Of a stretch of 47,963 nt of DNA, positions 1-47,963 are shown piece by piece. The position numbers and the translations under genes were made by a program. Position 1 is the first letter of the stretch; the number at the start of each line of letters is the position of its first letter. The notes beneath the pieces were generated by a model. The model saw nothing but the letters and a program-made list of their open reading frames with translations, made no database searches and was not told the DNA's origin. The DNA comes from Candidatus Saccharimonadota bacterium (GTDB lineage Bacteria > Patescibacteriota > Saccharimonadia > Saccharimonadales > UBA4665), in NCBI GenBank assembly GCA_029288485.1, contig JARIHC010000001.1, positions 1 to 47,963 of the forward strand, read 5' to 3'.

Positions 1-478
<478 letters not shown>

Positions 479-689
479 GAATTTGACTGTTTACTGATGT
501 CCAGCTCCCTCGCAGAGAACTGGATAAAACATTGTCAAAATGAACTGACGTTGATAGCTTACCCGAAGGTAAACTATCCGCAACCGAGGCCGTGGAGCCC
601 TGGTTGCAAGATTCGCACTACTTAGTTTTTAACGTACTTACGACTTTTAAAGACACTTTAAGCAAGCACCCCGTCAAGACGTTCATACC
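479..689 (-). other. rRNA leader region, no gene
   Basis: Untranslated stretch between the rRNA promoters and the 16S 5' end. It contains inverted repeats that could fold in the precursor: GCAACC at 580-585 with GGTTGC at 602-607, and a TCCAG/CTGGA pair near 501-525. These are plausible processing or antitermination elements, but I cannot assign them to a known motif. No coding region is convincing here. Confidence 0.5.
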
Positions 690-719
690 ATCATACCTCA
701 GCTTAACCCTTTTGGTCAA
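690..719 (-). promoter_or_regulatory. rRNA promoter P2
   Basis: On the minus strand TTGACC (719-714), 18 bp, TATGAT (695-690). This near-consensus sigma-70 promoter sits about 210 nt upstream of the 16S 5' end and would give a leader of about 205 nt. Confidence 0.65.
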
Positions 720-746
720 GGGGTAAATTGGCAGTAATAGATGTAA

Positions 747-755
747 TTATAACAA
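747..755 (-). promoter_or_regulatory. rRNA promoter P1 (extended -10)
   Basis: Minus-strand TGTTATAAT, a perfect extended -10 element, just downstream of the stop codon of the gene ending at 772. There is no good -35 at 17 bp. It would act as the upstream member of a tandem rRNA promoter pair. Confidence 0.45.
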
Positions 756-771
756 CTGCTGTATGTATCCC

Positions 772-1257
772 TTAGGCGTTGGGTAGTTGGTGTTTAGTTC
801 CAAATACAAGATAAGAGTAGAGAGTGGCGCTGTTAATACCGGCCATGATGTGCTGCAATTCTGCTTCTGGATCTTCTGTAATTCGTTGTATTACAGCTTC
901 GTAGAATGCCGCTGTGCCGTTTTGGAACCTGTTTTCTGCTTCAACTCTCTCCCAGGCTGAAGCCCAACCTCGATGATCAAATCGGTCGGAATAAACATAA
1001 TGTAAACCGTCAACTTCTTCGCCGCCAAATGGTGTTTCTTCCAGCTCTACCCCTTTCACTAGAAAAATAGTACGAGCTTTATAATCAGGATACCCAAACC
1101 GTTTATCAGAGTATGAAGGATTTAAATATACAGGTGATATGACGCGATTTTTGTCATTCACAACCGGCACATCAGCATTTCTAACAGTGTTGCCTGTCGA
1201 ATCAACAAGTAAATGACCGTCAATTGAGCTTAACTTCTCGCCGCTTAACTCTCTCAT
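772..1257 (-). CDS. Hypothetical protein, 161 aa
   Basis: A soluble, mildly acidic protein with no signal peptide or membrane segment. I do not recognise a family. The middle is rich in Tyr and Asp (residues about 45-100) and the C-terminal third looks helical. The start is supported by a promoter (TTGCTT, 17 bp, TATAAT) whose -10 ends 8 nt before the ATG, so the mRNA should be almost leaderless. It lies between the gyrA terminator and the rRNA promoters and is transcribed in the same direction as both. Its location next to gyrase and rRNA genes gives no clear clue to function. Confidence 0.7.
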   Translation of the reverse strand: MRELSGEKLSSIDGHLLVDSTGNTVRNADVPVVNDKNRVISPVYLNPSYSDKRFGYPDYKARTIFLVKGVELEETPFGGEEVDGLHYVYSDRFDHRGWASAWERVEAENRFQNGTAAFYEAVIQRITEDPEAELQHIMAGINSATLYSYLVFGTKHQLPNA

Positions 1258-1265
1258 GAAACATG

Positions 1266-1294
1266 ATTATACATACTTTTTATGGTAAAAGCAA
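1266..1294 (-). promoter_or_regulatory. Promoter of the 161-aa gene
   Basis: Minus strand TTGCTT (1294-1289), 17 bp, TATAAT (1271-1266), then 8 nt to the ATG at 1257. It overlaps the T-tract side of the gyrA terminator, so one gene ends where the next begins. Confidence 0.65.
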
Positions 1295-1317
1295 GCAGGC
1301 TACTTTTTAGCCTGCTT
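1293..1317 (-). terminator. Intrinsic terminator of gyrBA
   Basis: AAGCAGGCTA, 5-nt loop, TAGCCTGCTT on the minus strand, followed by GCTTTT. The 10-bp stem starts inside the last codons of gyrA and includes its TAG stop (1300-1302). Confidence 0.8.
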
Positions 1318-4014
1318 GGAACTGGTTGAAGGTTTTTTAGGCTTGGCCACTGGCTTGGTTGGCTTGGCTGGTTTAGTTGGCTCGGCTTTAGAATCGTCTT
1401 TTACAAGTTCTGCCTGGGAAGTGGCGGAATTATTTTCTTCAACCTCGTCGTCGCCCTCTTCGTTTTTGTCGACTAGAGCCAGCGAGACGACCTCGTCGCC
1501 ATCGTTAAGGCGCATGATACGCACACCCTGCGTTGCCCGGCCGAGCGCTGGAATATCTTTGAGACCTAAGCGGATAGTCTGGCCATTGCGGCTAATAATG
1601 ATGACTTCTTGGCTGTCGCCCTCGTCTAAGCGATTGACGCCGATCAGCTCGCCGGTTTTATCGTTAACCACGGCTGAACGGATGCCGACGCCGCCGCGGG
1701 CATGAGGCGTAAACTGGTCGATGCTGGTACGCTTACCGTAGCCGTATTTGCTGATGACGAAGATGTCGCTACCCTTCTCCACTATATCCATGCCAATAAC
1801 TTTATCGCCGGGGCGCAAACGGATGCCGCGGACGCCGCGGGCCACGCGGCCCATCGGCCGGGCGCCTTTTTCATGGAAACGGATAGCCTGCCCTTGTGAA
1901 GTGCTAATAACTACCTCGTCTTCGCCGGTGGTCATGCGGATCCACTTGAGCTCATCGCCATCATCTAGGCGAATGGCTATAAGGCCGCTTTGGCGGACGT
2001 TTTTGTACTGCTCAAATGGCGTCTTTTTAACCGTGCCGCGAATGGTACACATGATGAGATTCTGGGCGCTGTCCGTCTTAGAGATGTTTATGACGCTGCT
2101 TACAGTCTCTTCTGGCTGCAATTGTAGTAGATTGACGATGGCCACGCCCTTGGCGTTCAGAGAGGCCGCAGGTACTTCGTAAGTCTTGATCCGGAAAACT
2201 CTGCCCTTGTTGGTGAAGAACAGCAGGAAGTCGTGCGTCGAAGCGTTGACGACGTGCTCAATAACGTCCTCCTCGCGGGTGGCCATGCCGCGGCGGCCTT
2301 TGCCGCCGCGGCCCTGGCGCTTGTACTCGGCAATCGGGCTGCGCTTGATGTAGTTGGCAGCAGTCAGCGTGACAACTACTTGCTCGTCCGCAATCAAATC
2401 TTCGTCGCTCATTTTGCCTAGTTCTGATGGCACAACTTTTGTGCGGCGTTCATCACCATACTGTTTTTTGAGTTCCAGGAGCTCGTCCTTAATAATCTTA
2501 CGGATTTTCTTTTCGTCGGCCAATATACCCTCTAGCTCAGCAATTAACTTCTTAAGTTCAGCTAGCTCGTCTTCAATCTTTTTGCGCTCCAGGCCAGCCA
2601 GCGTGCGCAGCTGCATCGCCAAAATAGCTTTGGCTTGGATCTCACTTAGCTTGAATTTCTTGATAAGGTTGGCTTGGGCTTCTTCTGTAGTATCAGATTT
2701 ACGTATAGTGTCTATAACGGCGTCTATGTTGTCTAGAGCGGTCTTAAGGCCTTCTAGTACGTGAGCGCGCTCGCGGGCCTTCTTAAGTTCAAACTCGGTG
2801 CGGCGGCGCACTACAACAGCCCGGTGCTTAATATGTTCGCTAATGATGTCTGTGAGCCCCAGTACGCGCGGCTGAATGCCGTCTACCAGCGCCATCATAT
2901 TAAAGTGGAAGCTCTGCTGCAGCGGTGTCATTTTATACAGCTGGTTTAGCAGTTTTTTGGGATATGCATCCTTTTTAAGATCAATGACTATGCGCACGTG
3001 ACCGCGGGCCGTCTCGTCGCGCAGGTCGCTGATACCGGTCAATTTTTTGTCGCGTACGAGATCGGCAATTTTAAGTAGCAGCGTTTCTTTATTAAGCGCA
3101 TAGGGAATTTCGGTGATGACAATTTGGTGGCGGCCTTTGGCGCCCTCTACTACTTCGGCCACGCCGCGGGTCACGACGCCGCCACGGCCGGTAGCATAGG
3201 CGTTACGGATAGATTCTTTGCCATAGATGACGCCTCCGGTTGGAAAGTCCGGACCTTTAATATGCTCTATTAAATCGTCCAAGCTGGCTTCCGGATTATC
3301 TATCATGTGGACTTCGGCGTCGATCAGCTCACTTAGGTTATGGGGCGGGATATTCGTAGCCATACCAACGGCAATACCGAGTTGGCCATTTAAGAGCAAG
3401 TTAGGTAACTTGGCTGGCAGCACTGTTGGTTCCTGCGTAGTGCCGTCGTAGTTATCGCGGTAATCGACCGTTTCTTTGTCGATATCTGCCAATACTTCAT
3501 CGGCCAGACGAGCCATCTTGGCTTCTGTGTAGCGCATGGCGGCCGGCGGATCGCCGTCCATAGAACCGAAGTTACCCTGGCCGTTGACCAGCATGTAGCG
3601 CATGGACCACGGTTGAGCTAAACGTACCATGGCGTCATAGATAGATGAGTCGCCGTGCGGGTGGTATTTACCCATGACTTCACCAACGACATATGAGCTC
3701 TTGCGGTGGCGAGCCGTAGACCTAAGACCCATACCATCCATTCCGTACAAGATACGGCGATGGACAGGCTTGAGGCCATCGCGTACGTCCGGCAAAGCGC
3801 GGTCAATAATCACGCTCATGGAGTAGCGTAGATAGCTATCCTCCATGACAGTCTCCACAGTGCCGCGCTCCACCACGCGTGAATGCGAAAGATTAATTAC
3901 CTCGGTTTGCTGCGGTTGGGTAATCTGTTCGGGTTGGCTGGATTGATCAGACTGATCAGGAGCCTGGTCTTCTAGTGGTAGTTCAGCCGGTACATCGCTA
4001 TTGTCGTCTGCCAT
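1300..4014 (-). CDS. gyrA: DNA gyrase subunit A
   Basis: Catalytic breakage-reunion subunit of the A2B2 gyrase that introduces negative supercoils. After a 45-residue Gln/Glu-rich N-terminal extension comes the winged-helix core. The catalytic tyrosine is Tyr162 in AAMRYTE. The quinolone-determining region reads HPHGDSSIYD (residues 118-127), so the positions equivalent to E. coli Ser83 and Asp87 are Ser123 and Asp127, the drug-sensitive state. A GyrA-box (QGRGGKG) in the C-terminal beta-pinwheel marks it as gyrase rather than topoisomerase IV. A Lys/Pro-rich tail ends the 904-residue chain. It follows gyrB after 1 nt and is surely translated with it. An intrinsic terminator overlaps its stop codon. 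Confidence 0.98.
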   Translation of the reverse strand: MADDNSDVPAELPLEDQAPDQSDQSSQPEQITQPQQTEVINLSHSRVVERGTVETVMEDSYLRYSMSVIIDRALPDVRDGLKPVHRRILYGMDGMGLRSTARHRKSSYVVGEVMGKYHPHGDSSIYDAMVRLAQPWSMRYMLVNGQGNFGSMDGDPPAAMRYTEAKMARLADEVLADIDKETVDYRDNYDGTTQEPTVLPAKLPNLLLNGQLGIAVGMATNIPPHNLSELIDAEVHMIDNPEASLDDLIEHIKGPDFPTGGVIYGKESIRNAYATGRGGVVTRGVAEVVEGAKGRHQIVITEIPYALNKETLLLKIADLVRDKKLTGISDLRDETARGHVRIVIDLKKDAYPKKLLNQLYKMTPLQQSFHFNMMALVDGIQPRVLGLTDIISEHIKHRAVVVRRRTEFELKKARERAHVLEGLKTALDNIDAVIDTIRKSDTTEEAQANLIKKFKLSEIQAKAILAMQLRTLAGLERKKIEDELAELKKLIAELEGILADEKKIRKIIKDELLELKKQYGDERRTKVVPSELGKMSDEDLIADEQVVVTLTAANYIKRSPIAEYKRQGRGGKGRRGMATREEDVIEHVVNASTHDFLLFFTNKGRVFRIKTYEVPAASLNAKGVAIVNLLQLQPEETVSSVINISKTDSAQNLIMCTIRGTVKKTPFEQYKNVRQSGLIAIRLDDGDELKWIRMTTGEDEVVISTSQGQAIRFHEKGARPMGRVARGVRGIRLRPGDKVIGMDIVEKGSDIFVISKYGYGKRTSIDQFTPHARGGVGIRSAVVNDKTGELIGVNRLDEGDSQEVIIISRNGQTIRLGLKDIPALGRATQGVRIMRLNDGDEVVSLALVDKNEEGDDEVEENNSATSQAELVKDDSKAEPTKPAKPTKPVAKPKKPSTSSKQAKK

Positions 4015-4015
4015 T

Positions 4016-6019
<2,004 letters not shown>

Positions 6020-6042
6020 TTACTTTTGTCCCACTACTTAAC

Positions 6043-6071
6043 ATTATAGCCAATTTGGGCCGTCTTAACAA
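6043..6071 (-). promoter_or_regulatory. gyrBA promoter
   Basis: Minus strand TTGTTA (6071-6066), 17 bp, TATAAT (6048-6043), about 50 nt upstream of the gyrB start codon. Confidence 0.7.
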
Positions 6072-6085
6072 GTGCGCTACAAGGT

Positions 6086-9001
6086 CTATTGATCAGACTC
6101 GTTCTGGCGAAAACTGCCATCTCGATCTATAAAGATGGTATCGTCTTTGCCTGGCTGCAAGTCGGCAACATGCTCTTTTTTCTTGGCCGACGGAGCAGCT
6201 TGTTTTTTAGAATGATTCAGTTCTTGTTTTAATTCAGCGGCAATCTTGTCGACTTCGTTTTGAGCTAGTTCGTCGCTAGAGATATTTTTAGTTCCGGTTT
6301 TAGGCGGCGACGCAGTTGGCTTGGGGGTTGCTTGAGGTGCCGTAGCGGTTGGCGCAGCAGCGCTAGGTACCGGGCTTGGCGCCGGCGTACGGGTTGCTCT
6401 AGGGGCTGCAGCTGGCATAGCGCCAGTACCGCGCTTAGCTAGCCATTCGTCAAGGAAGGAGCCGCTGGGGCCCGGAGCAGCCGCAGGTTGCGCGCCGGCT
6501 GCGGCCGGACGAGCGTAAGGCGAAGCCCCCGTGCTGGCACCGGCCGGTCGTGCAGCCGGCGCGCGAGTAGCGATACGCTTGCCTATTTCTTTATCTACGA
6601 CCGCTCGCGGCTTGCCGTATTTGGCGGCGGCCAGCTGCTTCAAAGCATCTGCCAGGCGCGCGTTAGGCGTACCTAGCGAAGGCAATGTAGCCATACTGAA
6701 CGGCTGAGTTGGCACGCCGCCAATAAGCGTCCTGACGATAGTGTTGTAGTTGGGAACTCGCAGCAAATCGTCTTGATCAAAGATAGGCTGGAAGTAGCGA
6801 GTCAAAGCCTCGACATCATTCTGGCCAACGCGGAAGGCAACAATCGTACCCATATTGCCGAATACAGCATCACGGATTTCCTCCGTCAACTGAGTAGTAA
6901 ACTGGTTGGCTACGATCAAATTCAGGTGATACTTTCGGGCTTCGGACATGATCGTCGCAAACGAATCGGTTGAGAAGTTTTGGAACTCGTCAACGTATAG
7001 GCTAAAGTCGACGCGCTGATCCTCTGGTATATTGGCCCGACTCATGGCCGCCGCCTGGAATTTCATCACAAAGATCATACCCAAAAGCTTAGAGTTAAGA
7101 TCGCCGGTGCGGCCTTTACTCAAGTTAACAATCAGGATTTTTTTGTTGTCCATGATATCGCGCAGATCAAACGCACTCTTCGTTTGCCCAATTATATTGC
7201 GCATCATTTCGTTACTCAGAAAAGCGCCGAACTTACTGGTAAACCAGGCCGAAACTTCACCGGCTTCGTTGGACCTTTGCATGGCCGGGTACTGCTTAGT
7301 CCAGAAATTTCTTACGGTTGGGTCCGTGACGTGTTGTATTTTTTCTTTCAAAAATCCAGGGTCCCTAAACAACAACGGAATTTCTATAAATGTACCTCCA
7401 TTTGGGTCAGCCATAACAGCGAGCGCAGCGTTACGGAACATGTCTTCGTAACGCGGCCCCATTATGCCCTGATGTTGAGGATCATATAATTTATACAACA
7501 TATTTAAGACTTCCTGAATGATGAAATCTTTTTGATCGGCGCTATGAAATTCGAACAAATTTAAGCCCATCGGATAATCCATGTCAGCAGGACTAAAATA
7601 AATAACGTCTTCTGTTCGCTCCTTAGGCACCATAGCGAGTAACTTTTCGGCTGTGTCGCCGTGCGGGTCTACAAAAGCAAAGCCGCCACCGCTTAACATA
7701 TCTTGGAGAGCCAAGTTCTCTAAAAAGGTTGATTTACCTGTACCGGTCTGTCCGACTACGTACATGTGCCGCTGGCGGTCTTGCAGACTGACGCGGATAG
7801 GTTTTTTGGCGCCGCGAAAGACGTTGTAGCCTAGCAGCAAGCCCTCGGACGGAATATTGCGTGGGCCGTCTACCTGTTTGGAGTCCTGGCGCTGCAGTTG
7901 CGACGTTGGAATGCTGCGTTGATCCGGAAAGTGAAACAACGTCGCCAACTCTACCGAGTTTAAGATGTTTTTATTATGCTCAGGCGGCATAAAACGCATA
8001 ATGTAGGAGGTAATTAACTCTTCGGTATCTTTAGCTGGAGTATACTTGAAACCGTTACGGCCCGGAGCATCATACAGCGAAAAGCTAGCGATTAAATTAG
8101 CCAAGATGGCCTGCGCCCGTTGGCTAACATTGGAGGATACGACTATTCTGATAGCCACTTCATAGCCTGGATGCCGGGTTTTTTCATCAATAGCATCCAG
8201 AGTTGACTGCTCTAGATTAGATAGCTCAGGTTTCTTAGACTCGCCATCCTTACCGCCGCCCTCCGGCGGCTTAACAAAGGCTGTGGCTACATTTTTCATA
8301 AGGTCGCCGGTAAACAAAGCCTTGTCGCCCCCCTTGCGCTTACGGCCGGCGAGAGATGACGCTGTCTTACGCCAGCCAGGGTTGGCGGGCCGCATTAATA
8401 TCTGCACACCGGCGCCGTCTTCTTTACCGAGAGTAGACATCGCATTCAAAAGTGCCTGCATGGCATCACGTTTAATATCTTGATAAGTGGCTATGGGGTA
8501 AGCAAACGGCTCTTTCAGGGATAACTCTCCGCCCAGAGTACCGCTTGTCTTGCCTACCTGGTTAAAAATATTGTGTTCAGCAACTTCTTCCAGCTGAGCT
8601 GCAGGATAGGCGCTAACTACAGCCTGCTTGACCACCTCAACCATGCTAACCGGAACTGCCGCGTAGAAGTAAACAAAGCCCTGGGTGCCTACAATCTCAA
8701 AGGCAAAGTGGCGCTGGCCGTAAAAACCACGTTTGAAGTTTTTCTCGAAGGTACTGGCGATAATGTTGTAAATTGTTTGGGCTTTGCTGATGGTCTCTTC
8801 GGTAACATCGCGGGTATCACGAGCGCCAACCTCTATATCGTCGCTAGGCGGCGGCAGGTGTATGAATAACGGGACAAACTTTAAGCCGCGTTCGTAGTTT
8901 TTTTGATCACGATATACCTTGCGAGTCTGAATAAAAACAAATGGCCCAACAGTCATAACTACGATCAAGAGCAGTATAAAGATGATGATAAGAGCTGTCA
9001 T
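6086..9001 (-). CDS. Membrane-anchored VirD4/TraD-like conjugation-type ATPase, 971 aa
   Basis: An N-terminal transmembrane helix (residues 1-25) leads into a roughly 350-residue N-terminal region and then a RecA-like motor with Walker A GQTGTGKST (417-425) and Walker B LYVDEFQNF (668-676). The order and the VDPHGD motif (444-449) fit the type IV secretion coupling ATPase superfamily (VirD4/TraD/TraG, HerA-FtsK fold). Residues 805-905 are Ala/Pro-rich and disordered, followed by a charged, possibly coiled-coil end. It should sit on the inner face of the membrane and move DNA or protein. It is last in a run with two small upstream genes (4-nt gap to the first). No relaxase or other conjugation genes are present in the window, so a cell-surface or DNA-transport role is only inference. 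Confidence 0.85.
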   Translation of the reverse strand: MTALIIIFILLLIVVMTVGPFVFIQTRKVYRDQKNYERGLKFVPLFIHLPPPSDDIEVGARDTRDVTEETISKAQTIYNIIASTFEKNFKRGFYGQRHFAFEIVGTQGFVYFYAAVPVSMVEVVKQAVVSAYPAAQLEEVAEHNIFNQVGKTSGTLGGELSLKEPFAYPIATYQDIKRDAMQALLNAMSTLGKEDGAGVQILMRPANPGWRKTASSLAGRKRKGGDKALFTGDLMKNVATAFVKPPEGGGKDGESKKPELSNLEQSTLDAIDEKTRHPGYEVAIRIVVSSNVSQRAQAILANLIASFSLYDAPGRNGFKYTPAKDTEELITSYIMRFMPPEHNKNILNSVELATLFHFPDQRSIPTSQLQRQDSKQVDGPRNIPSEGLLLGYNVFRGAKKPIRVSLQDRQRHMYVVGQTGTGKSTFLENLALQDMLSGGGFAFVDPHGDTAEKLLAMVPKERTEDVIYFSPADMDYPMGLNLFEFHSADQKDFIIQEVLNMLYKLYDPQHQGIMGPRYEDMFRNAALAVMADPNGGTFIEIPLLFRDPGFLKEKIQHVTDPTVRNFWTKQYPAMQRSNEAGEVSAWFTSKFGAFLSNEMMRNIIGQTKSAFDLRDIMDNKKILIVNLSKGRTGDLNSKLLGMIFVMKFQAAAMSRANIPEDQRVDFSLYVDEFQNFSTDSFATIMSEARKYHLNLIVANQFTTQLTEEIRDAVFGNMGTIVAFRVGQNDVEALTRYFQPIFDQDDLLRVPNYNTIVRTLIGGVPTQPFSMATLPSLGTPNARLADALKQLAAAKYGKPRAVVDKEIGKRIATRAPAARPAGASTGASPYARPAAAGAQPAAAPGPSGSFLDEWLAKRGTGAMPAAAPRATRTPAPSPVPSAAAPTATAPQATPKPTASPPKTGTKNISSDELAQNEVDKIAAELKQELNHSKKQAAPSAKKKEHVADLQPGKDDTIFIDRDGSFRQNESDQ

Positions 9002-9005
9002 AGAG

Positions 9006-9428
9006 TTATTTGCTTACTTTAATAATCTTGTTGTAACGCTGCTTCATATAGTCGGCCTTTACCACCGTTAATTCTTCACTTTGCCGATATGGGTCGTTCC
9101 TAGTTCGTTCCACTATTTGTTTAGCTTTATTAACCCACACCTTCTCAATATCATCGTCGTCATCTGTAATTGTAGCAGTGGCTGCAGCCGGCGAAGCCCC
9201 GTTTTGCTGAATAGTCTGGGTTGGAACAGGCACGGGAATAGCTGCTTGTGTTGCCTGCCCAGCCGCCGGCTGCGGTGCGGCTGCTCTAGGAGCGGCTTCC
9301 GGGGCCGACGGCGGCCCCTGTTCTGGAGACTGCGATAACGCTTCTTGGCCTACGCCAGGGGCCGCCGCCCGTTCAGCAACCGGCGGCGGCAAATTTATAC
9401 CCGATGTTTGATTAGGCGACGCATTCAT
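9006..9428 (-). CDS. Hypothetical Pro/Ala-rich protein, 140 aa
   Basis: The first 90 residues are low-complexity Pro, Ala and Gln, like the disordered tail of the ATPase encoded downstream. Residues about 92-140 are charged and probably helical (DDDDIEKVWVNKAK, KADYMKQRYNKI). It is unrecognised as a family. The gene stops 4 nt before the ATPase start, so the two are almost certainly co-translated and the protein may be a partner or adaptor of the ATPase. That function is inferred only from the pairing and shared composition. Confidence 0.75.
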   Translation of the reverse strand: MNASPNQTSGINLPPPVAERAAAPGVGQEALSQSPEQGPPSAPEAAPRAAAPQPAAGQATQAAIPVPVPTQTIQQNGASPAAATATITDDDDDIEKVWVNKAKQIVERTRNDPYRQSEELTVVKADYMKQRYNKIIKVSK

Positions 9429-9477
9429 GCTGTCTATTATAGACTACAACCGCTCAGGTATGCCAGTTACAGCAAAG

Positions 9478-9858
9478 CTACGATAACGGCGCTCGGACGG
9501 CTTTCTCGCCACGGCCGTAAGATACGTATAAATAAGTAAGCAGCACAAACGGTAATAGCACCAGTACATCGCGCGGGCTTAGTTCGCCGATAGACTGCAG
9601 AGCAATCAACCCACCGAATAAACTGGTAGCAATTCTTGCCAACCGGCGCAACTGTTTACTGGGCATCAAGCCGTACCAGCTGGCCAGCTTAAGCAACCCT
9701 AGAGATAAAGCGTAAACGTTCGCAATCAGCAGCAAAAAGCCGATAATTAACACTAGCGACGGCGCACTATCAGGATTCCAGGCGCCAAAAACTATAGCAT
9801 CACCCACTATCAGACTGGCGAATAATGACTTATGAAGGCGTGAGACTTTTTTTATCAT
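9478..9858 (-). CDS. Small integral membrane protein, 126 aa
   Basis: About four hydrophobic segments (residues 13-26, 32-56, 72-90, 92-112) separated by short loops with basic ends, and a basic N-terminus (MIKKVSRLHKS). No family is recognised. It is first in the three-gene run ending with the VirD4-like ATPase (49-nt gap to the next gene), and it lies just downstream of a structured RNA on the same strand, which may form its 5' region. It might be a membrane partner of the ATPase, but this is inference from order alone. Confidence 0.65.
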   Translation of the reverse strand: MIKKVSRLHKSLFASLIVGDAIVFGAWNPDSAPSLVLIIGFLLLIANVYALSLGLLKLASWYGLMPSKQLRRLARIATSLFGGLIALQSIGELSPRDVLVLLPFVLLTYLYVSYGRGEKAVRAPLS

Positions 9859-9915
9859 AAATAAAATAACTATTTAGAAGCTGTAGCGGACTAAGAATTA
9901 AAGAAGAGTGATGGT

Positions 9916-10147
9916 GCCGGGGCGATAAATCCGCTCTGTTAAACATTACTATGTAGCGCTTATCGCCCAATCGGCTAAGACTGACCGCTCTATTGACCTG
10001 TAAGGTTATAGAGCGTTAGACGGATAGATTCCGTGAGGGTGTCAACGCTGGCACCCGATAATGTGTTCGTAAGCCCGATCCGGTTGCACCTGATCAGCCC
10101 CGCGAGGCTTCCAAATCTGAATTGTTGTTTTTGTTTTGGTGACTTAC
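9916..10147 (-). ncRNA. Structured RNA of unknown family (R1)
   Basis: The stretch 9859-10271 has no gene but holds this RNA. A strong promoter places the 5' end near 10147. The first nucleotides (complement of 10141-10148) pair with 10068-10075 (8 bp, one G-U). Further perfect helices are 10052-10056 with 10037-10041, 10030-10034 with 10020-10024, 10008-10015 with 9986-9993 (8 bp) and 9960-9968 with 9920-9928 (9 bp). The initial segment is A/C-rich and unstructured. There is no tRNA-like end or tag reading frame as in tmRNA, and no RNase P or SRP core. It may be an independent RNA or the leader of the membrane-protein gene starting at 9858; no U-tract terminator was found. Confidence 0.55.
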
Positions 10148-10153
10148 GTTTTT

Positions 10154-10183
10154 AATCTAGCACGAACGCCGCAAAATGTCAAT
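10154..10183 (-). promoter_or_regulatory. Promoter of RNA R1
   Basis: Minus strand TTGACA (10183-10178), 18 bp counted to TAGATT (10159-10154), preceded by TGC (extended -10). It is one of the strongest-looking promoters in the window. Confidence 0.7.
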
Positions 10184-10235
10184 CCTCTTATGCTTTTTTG
10201 TGAGTGTGTTGTACTATTTAACACCTTGAAGTGCA

Positions 10236-10264
10236 TTTACAGCACGTTTTAAATATGGTACTGT
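10236..10264 (+). promoter_or_regulatory. Promoter of the helicase-sigma gene
   Basis: TTTACA (10236-10241), 17 bp ending in TGG, TACTGT (10259-10264), then exactly 7 nt to the ATG. There is no Shine-Dalgarno sequence, so a leaderless mRNA is predicted. A TATACA overlapping the start codon is an alternative -10. The promoter is divergent from that of RNA R1. Confidence 0.5.
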
Positions 10265-10271
10265 TATACAT

Positions 10272-12872
10272 ATGTCATTGGAGTTTGCAGGAGCTGAAGG
10301 CTCCGCTTCGGTTCCGGAAAAAACTCTCCATCCTTATCAGCAAGATATGATGGGCGCCATTTTAGATGCTCGAAATAATTGGGTAGAACGGACGTACATC
10401 GATTCCGCCACCGGCACAGGTAAGGATTTTGTGATTGCCCAGACCGTCAAGCACTTTGTAGAGCTCAACCCTTCCGAGCGCACACTTTATTTGGCGCATA
10501 ACCGCTTTGTTTTAAACGAAGCCGCCAAAGAAATAGCAGAAGCTAACTCTAGCATCACCCAGGGCCGCATGTTCGGCGGCGAGTTCCAAGACCAAGAACA
10601 GATCACTTTTGCTACATTTCAGACTCTTAACCGGCCTCTTGGAGCCGGCCGGGCATACGAAGCTTACGATCCAGAGGAGTATGATCTAGTTATTGTTAAC
10701 GAATCTCATCATGCCCCGGCTGACACCTATCGGCGGGTCATAGAATACTATCGTCCCGAGCTGCTACTTGGAGCTACTGCTACCGCCGAAAGGCGCGACC
10801 AGCAAGATATCAAAGAAATCTTTGGTGAACCCGCCTACACACTGAAACTAGAGGAAGCCATTGCTAAGGGATACTTAGTGCGACCGGATTATCACGTACT
10901 AACAGATCACGTGCACCACCTAGACGAATTCAGCGGCAAACTTGAAGGCGACATAAGCTATAAAGACCTTCAAGAGATCAACGGTAACGTTTTAGTGCCG
11001 CAGCGCGACGAAGAAATTATTGATACCGTTGTCGAATACATTAAGAACATAGACAAGCCTCGACCTCTGTTCTTCTGCGGCTCCATCGCCCACGCCGAAC
11101 ATTACAACCAGCTATTAAACGAGCGTATGCCCGGCATGGCTTCAACAATGCACTCTGATCTAACAGATAAAGAACAAGATGCGCGCATGAAGGCCTTTCG
11201 TAGCGGTGAAACTCCTGGGTTATTCGTTGTTGATATGTTCAACGAAGCTGTTGACGTACCAGAGATTAACGTTGTGGTGTTCCTTCGCTCTACCGAGTCC
11301 AAAACAGTATTTTTCCAGCAACTGGGCCGCGGCCTGCGCAAGATAGCGGGCAAAGACACGGTTACTATTTTAGATTTTGTAGCTAATTGGGAGCGCCTTA
11401 GCACACTGCAAAGACTGCAATCAAACATTAAGCGCCATCGGCAACGCGGACCCCGCGAGCTTCGCGAGATAAGCGCTGACATAAGCTTTAACTTTTCTCC
11501 AGAGGCCATGGAGGCTGTTAAGGTTGTCGAAGAAGCTCGAGAGCGCGAACGGCTGCGAGCACCTAAACCAAAGGAAACGCCTCGGTTAGATAAATGGGCA
11601 GCCGAAGACACCGAACTACAAGAAATGTTGAGGCTTGAGAAGCTACCAGCTCGAAAGCGCTTAAGTGCTAACCAGTGGGATCAGTTGGCAGAGCGCTTAG
11701 CTAAAGGCGACAAATCCGTTGTTGAAGAAATTGTTCTCACAGCTCTTCCTAAAGCTTATGGTACCGCCAAGAATTACGCAGCTCGAATAGATTCTAACGA
11801 ATTAACTCTTGAGGATCACTTTCATCACGCTGTTGAAGGTATTTACGACGGAATGAGGCGATACAAACCGGATAAAGGCTCGTCGCTGCGTACACGAGTC
11901 GAGTTCGGTGTATACGCCACCATGAGCCGATTAGCTAAAAATAGAGGTCTGATACGCATCCCTATCCATGTACAGGACATGTCTGAAAGAATCGACAAAG
12001 CTAGAGAAAAGCTCATACCGGAACTTGGCAGCATTGTGCTACTGGGAGAAAAGGAATTCGACGAGAGGATAAGCGATGTTAGCGGCATAGATCCGGAAGC
12101 GATTGACAATATGCGCCAGCTCGAAGAACTGGTTGGATACGAAAATCTTTTGCCTGTCGAGGCATTAAATGACAAGCCGGATGATTCGGTTATAGCCCCA
12201 GATACTTACGCCATAAACACCTTCAATAGAGAAAAGATGAAAGAAGCCTTAGAGGAGTTAAGCTACCGTGAACGCCGCACTCTAGAGCTGCGCTATGGAT
12301 TAGGCGGCGAAGCACCCCAGACCATAGATGAAGTAGGCCGTGTATTTAATGTAACAAGAGAACGAATCAGGCAAATCGAGAACCAATCGCTTAAAAAACT
12401 GCAGCTCATGCCCGCAGCACAGCATTTGAGAAGCGAGCTAGACACCGGCCCATACAAACCGTCTAGAGGCCGGCAGAGACTAGAACAACAGCAAGAAGCA
12501 CAAAGACAGCTGGAGCGTATGGCTTCAAGCGCTCTCAGGGGACCTTTGTCTTACGGGGATACTCTGCAACAAATTGCGGACGAAGCAGGATTATCTATAG
12601 CTGGGGTCTCACAAGCCGCCATGCGTGCCCTATCCTCGTTGGCTTCGTACGCTCCGTCCTCGCGATACATCGAGAAAAAGAGTTTACTCGACTATATAGA
12701 AAAAGTAGTACTCAGAGAAGAAAGCGGGAGTTTAAAAGCAGTAGGTTTAAGCTACAACGACTACATTAACACGCTGAATAAGATGGAAGAACATGGCCTT
12801 ATCCATACTACTCGCAATGAGCGCGGGACCATTATTGAGTCGGTCGCTTTGGCAGTGCGGATTGGTTTTTAG
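10272..12872 (+). CDS. SF2 helicase fused to a sigma-70 family domain, 866 aa
   Basis: Residues 18-390 form a ResIII/XPB-like SF2 helicase: motif I SATGTGKD (45-52), Ia LYLAHNR (72-78), II VNESHH (142-147), III GATAT (167-171), IV LFFCGS (266-271), V near VVDMFNEAVDVPE (319-331), VI QQLGRGLR (349-356). A charged linker (about 395-460) leads to sigma region 2 (about 465-570, ending NRGLIRIPIHVQD), a region-3-like stretch, and region 4 (about 652-711, SYRERRTLELRYGL then TIDEVGRVFNVTRERIRQIE). A further 110 residues may hold extra winged-helix DNA-binding units. The reading frame is continuous, so this is a true fusion. The Walker A Thr is Asp52 and the motif II Asp is Asn143. Inferred role: RNA polymerase recruitment coupled to duplex translocation or opening. 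A repair or defence role is the alternative. Confidence 0.9.
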   Translation: MSLEFAGAEGSASVPEKTLHPYQQDMMGAILDARNNWVERTYIDSATGTGKDFVIAQTVKHFVELNPSERTLYLAHNRFVLNEAAKEIAEANSSITQGRMFGGEFQDQEQITFATFQTLNRPLGAGRAYEAYDPEEYDLVIVNESHHAPADTYRRVIEYYRPELLLGATATAERRDQQDIKEIFGEPAYTLKLEEAIAKGYLVRPDYHVLTDHVHHLDEFSGKLEGDISYKDLQEINGNVLVPQRDEEIIDTVVEYIKNIDKPRPLFFCGSIAHAEHYNQLLNERMPGMASTMHSDLTDKEQDARMKAFRSGETPGLFVVDMFNEAVDVPEINVVVFLRSTESKTVFFQQLGRGLRKIAGKDTVTILDFVANWERLSTLQRLQSNIKRHRQRGPRELREISADISFNFSPEAMEAVKVVEEARERERLRAPKPKETPRLDKWAAEDTELQEMLRLEKLPARKRLSANQWDQLAERLAKGDKSVVEEIVLTALPKAYGTAKNYAARIDSNELTLEDHFHHAVEGIYDGMRRYKPDKGSSLRTRVEFGVYATMSRLAKNRGLIRIPIHVQDMSERIDKAREKLIPELGSIVLLGEKEFDERISDVSGIDPEAIDNMRQLEELVGYENLLPVEALNDKPDDSVIAPDTYAINTFNREKMKEALEELSYRERRTLELRYGLGGEAPQTIDEVGRVFNVTRERIRQIENQSLKKLQLMPAAQHLRSELDTGPYKPSRGRQRLEQQQEAQRQLERMASSALRGPLSYGDTLQQIADEAGLSIAGVSQAAMRALSSLASYAPSSRYIEKKSLLDYIEKVVLREESGSLKAVGLSYNDYINTLNKMEEHGLIHTTRNERGTIIESVALAVRIGF

Positions 12873-12949
12873 CTTAAGATTTTGTTAATGATGCGTACCC
12901 CGCATTTAAAGTTATGCACAGGTTTCTAATAATTTAAGCATAAATGTTA

Positions 12950-12978
12950 TTGACGTCTTTTTCCCTATTCTATAAGAT
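12950..12978 (+). promoter_or_regulatory. Promoter of small RNA R2
   Basis: TTGACG (12950-12955), 17 bp, TAAGAT (12973-12978); start of transcription expected near 12985, exactly at the base of the first hairpin. Confidence 0.6.
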
Positions 12979-12984
12979 AGGTTT

Positions 12985-13166
12985 AGCACTTGAACAAATC
13001 TAGTGCTCAAAAACAAAAACGACCAACAGACGGAACAACGATTTCTCGCAAGTCGTTGTTCCGCCAAAAGAGAGACACCAAAACCTTAAAAACCAAACGC
13101 CAAACAAAAACCTTAAATTATTCTTAAAGCACCTTGTCTTTCCCGGGACAGGGTGCTTTACTTTTT
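12985..13166 (+). ncRNA. Orphan small RNA with own promoter and terminator (R2)
   Basis: The gene-free stretch 12873-13201 carries a complete small transcription unit. Hairpin 1 is AGCACT (12985-12990) with AGTGCT (13002-13007). Hairpin 2 is an 11-bp stem CGGAACAACGA (13031-13041) with TCGTTGTTCCG (13053-13063). A long A/C-rich, almost U-free linker follows and contains AAACCTTAAA twice (13081-13090 and about 13108-13117). A 13-bp terminator closes it. I see no credible open reading frame. No known RNA family is recognised. The linker looks suited to base pairing with other RNAs, and its ACCUU cores could face Shine-Dalgarno sequences, which is inference. Confidence 0.7.
13126..13166 (+). terminator. 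Intrinsic terminator of R2
   Basis: AAAGCACCTTGTC (13126-13138), 8-nt loop, GACAGGGTGCTTT (13147-13159), then ACTTTTT. The 13-bp stem (one G-U pair) with a T-tract separates R2 from comM. Confidence 0.85.
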
Positions 13167-13201
13167 GGCACCATTAACTGGATTAATTGGAGTTCTTTAT
13201 T

Positions 13202-14731
13202 ATGGGCGCCGAGATACAAAGTATTACCATGTCAGGATCCGCCGGCCTCGTAGTTGACATTGAATGTCACCTATCAAATAACCTGCCCAGCATAGTTATA
13301 GTTGGTTTTGCTAACCGCTCCGTCAGCGAAGCCAGAGAGCGTATCAGGGGTGCTTTTGCGACTAGCCGGATAATGCTACCTCGCAAGCGCATCACTGTAA
13401 ACCTGGCACCGGCCGATGTTCCTAAGGATGATAGCGGCTTTGATCTGGCGATCGCGGTTAGTATTTTGTTAGCTAGTGGCCAATTGGGCGCGGCCAGCCT
13501 GCCAAAGGAGTGCGCTTTCATCGGCGAACTGGGGTTGGATGGCAGCACCCGCACCGTCCGCGGCATCATCGGCAAGCTGCTGGCTGGCCGCGCCCGCGGA
13601 CTTAGCTTGTTCTATATACCGAAGGCCAACTTGGAACAAGCCCGCTTGGTGCCAGACATCAGATTAGTACCTGTCGGCAGCTTGAAAGAGACTTATTTGC
13701 ACTTAACCAACATAGACCCTGTGAGTATCATCAACACTGGTCAAGGCCAGTACGATACAGCGGCTTCTCACCCCGTTAAATTTACCGCTAGTCTAGGCGA
13801 AATTGCCGGCCAGGAGCAAGCCAAACGCGCTCTTCTGATTGCCGCCGCGGGCGGGCACAATATACTTCTTAACGGCCCGCCCGGCACCGGTAAAAGCATG
13901 CTAGGAAAAGCCTTGCCTTCTTTGCTGCCGCCGCCCACTCGCGAAGAGGTTTTAGAAATCACCCAGCTTCACAGCCTGGCTAATCCAGACTACGACAAGT
14001 TAATAACGACACGTCCGTTTAGATCACCTCATCATAGCGCTAGCCAAGCGGCAGTAATTGGCGGTGGCCAACCGCCTAGGCCGGGCGAGATCAGCCTGGC
14101 TCACAGAGGGATCTTATTTTTCGATGAGTTGCCGGAGTTTAACCGAACTGTCCTGGAGGCACTGCGCCAACCCTTAGAAGACCGAGTTATTAGTATCGCC
14201 AGAGCAAAAAACACCGCGGAGTACCCCGCCAACTTCATACTGGTGGCGACGGCTAACCCCTGCCCTTGCGGCCGCTACGCCGGCGGCGGCACCTGTAGCT
14301 GCCAAGAATACCAAATCAGGCAGTACGCCCGGCGTCTTTCAGGGCCGATTCTTGATCGTATTGACCTTTTCACATCTGTTCATGACGTTAAATACAATAA
14401 ATTGTTGCGCCAATCAGCCAATGAGCGCGGCGATCAAGAGTCTGCCGCCCGCGTCCGGCAAGCCCGGCTCATCCAAAATAGGCGTTTTGGCGACAATAAC
14501 CGTTTAAACAGCGACATGTCCAACACTGACATTAAGCAGCATGGTCAAATACAATCAGACGCCGAAGAGCTACTTAACACCGCCGGGCGGCGCGTTGGCC
14601 TTTCCGCTCGAGCTTACATGCGCACCGTCAAAGTAGCGCGCACTATTGCCGATCTGGAGGATTCTACATCTGTTAATACTGCCCACATAAGCGAAGCCCT
14701 AGCCTACCGCGCCCCATATCTTAAAGTCTAG
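13202..14731 (+). CDS. comM: ComM/YifB-family Mg-chelatase-like AAA+ ATPase
   Basis: 509-residue hexameric AAA+ helicase; in characterised naturally competent bacteria ComM drives branch migration during integration of incoming DNA. The N-terminal ChlI-fold domain (about 1-175) precedes the AAA+ core with Walker A GPPGTGKS, Walker B ILFFDELPEF, and the Cys-rich insert CPCGRYAGGGTCSC, then the C-terminal Mg-chelatase domain ending SEALAYR. I chose ATG 13202 because TTGGAG lies 9 nt upstream; the in-frame TTG at 13187 overlaps that site. The length is standard for the family. Together with the pilus genes further on, it points to natural transformation. Confidence 0.95.
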   Translation: MGAEIQSITMSGSAGLVVDIECHLSNNLPSIVIVGFANRSVSEARERIRGAFATSRIMLPRKRITVNLAPADVPKDDSGFDLAIAVSILLASGQLGAASLPKECAFIGELGLDGSTRTVRGIIGKLLAGRARGLSLFYIPKANLEQARLVPDIRLVPVGSLKETYLHLTNIDPVSIINTGQGQYDTAASHPVKFTASLGEIAGQEQAKRALLIAAAGGHNILLNGPPGTGKSMLGKALPSLLPPPTREEVLEITQLHSLANPDYDKLITTRPFRSPHHSASQAAVIGGGQPPRPGEISLAHRGILFFDELPEFNRTVLEALRQPLEDRVISIARAKNTAEYPANFILVATANPCPCGRYAGGGTCSCQEYQIRQYARRLSGPILDRIDLFTSVHDVKYNKLLRQSANERGDQESAARVRQARLIQNRRFGDNNRLNSDMSNTDIKQHGQIQSDAEELLNTAGRRVGLSARAYMRTVKVARTIADLEDSTSVNTAHISEALAYRAPYLKV

Positions 14732-14765
14732 CCGCCTACTGCGTATAAAACCGTAAGCAATCTGT

Positions 14766-14794
14766 TTGACCCCTGGCTGCCCATCTGTTACAAT
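14766..14794 (+). promoter_or_regulatory. Promoter of infC-rpmI-rplT
   Basis: TTGACC (14766-14771), 17 bp ending in TGT, TACAAT (14789-14794). It gives a leader of about 40 nt carrying AAGGAG at 14828-14833. Confidence 0.75.
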
Positions 14795-14841
14795 GCTTCT
14801 ACTTTGCAATCACCAAGGCTAATGGGTAAGGAGAAACCAGT

Positions 14842-15414
14842 ATCGCCAAACGGACCAGCCTGAATGAACAGATTCGGGCGCCCCGACTAAGGGTTATCGA
14901 CGAGGATGGGAAGCAACTTGGCATTTTAAGCAAGCAGGAAGCCCTGCGAGTGGCCGAGGAGCATGGTCTGGACTTGGTGGAGATTTCACCGAATGCCGAT
15001 CCGCCGGTGTGCAAAGTGGTCGACTGGGGTAAATATAACTACCAACAGACCAAACAGCGGCAAAAAAACCGCAAAAGCTCTAAATCGCTAGATATGAAAC
15101 AGATGCGGTTTGGGCTCAAAATCGGTCAGCATGACCTGGATATCAAAATGGGCAAGGTCGCCAAATTCCTACAAGCTGGCCACAAGGTAAAGATTACTGT
15201 TTTTTACCGCGGCCGCGAACAGGCCCACAAAGAGCTAGGATTTAAGCTAGCCGAGAAGGTTATCGCCGATTTCGGTGATACAATAGTAGTCGATCAACCG
15301 CCTCAATTGGCGGGACGGCAGCTAAACTTTGTAGCCCGCGCCAGCGGCAAAGGCGAAGTAGAGTACCGGGCAAACCGCTCGGAAGAAGATAATATAGAGG
15401 AGAACGATGCCTAA
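14842..15414 (+). CDS. infC: Translation initiation factor IF-3 (ATC start)
   Basis: IF-3 keeps 30S subunits free and proofreads the initiator codon-anticodon pair. The N-domain (LNEQIRAPRLRVID, LDLVEISP, PVCKVVDWGKYNYQQ) and C-domain (IGQHDLDIKMGKVAKFL, VTVFYRGRE-like KITVFYRGRE) are complete. An in-frame TAA at 14827-14829 and the lack of any ATG, GTG or TTG before codon 37 show that a rare start is used. ATC 14842 lies 8 nt after AAGGAG and gives 190 aa. Rare start codons in infC are a known device by which IF-3 represses its own translation. The gene overlaps rpmI by 8 nt. Confidence 0.95.
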   Translation: MAKRTSLNEQIRAPRLRVIDEDGKQLGILSKQEALRVAEEHGLDLVEISPNADPPVCKVVDWGKYNYQQTKQRQKNRKSSKSLDMKQMRFGLKIGQHDLDIKMGKVAKFLQAGHKVKITVFYRGREQAHKELGFKLAEKVIADFGDTIVVDQPPQLAGRQLNFVARASGKGEVEYRANRSEEDNIEENDA

Positions 15415-15601
15415 ACTCAAGACGCATAGCGGCACCAAGGACCGCGTTAAGGTCAGCAAGAACGGTAAAGTCCGTGCCGGCCACCCCAACATGAATCACT
15501 TTTTGCGTAAAAAACGCGGCAGCCGCAAGCGCGCGCTGACTGGTCTATCTACTCGTACCGGAAAAACTGCCCGCAATATTAAACGAAGTCTGGGAGTATA
15601 A
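15407..15601 (+). CDS. rpmI: 50S ribosomal protein bL35
   Basis: 64 residues, highly basic, with the typical start MPKLKTHSGTKDR and the core NMNHFLRKKRGSRKR. It is a small globular protein of the large subunit. The gene lies in the universal infC-rpmI-rplT order, overlaps infC by 8 nt and ends 4 nt before rplT, so translation is coupled. In other bacteria rpmI-rplT is autoregulated by bL20; no such structure was identified here. Confidence 0.97.
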   Translation: MPKLKTHSGTKDRVKVSKNGKVRAGHPNMNHFLRKKRGSRKRALTGLSTRTGKTARNIKRSLGV

Positions 15602-15605
15602 CTAA

Positions 15606-15950
15606 ATGCGAGTAAAAAGAGGCGTTACAGCCCATAAGCGACACAACAAGATCCGTAAAAGCACCAAAGGCATGCAGCGGACTCACCGCGCTAGCGTGCG
15701 TCGCGGCAAACAAGCCGTAACCAAGTCGCTGCAACATGCTACTCGCGACCGCCGAACGCGCAAGCGAACCTTCCGGCAGCTATGGAACGCACGGATTAAC
15801 GCTGCTGCCCGTCAAAATGGCACCACTTATAGCCAACTGATAGCTGGCCTCAAGGCCACCAATGTCGAGCTAGACCGCAAAATCTTAGCCGAATTAGCCG
15901 TCAATCAGCCAAAAGCCTTCGCCGAAGTCGTTAAAACCGCTAAGAAATAG
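15606..15950 (+). CDS. rplT: 50S ribosomal protein bL20
   Basis: 114 residues. The basic, extended N-terminal half ([29 protein letters not shown]) is followed by the globular half with [20 protein letters not shown] and the SQLIAGLK segment. It is essential for large-subunit assembly and a translational repressor in well-studied bacteria. It is the last gene of the infC operon. Its stop codon lies inside the 3' end of the convergent purD (11 nt overlap) with no terminator between them. Confidence 0.97.
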
Positions 15951-17214
15951 CAGCCATAGTACTGGCGCCGATATCAGGACGCATCAGGGGCGGCTGTCCG
16001 TCAAAGGTAATTTTTTCGGCTGCTTTATAAGCTTGGTTAACAGATTCCTCTAGCGAATCTGCCGAAGTTACTAGGTTGATTACTCGACCTCCGTCCGTGC
16101 GTAGTGCTCCGTCCTGCTGCTTTGTACCAGCTTGCAATACCTCCACACCATCTAGCTTGGCTGCATCTTCCAACCCTTCTACTACTAAGCCTTTTTCCGG
16201 CGCTGCAGGATAGCCTGGTGCCGCCAGCACCAAGCAGGTGGCATACTTACCGAGATCCCACTCCAGAGAAGGCAGGCTGGCAAGATCACATTCCACACAG
16301 GCCATAATGGCTGGAAGAAGATCGCTTTTCATCAGCCGCATAAAAACCTGGGTTTCAGGATCGCCAAAACGAGCATTCCACTCAAGACTAAGTTCCTCGC
16401 CCTTAGCGCCCTTTAATCCTGAAAATAGCATGCCCTGAAAGCCCAGACCTTCCACCACCGGTGCAACAAATTTGTCACCCAGAGCCTCCACGTCCTTCGG
16501 AGTATAATCCGGCAGGGGGCCGACAACACCCATACCACCAGTCATAGGGCCGGTATCGTCAGCGCCTATCTGTTTGTGGTCACGGACCACGAAGGGAATC
16601 GACAGGTGCGTTTTACCATCGCAAAAAGCGTGGTGCGATATATCCAGACCAGACACGTTATCTTCTACTACGAAATGCTCCATGTCTTTAATCGCTGCCT
16701 CAAACTCTTCCATATTGGCGCAAGGATGTGCGCCCTTACCTTGTTTCAGCCCGTTATCTTTAACATAGAGAGGCCATTGCCTATCTGTTGCGGCATATTC
16801 TAAAGCTTCCCTTTTGTCCGTGAACTCGTAATAAGCGCCTACAGGGATACCGCGCTCTATGGCAAAGCGTTTGGCAAAAGCTCTGTCAGACTCGATCATG
16901 GTCTGGTTAGCATACGGTGCAAATATTTCTCCCCTAAACCTACTGAACGTGCGAGCTGCTCTCCAGGCAGCGGCAATGTTGCGCTCCAAAGAGTCTTCTG
17001 GGCCAACAATTGTAAGGTCAGCACCATAATGCTTAGCAGCCTCTAGCTGGCCCTGTATATCCGTAGCCTCTACTTCTGTACTGTGAGCAAAGTCCTCGTT
17101 CCCCGGGCTTCCCGGCGAAACAACCATTTCCAGCCCTTCGCTAGCTAGTTTTTTGGCCAGCGCTTGCCCTCGTCCGCCACCCCCGATCACCATTACCGTA
17201 TCTACGGACTCCAT
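15940..17214 (-). CDS. purD: Phosphoribosylamine-glycine ligase (GARS)
   Basis: ATP-grasp enzyme joining glycine to phosphoribosylamine, step 2 of de novo purine synthesis. The N-terminal Rossmann motif [17 protein letters not shown], the ATP-grasp core with [11 protein letters not shown] (family usual: VKADGLAAGKG), [10 protein letters not shown] and the metal-binding [10 protein letters not shown] are all present across 424 residues. The start ATG 17214 has an in-frame stop just upstream; a TATAAT ends only 2 nt before it, so the codon for Met8 is an alternative start. No other pur gene is near. It is an isolated member of a pathway that these reduced genomes usually lack, so it may serve salvage or another ligation. 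Confidence 0.9.
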
Positions 17215-17258
17215 TGATTATAGTTTGGCTGATTTCGGAACAATGAGCAAGCATAAGC

Positions 17259-17287
17259 AAAAACTCGCCGGCAATGGGCGAGTTTTT
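17259..17287. terminator. Bidirectional terminator downstream of rnpB
   Basis: AAAAACTCGCC (17259-17269), 7-nt loop, GGCGAGTTTTT (17277-17287). The 11-bp stem is flanked by A- and T-tracts, so it works on either strand. On the minus strand it ends the RNase P RNA transcript just before purD. Confidence 0.85.
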
Positions 17288-17292
17288 GAACG

Positions 17293-17702
17293 GCCAGATT
17301 ATCTGTAAGCCGGGTTTTGTCGAGACCGGTCATCTATCTAGGCCAGCGATTGCTCGCCGGCTCAAGCGGTTCTTACGATGAATCCTTAGCGGGACGCTTG
17401 AGGCTTTAGGCCTCAAAGTTTCCATCTCCTTGCAGCCGGCAGGGTTTACCGCTTATCCGCGTCACCGCGGATAACTGTAGGCTCTTACTTCGTTCTTTAC
17501 TCTCCCTAAAGGTTGAGGAAAGAATTATCCCGAACCAGGTTCGGGCCTACTCTTTTCACCCTTACCAGACAAGCTGGCGGTTTGGTTTCTGTGGCACTTT
17601 CCCTAGGCTCGCGCCCGGTCGCCGTTAGCGACTGCCATTCCCTATGCTGCCCGGACTTTCCTCTCGCCGCCCTGCGGCGAGCGACCGATCAATAATCTGG
17701 CC
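17293..17702 (-). ncRNA. rnpB: RNase P RNA
   Basis: Catalytic RNA that removes tRNA 5' leaders. The minus strand contains the near-universal 5' block GAGGAAAGTCCGGGC (complement of 17647-17662), the CR IV-like ACAGAAACCAAACCGCC, GGTAAGGGTGAAA, AGTAAGAGCC, and the 3' block ending ACAAAACCCGGCTTACAGAT. The two ends pair (GCCAGATTAT with ATAATCTGGC, P1). It is about 410 nt and type A-like. Its own promoter lies 8 nt upstream and a strong hairpin terminator follows. Confidence 0.95.
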
Positions 17703-17709
17703 ACTGTTA

Positions 17710-17739
17710 ATTATAGCATAAACGTTGTTAGTTTGTCAC
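17710..17739 (-). promoter_or_regulatory. rnpB promoter
   Basis: Minus strand TGACAA (17738-17733), 17 bp ending in TGC, TATAAT (17715-17710); with an 18-bp spacer the -35 reads GTGACA. The expected start coincides with the P1 helix of RNase P RNA. Confidence 0.7.
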
Positions 17740-17748
17740 TACTTAGAG

Positions 17749-18441
17749 CTACTTTTTGCCGCTTAAATGATCATCCAGAGCACGGTTAACCGCCGCGTCG
17801 GCAGCTTTATTAAGTTCGCGCGGCACATGGCTAAAATCTACTTTTTTAAAGCCTTTGACTAGCTGTTTAATGGCGTCATGCAATGGCCACAGGTCGCGGT
17901 TTTTTACCTTAAAAATACCTTTCATCTGGTTAATTACCAAAAGGCTGTCCATGTAAACATGCACTTCTTTGACATTCATTTTTTTGCATTCCTCTAGGGC
18001 TAATTTGAGTGAGGTGTATTCCGCCTGGTTGTTAGTGGTAACCCCTAAATAAATTCCTTTGTCGACCAGCACGTTATCTTCCATATCCAGCACCACGAAG
18101 CCGCTGGCACTTGGCCCAGGGTTGCCGCGCGAACCGCCATCACCAAAGATTTTGACTTCGTCAGGATGAGCATGCGGCTCCACGGCTGCCGCTGCTGCCG
18201 GCGTCTCGCCCGCTTCTAGCGCATCAATAGCTTCGGCTAGCTCGCGGTCTTTTTCAGTAATTTTTTTACCGCCTTCATGGGTGATAAGCCAGATCTGCAC
18301 CACATTCCACTCGTTTTCCCAGCGCGGATGGTGCTGAAATTCTTCGGCCAACTCAGCTACTTTCTCCATAAAAGCCCAAGCCTGTTTGAAATTCTCGAAG
18401 TTAAACTGTTTATATAATCCGTGTTTGGTTTCGTTCCACAT
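17749..18441 (-). CDS. Fusion of pterin-4a-carbinolamine dehydratase and RNase HI, 230 aa
   Basis: Residues 8-75 match the PCD/PhhB fold with its pterin-binding signature HHPRWENEWN (37-46) and THEGG (54-58). An Ala-rich linker (76-93) leads to an RNase HI domain (95-228) with DGGSRGNPG (101-109) and the four catalytic acids Asp101, Glu141, Asp165 and Asp215. PCD normally recycles pterin cofactor and can act as a dimerisation unit; RNase HI cuts RNA in RNA-DNA hybrids. I start at ATG 18441: TAATAT ends 8 nt upstream and an AGGA precedes it, while the upstream in-frame region lies before the promoter. The frame is continuous, so the fusion is real. PCD may serve here as an oligomerisation module. 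Confidence 0.9.
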   Translation of the reverse strand: MWNETKHGLYKQFNFENFKQAWAFMEKVAELAEEFQHHPRWENEWNVVQIWLITHEGGKKITEKDRELAEAIDALEAGETPAAAAAVEPHAHPDEVKIFGDGGSRGNPGPSASGFVVLDMEDNVLVDKGIYLGVTTNNQAEYTSLKLALEECKKMNVKEVHVYMDSLLVINQMKGIFKVKNRDLWPLHDAIKQLVKGFKKVDFSHVPRELNKAADAAVNRALDDHLSGKK

Positions 18442-18449
18442 TCCTAGAT

Positions 18450-18480
18450 ATATTAGCACGAACTTACATGAATCATTCAA
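18450..18480 (-). promoter_or_regulatory. Promoter of PCD-RNase HI gene
   Basis: Minus strand TTGAAT (18480-18475), 19 bp ending in TGC, TAATAT (18455-18450), then 8 nt to the ATG at 18441. The spacer is longer than usual, compensated by the extended -10. Confidence 0.5.
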
Positions 18481-18536
18481 TGCCAGTGAAAGTTTAACTA
18501 ACACCTCAAGCTAGTGTAAAATAACAGAGTTAATGT

Positions 18537-18612
18537 CGGGGTGTGGCGCAGTTGGTAGCGCGTACGGCTGGGGGCCGTGAGGTCGCAGGTTCAAGTCCTG
18601 TCACCCCGACCA
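18537..18612 (+). tRNA. tRNA-Pro (GGG)
   Basis: Full cloverleaf of 76 nt with CCA encoded. Acceptor CGGGGTG pairs with CACCCCG, discriminator A; anticodon loop CTGGGGG gives GGG; T-loop GGTTCAAGTCC. It begins with the C1-G72 pair typical of bacterial tRNA-Pro. A TAAAAT -10 lies about 20 nt upstream. Confidence 0.96.
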
Positions 18613-18642
18613 TTAGATTAAGTTTTGAATTCTAGGAATCAA

Positions 18643-19698
18643 TTATTGAGGATTTTTAGCGCCGTGTTGTTCTATATGGGCATTGCGCTTGTGAATATCA
18701 CCTACTGAGTCAGCTCCCGCGCCCACAGCACTAGCTACCCGCTTTTGTGAACCGGATACGACGTCGCCGGCAGCAAACAGACCTTCCATAGAAGTTTCGC
18801 GGGCAAGTGGCGGACGCTCGTACTGGTCTTCAAACTCGCCGCGCGTCTCGCGGTCCAAGTCATTGCCTGTAACCACATAATTATGTTTATCGCGCTGTAC
18901 ATCCTCTGGTAGCCACATAGTTCGAGGGTGAGCGCCGATCATTACAAATAGGTGGTTAGCGGGCATGGTCTTTTCTTGTCCAGTGCGGCGATCTGTTACG
19001 ACCACTTCGTCTAGTTCCCGGCCGCCATCAACTGACGTAAGGTCAGTTTCCAGATGGACAATAATATTATTCTTGGCCTTAATTTTATCGATCAGGTAGC
19101 CGCTCATTTTATCTTCCAGGCTTTTGCCGCGGACTAACATATGCACGGTACAGCCTTCACAGTCGGAGAGGGCGTAAGCTGCTTGGCCGGCACTATTAGC
19201 ACCACCAACCACAAAGAGCTCTTCATCTTTATACTTAGAAGCAACATCCGGAGATCCGTAAGCTACCCCTCGGCCTAGGAATCGGTCGAGATTAGCTGCC
19301 GGATGCCGGTTATATTGCACGCCATTTGCCAGCAGCACGTTCTTAGCTATGTATAGTGTTTTTCCGTCCTCTGTATTCGTAGCACTAACTTCAAGGCCTC
19401 GATCTGTCCGTTCGATACTATCTATTACTGTACCGTGGTAAGCCGTTGCGCCTAAGCGATTAGCCTGTTTGGCCATACGCTGCATAAGCTCCGGGCCTGT
19501 TACGCCTTGGTCAAACCCGGGATAGTTTTCGATAAGTGTTGAGGTGCCGGCCTGGCCGCCAAATTTAGCGGGATCTTGGTCGGTGACACCGGTTTTGAGA
19601 CGTTCAGACGCGCCGTAGGTCGCAGCGGCCAGGCCGGCTGGTCCGCCGCCGATGATCAGCAGATCGTGTTCCTTAGGAGTGTTTTCTGGGTTTGCCAT
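18643..19698 (-). CDS. Thioredoxin-reductase-like FAD/NAD(P) oxidoreductase lacking the CxxC
   Basis: 351 residues with an FAD-binding GGGPAGLAAA near residue 18, the TrxR-like FGGQAGTS..ENYPGF stretch, an NAD(P)-binding VVGGANSAGQAA and the C-terminal FAD-contacting GLFAAGDV. In true TrxB a CATC motif precedes the second Rossmann motif; here that site reads YGSPDVAS with no cysteines. It therefore cannot reduce thioredoxin by the usual mechanism and belongs to the GGGNSAGQAA-type relatives whose electron acceptor is unclear. It has a strong promoter flanked by 9-bp direct repeats at 19750 and 19780 that suggest regulation. Confidence 0.85.
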   Translation of the reverse strand: MANPENTPKEHDLLIIGGGPAGLAAATYGASERLKTGVTDQDPAKFGGQAGTSTLIENYPGFDQGVTGPELMQRMAKQANRLGATAYHGTVIDSIERTDRGLEVSATNTEDGKTLYIAKNVLLANGVQYNRHPAANLDRFLGRGVAYGSPDVASKYKDEELFVVGGANSAGQAAYALSDCEGCTVHMLVRGKSLEDKMSGYLIDKIKAKNNIIVHLETDLTSVDGGRELDEVVVTDRRTGQEKTMPANHLFVMIGAHPRTMWLPEDVQRDKHNYVVTGNDLDRETRGEFEDQYERPPLARETSMEGLFAAGDVVSGSQKRVASAVGAGADSVGDIHKRNAHIEQHGAKNPQ

Positions 19699-19747
19699 GT
19701 TAATTAGCTCTTTTTTATGGTTTTTGGTTTTGATGAATCTGGTTATA

Positions 19748-19788
19748 ACTATAGCAAATTATATGCTAATTGTCAACAATATAGCAAA
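19748..19788 (-). promoter_or_regulatory. Promoter of the TrxR-like gene with operator-like repeats
   Basis: Minus strand TTGACA (19776-19771), 17 bp ending in TGC, TATAGT (19753-19748). The 9-mer TTTGCTATA occurs twice on this strand (plus coordinates 19750-19758 and 19780-19788), 30 bp apart, one over the -10 and one just upstream of the -35. Confidence 0.75.
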
Positions 19789-19830
19789 ATACGAATGATA
19801 AATTGGGTTTAAATCAAAGTCAATTTCATT

Positions 19831-19959
19831 AGTCGGGGACCGGGTTGATCATCTGGGAGATCCCAGGTGGGTGTCCTCATTTGCCAGCCACAGCTAGCTC
19901 TAATATTGGACTCCCTAAAGATTATTGTTAGATAATCATTCGCCCGGCAAACCCCGACT
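19831..19959 (-). ncRNA. Structured 129-nt RNA of unknown family (R3)
   Basis: The ends form a perfect 8-bp closing helix, AGTCGGGG with CCCCGACT. Inside are a CCGGG/CCCGG helix, a GATTAT/ATAATC hairpin, GGGAGTCC with GGACACCC (one A-A mismatch) enclosing a GCTAGC/GCTGGC hairpin, and a CTGGG/CCCAG hairpin: a multi-armed junction. On the minus strand TATAAT at 19972-19967 places the start at about 19960, exactly at the closing helix, although the -35 is weak. The palindromic design means the plus strand could fold too. It has no SRP, 6S or tRNA signature. Confidence 0.55.
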
Positions 19960-19981
19960 TATCTTTATTATAGCGCCTGCG

Positions 19982-20611
19982 TCAGCCTAGCAGAAGCTGC
20001 AAAAAGAAATTCTCTATACCAAGCAGCGGGCCGGATATAAACTGGAAAACCAGCAGAATAAATACCAATATACCCAAGAAACCAAAACCTTCTATCTGGC
20101 GCATCACCTCTTGTAGAGGCTCCGGCGCGAAAGCGTAGAGCAAGCGCGAACCGTCGAGCGGCGGGAAAGGAATCATGTTAAACACGAAAAAAGCTATGTT
20201 GACCTGCACGAAAAGGATAAGCGCGTTGTAAAATTGCTGCCCAAACGCCGCGCCCGAGATATGAAACACTAGTCCCGCCAATCCCGCCAAAGCCAGGTTG
20301 GTCAGCGGACCAGCAACACCCACCAGCGCCATACCGAACTCCTCGTAACGGAGACGATCGGGATCGAACGGCACTGGTTTTGCGGCAAAAATCGGCGGCA
20401 GGCCAACAATAATCAGCACCATTGGCAATAGCACCGTTGTTACTACATCAACATGCTTAAGCGGATTAAGTGTTAGGCGGCCTTGTTCCTTAGCAGTAGT
20501 ATCGCCCAACCAATGCGCCACGAAGCCGTGTGTTGCCTCGTGGATCGCCATAGATATAACGATCGACACCAGCACCACAAGCAGTTCAAAACTAGATAGC
20601 CCACTAAACAT
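19982..20611 (-). CDS. Site-2 protease family (M50) membrane metalloprotease
   Basis: 209-residue intramembrane zinc protease. The first helix carries the zinc motif HEATH (residues 24-28) and a later one carries NMIPFPPLDGSR, the third ligand motif. Four to five hydrophobic segments fill the chain, and there is no PDZ domain, so it belongs to the compact S2P subgroup. Such enzymes cleave membrane-bound regulators or leftover signal peptides. It follows folP by 22 nt on the same strand and is probably co-transcribed; the functional link between the two is unclear. Confidence 0.9.
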   Translation of the reverse strand: MFSGLSSFELLVVLVSIVISMAIHEATHGFVAHWLGDTTAKEQGRLTLNPLKHVDVVTTVLLPMVLIIVGLPPIFAAKPVPFDPDRLRYEEFGMALVGVAGPLTNLALAGLAGLVFHISGAAFGQQFYNALILFVQVNIAFFVFNMIPFPPLDGSRLLYAFAPEPLQEVMRQIEGFGFLGILVFILLVFQFISGPLLGIENFFLQLLLG

Positions 20612-20633
20612 TAAGCTCTAGTATAGCAGCCAT

Positions 20634-21422
20634 TTAGGCCAGTTGTTCACGGTGGCCAGCCACGTCATGGACGCGCAAATACTTAGCCCCCGCTCTAACG
20701 GCTATCTCAGCAGCTCTAAGGCTTGGCCCAAGGTCTTCTTTGCGGTCTTCGCCCTCATGTATAAACCCGCCTGTTTCCAGAAACCCTTTGCGTGATGCTC
20801 CTATCATAATCGCCCCCGGTAACTTCTTGGCTACGCTAAGTAGTTCTATGTTAGCAAGCGCTGTCTTGCCAAAGCCAAGCCCTGGATCTAGTATTATTTT
20901 TCTTTGATCCAAACCAGCGTCCTCCAGCATCGCTCTCTTGCCTTCTAGATCGTAAATTACTACTTCCGGATCATTAATGTGCGGGTGTTTCTTATTGTGG
21001 ACCGCTTGAATATCCGTGCCGTGCATATGGCTGACAATGCAGCGCGCCTCATATTCAGCAATTACGTCTAGCATGCGAGGATCATTCAGGCCGGTAACAT
21101 CGTTGATAATGATATCACCGCTTAGCTCTAGCGCTTTCCTAGCTACGTCGTAATGGCGGGTATCTACAGATATCTGGCCTGGGTATTTTTCTGCCAGCGG
21201 TTCCACTACCTGCTCCAGTCGCCACCACTCAGTGCGAGAAGTGATCGGTATGGCGCCGGGCCTAGTGCTTTCGGCACCGATGTCAACCATAGCCGCTCCA
21301 TCTTCAAACAACTTTTCAGCGTACGCCACAGCTAGCGGCGGCTGATAATACGGCTTAAAAAAGCTGCCGCCGTCGCTAAAACTATCTGGTGTTAGGTTTA
21401 AAATACCCACTAATTCCGCCAT
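20634..21422 (-). CDS. folP: Dihydropteroate synthase
   Basis: TIM-barrel enzyme condensing p-aminobenzoate with the dihydropterin pyrophosphate in folate synthesis, the sulfonamide target. All signatures are present in 262 residues: GILNLTPDSFSDGG, DIGAESTRPG, SVDTRHYDVA, INDVTGL, ILDPGLGFGKT, GASRKGF and RVHDV. The -10 TATGAT (21434-21429) preceded by TGT ends 6 nt before the ATG, so the mRNA should be leaderless. It is divergent from rpmB. No folK, folB, folC or folA lies in this window, though a PCD-domain protein is encoded about 3 kb away. Confidence 0.95.
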   Translation of the reverse strand: MAELVGILNLTPDSFSDGGSFFKPYYQPPLAVAYAEKLFEDGAAMVDIGAESTRPGAIPITSRTEWWRLEQVVEPLAEKYPGQISVDTRHYDVARKALELSGDIIINDVTGLNDPRMLDVIAEYEARCIVSHMHGTDIQAVHNKKHPHINDPEVVIYDLEGKRAMLEDAGLDQRKIILDPGLGFGKTALANIELLSVAKKLPGAIMIGASRKGFLETGGFIHEGEDRKEDLGPSLRAAEIAVRAGAKYLRVHDVAGHREQLA

Positions 21423-21470
21423 AAACTCATCATAACAGATAACGTATTGCTAGAAAGTGCTTACGAACAG

Positions 21471-21499
21471 TTGACCCAAGCCGCAAAAACCGCTAAAAT
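21471..21499 (+). promoter_or_regulatory. rpmB promoter
   Basis: TTGACC (21471-21476), 17 bp, TAAAAT (21494-21499), then 8 nt to the ATG; no Shine-Dalgarno sequence fits in the short leader. Confidence 0.7.
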
Positions 21500-21507
21500 A
21501 ACACCTT

Positions 21508-21750
21508 ATGCAGAAATGTGATCTTACCGGTAAAGGCAAACAGTATGGCCACAATGTGAGCTTCTCGCAGCGCCATACTAAAAAAGTTTGGAAACCGAAT
21601 CTCCAGAAGAAGACTTTGGTTATTGATGGCAAAAAAGTCACAATGAAACTTAGCGCCCAAGCTATCCGTACTCTCAAGAAAAAGGGTCTTTTAGGCCAGG
21701 TCGAGCAGGCTCAGGCCGCAAAAGCTCCCGCCAAAACTAAGAAAGCCTAG
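21508..21750 (+). CDS. rpmB: 50S ribosomal protein bL28
   Basis: 80 residues. The bL28 core MQKCDLTGKGKQYGHNVSFSQ-type start, RHTKKVWKPNLQKK and the C-terminal helical LSAQAIRTLKKKGL are clear; an Ala/Lys tail is extra. The start is fixed by a promoter whose -10 ends 8 nt upstream, giving a nearly leaderless mRNA. Its TAG stop is interleaved with the TAG of the convergent gene in a shared CTAG (21747-21750). Confidence 0.96.
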   Translation: MQKCDLTGKGKQYGHNVSFSQRHTKKVWKPNLQKKTLVIDGKKVTMKLSAQAIRTLKKKGLLGQVEQAQAAKAPAKTKKA

Positions 21751-22373
21751 GACTTTTCAAGCACCACCAGCTGAGTGACATCAGTCAGCTCGGTTGGCTT
21801 AAGTTTAAACTTGCTGGTGGTTTCTTGAGGTTCCAGTCCAATCTCTTTCAAAGCGGCCGCCAAATCCTGCTGCGGCATAGGGAAATTCAGCGACTTATCA
21901 GCGTAGTGCGTCGGTATAACTAACTTTGGTTCAATAGCTTTTATAAGTTTTAGCGCGCCTACTGGGTCTACGGTATAACCATTGCCGCCCACTGGCACTA
22001 CAAGCACGTCGACCATGCCGATAGCTTCTAGCTGCGCATCGTTTAGCTCGGGGTAAATATGGCCTGCGAGTAACACGCTATGGTCACCGGCAATCAGCTT
22101 AAACATTGTGGCGTCCCGGTTCTTATCGTCAGCCTCCATATGCGCTCGTGCTGCTATACCAATGATCGAAACGTCAGCCACTTCATATTCGCCAGGACCA
22201 TCGAAAATCAAACGCGCTTCCGGACTATCCTTAGGATGCATGGTACATAGTGCTACATCGTCGGCTTTAGTGACCGATTTGCCGCCCAGCTCTGCCAAAT
22301 TATCATCTATTATCAGTCTTGTGCCCTTGTGGCTCACGCTTACGCAATTAGCACCGTAAAACTGTAGGTCCAT
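21747..22373 (-). CDS. MBL-fold hydrolase-like protein (UlaG/YtkL type)
   Basis: 208 residues with a beta-lactamase-like fold (Lactamase_B_3 type): a start like FYGANCVSVSHKGTRLIID, GPGEYEV, LLAGHIYPELNDAQLEAIG, VLVVPVGGNGYTVDP and IPTHYAD. The usual first metal motif HxHxDH is missing (the site reads CTMHPKDS), so metal-dependent hydrolysis is uncertain. It lies 8 nt after the winged-helix gene and is probably its operon partner. Confidence 0.8.
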   Translation of the reverse strand: MDLQFYGANCVSVSHKGTRLIIDDNLAELGGKSVTKADDVALCTMHPKDSPEARLIFDGPGEYEVADVSIIGIAARAHMEADDKNRDATMFKLIAGDHSVLLAGHIYPELNDAQLEAIGMVDVLVVPVGGNGYTVDPVGALKLIKAIEPKLVIPTHYADKSLNFPMPQQDLAAALKEIGLEPQETTSKFKLKPTELTDVTQLVVLEKS

Positions 22374-22381
22374 GTTACTCC

Positions 22382-22987
22382 TTACTGGCCCTGGCCGAAC
22401 AGGTTATGCTCATCAACCAAGATTTGTTTTTTAGCATTTTCTATTGCTACCGCAAAGCGGTCCCTAATAGCCCGCCGGTATTCAAAGTCTGGCAGCTTCA
22501 TCACAGCGTAGCGCAAACTTTTACCCTCTTGAGCTTCTAGCTGGTCAACATACTTTTGCAAGGCGTTCTTGTTGACGTCGCCAACTACTAATATGTCCAC
22601 GCCGGCACTGTCGTCGCGCGTAAATTGGCCTGTGTAGAGAGCCAGATCTATACGGCCTACGCTGTTTAAATCTGGTCCAGCCGCTTCATCGCCTACGGCC
22701 GCTTTAACTTTCTTAGGTGCGCTCTTAGTAACACCACCGCCAAATATTTCTTGAAGCGGCTTATAATACTCGAATTTCTGGTTAACCTCGTAGTACAGCC
22801 GGTTATTGGTATTTTCGGAAACAATTATGCCGATGTTGAGCAAATTGCTGAGCTCGCGCCGCACGGAGTTAATCTGCTCGTCAATTTTTCGGGTAATTTC
22901 ACGTACATAAAAAGAGCGGTTGGGATTGCTATAAAATAGCTGCAACAGCTTAACCCTCGTCTTTGACCCAAAGAGTTGCTCAATCAT
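22382..22987 (-). CDS. Winged-helix protein with C-terminal nucleotidyltransferase-like domain
   Basis: 201 residues. The N-terminal 70 residues form an ArsR-like winged helix (FGSKTRVKLLQLFYSN, SFYVREITRKIDEQINSVRRELSNL, then the wing). After a Lys/Ala linker, residues 110-190 resemble the minimal nucleotidyltransferase fold (ALYTGQF..GVDILVVGDV), but the catalytic GS-DxD is degenerate. This two-domain type is common in CPR genomes and may be a DNA-binding sensor. The start is backed by TACAAT preceded by TGA and ending 6 nt upstream of ATG. Confidence 0.8.
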   Translation of the reverse strand: MIEQLFGSKTRVKLLQLFYSNPNRSFYVREITRKIDEQINSVRRELSNLLNIGIIVSENTNNRLYYEVNQKFEYYKPLQEIFGGGVTKSAPKKVKAAVGDEAAGPDLNSVGRIDLALYTGQFTRDDSAGVDILVVGDVNKNALQKYVDQLEAQEGKSLRYAVMKLPDFEYRRAIRDRFAVAIENAKKQILVDEHNLFGQGQ

Positions 22988-23022
22988 GTTCCTATTGTAT
23001 CAAATGATGGTTCAATCCAAAA

Positions 23023-23907
23023 TCAGCTATCCAAAAATGTTGTCACACTGTCTACAACATTTGCCAAATTAACAGGGGTAGAAAACCATTGAATACTTTT
23101 ATTTCGCTTGAACCAGGTGCGTTGCCGCTTAGCTAAATCCAGTGTAGCTTTAATGATTTTTTGACGTGTCTCAGAGAATGTCTCTGAGCCATTGAAGTAA
23201 TCCTGCCACTGAGCGTAGCCAACTCCTTTCAAAGCCTCGCAGTCCCAGCTATATTTTTCTGACAAATGCCGCACTTCCGTCTCCAACCCTGCCGCTAGCA
23301 TAGTATCGGTGCGGTCAATAATTTTTTGTTTCAGCTCTTCCCGTCCCGGCTTTACGCCAATAATTAAGGTGTTCGGACGTAAATCCTGCCTGTTTGGATG
23401 CGCGCCACCGGTTTCGATTAAACGTATCAAGCGGCGCTTATTGCGTGTATCAATACCGTTCGGATCAATTCCCATTGTCTCTATTTTGAGTAGTAATTGA
23501 TCAAGGCTAAGCTCATTTAAAGATTGCCGAGCCGATCGGTCGCCAGCAGGTAAAAAGTCAAAATCATAAAGCACCCCGTCTATATATAAGCCTGTACCGC
23601 CAGCCATAATCGGCAGTTTTCCGCGCTCTATAATATCTTTAATTGCCTGATTAGTTAACCGTTTAAAAACCGCCGCTGTAAAATCGCCGCAAGGCGCTAT
23701 TACATCTAGCAAATGATGCCGCACACGGGCTTGTTCAGCCGCACTTGGCTTAGCGGTGCCGATATTAACTTCTTTTCTCACTGTCCAGGAGTCCGCACAA
23801 ATGATTTCGCCGTTAAATTGTTGCGCTAACTGCAACGCTAAGGCTGATTTACCTGATGCGGTTTCGCCAACAATAACCACGAGTGGTGCTATTTTGCTGG
23901 CGGCCAC
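23023..23907 (-). CDS. miaA: tRNA dimethylallyltransferase
   Basis: Adds a dimethylallyl group to A37 of tRNAs reading UNN codons. The 294 residues hold the P-loop GETASGKSA (usual: GPTASGKT), ICADSWTVRKEVNIGTAKP (usual DSxQvY), HHLLDV, MAGGTGLYIDG, and the C-terminal RQRTWFKRN that contacts tRNA. The start is GTG 23907, overlapping the end of the ATL gene by 19 nt; a GTG just before VVIVGE is an alternative. It is the third gene of a tight thrS-ATL-miaA operon. Confidence 0.95.
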   Translation of the reverse strand: MAASKIAPLVVIVGETASGKSALALQLAQQFNGEIICADSWTVRKEVNIGTAKPSAAEQARVRHHLLDVIAPCGDFTAAVFKRLTNQAIKDIIERGKLPIMAGGTGLYIDGVLYDFDFLPAGDRSARQSLNELSLDQLLLKIETMGIDPNGIDTRNKRRLIRLIETGGAHPNRQDLRPNTLIIGVKPGREELKQKIIDRTDTMLAAGLETEVRHLSEKYSWDCEALKGVGYAQWQDYFNGSETFSETRQKIIKATLDLAKRQRTWFKRNKSIQWFSTPVNLANVVDSVTTFLDS

Positions 23908-24209
23908 CAGATAAGATCCTCAACTGCTACTTTATAATCATCACTAATTACAACGCTTTCGCCTTCCAAAACCTGCTTATGGCCGCGCCGGCCGCCGGGA
24001 TAGCCGCTGGCCAAGCCGCCGGATTTGTTCACGACTCGTTGCCATGGCAAATCGGGGTTACCAAAATGCGCGATGCCGCCAACGATCCGTGCCGCGCGCG
24101 GCCGTCCGCACAGCGCCGCAATTTGCCCGTATGTCATCACCCGGCCGCGCGGAATCTGCGCCACCAGCGCCTCCACTTCCTTCCGAAAACTTGCCTCAGC
24201 CCTAGCCAT
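23889..24209 (-). CDS. Alkyltransferase-like protein (ATL), MGMT family without active cysteine
   Basis: 106 residues covering the MGMT DNA-binding/active-site domain. The PCHRV motif that carries the alkyl acceptor cysteine reads PWQRVV, as in ATL proteins, which bind O6-alkylguanine and hand it to nucleotide excision repair instead of repairing it directly. The helix-turn-helix region RGRVMTYGQIAALCGRPRAAR and the NKSGGLASGYPGG loop are intact. Its start overlaps the end of thrS by 8 nt. Confidence 0.92.
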   Translation of the reverse strand: MARAEASFRKEVEALVAQIPRGRVMTYGQIAALCGRPRAARIVGGIAHFGNPDLPWQRVVNKSGGLASGYPGGRRGHKQVLEGESVVISDDYKVAVEDLIWWPPAK

Positions 24210-26052
24210 GGAGCGAAGTCTTATGTACGCGCGACTTGGCTTCGTTAGCCACCGTTTTTAGAAACTGTTCAATACCGACCGGCTGCCCATTGCCTTGAAC
24301 CTTAATATCACTCCGCACCCGCGGCATAACCTCGCCGCTGGTTATCTCTTTTTCGCCAATCACTACCGAGTAAGGCACTTTAGCCACTTCTGCAGCTCGA
24401 ATTTTTTTACCAACAGATTCGTTAGAATTATCGATTTCTATACGCAGTCCCAGCTGGCGCGCTTGCTCAACCAGCTTATTAGCACATTCCACCGTAGGGT
24501 CCTCTTGATTAACCGTAATCACTCTTATCTGTTCCGGCGCCAGCCATGTCGGGAACCGGCCAGCCGTATGCTCAATATAAACCGCCAAAAAGCGCTCAAA
24601 CGAACCTAGCAAGGCTTTATGAATCATAACCGGCTGCTTTTCGGTGCCTTCAGCGTCGACATATGTCAGGCCAAAACGTTCCGGCTGCACAAAATCAAGC
24701 TGCTCAGTAGCGCACTGCCACTCGCGCCCAAGCGCGTCGGTCACCATAATATCTATTTTCGGACCGTAAAAAGCTGCCTCACCTTCTTCTACAAAGTAGT
24801 CAATGTCCAGCTTTTTAGCCACATCTTCGATAGTTTTTTGCGCCTTTTCCCAGCTAGTCGGATCGCCCAGATAGCCGTCAGAATCGTCGCGGAAACTCAA
24901 GCGGGCGCTAAACTTCATGCCCAAAACCCCATACATATCTTTGATCATGTTCATGATTGAGGTAAACTCCGCCTCAATCTGTTCCAGCGCACAAAAAACG
25001 TGCGCATCATCGATAGAAATTGCCCGCACACGCGAAAGACCATTCAGCTCGCCCTTCTTTTCATCTCGGTATTGAATTGTCGACTCCATATAACGGATCG
25101 GCAGCTCACGATAACTCCGCGGCCGCGCGGCATAAATCTGAGCATGATGCGGACAGTTCATGGGCTTCAGTACAAACTGATCGGAGGTTTCCTGGCTTTT
25201 GACCAAAAAAAGCTCGTCTCCAAACTTATCCCAGTGGCCAGACTTCTCATATAATACTTGTTTAGTGATATGCGGAATGGCCACCTTTTGAAAGCCTGCC
25301 GCCCTCTGTAACTCCTCTGAAAAACCTAATAACTGATCGCGCAAAATCGTCCCGCGCGGCGTAAATAGCGGCAGCCCCGCCCCAACCATATCGGAGAATA
25401 CGAACAAGTCTAGTTCCTGGCCCAGCCGCCTATGGTCGCGCTTTTTAGCCTCTTCTAACATTTCTAGGTGACGTTTCAGTTCATCTTCACTAAAAAAGCC
25501 CGCGCCGTACAGCCGCTGCATCTGCGGATTTTTCTCGTTGCCGCGCCAGTAAGCACCGCTTACGCGCAGTAGCTTAAAAGCGCCCACCTTCCCTGTTGAT
25601 TCCACGTGCGCTCCGCGGCACAAATCCGTAAAATCGCCGTTTTTATAAAATGATACGGAGTCCACCGCCGCGTCGCCGCCGGCAATCGTGCCCATCTCTT
25701 CCGCGTTCAGATCTTTAGCTACAGTAGTACCGGACCGCTTCAGGTCATTTAATAGTTCCTCTTTATAGGGCTGCCCCGACTCCCGCGCCCAAGCAATTGC
25801 CTCATCCACCGGCTTCTCAAGCCGCTCAAACGGCTGATCCTCGCTTATAATCTTGCGCATTTCAGCCTCAATTTTGCCAAAATCCTCTTCAGAGAGCTTG
25901 GTTTCTCCCAGATCAATGTCATAATAAAAGCCGTTTTCTACCGCCGGCCCAACGCCAAACTTGGCCTCTGGCTTGAGCCGCTGTACCGCCGCCGCCATAA
26001 TATGGGCTAAGCTGTGCCGCATGGCTGCTAGTTTTTCATCTGTCTCTGGCAT
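24202..26052 (-). CDS. thrS: Threonyl-tRNA synthetase (no TGS domain)
   Basis: 616-residue class II synthetase. The protein begins directly with the N2 editing domain (HSLAH at 13-17 and CRGAH near 145 are the editing-site residues), so the N-terminal TGS domain of E. coli ThrRS is missing. The catalytic core has the class II motifs, the zinc-ligand region MNCPHH, and the C-terminal anticodon-binding domain (IRVITVN..., VPYSVVIGEKE). Upstream is a leader of about 280 nt with several hairpins and a terminator-like stem, and a palindrome over the promoter, so its expression is probably controlled twice. It heads the thrS-ATL-miaA operon. Confidence 0.96.
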   Translation of the reverse strand: MPETDEKLAAMRHSLAHIMAAAVQRLKPEAKFGVGPAVENGFYYDIDLGETKLSEEDFGKIEAEMRKIISEDQPFERLEKPVDEAIAWARESGQPYKEELLNDLKRSGTTVAKDLNAEEMGTIAGGDAAVDSVSFYKNGDFTDLCRGAHVESTGKVGAFKLLRVSGAYWRGNEKNPQMQRLYGAGFFSEDELKRHLEMLEEAKKRDHRRLGQELDLFVFSDMVGAGLPLFTPRGTILRDQLLGFSEELQRAAGFQKVAIPHITKQVLYEKSGHWDKFGDELFLVKSQETSDQFVLKPMNCPHHAQIYAARPRSYRELPIRYMESTIQYRDEKKGELNGLSRVRAISIDDAHVFCALEQIEAEFTSIMNMIKDMYGVLGMKFSARLSFRDDSDGYLGDPTSWEKAQKTIEDVAKKLDIDYFVEEGEAAFYGPKIDIMVTDALGREWQCATEQLDFVQPERFGLTYVDAEGTEKQPVMIHKALLGSFERFLAVYIEHTAGRFPTWLAPEQIRVITVNQEDPTVECANKLVEQARQLGLRIEIDNSNESVGKKIRAAEVAKVPYSVVIGEKEITSGEVMPRVRSDIKVQGNGQPVGIEQFLKTVANEAKSRVHKTSLHG

Positions 26053-26101
26053 TACGCTTTAATCTTATCATTTTTTATCGGTTTCTAAATGTTTGATAAA
26101 C

Positions 26102-26142
26102 AAAAAAGCGGTTGATAGCCCTCGCAATTGCCATCAACCGCT
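26102..26142 (-). terminator. Attenuator-like terminator in the thrS leader
   Basis: Minus strand AGCGGTTGAT (26142-26133), 16-nt loop, ATCAACCGCT (26116-26107), then TTTTTT. A 10-bp stem with a U-tract placed between promoter and gene suggests attenuation. Confidence 0.7.
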
Positions 26143-26203
26143 CTGCTTCGGCGAGCTTGCAAAACAATCTCGTCAAAACTTCACCTGTGAAGAGTATCTT
26201 AGC

Positions 26204-26229
26204 AAGGCTAGTACTATAAGGCTAGTACT
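26204..26229. repeat. Tandem 12-bp direct repeat in thrS leader
   Basis: AAGGCTAGTACT occurs at 26204-26215 and 26218-26229 (14-bp period). Because AGTACT is itself a palindrome, the pair also forms an AGTACTA/TAGTACT hairpin. Confidence 0.8.
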
Positions 26230-26332
26230 TTTGTGCTGTAATTCCTACAGCCTGGCTGGGGATAAACTTGACCGTTTTAATACCATGCGTGATGTTAAAA
26301 TAATTTATCTGTCAGAGCGCCAGATATCCATA

Positions 26333-26364
26333 GTTAATATCGCCTATGATATTAACTTGCTCAA
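26333..26364 (-). promoter_or_regulatory. thrS promoter overlapped by a perfect palindrome
   Basis: Minus strand TTGAGC (26364-26359), 17 bp, GATATT (26341-26336). GTTAATATC (26333-26341), 6 bp, GATATTAAC (26348-26356) is a perfect 9-bp inverted repeat covering the -10 and part of the spacer, as expected for an operator of a dimeric repressor. Confidence 0.5.
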
Positions 26365-26367
26365 AAG

Positions 26368-26396
26368 TTGCTTTTTTTATTAGCGATTGCTAATAT
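26368..26396 (+). promoter_or_regulatory. tRNA-Val promoter
   Basis: TTGCTT (26368-26373), 17 bp ending in TGC, TAATAT (26391-26396). The stretch from the -10 onward (TATTACCTCTGT) is shared with the tRNA-Asp promoter. Confidence 0.7.
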
Positions 26397-26410
26397 TACC
26401 TCTGTATTTC

Positions 26411-26487
26411 GGGCGATTAGCTCAGTTGGCTAGAGCGCTTCCTTGACGTGGAAGAGGTCAGTGGTTCGAGTCCTCTATCGCCCACCA
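26411..26487 (+). tRNA. tRNA-Val (GAC)
   Basis: 77 nt including encoded CCA. Acceptor GGGCGAT/ATCGCCC, discriminator A, anticodon loop TTGACGT between CTTCC/GGAAG gives GAC, T-arm GGTTCGAGTCC. Confidence 0.97.
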
Positions 26488-26515
26488 ATATATATGTGTA
26501 GCCAAGCCTAAGAGC

Positions 26516-26544
26516 TTGACTGAACCTTTTCCTTTTGATAAATT
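26516..26544 (+). promoter_or_regulatory. Promoter of the 35-codon mini-gene
   Basis: TTGACT (26516-26521), 17 bp, TAAATT (26539-26544); transcription should begin near 26551, just before a GAGGAAG ribosome-binding sequence. Confidence 0.6.
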
Positions 26545-26568
26545 GGATCGGTTAAACGAGGAAGTGGT

Positions 26569-26676
26569 ATTAAACGACGCAGTGCTTTAGATGCCTTCGA
26601 TCTGTTCTACGAAGAACTAATCGGAACTAAGTCCACCGATCGCATCCACAGACTCCGCGCCGCTACTACCAGTTAA
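26569..26676 (+). CDS. Possible 35-aa basic protein with ATT start
   Basis: Between tRNA-Val and nrdR a complete small transcription unit is visible: promoter, GAGGAAG (26558-26564), then 6 nt after AGGA an ATT codon opening a 35-codon frame ending in TAA, then a strong terminator. The peptide starts (I/M)KRRSALDAFDLFYEEL and continues with a basic, helical second half (STDRIHRLRAATTS). Codon content resembles neighbouring genes, and no ATG, GTG or TTG exists in the frame, which is closed upstream by a stop at 26536-26541. ATT starts are known mainly from infC, so this needs proof. The alternative is a small RNA. Confidence 0.45.
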   Translation: MKRRSALDAFDLFYEELIGTKSTDRIHRLRAATTS

Positions 26677-26695
26677 ACGGTTTTAGCACGAGTCG

Positions 26696-26735
26696 AAACA
26701 CCCGCGGCAACAGAGAGCGCCCCGGGTGTTTTTCT
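26696..26735 (+). terminator. Intrinsic terminator after the mini-gene
   Basis: AAACACCCG (26696-26704), 18-nt loop, CGGGTGTTT (26723-26731), continuing into a T-tract. It ends the unit 20 nt after the mini-gene stop. Confidence 0.8.
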
Positions 26736-26809
26736 ATTTATTAAATTACCGGGCTTTTCCACCAAGTTTTCCACTAGCGTTTTGAATAGCGATATGTCAA
26801 TATGTTGAC

Positions 26810-27208
26810 ATGGTTTGCGTACAATGTGGTTCCCAAACACGAGTGGTTAATTCTCGCTGGCAGAAACGCGCCAATCAAGTGTGGCGGCGACGGCAGTGCC
26901 AAGACTGCGGCGCGGTCTTTACTAGTGAAGAGTCAGCTGCATACGGTGCTTCCTGGGCTGTTAAGAGCCCTTCTGGCGCGCTTAAACCGTTTTCGCGCGA
27001 TAAACTGCTGCTTAGCTTGCACCGCAGCTTACAGCACCGGAAAACGGCTCTAGAAGATGCTGGCGGGCTGGCAGATACTGTTATAGGGCGATTATCGGGC
27101 GCTGTAACAGATGGAACTATAGAGAGTCGAGCAATTATCAGTGCTTCGCAAGTGGCGTTAAATAGGTTTGATAAATCCGCTAGCGTGCACTATGCCGCTT
27201 TTCATTAA
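26810..27208 (+). CDS. nrdR: NrdR-type transcriptional repressor
   Basis: 132 residues. An N-terminal zinc ribbon (CVQC at 3-6, CQDC near 29-32, with the basic WRRRQC between) is followed by an ATP-cone (LKPFSRDKLLLSLHRSL...). NrdR senses ATP/dATP and represses ribonucleotide reductase genes. The chain is about 20 residues shorter than usual, with the ATP-cone compressed. There is no Shine-Dalgarno sequence before the ATG and no clear promoter, although the TTGACATG context suggests a short leader. No nrd genes or NrdR boxes are seen in the window. Confidence 0.88.
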   Translation: MVCVQCGSQTRVVNSRWQKRANQVWRRRQCQDCGAVFTSEESAAYGASWAVKSPSGALKPFSRDKLLLSLHRSLQHRKTALEDAGGLADTVIGRLSGAVTDGTIESRAIISASQVALNRFDKSASVHYAAFH

Positions 27209-27290
27209 CCTACCCCTTCGGATTGATCTTCATTATTTGATAAATAATTTATAAAATTGTATACTTTAATTAGTAAATTAGGGAGCGTTA

Positions 27291-27680
27291 ATGGCTGAGT
27301 TAAAGATTTCCAACTCTGAGAAATCCGCTATGGTACAAGATCTATTAATTGGTTTTGATCAACCCGAGACTGTGCTTAGTCACAAACGGAAAGCGATGGC
27401 AAGAGGCGAAATCCTCGATGAATGTATCCAAGTACCTCGCTTTTTAATTGTTAAGGGCTGGTCGCTCTTTTTTGACACCGAAGTCGTCAGAATTATACCG
27501 GTGGAAGAAGGTGAGACAGAAAATCCTAAGCGCCAAGATACTTTTGAGTTCGGGTTTAATGGCATGCAAGAAATCGGTTCAAGGCAAGAGGCCAATGCTG
27601 CAATTAGTGGCGCTGCAGAAGCTAAACCGCTAACTATAGATCATAAGATTGCTACTCTACTAATACCGGAAATAGTTTAG
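27291..27680 (+). CDS. Hypothetical protein, 129 aa
   Basis: A soluble protein of unrecognised family. Its middle (residues 45-85) contains alternating hydrophobic strands (FLIVKGWSLFFDTEVVRIIPVEEGE) suggesting a small beta-sheet domain. The start is well supported: GGGAG lies 5 nt before the ATG, and a promoter TTGATA, 17 bp, TATACT stands at 27237-27265. It is convergent with the glycosyltransferase gene, with 14 nt between the stops. Confidence 0.75.
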   Translation: MAELKISNSEKSAMVQDLLIGFDQPETVLSHKRKAMARGEILDECIQVPRFLIVKGWSLFFDTEVVRIIPVEEGETENPKRQDTFEFGFNGMQEIGSRQEANAAISGAAEAKPLTIDHKIATLLIPEIV

Positions 27681-27694
27681 ATCTGCGCCCTACT

Positions 27695-29368
27695 CTAGCG
27701 GCGGCGGAGTCTAAGGCGGCGCTTATGGCTCTTTTTGGCGACACTTGGGTCGGCTTTGGTGGAGATTTTTTTGCCGCTGGCTGTAACAGTGGCTTTTTCG
27801 GTGACATCGAATTTACTTAGATACCATTTGAACATTAGGCGGGTTTGAGAGTTAAAGGCCGCTAGGCAGCCAAAAGCTATACCAGTTACTGGCAAGAGCA
27901 CCCATTGAGCGACCATTAACACAGAGTGATGTCGCTTGTAGCGAGCGGGCCGCGGCGGCAATGTTACTAGAGATACGTAGACCATCACTAGCAAACCTGC
28001 CAGGCCAATGCGCTGAACGCGGCTGGCTATTAAAGGCAGTTCGTTGGCGGCCAGGCTTTGCGGATGCAGTAGCGGCGGAATGAAAGCCGCGCCGAGCACT
28101 AAAATGGCGCTGGTAGCCCAGTTAACATGGTTCTGTAACAGATACATAAACTTAGAGAAAACATCAAATTTGTTCGCTTTGTTTTTGTTCCAAAAGCCTT
28201 TGTCGGCCACGTAAGCGATATCTGAAGCTCCGTAGGTCCAGCGGCGCAGTTGGTAAAACTGAGCCTTGATAGTACGCCAATAACCTTCGGCCAGCACGGC
28301 GTCTTGATAGATCGGGATGCTCAGCGGCAGCACGCTGTAGTTGCCATCAAAATGAAAATAGCTACGCCAAAAGTGGTGACCATCTTCAACAATAGTTCGA
28401 ACGCTCCAAAAGTCCATGTCTATTAGCGCCTGCATAGATTGAGCATGAGCAGAAAAGTTGCGCGATTGGTGCTGGCGCTGGGTGCCGACAATATAGAACA
28501 AGTTATTTCCAACGGCGATGACACGCATTAGTGTGGGCGCGTCCCAAATGTTATTGGTAAACATCGGCAGCGGCTGATACGAAACACGCAGCGGATCGGG
28601 CACTACGCAGTACAGATAGCTAAGGGCTGGAAAGTATAGCCGGTGCGGGCGGTTATCGGCATCAAGCGTGGTGACGATGACTTTGGCTGGATTAATCTTT
28701 TGTTCTTTAAGGTATTTTTGCAATTTGCGGCCGGCATGAGTAACGTTGCCGCCCTTGCCTATGACTTCTCCAGGCGTTCCAGCCGGGTGTTTTACGGCCA
28801 TAGCATGACCGAATTTGCCGCCGTATAGATCTATTAATTCTTTTACGCGATCCTCGGCCTCTTTGCCGGCGCGGCCTTCGTAAGCGATGACTAGAATGAT
28901 TTTGCGGGGATCGTAGTCGGCATTTAAGACGGCTTGAATGGTTGGCTCCAGCACTTCCCTACTTTCGTTCACAGTGGCAATGATCACGGCGTGTTTAAGA
29001 TCGCTGGGTTTAATATGGTCTGGCCGCTCTGCTAGACGCTTTAGGGCTTTTAGATGCCATTTGGGGCGCTTGGCTTTCGGATCAGAAGGTTGGCCAGCCT
29101 CGACATCGGCTACCAGTCCGCTCCAGTCTAGCTTGAGTTGATGGCGCATGGTTATATAGCCGACAATCGCGCGCGTAGAATACGCCAGCGAACGCACAAA
29201 GAAAATTAACAGATAAGCAAGAATAAAAAAGACAGCTGCGCTGACACTGACGGCGCTCAAGACAATAGGTGTTAGTAGTAATATCCAGCTGAGAGTGCCA
29301 GGTAAAATTTCAAAAAAACGGTAGTGGCCGCGGCGATCTTTTTCGTAAGGAATTTCTATGTCTGTCAT
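27695..29368 (-). CDS. Membrane glycosyltransferase family 2 (cellulose-synthase-like), 557 aa
   Basis: Two N-terminal membrane helices (about 22-65) precede a cytoplasmic GT-2 domain with VIIATVNESREV, the metal-binding DAD in TLDADNRPH, the acceptor-site ED in VEDGHHFW, and RRW in QLRRWTYGASD (the Q/RXXRW motif of processive synthases). Three to four further helices (about 405-520) and a basic tail end the chain. It should transfer sugars at the membrane to make a polysaccharide or glycolipid. The small membrane gene 2 nt upstream is co-transcribed and may be an accessory subunit. Confidence 0.9.
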   Translation of the reverse strand: MTDIEIPYEKDRRGHYRFFEILPGTLSWILLLTPIVLSAVSVSAAVFFILAYLLIFFVRSLAYSTRAIVGYITMRHQLKLDWSGLVADVEAGQPSDPKAKRPKWHLKALKRLAERPDHIKPSDLKHAVIIATVNESREVLEPTIQAVLNADYDPRKIILVIAYEGRAGKEAEDRVKELIDLYGGKFGHAMAVKHPAGTPGEVIGKGGNVTHAGRKLQKYLKEQKINPAKVIVTTLDADNRPHRLYFPALSYLYCVVPDPLRVSYQPLPMFTNNIWDAPTLMRVIAVGNNLFYIVGTQRQHQSRNFSAHAQSMQALIDMDFWSVRTIVEDGHHFWRSYFHFDGNYSVLPLSIPIYQDAVLAEGYWRTIKAQFYQLRRWTYGASDIAYVADKGFWNKNKANKFDVFSKFMYLLQNHVNWATSAILVLGAAFIPPLLHPQSLAANELPLIASRVQRIGLAGLLVMVYVSLVTLPPRPARYKRHHSVLMVAQWVLLPVTGIAFGCLAAFNSQTRLMFKWYLSKFDVTEKATVTASGKKISTKADPSVAKKSHKRRLRLRRR

Positions 29369-29370
29369 GG

Positions 29371-29739
29371 CTAGCGCAGCGCCAAAAGAGCGTTACTAAC
29401 AATAATCATCATAGTGAGCAGCAGGATGCCCAGACCCAAGATGGTTATAGCCAGTTGGCGGTGTATAGGATAGATGCGGTGGCTCAGCACGCCGTGTATA
29501 ACTAGCACTAACAAGGCAAAGATTATAAGCGCTATGAGATCGCTCACGCTTCCGGTTTTAAAGGCGTCGGCCCCCAGACTGGGGCGATACTGGATAATGT
29601 AGCTGGTGCCATGGCTGGCATTGAGTCTAACTAGCACGAAGATACTGCCAGCAAGCGCCAAGAAAGCGTTGATACTGAGAAGCAGCAGCACTAAATGATC
29701 GTGAAAATACTGTTTGAGTTCAGTTTGTTTCGCAGCCAT
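29371..29739 (-). CDS. Small membrane protein, 122 aa
   Basis: Three membrane helices (about 17-37, 65-83, 95-118) with a charged N-terminus and a 25-residue non-cytoplasmic loop. No family is recognised. It ends 2 nt before the GT2 gene and is surely in the same operon, so a supporting role in glycan synthesis or export is a reasonable inference. TACAAT preceded by TGA lies 11 nt before the start. Confidence 0.75.
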   Translation of the reverse strand: MAAKQTELKQYFHDHLVLLLLSINAFLALAGSIFVLVRLNASHGTSYIIQYRPSLGADAFKTGSVSDLIALIIFALLVLVIHGVLSHRIYPIHRQLAITILGLGILLLTMMIIVSNALLALR

Positions 29740-29791
29740 ATTTGTTAATCATTGTATCACTTTGAGCCAACTTACATCTATAAAATAAATT

Positions 29792-30229
29792 TCAGGAAGA
29801 CTCTTTGGAGCCCGCTCGCGCATCAAGTAAAAGAGCGCGTATATCTAATATTTGAGACATTCTTTCGATCAGCTCAACTTTCCTTTCCACATCTTCCAGC
29901 TCCATTCGTCTTCCTTGTTCAATGCCTAGTTGAACTGCGATTGATAATATTACTGTAGCTGGATCGCGCCCTTGGTCGCGTTCAGACTCAATAAGCCTTT
30001 CTGCTGACAACTCTTCGTCGGGGCTAAAAATTTGTCCGCGTCCTTTACGGCCGATATTGTAGCCATCGTACGGCAGCCCTTCGGGGCCAATTTCACTTGC
30101 GCTTAAGTCATAAGCAGCTCCTAGGGCTTCTCTAAGCGGCTCAACAAGGTCTCTAAAATCAGCAAGTTCATGACCTTCCGGCCATTCTTTTACCTTGCGT
30201 ATAGGGGTTTCTCCGTCTATCTCCGTCAT
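29792..30229 (-). CDS. Hypothetical protein, 145 aa
   Basis: An acidic soluble protein without recognised domains. The N-terminal 40 residues are followed by a Gly-rich segment (SEIGPEGLPYDGYNIGRKGRG) and a long helical, charged C-terminal half that may be a coiled coil. A promoter (TTGACT at 30268-30263, 17 bp ending in TGT, TAAAAA) lies upstream and leaves only about 4 nt of leader. It stands alone between the glycosyltransferase unit and the tRNA pair. Confidence 0.7.
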   Translation of the reverse strand: MTEIDGETPIRKVKEWPEGHELADFRDLVEPLREALGAAYDLSASEIGPEGLPYDGYNIGRKGRGQIFSPDEELSAERLIESERDQGRDPATVILSIAVQLGIEQGRRMELEDVERKVELIERMSQILDIRALLLDARAGSKESS

Positions 30230-30278
30230 AACTATGTTATTTTTAACAGATTATGCAACGTAAGTCAATGTTTTGCTG

Positions 30279-30352
30279 TGGTGCGAGTAGAGGGAATCGA
30301 ACCCTCATCTCAACCTTGGGAAGGTTGCATTCTGCCACTAAACTATACTCGC
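30279..30352 (-). tRNA. tRNA-Gly (CCC)
   Basis: 74 nt including CCA. Acceptor GCGAGTA/TACTCGC, discriminator A, anticodon loop TTCCCAA between CAACC/GGTTG gives CCC, T-arm GGTTCGATTCC. Confidence 0.96.
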
Positions 30353-30368
30353 CTGTTTAAGATATATG

Positions 30369-30444
30369 TGGAGCCACCTAGCAGGATCGAACTGCTGACC
30401 TGCACGTTACGAATGTGCCGCTCTACCAACTGAGCTAAGGTGGC
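30369..30444 (-). tRNA. tRNA-Thr (CGT)
   Basis: 76 nt including CCA. Acceptor GCCACCT/AGGTGGC, discriminator T, anticodon loop TTCGTAA gives CGT; the closing anticodon pair is A31-C39, a mismatch. It lies 16 nt upstream of tRNA-Gly on the same strand and is probably co-transcribed from the promoter at 30457. Confidence 0.95.
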
Positions 30445-30455
30445 AAATCACCAAG

Positions 30456-30467
30456 TATTATATAATA
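30456..30467. promoter_or_regulatory. Divergent promoter core, palindromic -10
   Basis: TATTATATAATA is a perfect palindrome that offers TATAAT on both strands: toward tRNA-Thr (minus, start 30444) and toward the TrpC-like gene (plus, ATG 30477). The -35 regions are weak on both sides. Confidence 0.5.
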
Positions 30468-30476
30468 TCAGCCACT

Positions 30477-31040
30477 ATGGGACTAAAGCACGGTCAGTTG
30501 TTGTTTGCCGAAGTTAAACCAGTCTCGCCTTTTGGCTGGAAGTCCGATCGCAGCTGGGAAGAATTGTTTGAGATCGCCAACGAACATGGCGACTGGCTTT
30601 CTATTCATACGAATAAGCTCTGGGGCGGTTCCTTTAAATTACTAGCCGAAGCTTGTCGGCGGACCGATAAGCCAGTGCTGGCCAAAGGCTACCACACCTC
30701 CGACGATGACATCGCACGCGCATTAGACGCTGGAGCCCGGCGCGTACTAACCGTCCGCGACAGCTTGCCGGAAGCGTATGCCGAGATGTGCATGATTGAG
30801 CCGCTAACTATAATGGGCCTGGGCAGACTGGCTGGAGCTGAGCAAGCAGTCTGGAACTCTCGCAACCCCTACACAGGCGATACTAAGATAGACACTTTCG
30901 AGCAAGCCAGGCTTGTGCGGCCTCTGGCCTGGCTGTGCCAGGCCAGCAATATTCGCACGATTGACGATGTGGAGCCTACGGCCAATGCCGTGCTAGTTGG
31001 CGCAAATTTGCCCGAGTTTATAAAAAGCTTGCGCAGCTAG
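30477..31040 (+). CDS. TrpC-like (indole-3-glycerol phosphate synthase family) TIM-barrel protein
   Basis: 187 residues, clearly shorter than IGPS (about 250). Conserved features are AEVKPVSPFG (Lys14, cf. AEIKRRSPS), SIHTNKLWGGS (cf. SVLTD..FGGS), PVLAKGYH (Lys70, cf. LRKDF catalytic Lys) and GARRVLTV. The latter half of the barrel is reduced. No other tryptophan gene is present, so the protein may act on another substrate; the phosphate-binding part is not obvious. The ATG lies 10 nt after a TATAAT, leaving a very short leader. Confidence 0.75.
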   Translation: MGLKHGQLLFAEVKPVSPFGWKSDRSWEELFEIANEHGDWLSIHTNKLWGGSFKLLAEACRRTDKPVLAKGYHTSDDDIARALDAGARRVLTVRDSLPEAYAEMCMIEPLTIMGLGRLAGAEQAVWNSRNPYTGDTKIDTFEQARLVRPLAWLCQASNIRTIDDVEPTANAVLVGANLPEFIKSLRS

Positions 31041-31058
31041 CTAAGTCAACGGCTCAAC

Positions 31059-32207
31059 TTAGGCTGCAAGTTGCTGATCCGGATTGATCTTCTGGTCAAT
31101 TGTGCCGAGCATTGTTTGGATGTCTTGACTACCAAGCCCCATACCTTCGCCTAACCCGCTTAATATCGAGGTAAGTTCTGATTGGTCGGCCGTCACCCTG
31201 TTAACCGGGAAATCAGAGGAATGCTCGCGCATACTATCATCAAACTCACGCCAATCCATAGAAGTAAATAGATTGATACCGTTTGGATGGCTGCCCATGG
31301 CTTTTTTCTCGTCCAGCAATCGCCCGCCATTACTAAGTGAGATGATGTCGGTACTGCCAAAGCTTAGACCCGTATAGCTTGTAGGCGACATCCTGTCGTA
31401 AGGCTCGGTTGTGGGATTAGGAAATGCCGGATTTTCATAAGCAATGGTATGGCTATCGCCACCTTTTATGCCGAAATGAACACGAACCTCACCATACTTC
31501 TCGCGGTTATCGTCGGCTGGTTTAAAGTCCAGTTGGCCTTCTTCGTAACGATAGATATCAATCTTGCCGCCATATCCCGGAGCAATGTGTGAGTTAACCA
31601 GCCAGCCTGATTTAGGTATGTCTTCGGCATGGCCGTCAACTAAGGCCAAGACAGGATCGATGCCAGGAACCTTCTCCAGAGCACTGATACCTTTTTCTTT
31701 TTCTACCTTGCCACTAGCCTTAGCAGCCTGCCGCTCATTGGTATGCTGCCAAATAGTAGCGACTTCTCTCGGGCCGCGGCCTTGCGATATCGCTATAGCC
31801 GCCATGTCCATAGGCGAAGCTTCTTCTAGCTCCTTTATTTTCTCTTTAATGACAGTTTTTTGATTGTCATCTATCAAAGCGTGGGTCTGGTAGGCCTCGC
31901 GGTTTGTCTCATAATGTCTTTTTGCGGCAGCTTCGGCTCGTCCTTGAGCTCTAGCAGCGTGCTTGTCTGCCCCTGCTTCCAAGCGCCTCAGTACCGGTCG
32001 GGCAATACGAGCAGCAACTCCGCTAGATAGGCGTTCGCTAGCAGGCTGCGCGGTGCGGGCTTTATTGATCTTTACTTGCTGGCGCCTAAAACGGGCAGCA
32101 GCTTTTTGCTGTTCGGACGTAAGTGGGTTTTCACCAGTTAGGAGCGCTCCCATTTCGACTCCGACTGGAAGTTTATACGGATTCGTTGCTTCTTGTTTGC
32201 GACCCAT
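31059..32207 (-). CDS. Hypothetical protein, 382 aa
   Basis: Not recognised. The N-terminal 110 residues are rich in Ala, Arg, Gln and Lys and helical, with a possible coiled coil (about 85-130). Residues 180-330 look globular with many Gly, Asp and Tyr (SHIAPGYGGKIDIYRYEEGQ, YTGLSFGSTDIISLSNGG). No signal peptide or membrane segment is seen. It has its own strong promoter and a 40-nt A-rich leader of the same type as the small genes further on (AAACAAAACAAAAAG). It could be a lineage-specific structural or surface-associated protein, but this is a guess. Confidence 0.7.
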   Translation of the reverse strand: MGRKQEATNPYKLPVGVEMGALLTGENPLTSEQQKAAARFRRQQVKINKARTAQPASERLSSGVAARIARPVLRRLEAGADKHAARAQGRAEAAAKRHYETNREAYQTHALIDDNQKTVIKEKIKELEEASPMDMAAIAISQGRGPREVATIWQHTNERQAAKASGKVEKEKGISALEKVPGIDPVLALVDGHAEDIPKSGWLVNSHIAPGYGGKIDIYRYEEGQLDFKPADDNREKYGEVRVHFGIKGGDSHTIAYENPAFPNPTTEPYDRMSPTSYTGLSFGSTDIISLSNGGRLLDEKKAMGSHPNGINLFTSMDWREFDDSMREHSSDFPVNRVTADQSELTSILSGLGEGMGLGSQDIQTMLGTIDQKINPDQQLAA

Positions 32208-32262
32208 GTGAGGCTTCTTTCTTTTTGTTTTGTTTATTTTTAGTAATATTTAGACTTTAAGC

Positions 32263-32291
32263 ATAATAGCATAAGCATAACAATTTGTCAA
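32263..32291 (-). promoter_or_regulatory. Promoter of the 382-aa gene
   Basis: Minus strand TTGACA (32291-32286), 17 bp ending in TGC, TATTAT (32268-32263): near consensus with extended -10. Confidence 0.8.
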
Positions 32292-32296
32292 TCTAC

Positions 32297-33001
32297 TTAC
32301 GGACGAGCTGCGACGACAAAATTATAATTTCTCTCGGCGGTGTGAGTTTCGGCGCTATATTCTTGAGTTCTCACGCCGTCGACGCGATCAATTATGGTCA
32401 GGCCGCTGGCGGTTATAGATGATTCAATTTCTTCTGGCAACCATCTGTATTCCAGAACTGTGCGTTGAATTAGCGATTCGGAATCATCGACAAATTTCTC
32501 TCTGGTTTCGTGATCACCGCGCGGCACATAAGTAAATGCTAATGTGCCTCCCGGGTTTAAAAGCCGTCCGGCATTAGTGATGGCTTCCGGAGCATCATCT
32601 AGGAACTCAAGCACTGCAACGCACGTGATAAGGTCGAAAGTCTCCTCCGTGCGGCCAACGTAGTCTTGCAGACTATCCTCTACCGCTGCAACTTCCTTAG
32701 ATGGATATTTGTGGCGCAAATTCCAAAGCATAGCGGTTGACGGATCGACCGCCACAATACGGCTAGGTGCGGCATACTTTTGTATGGCTCCGACGACTAT
32801 GCCGGTACCAGCCCCAAGATCCAAGGCCGAGTGAATGTTTTCTGGACCAGCTTGCTCAACGGCTCTTTTTATAAGCGCTTCCTCTTTTGCGGGAATTCCC
32901 TGTTCAGCGAGTTCTGCATCGTAATACCTAGCAAAGGCATTAAAATACTCGACTGGATCGGGCTTGAGTGGATCAGGAAGGCTTTCCCATGGCTTGGACA
33001 T
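32297..33001 (-). CDS. SAM-dependent methyltransferase (class I)
   Basis: 234 residues with the Rossmann motif I ALDLGAGTGIVVGAI, motif II acid region RIVAVDPSTAMLWNL, and motif IV-like FDLITCVAVLEFLDDAPEA. It is a methyltransferase of the Methyltransf_11/UbiE-like group, substrate unknown. The promoter ends 6 nt before the ATG, so the mRNA is predicted leaderless. It is a single gene, on the strand opposite to the small-gene run that follows tRNA-Asp. Confidence 0.9.
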   Translation of the reverse strand: MSKPWESLPDPLKPDPVEYFNAFARYYDAELAEQGIPAKEEALIKRAVEQAGPENIHSALDLGAGTGIVVGAIQKYAAPSRIVAVDPSTAMLWNLRHKYPSKEVAAVEDSLQDYVGRTEETFDLITCVAVLEFLDDAPEAITNAGRLLNPGGTLAFTYVPRGDHETREKFVDDSESLIQRTVLEYRWLPEEIESSITASGLTIIDRVDGVRTQEYSAETHTAERNYNFVVAARP

Positions 33002-33007
33002 AAATAA

Positions 33008-33036
33008 ATAATGCCATGTTATGCGATCTTAATCAA
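33008..33036 (-). promoter_or_regulatory. Promoter of the methyltransferase gene
   Basis: Minus strand TTGATT (33036-33031), 17 bp ending in TGG, CATTAT (33013-33008), then 6 nt to ATG. Confidence 0.65.
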
Positions 33037-33058
33037 CTCATCGGTTTTCCTGAATATG

Positions 33059-33087
33059 TTGCCTTAGGCGGCTAAAATTGCTACTAT
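33059..33087 (+). promoter_or_regulatory. tRNA-Asp promoter
   Basis: TTGCCT (33059-33064), 17 bp ending in TGC, TACTAT (33082-33087), followed by TACCTCTGT as at tRNA-Val. Confidence 0.7.
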
Positions 33088-33117
33088 TACCTCTGTCTTT
33101 TAACTAAACGACGATGC

Positions 33118-33194
33118 GGGCTCGTAGTGAAGAGGCCTATCACGCCTCCCTGTCACGGAGGAGATCGCCGGTTCGAATCCGGTCGGGCCCGCCA
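33118..33194 (+). tRNA. tRNA-Asp (GTC)
   Basis: 77 nt including CCA. Acceptor GGGCTCG/CGGGCCC, discriminator G (the Asp identity base), anticodon loop CTGTCAC between CCTCC/GGAGG gives GTC. Confidence 0.96.
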
Positions 33195-33195
33195 A

Positions 33196-33225
33196 TTGGA
33201 CAAAATACTTTTTTTATGATATTAT
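33196..33225 (+). promoter_or_regulatory. Promoter of the GNAT-like gene
   Basis: TTGGAC (33196-33201), 18 bp ending in TGA, TATTAT (33220-33225), then 6 nt to a GTG start. It begins 1 nt after the tRNA-Asp CCA. Confidence 0.65.
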
Positions 33226-33231
33226 TGTTGC

Positions 33232-34053
33232 GTGTCAGAAACATCAACAGTCGAGCAGGCTAGAAATCCTAACATAGTAATCCGGCCGGTTCTTCCTGCG
33301 GATATAGAAGATTTACACCCAGTATTCGAGACCTGGATACGGGATCGTGATACTGGTGAGATTTTAACCCAAGAAATTGCCAAACTTGAAGAAGAAATTT
33401 TATCAAGCATCGATGATGATAACGAGCGAGAATATTTTGTCGCTGAAAATGACGCAGGCAAAGCTATCGGCATTATGGGTATGCAATCCCCGCCCTACGA
33501 TGACATAGTGTCCTTCGCCTCTACCCGTAATCCTATGGAAACTATCAACGCCTATGTGGCTAAAAGCGAGCGGTTAAGTGGTGCCGGTATAACGCTGGCC
33601 AAACATATCGAAAACCTTGCTACCCAACAGGGGTACACAGAACTATTGGTGAATAGCGGGCCGCGTTACAAAAACACTGGGTGGCCGTTCTGGACAAAGC
33701 TCTATGGTCAACCATCAGGAGTAGCGGTAGGATTATACGGACCAGGCGGTGATGCTATGGTTTGGCGCAAGTCACTTGGGCAAGCAGAAGAGATAATTAG
33801 TAGTTTTGACTTCGCTACAACACGAAAGCGGCGGCATGGATATTATGGCACACGTAGATGCTGGGCGGCTCTTTATAAAATTGCTACTGAGAATAACGAC
33901 TTTCCTTTGCAACCGACCGAAGAAGATTCAGCATCTCTTAAAGGCAATATAGGCTCTGCGCTTAGCTGGTTACAGGAAAAAGGGTTGGGCCAACACGCTG
34001 TGTATAGATTTGTGCTCGAGGAAATTCAAGAAGAAAGATCCATAACAGAATAG
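33232..34053 (+). CDS. GNAT-like acetyltransferase with an extra C-terminal domain, 273 aa
   Basis: Residues 15-170 resemble GNAT N-acetyltransferases (IVIRPVLPADIEDL start, EYFVAENDAGKAIGIMGM strand pair, then a helix LAKHIENLATQQGY followed by ELLVNSG). The acetyl-CoA loop (R/QxxGxG/A) is only loosely matched by ERLSGAGITLA. About 85 further residues (from 190) form an unrecognised basic-to-acidic helical domain. The GTG start is fixed by the promoter 6 nt upstream (leaderless). It is first in the run of small genes up to 37.5 kb. Confidence 0.7.
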   Translation: MSETSTVEQARNPNIVIRPVLPADIEDLHPVFETWIRDRDTGEILTQEIAKLEEEILSSIDDDNEREYFVAENDAGKAIGIMGMQSPPYDDIVSFASTRNPMETINAYVAKSERLSGAGITLAKHIENLATQQGYTELLVNSGPRYKNTGWPFWTKLYGQPSGVAVGLYGPGGDAMVWRKSLGQAEEIISSFDFATTRKRRHGYYGTRRCWAALYKIATENNDFPLQPTEEDSASLKGNIGSALSWLQEKGLGQHAVYRFVLEEIQEERSITE

Positions 34054-34094
34054 GTAAAATAGTTCCAATATCTACTCCGCTACGGCCCGCAAGA

Positions 34095-34123
34095 TTGACA
34101 ATTTATAATTCTTATGCTATTAT
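34095..34123 (+). promoter_or_regulatory. Promoter of the 75-aa gene
   Basis: TTGACA (34095-34100), 17 bp ending in TGC, TATTAT (34118-34123). An in-frame ATG at 34114 lies inside the promoter and cannot be the start. Confidence 0.8.
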
Positions 34124-34170
34124 TCAATTACCCTTTCGATAAAAATAAAGAAAGCAAAAGGAAAACAAAA

Positions 34171-34398
34171 ATGGCAACACCACAAGAAGCACTTCAAGGT
34201 TCTCAGGCCCAAACGGCACCAGCTGCATCTCCAGATGCTATCGATCCGGCTGCTCGAACTCCCCAATTTCTTACAGAAGTTAAACCAGCTACGGCGGCAG
34301 TTGTGCCAACACAGGCTGAGCGCACTCGCGCAGCTGAACCAGGCGCAAAAAAAGACGGTGCACAGCTAAAGAAACATCTAGGCGAGATAGCCTTTTAA
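34171..34398 (+). CDS. Hypothetical Ala-rich protein, 75 aa
   Basis: Low-complexity and probably disordered: Ala, Pro, Gln and Thr dominate, with a basic C-terminus (AKKDGAQLKKHLGEIAF). The start is ATG 34171, preceded by AAGGA at 7-8 nt and a 40-nt A-rich leader. An upstream in-frame ATG (34114) lies within the -10 region. No family is recognised. The same leader style recurs at the gene starting at 34909. Confidence 0.65.
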   Translation: MATPQEALQGSQAQTAPAASPDAIDPAARTPQFLTEVKPATAAVVPTQAERTRAAEPGAKKDGAQLKKHLGEIAF

Positions 34399-34492
34399 CT
34401 CCCGGTATTCGACTGCTTCCTAATCCAGCTTTTTGGCTTTGAAAGAGTTTAGAGAAAAAAATCCAGACTGCTTAAGCTAAGGCCTTTATAAA

Positions 34493-34521
34493 TTGACTTA
34501 AGCACAATTTTATGTTAAATA
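34493..34521 (+). promoter_or_regulatory. Promoter of the 107-aa gene
   Basis: TTGACT (34493-34498), 17 bp ending in TGT, TAAATA (34516-34521), then 7 nt to ATG. Confidence 0.75.
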
Positions 34522-34528
34522 CTATGTT

Positions 34529-34852
34529 ATGTCTGAAGTGGGCAAAGCTACATCTCAAGACCCGGAGTACCGCGGACTCGGCGGAAGGTTCGGAGTAATC
34601 AGTCGTCTTCGCTTAGGACGAACTGCTCTGGCCGTGGGCGGCGTTGAACTAGCTCTAGGAGCAGCTTCTGTGCTTATCGGTTCGCCCGACCCGCTTATAA
34701 TTGGCACAGCCGGCACCGCTTGGGTTAGCGGCGAGGTGCTGTATACGTTATACAACAACAGAAATCAGCCCCATGATCAGATACCCGGAACACTCGCTCC
34801 ATGCGTGTCTAGAGAAGACCCTGATCCGTCAAGCACATCCGTTGACATTTAA
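34529..34852 (+). CDS. Small membrane protein, 107 aa
   Basis: Two adjacent hydrophobic stretches (about 33-52 and 54-74, TALAVGGVELALGAASVLIG and LIIGTAGTAWVSGEVLYTLY) suggest a membrane hairpin; both tails are polar. No family is recognised. A leaderless mRNA is predicted from the promoter 7 nt upstream. The promoter of the next gene lies inside its last codons. Confidence 0.65.
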   Translation: MSEVGKATSQDPEYRGLGGRFGVISRLRLGRTALAVGGVELALGAASVLIGSPDPLIIGTAGTAWVSGEVLYTLYNNRNQPHDQIPGTLAPCVSREDPDPSSTSVDI

Positions 34853-34870
34853 GATGATTTGTGCTAGTAT
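34842..34870 (+). promoter_or_regulatory. Promoter of the 129-aa repeat gene
   Basis: TTGACA (34842-34847), 17 bp ending in TGC, TAGTAT (34865-34870). It begins within the preceding coding region. Confidence 0.8.
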
Positions 34871-34908
34871 ATAAGTAGTCGCTACGAAAATAAAAGGATA
34901 AAAACAAA

Positions 34909-35298
34909 ATGGACGAAGTAATAACACAATTAGCTGAGCATGGCGCGCCTGGAAAAGCCGCTCGCGAGCTAGGCGATTTAGTCGTGCAGGCAGAAGCTAC
35001 ACCGCCTCCTGCAGGCCAAGAAGGGGCTAAAGTACCCTACCATTTGCAAGCTCGTCTGAATTTAGCTAGCTCGATTGCCGAAACAAATCCGGCAAGCGTG
35101 CTTGATAGCAGCCAGGAGCTGCCCCCTGTCTCAGTAGCTGGGACTAGTGCTGATCTGGCTCCTACAAAGCCGCAAGGATCTTCAGCAATCTCTGCAGGTT
35201 CGAATGGTCGCGCCTCAGAAACTAAAGTCCCCTATCATTTGCAAGCTCGCATGCATCTGGACGGATCAAAAGCTTCCGAAGCCACAAGACTTAACTAA
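34909..35298 (+). CDS. Hypothetical protein with a duplicated motif, 129 aa
   Basis: The motif KVPYHLQARLNL (from about residue 42) returns as KVPYHLQARMHL (from about 106), separated by a Pro/Ser/Ala-rich disordered linker. The helical N-terminal 30 residues (TQLAEHGAPGKAARELGDLV) are distinct. The repeated motif looks like a short docking peptide. The start has AAAAGGA 8-9 nt upstream in an A-rich leader. No family is recognised. Confidence 0.65.
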   Translation: MDEVITQLAEHGAPGKAARELGDLVVQAEATPPPAGQEGAKVPYHLQARLNLASSIAETNPASVLDSSQELPPVSVAGTSADLAPTKPQGSSAISAGSNGRASETKVPYHLQARMHLDGSKASEATRLN

Positions 35299-35308
35299 GC
35301 GTGCTCTA

Positions 35309-35337
35309 TAGACAGTTAGTAGTATCTATGGTATGGT
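35309..35337 (+). promoter_or_regulatory. Promoter of the 127-aa/168-aa gene pair
   Basis: TAGACA (35309-35314), 17 bp ending in TGG, TATGGT (35332-35337), then 7 nt to ATG 35345. Confidence 0.7.
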
Positions 35338-35344
35338 ATTTGCT

Positions 35345-35728
35345 ATGTCCCATTATCCTACGAAAGAACAGACTTTACACGCAGCCGAAGTCATCGGCGA
35401 TATAGTTGATGCTCGCACCGCTTCGCCTTTCGAAGACGATAGCGGCGAATATGAGGTAGTGCATATCCCTCTTGAGACGCCTACCGTTATTGGCGGCAAG
35501 CACGCAGTAGCCCTAAGGATCGCTAAAGCTCTCAGCGGAGATTTAGAAGCCGTAGCAACTTACCACGCTGATGAAGATTGCCAAACTATGCCCTTGCGGC
35601 ATATCACTCTAGCAAAAGACGGCGAAGCCGAAGGAGTGTTCGACGGCACTATGGACGCCAACAGCTACCGCTTGCCAGCATCTTATCTGGTTGACCTGGA
35701 AGCTGATCTCGAGTCAGTGCTTGTCTAA
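35345..35728 (+). CDS. Hypothetical protein, 127 aa
   Basis: A small soluble acidic protein, probably mixed alpha/beta (helix at HAAEVIGDIVDA, strands at EYEVVHIPL, AVALRIAKAL). Unrecognised. The first in-frame ATG (35333) lies inside the -10 element, so the leaderless start ATG 35345 is chosen. It is followed after 15 nt by the 168-aa gene, which has a Shine-Dalgarno sequence and no obvious promoter, so the two form an operon. Confidence 0.65.
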   Translation: MSHYPTKEQTLHAAEVIGDIVDARTASPFEDDSGEYEVVHIPLETPTVIGGKHAVALRIAKALSGDLEAVATYHADEDCQTMPLRHITLAKDGEAEGVFDGTMDANSYRLPASYLVDLEADLESVLV

Positions 35729-35743
35729 GGTACGGGAGTAAGA

Positions 35744-36250
35744 ATGGCCTACTACAACCGTTTCAGAGGCGAACTTGGGCAAACCGTAGCAAATATCGCG
35801 GAGCGTCGCCAGACACTGATAGATAGCGCGCGAGGCCACGAGCCGGAAAATATCGATGAATTATTAGCAGCCAGCGAAGACCAAGAGTACGATTATGAAC
35901 TGGAATGGGTGGATGTGCCCAACCCGTGGCAACCCGCCGAAGGCGGCACTGTCACCGTAAGACCGATTCTTTTCTTATCGGCCGGCAACGCAGACCCAGA
36001 GCGAACGAAAGATCATAGCGATAAAGGTGTATGGCAGCTCGGTATAGAAGCTCGGTTACCTGACAATGAAGCCTGGTACATGGGTCATGTCACCTTCTTT
36101 TACGATGGCGGCAAGCCAAAATTTGAACCGGATATTAGTGTCAACATGTCGGCAACAGATCAGCCCAAAGTTACCTCAGTACCCTGGGAAAGTGCTGATG
36201 CCCAGCTTTTAGTTGAACTAGCTGAAGGCGCATTGGAAAACCAGCCTTAA
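35744..36250 (+). CDS. Hypothetical protein, 168 aa
   Basis: Residues 45-165 look like one compact beta-rich domain (YDYELEWVDVPNPWQPAEGG, TVTVRPILFLSAG, WYMGHVTFFYDGG). No family is recognised. GGGAG lies 6 nt before the ATG. It is second in an operon with the 127-aa gene. Confidence 0.65.
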   Translation: MAYYNRFRGELGQTVANIAERRQTLIDSARGHEPENIDELLAASEDQEYDYELEWVDVPNPWQPAEGGTVTVRPILFLSAGNADPERTKDHSDKGVWQLGIEARLPDNEAWYMGHVTFFYDGGKPKFEPDISVNMSATDQPKVTSVPWESADAQLLVELAEGALENQP

Positions 36251-36259
36251 ATTAGTAAT

Positions 36260-36288
36260 TTGTAATAATACTAATCTGATGGTATGAT
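36260..36288 (+). promoter_or_regulatory. Promoter of the histidine phosphatase gene
   Basis: TTGTAA (36260-36265), 17 bp ending in TGG, TATGAT (36283-36288), then 6 nt to ATG. Confidence 0.75.
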
Positions 36289-36294
36289 TTTGGC

Positions 36295-36771
36295 ATGTCA
36301 AAATTGGTTGTTCGACACGGCTTATCAGAGGCCAATGATAGAAATTCGGCCGCCTTCGGGCTTCCGGAGGCACCGCTTATGCCCAAGGGTCGCCAGCAAG
36401 CTCGAGATACCGGATTAGCCTTAGTAGCTACTTACGGTCTAGATCCTCAGTCCACTTCGGCTGCAGCTTCTGATATGTTAAGAAGCCAGCAAACGGCCGA
36501 AGTTGCCGGCTTTAGGGAAATCATAAGTTACGCCGTGCTTAACGAAGTCAACATTCCAAAAACACCTAAGCTAAAAGCAATTTTAGAGGCCTGCGAGATT
36601 GTACCGGAAGCCCGCGCAGCCGCGGAAGCTGTGCTCACTAATCCGCCAGCTGAACAAGTATGGTTTACGCACGGTTATCTAATTGCTGCTCTGTGTGAAC
36701 TGACCGGGGCTGATACCAGCGACCGGCGATTTATACCCAGCTTTGGAGAAGTTAGAGAGTTGTCGATTTAA
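36295..36771 (+). CDS. Histidine phosphatase superfamily protein (phosphoglycerate mutase-like)
   Basis: 158 residues. The RHG motif with the phosphate-accepting His is at residues 7-9 (VVRHGLSEAN), followed by LMPKGRQQARDTG, SDMLRSQQTAE (second Arg) and a late FTHGYL carrying the second His. The acidic catalytic region is short, so it belongs to the small branch of the family. The substrate is unknown. The promoter ends 6 nt upstream (leaderless). Confidence 0.85.
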   Translation: MSKLVVRHGLSEANDRNSAAFGLPEAPLMPKGRQQARDTGLALVATYGLDPQSTSAAASDMLRSQQTAEVAGFREIISYAVLNEVNIPKTPKLKAILEACEIVPEARAAAEAVLTNPPAEQVWFTHGYLIAALCELTGADTSDRRFIPSFGEVRELSI

Positions 36772-36793
36772 TCTGGCCATCCGGCCCTATATA

Positions 36794-36822
36794 TTGACAT
36801 TAACATAGGTAAATTATATACT
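36794..36822 (+). promoter_or_regulatory. Promoter of the 132-aa gene
   Basis: TTGACA (36794-36799), 17 bp, TATACT (36817-36822), then 6 nt to ATG. Confidence 0.8.
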
Positions 36823-36828
36823 TTTATT

Positions 36829-37227
36829 ATGAGTAAAGAGTTTTTTATGGAAGACGAGCGTGAATTAGAACGCCGTTTGGTTGATGAGGAAAACGCTCAA
36901 ATAGACGAAATTAATAGACAATCAGATGAACGACATCGGGAAATGGAGAGAATAACCGGCCGGTCCATACCAATGACTCCACACCTACCTCACGTTGCCT
37001 ATTCTGCGAGCAAACCCGGCTTTTCACCATTAGGCGAAGAAGTTGCTAGGCCAGAGGAAATGGATCCGTTTTCTGCACTCGAGCCCGGTTCTGCCAGGGC
37101 AAGATCTTACGCGCACGAAGAAGGCCCTTCTGGACGCCCCCGGTGGATGGAACCATTTTCTAAAGTTGATGTGTTGGGCAACCCTACTGTTTTTAGCGAA
37201 GGCTTCGACCCTATAAGACGCGGATAG
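36829..37227 (+). CDS. Hypothetical protein, 132 aa
   Basis: The N-terminal 45 residues are strongly charged and helical (EDERELERRLVDEENAQIDEIN), probably a coiled coil; the rest is Pro/Ser/Gly-rich and likely disordered. No family is recognised. ATG 36829 is chosen from the promoter position (leaderless); ATG 36847 is the alternative start. Confidence 0.65.
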   Translation: MSKEFFMEDERELERRLVDEENAQIDEINRQSDERHREMERITGRSIPMTPHLPHVAYSASKPGFSPLGEEVARPEEMDPFSALEPGSARARSYAHEEGPSGRPRWMEPFSKVDVLGNPTVFSEGFDPIRRG

Positions 37228-37251
37228 TTTCACCTCTAATTCGCCTCGTGG

Positions 37252-37280
37252 TTGACTTTTTATTATCTTTATGGTAATAT
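37252..37280 (+). promoter_or_regulatory. Promoter of the 60-aa gene
   Basis: TTGACT (37252-37257), 17 bp ending in TGG, TAATAT (37275-37280); leader of about 17 nt with GGAGGTGA. Confidence 0.75.
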
Positions 37281-37302
37281 TATAGTGTATTGGAGGTGAG
37301 TG

Positions 37303-37485
37303 ATGGAAAACCTTGAACGACAACCGATACCGCAAACACCAGTGACCAGCGATCCAGTAGAACTGGAACTGATAGCCATCCACGAAATCGCCTCCCACCC
37401 TGAACTCTTACAACTACAACTGTTGTGTATGGGCGGTTTGGCTGTAGCCTCATCTCTGGAGGCCGCCCTAGAAGACGATTCGTAA
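37303..37485 (+). CDS. Hypothetical protein, 60 aa
   Basis: Short acidic protein, helical in its second half (ELLQLQLLCMGGLAVASSLEAALED). It has the strongest Shine-Dalgarno sequence of the region, GGAGGTGA at 37292-37299, with GGAGG 6 nt before ATG 37303; the GTG just before it (37300) is too close. No family is recognised. Confidence 0.6.
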   Translation: MENLERQPIPQTPVTSDPVELELIAIHEIASHPELLQLQLLCMGGLAVASSLEAALEDDS

Positions 37486-37497
37486 ATTAGGTGCATC

Positions 37498-37728
37498 TCA
37501 GCTGTTCAGGCGCTGGTCTTTAGTAGGATCGTAACCTTCAACGGCACTACCGGCATTGGGCTCCCGCACATCTAAACCGGAATCATAGAGCTCTTCGCGT
37601 TGCAGTCCATTATCAGTTGAGGGGTGCGTATCATCAACCGCGGGGCCAGACGCCGGCCTAAAGGGTGTTTCGTTGTCCTCGGACAATTCTTCTTGCTTTT
37701 CTTCTTCGTTTAGATCGTCTGGCGGCAT
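37498..37728 (-). CDS. Hypothetical acidic protein, 76 aa
   Basis: Very acidic and probably disordered (DDLNEEEKQEELSEDNE at the N-terminus). The start ATG 37728 lies 7 nt after AAAGGAGG on the minus strand; an in-frame GTG at 37734 is too near that site. It is convergent with the 60-aa gene. No family is recognised. Confidence 0.55.
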   Translation of the reverse strand: MPPDDLNEEEKQEELSEDNETPFRPASGPAVDDTHPSTDNGLQREELYDSGLDVREPNAGSAVEGYDPTKDQRLNS

Positions 37729-37801
37729 ACACACCCCTCCTTTAATTGCACTGTTTGTAAAAGCAGCATAAACGACTTATTTAGCCGTCAACAGTAAGAT
37801 T

Positions 37802-38902
37802 TTATACCTTTATATATTCGCGAACTGGTTCTTGTTGCTGCAGTTTTTTGGTGTAAACAGTAATGGGTTTGAAGCGAAACTGGATGTGTGCAGCGTGAAT
37901 AGTACCGTTAGTGTTATCTGTAACCTTAACGATTTCTAGGGCATAACCGGTATTTATGATGCCTGATGTCTGGCCTGCCTTGAGCTTAGATATCTGAGCT
38001 GTTAAAGCAGGCGGCAAGCTGCGATCATTGGCTGTTATCGGTGCAGCGTACTGGCCGCCAGCGCCTTTAGTGGCCGCGTCGTCTGAAACTTGGGATGCTA
38101 ATTTACCGAAATCTGCTCCCTGCTCCAATTGGCTAAGTGCAGCCTGAGCGCGCTGGCCGGTGCCGTTGTCCAACTTAGCCACAACGGCCTGCTGCAGCAG
38201 CTGTTGGTGCAGTTCGCGTTTGAAATCGCCCTCGTTCCAGCCCCAGTATTCATTGAGCACATCTTGGAGCACGCGGTTACTGTTGCCTAAACGATTTTGC
38301 TGGCGCAGAAGAGTTATTTCGTCGTTAACGTCTTGATTGCTAACCGTAACGCCGTGTTCTTTAGCTAGTTGATTAACATACGCCGATTGAATAGCCGACG
38401 CAATAGCCTGCTCTTTGAGACGCTTGAGCTGGTTTTTGCCGCCCGGCGTTGAAAAGTTAGCGTGCTGCTGAGTGTGATAATAATGCATATTGCGTCTTAG
38501 CTCGAACAAGTAAGATTCATAACTAACCCAGTGACCGCCGGTTCTGGCCACCGGAAAGGGCACTACTTTGGTAACACCGTAAATGAAGCCGTTGGTGGCT
38601 TGGATTTTATACAGAGAAAACCCGCAGGCCAAGAAAAAAACTATAATCACCGCTAGCAAGATTAAGACGGAGTTGCGCACCACATGGTGCTTGGAAGAGG
38701 TCAGCGGATAGATATATTTACGGGCACTAGATAGAACTTCCTCGCGGTGCTCTTCCACTGTATCGCTGGTAATCCGCGGCACATCGCTCAGTGCTCTTTT
38801 AACCTTTTCCTCTGGCTGCTTGGCACGCTTAAGAGGTCGCCTAATAGCTGGTAGCTTAGGCTTCTTCAATTTCGGCGATGTCTTCGTCAACTTCTTCTTC
38901 AT
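37802..38902 (-). CDS. Membrane-anchored parvulin-type PPIase (SurA/PrsA-like), 366 aa
   Basis: A basic, Lys/Pro-rich cytoplasmic tail (1-75) precedes one membrane helix (about 77-97, VLILLAVIIVFFLACGFSLY). The extracytoplasmic part has a SurA_N-like helical chaperone region (130-245) and a parvulin rotamase domain (about 250-345: LSQLEQGADFGKLASQVSDD, LPPALTAQISKLKAGQTSGII, HAAHIQFR). It should help fold exported proteins, perhaps pilins. Its first 16 codons overlap the end of the PH-domain gene in another frame (47 nt). Confidence 0.85.
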   Translation of the reverse strand: MKKKLTKTSPKLKKPKLPAIRRPLKRAKQPEEKVKRALSDVPRITSDTVEEHREEVLSSARKYIYPLTSSKHHVVRNSVLILLAVIIVFFLACGFSLYKIQATNGFIYGVTKVVPFPVARTGGHWVSYESYLFELRRNMHYYHTQQHANFSTPGGKNQLKRLKEQAIASAIQSAYVNQLAKEHGVTVSNQDVNDEITLLRQQNRLGNSNRVLQDVLNEYWGWNEGDFKRELHQQLLQQAVVAKLDNGTGQRAQAALSQLEQGADFGKLASQVSDDAATKGAGGQYAAPITANDRSLPPALTAQISKLKAGQTSGIINTGYALEIVKVTDNTNGTIHAAHIQFRFKPITVYTKKLQQQEPVREYIKV

Positions 38903-39449
38903 TATCTTCGGTTGATGCTTTCGCGGGGAACTGTGTGGTAGTTATTCCTTTGTCCCGCAAAATACCCACGATTCGCTTCTGGATTTTGGCTGGGTGGCCC
39001 ACATTATGGATCGTTAAATCCCCTACATATGTCCGCATATGTATTGTACCAAATCCTAGCAGTGTTTCCTGTAATCCAGCTACCTCATAGTTAACAGATT
39101 GTATCTGCTGCAGCGATAGATCAGCGACAGCCCGGTGGAACAAACCTTTTTGAGTAATTTGAATAAACCGCTGGTCGGTAATTATAAATACACTGAAGTG
39201 CCAGCCTATCCAGCTGGGTGCGAAAATTAGCAAGCCCAGAACGATACCGCCAATCAAACCGCCAAAAAATAAGCCAAAGCCGAGGCCTGGATCAATCGCC
39301 GCTGGCAATACACCAACTAGAGGACCCAGCATGCCGAATACTAGACCCTTTCGCATTACAATCGGGTGCTTGCGAAATACGTATAATACTTCTTCGTCGT
39401 CAAACTGGTCGTCAAAGTACTTGTCGGGCTTGTTTGATTTATCAGCCAT
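38856..39449 (-). CDS. Bacterial PH-domain (DUF304-like) membrane protein, 197 aa
   Basis: Two close membrane helices (about 33-52 and 56-78) follow a short cytoplasmic start, then a bP-H domain (FSVFIITDQRFIQITQKGLF, DLSLQQIQSVNYEVAGL, GTIHMRTYVGDLTIHNVGHP). The C-terminus is a Glu/Asp-rich tail encoded by the stretch shared with the next gene. TACAAT preceded by TGA ends 6 nt before the ATG, so the mRNA is predicted leaderless; it begins just after the 3' end of tRNA-Arg. It is in an operon with the PPIase. Confidence 0.85.
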   Translation of the reverse strand: MADKSNKPDKYFDDQFDDEEVLYVFRKHPIVMRKGLVFGMLGPLVGVLPAAIDPGLGFGLFFGGLIGGIVLGLLIFAPSWIGWHFSVFIITDQRFIQITQKGLFHRAVADLSLQQIQSVNYEVAGLQETLLGFGTIHMRTYVGDLTIHNVGHPAKIQKRIVGILRDKGITTTQFPAKASTEDNEEEVDEDIAEIEEA

Positions 39450-39467
39450 AAGGATATTGTATCAATT

Positions 39468-39542
39468 TGGTGTCCCCGAGAGGAATCGAACCTCTATCTA
39501 CTCCTTAGGAGGGAGTTGTTTTATCCGTTAAACTACGGGGGC
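39468..39542 (-). tRNA. tRNA-Arg (CCT)
   Basis: 75 nt including CCA. Anticodon loop CTCCTAA between ACTCC/GGAGT gives CCT; T-arm GGTTCGATTCC; discriminator A. The acceptor stem GCCCCCG/CGGGGAC has a C2-A71 mismatch. Confidence 0.94.
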
Positions 39543-39552
39543 CCGCTTTGGT

Positions 39553-39572
39553 AGCGCGGCTTTAGCCGCGCT
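39553..39572 (-). terminator. Hairpin at the ndk stop codon
   Basis: AGCGCGGC, loop, GCCGCGCT: a perfect 8-bp GC-rich stem with the ndk TAA in its 4-nt loop. There is no U-tract, so it may be a processing or 3'-protecting hairpin between ndk and tRNA-Arg and not a true terminator. Confidence 0.45.
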
Positions 39573-40026
39573 CGTTTTCTTCGTAGACGTGAATGTATTC
39601 CGACTTATCGTATTCGAAAAGTTCATCGTCTTTAAAGAAACTGGCGACCTCGGCTTCGCCGCTTTTTTTAGAGTCCGAGGCGTGAATCAAGTTTCGGCCA
39701 GTGCCGGCAGCCAAATCACCCCTGATAGAGCCTGGCACGGCTTGGCGCGGATTAGTAGCGCCGACTAGCGTGCGCACAGCATCGACACACTCATAGCCTT
39801 CCCATGCCATAAGCACCACTGGCGAGCTTTTCATGAAGTTCTCCAGACCGGTGTAGAAATCTTTGTCGACATGCTCGGCATAGTGATTACGCAGCATGGC
39901 CTCATCTAAGCTGGCCATCTTTATACCAATAAGTTTTAAGCCTTTATTTTCTAAACGTTTGACGATTTCGCCGATTAAGCCGCGTTGGACGGCGTCGGGC
40001 TTGGCTATTATAAGTGTTTTTTCCAT
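39562..40026 (-). CDS. ndk: Nucleoside diphosphate kinase
   Basis: Balances NTP and dNTP pools by transferring the gamma phosphate through a phosphohistidine. The 154 residues hold the family start KTLIIAKPDAVQRGLIGEI, the phosphate-binding stretch VGATNPRQAVPGSIRGDL and the active-site His in NLIHASDS (usual: NIIHGSDS). The promoter TGGACG, 17 bp, TAGAAT (40061-40033) ends 6 nt before the ATG. tRNA-Arg follows on the same strand and is probably in the same transcript. Confidence 0.97.
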   Translation of the reverse strand: MEKTLIIAKPDAVQRGLIGEIVKRLENKGLKLIGIKMASLDEAMLRNHYAEHVDKDFYTGLENFMKSSPVVLMAWEGYECVDAVRTLVGATNPRQAVPGSIRGDLAAGTGRNLIHASDSKKSGEAEVASFFKDDELFEYDKSEYIHVYEENERG

Positions 40027-40032
40027 GCCTCT

Positions 40033-40061
40033 ATTCTAATCTAGCAAGAGGTTAACGTCCA
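40033..40061 (-). promoter_or_regulatory. ndk promoter
   Basis: Minus strand TGGACG (40061-40056), 17 bp, TAGAAT (40038-40033), then AGAGGC and ATG. Confidence 0.6.
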
Positions 40062-40130
40062 GCATCTTAGCGGCTAATCAAACTATTTAGCTGATTCGCG
40101 TCGCACAATGTTAATGATATACTATTGCTT

Positions 40131-41024
40131 ATGTTATACAGCAAAACAAAAACTGAATTTTTAGAGTACTTAGAGTTAGAGCAAAACCGCTCGCAAAAAA
40201 CGATCGAAAATTACGACCATTACCTAACCCGTTTAGTAGATTTTGCAGGTGAAATTAAGGTTAGCGACATAGATGTTGAGCTAATCCGCAAGTGGCGGCT
40301 TTGGCTTAATCGCCTGGGTACCAACACCTCGGATGAACTCAGTAAAACAACTCAGAATTATCATCTTATTGCGCTGCGCAGCTTTTTAAAGTACTGCGCT
40401 AAACGTGATATCGCTGCCCTATCGGCCGACAAAGTCGAGCTCGCGCGCACCCGCCGCAAACAAGTTACCTTCTTAAATGAAGATGAACTAGCCCGGATTT
40501 TTGCGCAACCAGATCTAAGTGCTACTGCCGGCGTGCGCGACCGAGCTATATTAGAACTATTATTTAGTTCAGGACTACGTGTTAGCGAGCTTGTGGGCTT
40601 AAACCGCGATCATGTGAATCTAAAAAGGCGCGAATTTATGGTCCGCGGCAAGGGCCAGAAAGACCGGCCGATATTTATTAGCCCGGAAGCCGCCAAATGG
40701 ATAGATCATTATCTTAAAAAAAGACAAGATAATATGCCGCCGCTGTTTGTGAACTACAGCGGCAAAGTAGCTAACCGGCTAACGGCTCGCAGCGTTCAGC
40801 GCTTGGTAGCACGTTACGCTAGATTGGCTGGCATCACCAAACATGTCAGCCCGCACACCTTGAGGCATAGTTTTGCTACAGATCTTTTAATGAATGGTGC
40901 TGACCTTCGCAGTGTTCAGGCTATGCTTGGACACAGCAATATCGCCACTACTCAAATTTACACGCACGTTACCGATCCTCACCTGCGGGCCGTGCACGAA
41001 AAGTTCCACCGGCACGCTCAGTAG
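40131..41024 (+). CDS. Tyrosine recombinase XerC/XerD-type
   Basis: 297 residues. The N-terminal SAM-like core-binding domain (FLEYLELEQNRSQKTIENY) is followed by the catalytic domain with the first Arg in SSGLRVSEL, Lys in GKGQKDR, HTLRHSFAT, the LGHSNI His and the tyrosine nucleophile in TTQIYTHV. Chromosome dimer resolution at dif is the likely job, because reduced genomes often keep one Xer protein. ATG 40131 is chosen: TATACT preceded by TGA ends 7 nt upstream; the in-frame TTG 40125 lies in between. It meets pilX tail to tail with no gap. Confidence 0.94.
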   Translation: MLYSKTKTEFLEYLELEQNRSQKTIENYDHYLTRLVDFAGEIKVSDIDVELIRKWRLWLNRLGTNTSDELSKTTQNYHLIALRSFLKYCAKRDIAALSADKVELARTRRKQVTFLNEDELARIFAQPDLSATAGVRDRAILELLFSSGLRVSELVGLNRDHVNLKRREFMVRGKGQKDRPIFISPEAAKWIDHYLKKRQDNMPPLFVNYSGKVANRLTARSVQRLVARYARLAGITKHVSPHTLRHSFATDLLMNGADLRSVQAMLGHSNIATTQIYTHVTDPHLRAVHEKFHRHAQ

Positions 41025-42185
41025 CTAATTGCTAAGGCTGCAAACAGAGCCCGGCACCCCAGTTGGGGGATCGTATGTGCTGCCGTATGCGTATTCGTTC
41101 ACAGCTGGTCCAGCCTGGATCCGTTTACAGAGGTTTTGGGCCTCTATCGCTCCGTTGGGCAAAGGCGCGTTGTCGTCGGGAACGCCCGGCTGGCCATTGT
41201 TGATGAGCACGCGGACGCGCAGACGTTTCAACACATCCCTAGCCTTGCCGGTAACGTCTATCACCGGTTCGCCGGAGAAAGTTGTACCGCCAGAACCGGG
41301 ACAAGTTGCCGTGTTAGCACACATCAGAATGTTTGATGAATCATAATAATCTGTGAAATGTAAAACAAATTGGTTTCCGCCTAAGTTATTCAGATTTACG
41401 GAGCATGGATAAGATCCGCTTCCCGAGCAGTCGCCGGACACTACTTGCCCCTGGTTAGCTGGATCAAAGTTAACACTATTAGAGCCGCCCGAGGAGGGAT
41501 AAGCATAGAAAGTAAAGGTGTTATCGCGCAAGTAGCCGTTGGGATCAGGCTTGGTGCTTAAATCGGGAGGTATCGGGGTGAGGCTAAACTCTACGACTGG
41601 CGGATACGACCAGTTTCCGATTGGCGGCAAAGTGGGATTGGCAGGATCTAAATTGGGCGCGAAAGTAGTTCTGCCGGTAGCGCTGCCCCAGCTGATCGTC
41701 AGATTATTGAGAGGATCCTTGGTGGTAAACAACATATGGCGGCCGCTGTTAGGTAAAACGTTATTAAACTGCAAGGTGTCAGTGTTGAGCTGCACCAGCA
41801 GACAGGTATATCCTACGCCCGTATTATTATTGATGTTCTGTTTGGCTGTCAAAGCGCCGGCGGGCAGGCTTTTGGTGCCTGAGCTGGCTGTCGCCCCGGT
41901 TAAACACTTGTTAGCATAGGCGCCGCTAGTGTTGGCATCATTTATAGCACCGCTCATTATATCTTTATAGGCATCGTTGATGCCGCTTTCAGCAGCATAA
42001 TTAGCCTGTGTAGCCTTCTGCTTATCGAGTGCTGTTTGTTGTTCTCGCCGGGCGAGCTGGGCAAAACCAATAGTGAATAAAGCAAGTATGATTATAAGAA
42101 TTAAGGCGATAACTATTGAGGCGAAGCCTTTTTCATTCAATTTTGTGTTATTTAGCCGCTGCATGACGCTTATTCTTTGTTTCAT
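41025..42185 (-). CDS. PilX-like minor prepilin, 386 aa
   Basis: Short basic leader then KGFASIVIALILIIILALFTIG, a type III (prepilin) signal and hydrophobic helix starting at about residue 20; the usual Glu at +5 is replaced by Val. The helix continues into an ARREQQTALDKQKATQANYAAESG segment typical of PilX/GspK-like minor pilins. The rest is a large extracytoplasmic domain with few recognisable features and several Cys pairs (CLTGA, CSGSGSYPC, CANTATCPG). It is last of four minor-prepilin genes. Confidence 0.8.
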   Translation of the reverse strand: MKQRISVMQRLNNTKLNEKGFASIVIALILIIILALFTIGFAQLARREQQTALDKQKATQANYAAESGINDAYKDIMSGAINDANTSGAYANKCLTGATASSGTKSLPAGALTAKQNINNNTGVGYTCLLVQLNTDTLQFNNVLPNSGRHMLFTTKDPLNNLTISWGSATGRTTFAPNLDPANPTLPPIGNWSYPPVVEFSLTPIPPDLSTKPDPNGYLRDNTFTFYAYPSSGGSNSVNFDPANQGQVVSGDCSGSGSYPCSVNLNNLGGNQFVLHFTDYYDSSNILMCANTATCPGSGGTTFSGEPVIDVTGKARDVLKRLRVRVLINNGQPGVPDDNAPLPNGAIEAQNLCKRIQAGPAVNEYAYGSTYDPPTGVPGSVCSLSN

Positions 42186-42195
42186 TATACACTTC

Positions 42196-42936
42196 TTAAA
42201 GCCTTTGTACTACCGTGGTGCTTAACTGAGATGTTGAGCAGAACTGATCTCCGTGGCCGCCCTTACAGAGAACATCTGGGCCGGTGTAGTCGGTTTGGTG
42301 CAGCATTGAGTTGGCAGCATCGTTGCAACTGCCAGCTACAGCCGCAGGGTTGCACAGCAAAACGTCGTCGCCATAAGCTACGCCTACCGTTATAGAAGAC
42401 GGCGACGCATTTGTCATAGAAAACTGGGTTAAACGGGAGTTATTAGAGATGAGTTCGACGCCAGTGGGATCATTGTTATCTAGGTCGGTACGAGTTAGGT
42501 CCACCTGACCTAGGGCTGGGTGAGCTGGGTCTATATCGGTTGGGCAGCTGCCGGGCGTAGGGTCTACATCGCGCCAAAGTACATGATGGTAAGTAGAAGA
42601 TGTGCCTGGCGCCTCGGTGCCAATCTGCACCCCTAACACAAACGCGTAGCGGATGGCTCCGATGCAATAAAGTTGAGTGCCGTTGGCGCCGCTATACGGC
42701 CCTACTGGCGGTTGGTCGCTCAGACGAATGTACTGGGATACTTGATCAGAGATGCCGCGGGTATCGTCCTGCACGCGCGCTTGGCTAACACCTTTGTAAT
42801 ACAAATTGCCTATATTAACCATGACAGCGGTTACGAGGATCAACATAGTAGATAACACCGCTGTAGCAATCATCAGCTCAATAATAGTGAATCCCTTTTG
42901 GCTCTTATTAACCTGGCGGTTTTCTTGGAAGACCAT
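42196..42936 (-). CDS. PilW-like minor prepilin, 246 aa
   Basis: The prepilin signal QKGFTIIELMIATAVLSTMLIL is perfect: Gly before the cleavage site, Phe+1, Glu+5. The exported part has PilW-like features and paired cysteines. Its gene follows the PilV-like one by 2 nt. Its role is likely in pilus initiation or tip formation, following the pattern of pilVWX in other bacteria. Confidence 0.85.
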   Translation of the reverse strand: MVFQENRQVNKSQKGFTIIELMIATAVLSTMLILVTAVMVNIGNLYYKGVSQARVQDDTRGISDQVSQYIRLSDQPPVGPYSGANGTQLYCIGAIRYAFVLGVQIGTEAPGTSSTYHHVLWRDVDPTPGSCPTDIDPAHPALGQVDLTRTDLDNNDPTGVELISNNSRLTQFSMTNASPSSITVGVAYGDDVLLCNPAAVAGSCNDAANSMLHQTDYTGPDVLCKGGHGDQFCSTSQLSTTVVQRL

Positions 42937-42938
42937 TT

Positions 42939-43454
42939 TTACGGCTCCAGCCTATAATTCATTGTTACCGTGTCATTACCCTGCCCAAGCGCATCGGCCC
43001 AGGTTACTACCACTACGAAGGTGTGCGGTTGTGTTGCTGTATCTCTATAGGTTATCGAAACATAGTATGGCACCCTACCGGTTATACAAGCTGTATCATA
43101 GCCGCCGCTCGAGAAGACAGTAGGCGTAGGATTAGTGCGTACAGTGTAAGGAGTGGTAGAGGTGTCGATACAGTGCGAACCGGGCTGGAATAACAGATGG
43201 TTAGGGCTAGCTGGAAGACTGGGGTCAGGACAGTAAGGATTGCCTGAAGCGCACCCCATAGACACTACATCTTCCATCTGAGCTTGGGCGATCTGTGTGC
43301 CGGTCGAATTTTCTAGGGCCTGGCGGGCATTTAGCAGGCTTCGGTTAGCTGTAGCGTAGGCTATGGCTATAGCCAGCCCTAGCACTGCCAGTACTACCAA
43401 GACTTCGACGATAGTATCGCCGCGGGAGTTTAAGAATTTTGGCTTTACGGACAT
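42939..43454 (-). CDS. PilV-like minor prepilin, 171 aa
   Basis: Signal RGDTIVEVLVVLAVLGLAIA: cleavage after Gly with Asp at +1, an unusual residue, and Glu+5. The following helix (NRSLLNARQALENSTGTQIAQAQ) is PilV-like. The gene overlaps the upstream prepilin gene by 10 nt, so the two are translationally coupled. Confidence 0.82.
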   Translation of the reverse strand: MSVKPKFLNSRGDTIVEVLVVLAVLGLAIAIAYATANRSLLNARQALENSTGTQIAQAQMEDVVSMGCASGNPYCPDPSLPASPNHLLFQPGSHCIDTSTTPYTVRTNPTPTVFSSGGYDTACITGRVPYYVSITYRDTATQPHTFVVVVTWADALGQGNDTVTMNYRLEP

Positions 43455-44266
43455 TGCGTAGTTTTCCCCATGGTTACACTAACACTCAATTGACTGTTGT
43501 GCGCTGTGCCAATGCTAATGTCTGCTTTCCGCCTAGGAGCAGTAAGGCGGTCTCTGATACAGATGTCGACCGACTTAGCGTACTGTAAGGCAGTGGGACT
43601 AAAGCTGCTGCTTAGCATGGAGGCAGCCGTGGCAGATGATAGTGTGGACGATATATTAGCTCCGTAAACTAAACCGACTGTCTGCGCGCCAGAGGCTTCT
43701 CCCACTCCGTTACTATCAGCACCTTGGCTCTGTACGAAGCCTATAGCATATATACCACCTCCAGGAGCACAGGCGGCGGCAGTGTTAGCTTCAGCACAAG
43801 AGACGATCAGGCTTTGGGGTATAGCTTGCTGCTGTGTAAGCGACGTTACCGGCTGATAGATAGCAGCCGATAGATTGGGCGTAGGGTTGGCTTCGCGGGC
43901 TGCCGCTATGGAAACAACTTCATACTGCGCACGGTCGCCGCCCAGCGAAAAGTGCATCACTTTACCTAGAAAAGTACATTCTTGATTAGTTCCCTGGTCC
44001 TGAGTCAGCGCTGGAAACGATAGGCTGCTAACGCCCACCGAACAGCCCAGCGGCACATCGCTGTAATGGCCGTCTGTGACATCGCTCATAAGACCCTGGA
44101 TACGCGAAGCCAGTTCGTTGGTTCCCTGAGTAAAAGAGGCTGCCTGTTGCTTACCGTTAATAAAATTGGCGGCGATCACGAACATCATGCCGGAAACCGC
44201 CAATACGATCATGACTTCTACGATGGTGTAGCCCCGGGACAATTGTTTATTTTTGCCGCCCAGCAT
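43445..44266 (-). CDS. FimT/GspH-like minor prepilin, 273 aa
   Basis: Signal SRGYTIVEVMIVLAVSGMMF with Tyr+1 and Glu+5, followed by an N-terminal helix (FTQGTNELASRIQGLMSDV) of the FimT/GspH kind. It is first of the four minor-prepilin genes; TATACT preceded by TGG lies 9 nt before the ATG, so it probably starts the minor-pilin operon. Confidence 0.82.
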   Translation of the reverse strand: MLGGKNKQLSRGYTIVEVMIVLAVSGMMFVIAANFINGKQQAASFTQGTNELASRIQGLMSDVTDGHYSDVPLGCSVGVSSLSFPALTQDQGTNQECTFLGKVMHFSLGGDRAQYEVVSIAAAREANPTPNLSAAIYQPVTSLTQQQAIPQSLIVSCAEANTAAACAPGGGIYAIGFVQSQGADSNGVGEASGAQTVGLVYGANISSTLSSATAASMLSSSFSPTALQYAKSVDICIRDRLTAPRRKADISIGTAHNSQLSVSVTMGKTTQCP

Positions 44267-44308
44267 AATAGATTCAGTATACCATAAGCGGCTTGAGTAT
44301 CAGATCTG

Positions 44309-45112
44309 TTAAAAGTTAAGAAAGGCTTGCTGATACCAGTGAAGGATATCGCCGCCGAACAAGACGGTGATAATAGCGCCAGTTATCAGGAATGGACCAA
44401 ACGGCAGAGCGCTAGTTCGCTTCATTCGGCCGCTTGCGAGTAGCGGAAGACTAACCAGGCTGCCCAGTAGTGAGCCTAGAAAGATAAACAGTATCGTTCG
44501 GCCTGGCGTACCGACTATTATGCCTAGTAACGCGCCTAATTTTACGTCGCCGCCGCCTATCCACTTGCCTCTCGATACCTGAAATAATACATAAAAGATG
44601 CCGCCACCGATTATAAAGCTTAACACGACGTTTAGTAATGCCGTAGTGATCTCGTGAGACGAGAAAACGACTATAGCCGCTTGCGCTACAGCAATAACGG
44701 TCAGGGGGTAAATTATGCTGTTAGGCAGTAGAAACCACCGAAGGTCGTAAATAGACAAAGCGATTAAACCGGTTAAAAGCGCCAGCCAGAGTACAAATAT
44801 ATCTGTTTGAGCCCCGGTTACAGTAGTGGGCCACCAGATATACGAGACAACGAACAAGGCTGCCGTTAATAACTCTACCAACGGATATTGGGCTGAGATC
44901 GGCTGGCCGCAGTAGCGGCACTTACCACCCAGGCTGAGCCAGCTAAGCACCGGCACTAAGTCCTTGGCAGCTAGAACGTGTTTGCAATGCGTGCACATCG
45001 AGCGCCCTTTGGCTATTGGCAGTTTTTGATGCGTGCGCCATACCAGCGCATTGACAAAGCTGCCTAGGCTGAGGCCCACGACTATTAAGACAACGATAAT
45101 CATTAGCACCAT
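44309..45112 (-). CDS. pilD: Prepilin peptidase/methyltransferase
   Basis: 267-residue polytopic membrane protease that removes the basic leader of prepilins and methylates the new N-terminus. It has the N-terminal cysteine tetrad (CTHC at 40-43 and CRYC at 65-68), the first catalytic Asp in SIYDLRW and the second in GGGDVKLG. About eight membrane segments. Met1 (45112) and Met4 (45103) are both possible starts; TAATAT preceded by TGC ends 7 nt before Met4, which favours a leaderless start there. A terminator separates it from the upstream pilin gene. Confidence 0.94.
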   Translation of the reverse strand: MVLMIIVVLIVVGLSLGSFVNALVWRTHQKLPIAKGRSMCTHCKHVLAAKDLVPVLSWLSLGGKCRYCGQPISAQYPLVELLTAALFVVSYIWWPTTVTGAQTDIFVLWLALLTGLIALSIYDLRWFLLPNSIIYPLTVIAVAQAAIVVFSSHEITTALLNVVLSFIIGGGIFYVLFQVSRGKWIGGGDVKLGALLGIIVGTPGRTILFIFLGSLLGSLVSLPLLASGRMKRTSALPFGPFLITGAIITVLFGGDILHWYQQAFLNF

Positions 45113-45127
45113 ATTAGCATAAAAGAA

Positions 45128-45151
45128 GACAGGCTCCCTAAGGAGCCTGTC
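45128..45151 (-). terminator. Terminator after the pilin gene
   Basis: GACAGGCTCC, 4-nt loop, GGAGCCTGTC (perfect 10-bp stem), followed on the minus strand by TTCTTTTAT. It lies between the pilin gene and pilD. Confidence 0.85.
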
Positions 45152-45177
45152 ATTACCGTGCCTAGGTGTCTAAGCTT

Positions 45178-45726
45178 TTACGAACCTTGGCACTGAGCGG
45201 TGTAGCCGCCAGCAGATTCAATGATGTACTGAACGGCGATAGAGCGGGCCGTAGCCGTTGTCGCGCCAGCTGTACCCGTGTCGCAGCTAGCGTTATCTAC
45301 TATGACTACGTAGTCATGGGCAGCGTTTGTTTGCAAAGCGTTACACGTACCAGCGTTATTAACTAGGTATACGTGTCCAGCCGCACCTGCAGGAACACAA
45401 CCAGCTTGTTGAGAAGCACCGCCGTTAAAGAAGCCAACGCTAGCATTACTGGCAGCGCCAGGGCTAGCCGCAGGACCAGCCAACTGAACAGTGCCGGTAC
45501 CGCTTGATGTCTGCGGAAGCTGGCCATTGTTATTGTTAATGAACTCTGTGGTAGCCGATGTAATAGCCGAAACGTCGTTCTTACGCTGAGTATTGCGCGA
45601 GTTACGCTGCAATGCCGGTACGGCCAATAAGACGATCAAAAGGATCAGTGCCGCGATAGCTAACACGATCATAACTTCGATAATAGTGAAGCCTTCGCTG
45701 TTACGTTTTTGTAGTTTCCTAAGCAT
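45178..45726 (-). CDS. pilA: Type IV pilin, likely major pilin, 182 aa
   Basis: Leader MLRKLQKRNSEG then FTIIEVMIVLAIAALILLIV with Glu+5. The helix continues as PALQRNSRNTQRKNDVSAI, and the globular domain is Gly/Ala/Asn-rich with two Cys pairs. It has its own promoter and AAGGGG 8 nt before ATG, and its own terminator, consistent with high independent expression as the main fibre subunit. The next upstream pilin is closely similar in its first 50 residues. Confidence 0.85.
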   Translation of the reverse strand: MLRKLQKRNSEGFTIIEVMIVLAIAALILLIVLLAVPALQRNSRNTQRKNDVSAITSATTEFINNNNGQLPQTSSGTGTVQLAGPAASPGAASNASVGFFNGGASQQAGCVPAGAAGHVYLVNNAGTCNALQTNAAHDYVVIVDNASCDTGTAGATTATARSIAVQYIIESAGGYTAQCQGS

Positions 45727-45770
45727 TGCTGGTGCCCCTTTGCAATTTAAGTAATGGTGCTTATGGTTTG

Positions 45771-45799
45771 ATGATAGTCAGTTACGAATCAAAATGCAA
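45771..45799 (-). promoter_or_regulatory. pilA promoter
   Basis: Minus strand TTGCAT (45799-45794), 17 bp, TATCAT (45776-45771); leader of about 40 nt with AAAGGGG before the ATG. Confidence 0.6.
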
Positions 45800-45831
45800 G
45801 CAGTTTAAGGTAGTTATCCACATGTTGCCAA

Positions 45832-46377
45832 TTACAGCTCCTGGCACTTAGGCGCGTCGCCGCCGTTACCTGTTTCAATATCGTATAGAGCCACAACGTC
45901 GCTAAAGCCAGCGCCAGTACGGGTAGAATGGCCGGCGGCGGCTGGATCGCATTTTTGGTGATTGTAAATAAGCACCGAGTATAGCCTGTTAACAGAGTTA
46001 TTAACGGCGGCTGCCGGCGTGTCGGTCCAATTGCTAGCAATACAGAAGTTAACGGCTGGCCCGCTGGCGGGGGGCACACAAGGACCAGGCAAAGTTACGT
46101 AGTGTATGACAGGCGGGCTATAGAAAGTCAGATTGGGTAGCGTAATGGGCGCAGCGGAGCTTGGCATATTGCCGGAATTATTCAGCTCATAATGTGAAAC
46201 AGCCTGCAGGATGTTCTGGACATCTTGCTGGCGCTGGTTATTGCGGCTATTGCGTCCCAACGTTGGTATGGCATAAAGGACTATCAATAGGATTAAACCG
46301 GCCATTGCTAGCACTATCATGGTCTCTATGATTGTGAAACCCTGTTGCTTGCGCCTAGTTGATAATAGAAGGCTCAT
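45832..46377 (-). CDS. Second type IV pilin, 181 aa
   Basis: Leader MSLLLSTRRKQQG then FTIIETMIVLAMAGLILLIV, with Glu+5, and PTLGRNSRNNQRQQDVQNIL, a clear paralogue of the pilin encoded next. The globular domains differ. It overlaps the end of pilC by 4 nt and so belongs to the pilT-pilC transcript; it may be a minor or alternative pilin. Confidence 0.85.
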   Translation of the reverse strand: MSLLLSTRRKQQGFTIIETMIVLAMAGLILLIVLYAIPTLGRNSRNNQRQQDVQNILQAVSHYELNNSGNMPSSAAPITLPNLTFYSPPVIHYVTLPGPCVPPASGPAVNFCIASNWTDTPAAAVNNSVNRLYSVLIYNHQKCDPAAAGHSTRTGAGFSDVVALYDIETGNGGDAPKCQEL

Positions 46378-47594
46378 AAGTTTTGCGTAAAGCCGGATTG
46401 GTTAACCAAGCCGTAGATAGGCAGCAGCACGGCCGCCACGATAGTAATAGCAATCAGGCCCATAACGACCATCAGTACCGGCTCAATGATGGTATTAATG
46501 GCCTTGATCTCGTTATCTACCTCTTTCTCGTAATAATCGGCGACCTTGCTAAGCATAGTTTCCATCGCGCCTGACTGCTCGCCAATATGCAGCATATTAG
46601 GTACAAGCTCCAAGAAATTCGGGTCTTTGTCTATAGCTTCGGACAACGACTTACCGCCCTTAACTTTCTCGATAGCCCGGTTAATAGATGCTGTTATGTG
46701 AACATTGTTAACCGCTTCGGCTGTAATTTCCAGCATTTGGATCAGAGGCAAGCCGGCTCCCACAAGCGTAGTACCGGTGCGAGCGAACCGCGCCATATAC
46801 ATTTTCATAAACAGCGGCCCGATTGGCCAGGCCTTCATTTTAAATTTGTCTATGGCCGAGCGGCCACCCATGGTGCGTGCCCACCTGGAACCCAAGAAAA
46901 TGGTTAAGACGATAGCTATTATCACTACCCACCAGAAGTGCGTTATAAAGTGGGACACGCCCAATAAAATAACGGTTGGCAGCGGTAGCGACACACCCGG
47001 CAGACCCTTGTATATAGTTTGAACCTGCGGCAACACTTTAACTACCATGAATATCACTACGGCGGTCATAACCAGCATCACAATACCCGGGTAAACCATG
47101 GCGCCGCGGACTTTGCTGATAATGTCAGCGTCTTTTTCTTGCTGATCAGCCAGTCGCTCAAGACCTTTGTCTAGCGTACCGGAAGCTTCGCCAGCAGCTA
47201 CCAGATTAACGAACACTCTGTTAAATACCGTTGGATGCTTAGCCAGAGCTTGACTGAAAGAAGTTCCGGCCTCTACATCAGTAATAACTTCGTTAATGAC
47301 CACCTGAAAGGCTTTATTAGTAGTTTGCTGGGAGACCTGTCGCAGACTCTGGACTAAGGGCAAGCCAGCGTTAATAAGTGTTGATAATTGGCGGCTAAAC
47401 AGCACTTTATCTTTAGTACGGATGCGGTGGAATATTTTAATACCGCCTTCGCCCTTTACGGCTTTAATACTTAGCGGTGTCAGGCCCTGGTCGCGTATTA
47501 GTTTGGCAGCCGTTTGCTCATTATCGGCTTGAACCTGAGCTTTTATTTTTTTGCCGGTTTTGGCGTCTTTAGCCTCGTATGTAAAACTTAACAT
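46374..47594 (-). CDS. pilC: Type IV pilus inner-membrane platform protein
   Basis: 406 residues with the N-terminal FTYEAKDAKTGKKIKAQVQAD domain and two GspF/PilC repeats, each with a membrane region (FSRQLSTLINAGLPLVQSL, FARTGTTLVGAGLPLIQML) and a C-terminal IEPVLMVVMGLIAITI helix. It links the pilin assembly to the cytoplasmic motors. Its ATG overlaps the pilT TGA by 1 nt. Confidence 0.95.
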   Translation of the reverse strand: MLSFTYEAKDAKTGKKIKAQVQADNEQTAAKLIRDQGLTPLSIKAVKGEGGIKIFHRIRTKDKVLFSRQLSTLINAGLPLVQSLRQVSQQTTNKAFQVVINEVITDVEAGTSFSQALAKHPTVFNRVFVNLVAAGEASGTLDKGLERLADQQEKDADIISKVRGAMVYPGIVMLVMTAVVIFMVVKVLPQVQTIYKGLPGVSLPLPTVILLGVSHFITHFWWVVIIAIVLTIFLGSRWARTMGGRSAIDKFKMKAWPIGPLFMKMYMARFARTGTTLVGAGLPLIQMLEITAEAVNNVHITASINRAIEKVKGGKSLSEAIDKDPNFLELVPNMLHIGEQSGAMETMLSKVADYYEKEVDNEIKAINTIIEPVLMVVMGLIAITIVAAVLLPIYGLVNQSGFTQNL

Positions 47595-47963
47595 CAGTTC
47601 CTCATCAGTCTATCCAGCTCATCCAAATCTACGGCATAGTTGCGTGCTTCATCGTAACTTATAGTACCGGCGTGGACTAGTCCTACCAGGGTTTTATCCA
47701 TAGATTGCATGCCAAATTCGGCGCCGGTTTGGATAACGGCTTCGAGCTGGTGAGTTTTACCTTCGCGGATAATGTTGCGCACAGCCGGCGTGGCAATAAG
47801 GATTTCGGCCGCAGCAATGCGCCCGCCGCCAATTGCCGGCACTAAGCGCTGCGATGTAATACACATTAAGATGTTAGACAGCTGCGAACGGATCTGCGCC
47901 TGCTGGTGCGGAGGGAATACGTCGATCATGCGGTCAATACTTTGCGCGGCGCTGTTGGTGTGC
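47594..47963 (-). CDS. pilT: PilT-type retraction ATPase, C-terminal part (cut by window end)
   Basis: Only about 122 C-terminal residues are in the window. The frame runs open through the end, beginning HTNSAAQSIDRMIDVFPPHQQ, which matches the region after the PilT His box (TLHTNSA...IDRIIDVFP). The remainder (SQRLVPAIGGGRIAAAEIL, TPAVRNIIREGKTHQLEAVIQTG, GMQSMDK) is standard PilT. The first ATG inside (47929) is not the real start. PilT retracts the pilus and is needed for DNA uptake and twitching in studied bacteria. Confidence 0.93.
   Translation of the reverse strand, partial: HTNSAAQSIDRMIDVFPPHQQAQIRSQLSNILMCITSQRLVPAIGGGRIAAAEILIATPAVRNIIREGKTHQLEAVIQTGAEFGMQSMDKTLVGLVHAGTISYDEARNYAVDLDELDRLMRN

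Follow-up and report, generated by a model that had tools for sequence, protein, structure and literature searches.

A fused helicase-sigma gene and its surroundings

The window analyzed here is an entire contig (C3) of 47,963 bases from a genome of 912 kb that is 97% complete and, judged by its size and gene content, probably belongs to a Saccharibacteria-type Patescibacterium. Within it, a single unbroken frame at 10272-12872 on the plus strand encodes P0001, a protein of 866 aa. Pfam, sigma models, Foldseek and codon usage, together with the ORF listing, agree with the initial annotation, which had described an uninterrupted 866-codon frame with a helicase and a sigma factor in one polypeptide. 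The N-terminal SF2 helicase module (residues 1-423; 10272..11540, +; Pfam, AlphaFold, Foldseek) comprises ResIII (residues 17-174; 6e-27) and Helicase_C (residues 250-356; 9e-13). It precedes a sigma-70-like module with regions 1.2, 2, 3 and 4 (residues 433-722; 11568..12437, +; profile searches, PDB, predicted model, Foldseek). Because helicase matches run to residues 420-423 and sigma homology starts at residue 433 with TPRLDKW, the join is tight, spanning ~10 residues (11541..11567, +). An internal ATG at residue 413 (11508) might allow a sigma half to be made separately. The protein ends in an extension (residues 723-866; 12438..12869, +) that is mostly helical with a final two-strand element in the predicted model and has no family match in a Pfam search. 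Over the full frame (z = +7.3) and in each of the two domains (z = +6.6 and +3.0), codon usage exceeds the null; the C-terminal extension by itself falls short of significance (z 1.2). GC is even across P0001 (0.49 and 0.47).

The neighbors of the fusion gene are an ATPase gene, yifB, IF3 and L20, all of them housekeeping genes. A terminator-like hairpin of 16 pairs (13125..13160, +) lies between the fusion gene and yifB, and the two are therefore probably separate transcription units. The flanks are colinear with those in G337, which belongs to another genus of the family: an ATPase, a small ORF and a 126-aa membrane ORF, followed by yifB, IF3 and L20. In the same gap, G337 has a 458-aa stand-alone sigma-like ORF, and the sigma half of P0001 groups with this protein at 96/96 support, a placement to be read with caution as both branches are long. 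In 22 other genomes of the family, both flanking genes are present with no such gene between them. At this locus, the sigma part is therefore an accessory gene, to which a helicase was either added in the genome of P0001 or from which it was lost in G337.

Beside the fusion gene, at 9895-10147 on the minus strand, lies a conserved structured RNA or leader that occupies the same place in 26 other genomes of the family. It has two helices, in which 13 of the 29 predicted pairs are changed on both sides, and is accompanied by a promoter-like site, TTGACA-17-TAGATT (10182-10154); an Rfam search gave no match at E up to 1. Elsewhere in the same genome, the principal sigma is encoded on C9, and another divergent sigma (564 aa), extended by ~190 aa at its C-terminus, is found at G000:C2:170027-173254 (L002). 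In many genomes of the family, additional complete sigma-70 paralogues lie close to the principal rpoD (L160, L162, L165, L169, L172, L174), several of them considerably extended at the N-terminus (the frame in L159 reaches 905 aa), and most family genomes encode proteins similar to that at L166:4476-5510, in which ~345 aa hold sigma region 4 and then HARE-HTH domains, an arrangement that recalls an RNA polymerase delta-like factor.

Conserved and replaced residues in the two modules

The helicase half is a confidently predicted fold (AlphaFold pLDDT mostly >90). Its closest solved structure is the ATP-dependent type IV restriction enzyme SauUSI (PDB 7clg; P0001 28-374 to SauUSI 232-562, 3e-44), followed by a type I R subunit, RadD and XPB, while Foldseek with the SF2 core ranks the DNA repair helicase RadD best (5e-19), with SauUSI among the top matches and XPB/Ssl2 at 2e-16. 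None of these assignments extends to the whole protein. SauUSI has intact Walker residues and further domains on both sides of its SF2 core, of which the N-terminal one is a nuclease, whereas P0001 has a sigma module instead; only the SF2 part matches a SauUSI-type type IV enzyme (236-562 of 953 profile positions) and no nuclease family was detected. The NCBIfam RadD model matches at 3e-24 but, with 85 versus 720 bits, far under its cut-off, and RadD lacks a sigma domain. XPB/Ssl2 of TFIIH and archaeal XPB share the SF2 fold, but the sequence match is weak (1e-10 for archaeal XPB, 3e-5 or worse for the human protein), no XPB Pfam model hits P0001, and XPB is a separate, catalytically active subunit, unlike the fused module here. 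The nearest helicase relatives carry HNH_repeat arrays where P0001 has its sigma module. P0001 diverges from them by ~60%, with 866 codons still open, and its helicase branch in the tree is long (1.13 versus a median of 0.53).

The initial annotation had listed SF2 motifs I-VI. In an alignment with 113 helicase relatives, 110 of which cover the motif I position, the motif positions are all present, but three of the motifs deviate. In motif I (ATGTGKDF; 10407..10430, +), the Mg-ligand Thr/Ser is replaced by Asp52 (T in 108 and S in 2 of the 110 relatives); in motif II (NESH; 10698..10709, +), the Mg-ligand Asp, found in 113/113 relatives, is replaced by Asn143, while the catalytic Glu144 is kept; and in motif V (EAVDV; 11244..11258, +), the Gly of 113/113 relatives is Ala326. 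Motif VI (QQLGRGLRK; 11316..11342, +) is intact including its arginines, and Lys51 is kept. Of the four residues expected in an active SF2 ATPase, the Lys of motif I and the Glu of motif II are thus present, whereas the Thr/Ser of motif I and the Asp of motif II are replaced. In SF2 enzymes, the motif I Thr/Ser and motif II Asp positions bind the Mg of Mg-ATP. Because both positions are replaced in P0001, normal ATP hydrolysis is predicted to be unlikely; Asp52 might, however, substitute for the lost Thr and Asp in Mg binding, and the Asp/Asn exchange may retain some activity. The earlier suggestion of an XPB-like translocase is therefore not borne out for P0001, in which SauUSI is the nearest relative, XPB ranks far behind and both Mg ligands are replaced.

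The sigma half has regions 2 to 4 in order and with a sigma fold, based on profile searches and the predicted model. Pfam recovers Sigma70_r4 at residues 659-711 (1e-16) and Sigma70_r2 at residues 499-541 with just 0.043, which is under the cut-off; region 2 becomes evident with longer sigma models (RpoD_Cterm, residues 499-721, 2e-25; SigA in the PDB, residues 455-721, 1e-18). SigA is the best solved relative, and Foldseek with the predicted sigma half retrieves SigA, RpoS and RpoD chains. AlphaFold modeled the sigma half poorly when given the full-length protein, probably owing to a mixed alignment; a sigma-only run performed better, and in this model regions 2 and 4 are confident over most of their length.

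E. coli sigma70 numbering was assigned to P0001 by motif. Like RpoD/SigA-type factors, P0001 has regions 1.2-4 in order and a canonical region 4.2. In region 4 (residues 659-711; 12246..12404, +), the -35 reading motif TRERIRQ is identical to that of the principal sigma, and H455 is kept too. In contrast to RpoD/SigA, the SF2-fused P0001 has lost the signatures of regions 2.2 and 2.3/2.4. In region 2.2 (residues 515-521; 11814..11834, +), DLIQEGN (sigma70 403-409) reads DHFHHAV, so that among the core contacts D403 is kept and Q406, E407 and N409 are H, H and V. In region 2.3/2.4 (residues 538-549; 11883..11918, +), KFSTYATWWIRQ is replaced by SLRTRVEFGVYA, whereby the melting aromatics F427, Y430, W433 and W434 become L, R, F and G, and Q437 becomes A. 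The replaced region 2 positions are conserved in 62-66 of the 66 other alignment rows. The proposed sigma regions 2 and 4 thus hold in part: region 4 is canonical, and the model shows a folded region 2 whose signature residues are lost. Loss of the core-binding surface in all homologues had been named as evidence against a sigma function; this surface is largely lost in region 2.2 of P0001 but not in the related fusion G458 (see below), which keeps DLIQEGN. Because D403 and H455 are retained, core binding through other contacts is possible.

Besides the principal sigma factors, residues 557-724 of P0001 match MzaA (9e-21), a large protein with C-terminal sigma-70 regions; mzaA has been called a sigma factor (PMC9523054). 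The MzaA match, at 74 bits, is below the 800-bit cut-off, involves the sigma part alone with no SF2 domain, and the neighbors of the fusion gene are housekeeping genes instead of MzaB-E; we therefore rejected membership in an MZA system.

Helicase-sigma partnerships in other genomes

The P0001 helicase-sigma fusion is known from one genome only. The search of Patescibacteria with the whole protein and its halves, which the initial annotation had called for, yielded no full-length orthologue in 295 genomes of the class, 93 of the family and 380 of the phylum, but did recover other fusions and one gene pair. Nor was a full-length orthologue found in GTDB contigs, plasmids, phages or IMG/VR, where the GTDB and IMG/VR scans were seeded by peptides and reach only close relatives.

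Three more single-frame fusions were found. The 1026-aa protein of G458, a genome outside the class, has the order sigma regions 1.2-4, ResIII/Helicase_C and four HNH repeats. Its helicase is the best hit of the P0001 helicase (40%) and has canonical motifs (ATGLGKT, VVDESH, EGID, QQLGRGLR), and its region 2 is near-canonical. The fusions of G246 and G058, which represent two families and are 47% identical over residues 9-650, begin with an SF2 module of a different branch and continue into sigma regions 3-4, region 2 being absent; the G058 genome is a single contig. In G405, a relative of these two fusions has the same helicase and a degenerate tail. Another sigma-like protein of G246 (849 aa; L157:4020-6566) continues past region 4 into glycine-rich repeats.

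In G493, the next best hit of the P0001 helicase has a separate sigma gene 150 bases downstream. The two proteins share a C-terminal module of 67 aa (60% identical), and this sigma stands alone in its class. Altogether, an immediate sigma neighbor is present at 3 of the 23 unfused SauUSI-type loci, compared with a rough expectation of ~0.15 adjacent loci if 3 sigma genes are assumed among 900 (P ~5e-4, or 0.01 if two possibly related genomes are counted once). Because two of the three adjacent sigmas are an ordinary rpoD gene, G493 alone is a strong case. SF2 proteins of the second branch with WhiB-like C-terminal domains occur in two families (L258:3-1814 in G361, L259:5671-7971 in G323); the domain is a Pfam match for G361 (4e-22) and was read from the sequence for G323. 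WhiB proteins bind sigma region 4. Each fusion or pairing instance is rare; nevertheless, the further fusions and the neighboring gene pair show that the helicase-sigma partnership is real in Patescibacteria, and the cases taken together support the view that SF2 proteins and the initiation apparatus are functionally linked there.

Trees place P0001 apart from the G246 and G058 fusions; however, AU tests did not reject joining P0001 with these two (p 0.18) or with G458 (p 0.22). An independent origin would thus be argued from the order and content of the domains and from similarity rank rather than from a decisive tree test, as the trees are compatible with different numbers of fusion events.

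Possible functions of P0001

Because region 4.2 is intact, region 2 is stripped and the Mg ligands of the motor are replaced, the simplest reading is that P0001 is a polymerase-associated DNA-binding regulator. We tentatively propose, with a probability of about 0.45, that it arose from a helicase-sigma partnership, binds DNA and regulates RNA polymerase, and probably lacks normal ATPase and melting activity; contact with the polymerase, contact with DNA, and a role in regulating rather than initiating are what we infer. According to this model, a nuclease-less SF2 module of the SauUSI/RadD type would have become fused, in frame, with a divergent member of the sigma-70 family, with the sigma module taking the place of the HNH-repeat array of the nearest helicase relatives. 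Sigma region 4 would read -35-like DNA and/or dock on the beta flap of RNA polymerase, the SF2 module would bind nearby duplex DNA, and the two modules could jointly bring polymerase to particular sites, position it there or block it. P0001 would probably have lost, or retained only in strongly altered form, both ATP-driven translocation and the canonical melting of promoters.

Other explanations differ in what they make of the SF2 module. We consider it unlikely that P0001 serves in defense or genome surveillance, with an SF2 module from the lineage of type IV methyl-directed restriction sensing DNA that is foreign or modified, where the sigma half would recruit, trap or redirect polymerase. 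Polymerase recruitment in repair or against foreign DNA, the other option raised in the initial annotation, may apply. The closeness of the helicase half to SauUSI-type enzymes (also PADLOC mREase_IV, 7e-44), the match of the sigma half to MzaA of the MZA anti-phage system, and the sporadic locus, at which the gene is absent between the same flanks in 22 family genomes, are consistent with this idea; however, there is no nuclease domain by Pfam, no defense gene next door, and the part of SauUSI outside the SF2 core is not shared. Rather less probable to us is a working alternative sigma that uses an ATP-driven translocase of its own to open promoters, in the manner of TFIIH/XPB for Pol II. The same pairing with a canonical helicase and near-canonical region 2 in G458, the adjacent genes in G493, and the loss of the melting aromatics in P0001, which an external melter would help to compensate, argue for it, whereas the absence from P0001 of the Mg-ligand residues of motifs I and II and of the core contacts Q406/E407/N409, as well as the lack of a fused helicase in the nearest sigma relative (G337), argue against it. 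The idea of a sigma that brings along a translocase suits G458 better than P0001. Similarly, it is doubtful that Patescibacteria repeatedly built sigmas carrying, or paired with, an SF2 translocase as a counterpart of TFIIH/XPB in one polypeptide, with G458 fully active and the ATPase of P0001 rewired through the Asp52/Asn143 exchange and not lost.

The two remaining explanations deny P0001 a function or an existence as one protein. If a helicase had inserted ahead of a dispensable, divergent sigma gene and both were drifting near-neutrally, long branches for both halves, lost invariant residues and the lack of an orthologous fusion in the family, class and phylum genomes would be expected features; we nevertheless regard decay as improbable, because 866 codons are open at ~60% divergence, codon bias is significant in both domains, the core folds are confidently predicted, and region 4.2 and motif VI are intact. 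That an assembly or frame artefact joined two genes, a caveat already raised in the initial annotation, would agree with the absence of a full-length relative from the searched collections but is very improbable: there is no frame break, GC is even, the flanks are colinear with G337, and the architecture turns up again elsewhere, for instance in G058, whose genome is a single contig.

Coupling of promoter recognition to an ATPase is known from the vaccinia early transcription factor (ATPase D6 and promoter-binding A7) and from sigma-54 with its AAA+ activator; these are, however, pairs of separate proteins from families that are unrelated to, or distant from, those in P0001. We found no description of a sigma-helicase fusion in the open-access literature. 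The parts belong to known families; their combination, its recurrence and the gene pair with a shared module look new. In the textbook view, the sigma-70 holoenzymes of bacteria need no ATP to melt promoters. Even if P0001 is inactive as a motor, its residue changes yield clear predictions. A recurrent covalent or operonic pairing of sigma and SF2 proteins in bacteria with very small genomes would be a direct test bed for whether bacteria, too, evolved motor-assisted or motor-gated initiation, and would bear on how XPB-like arrangements arise.
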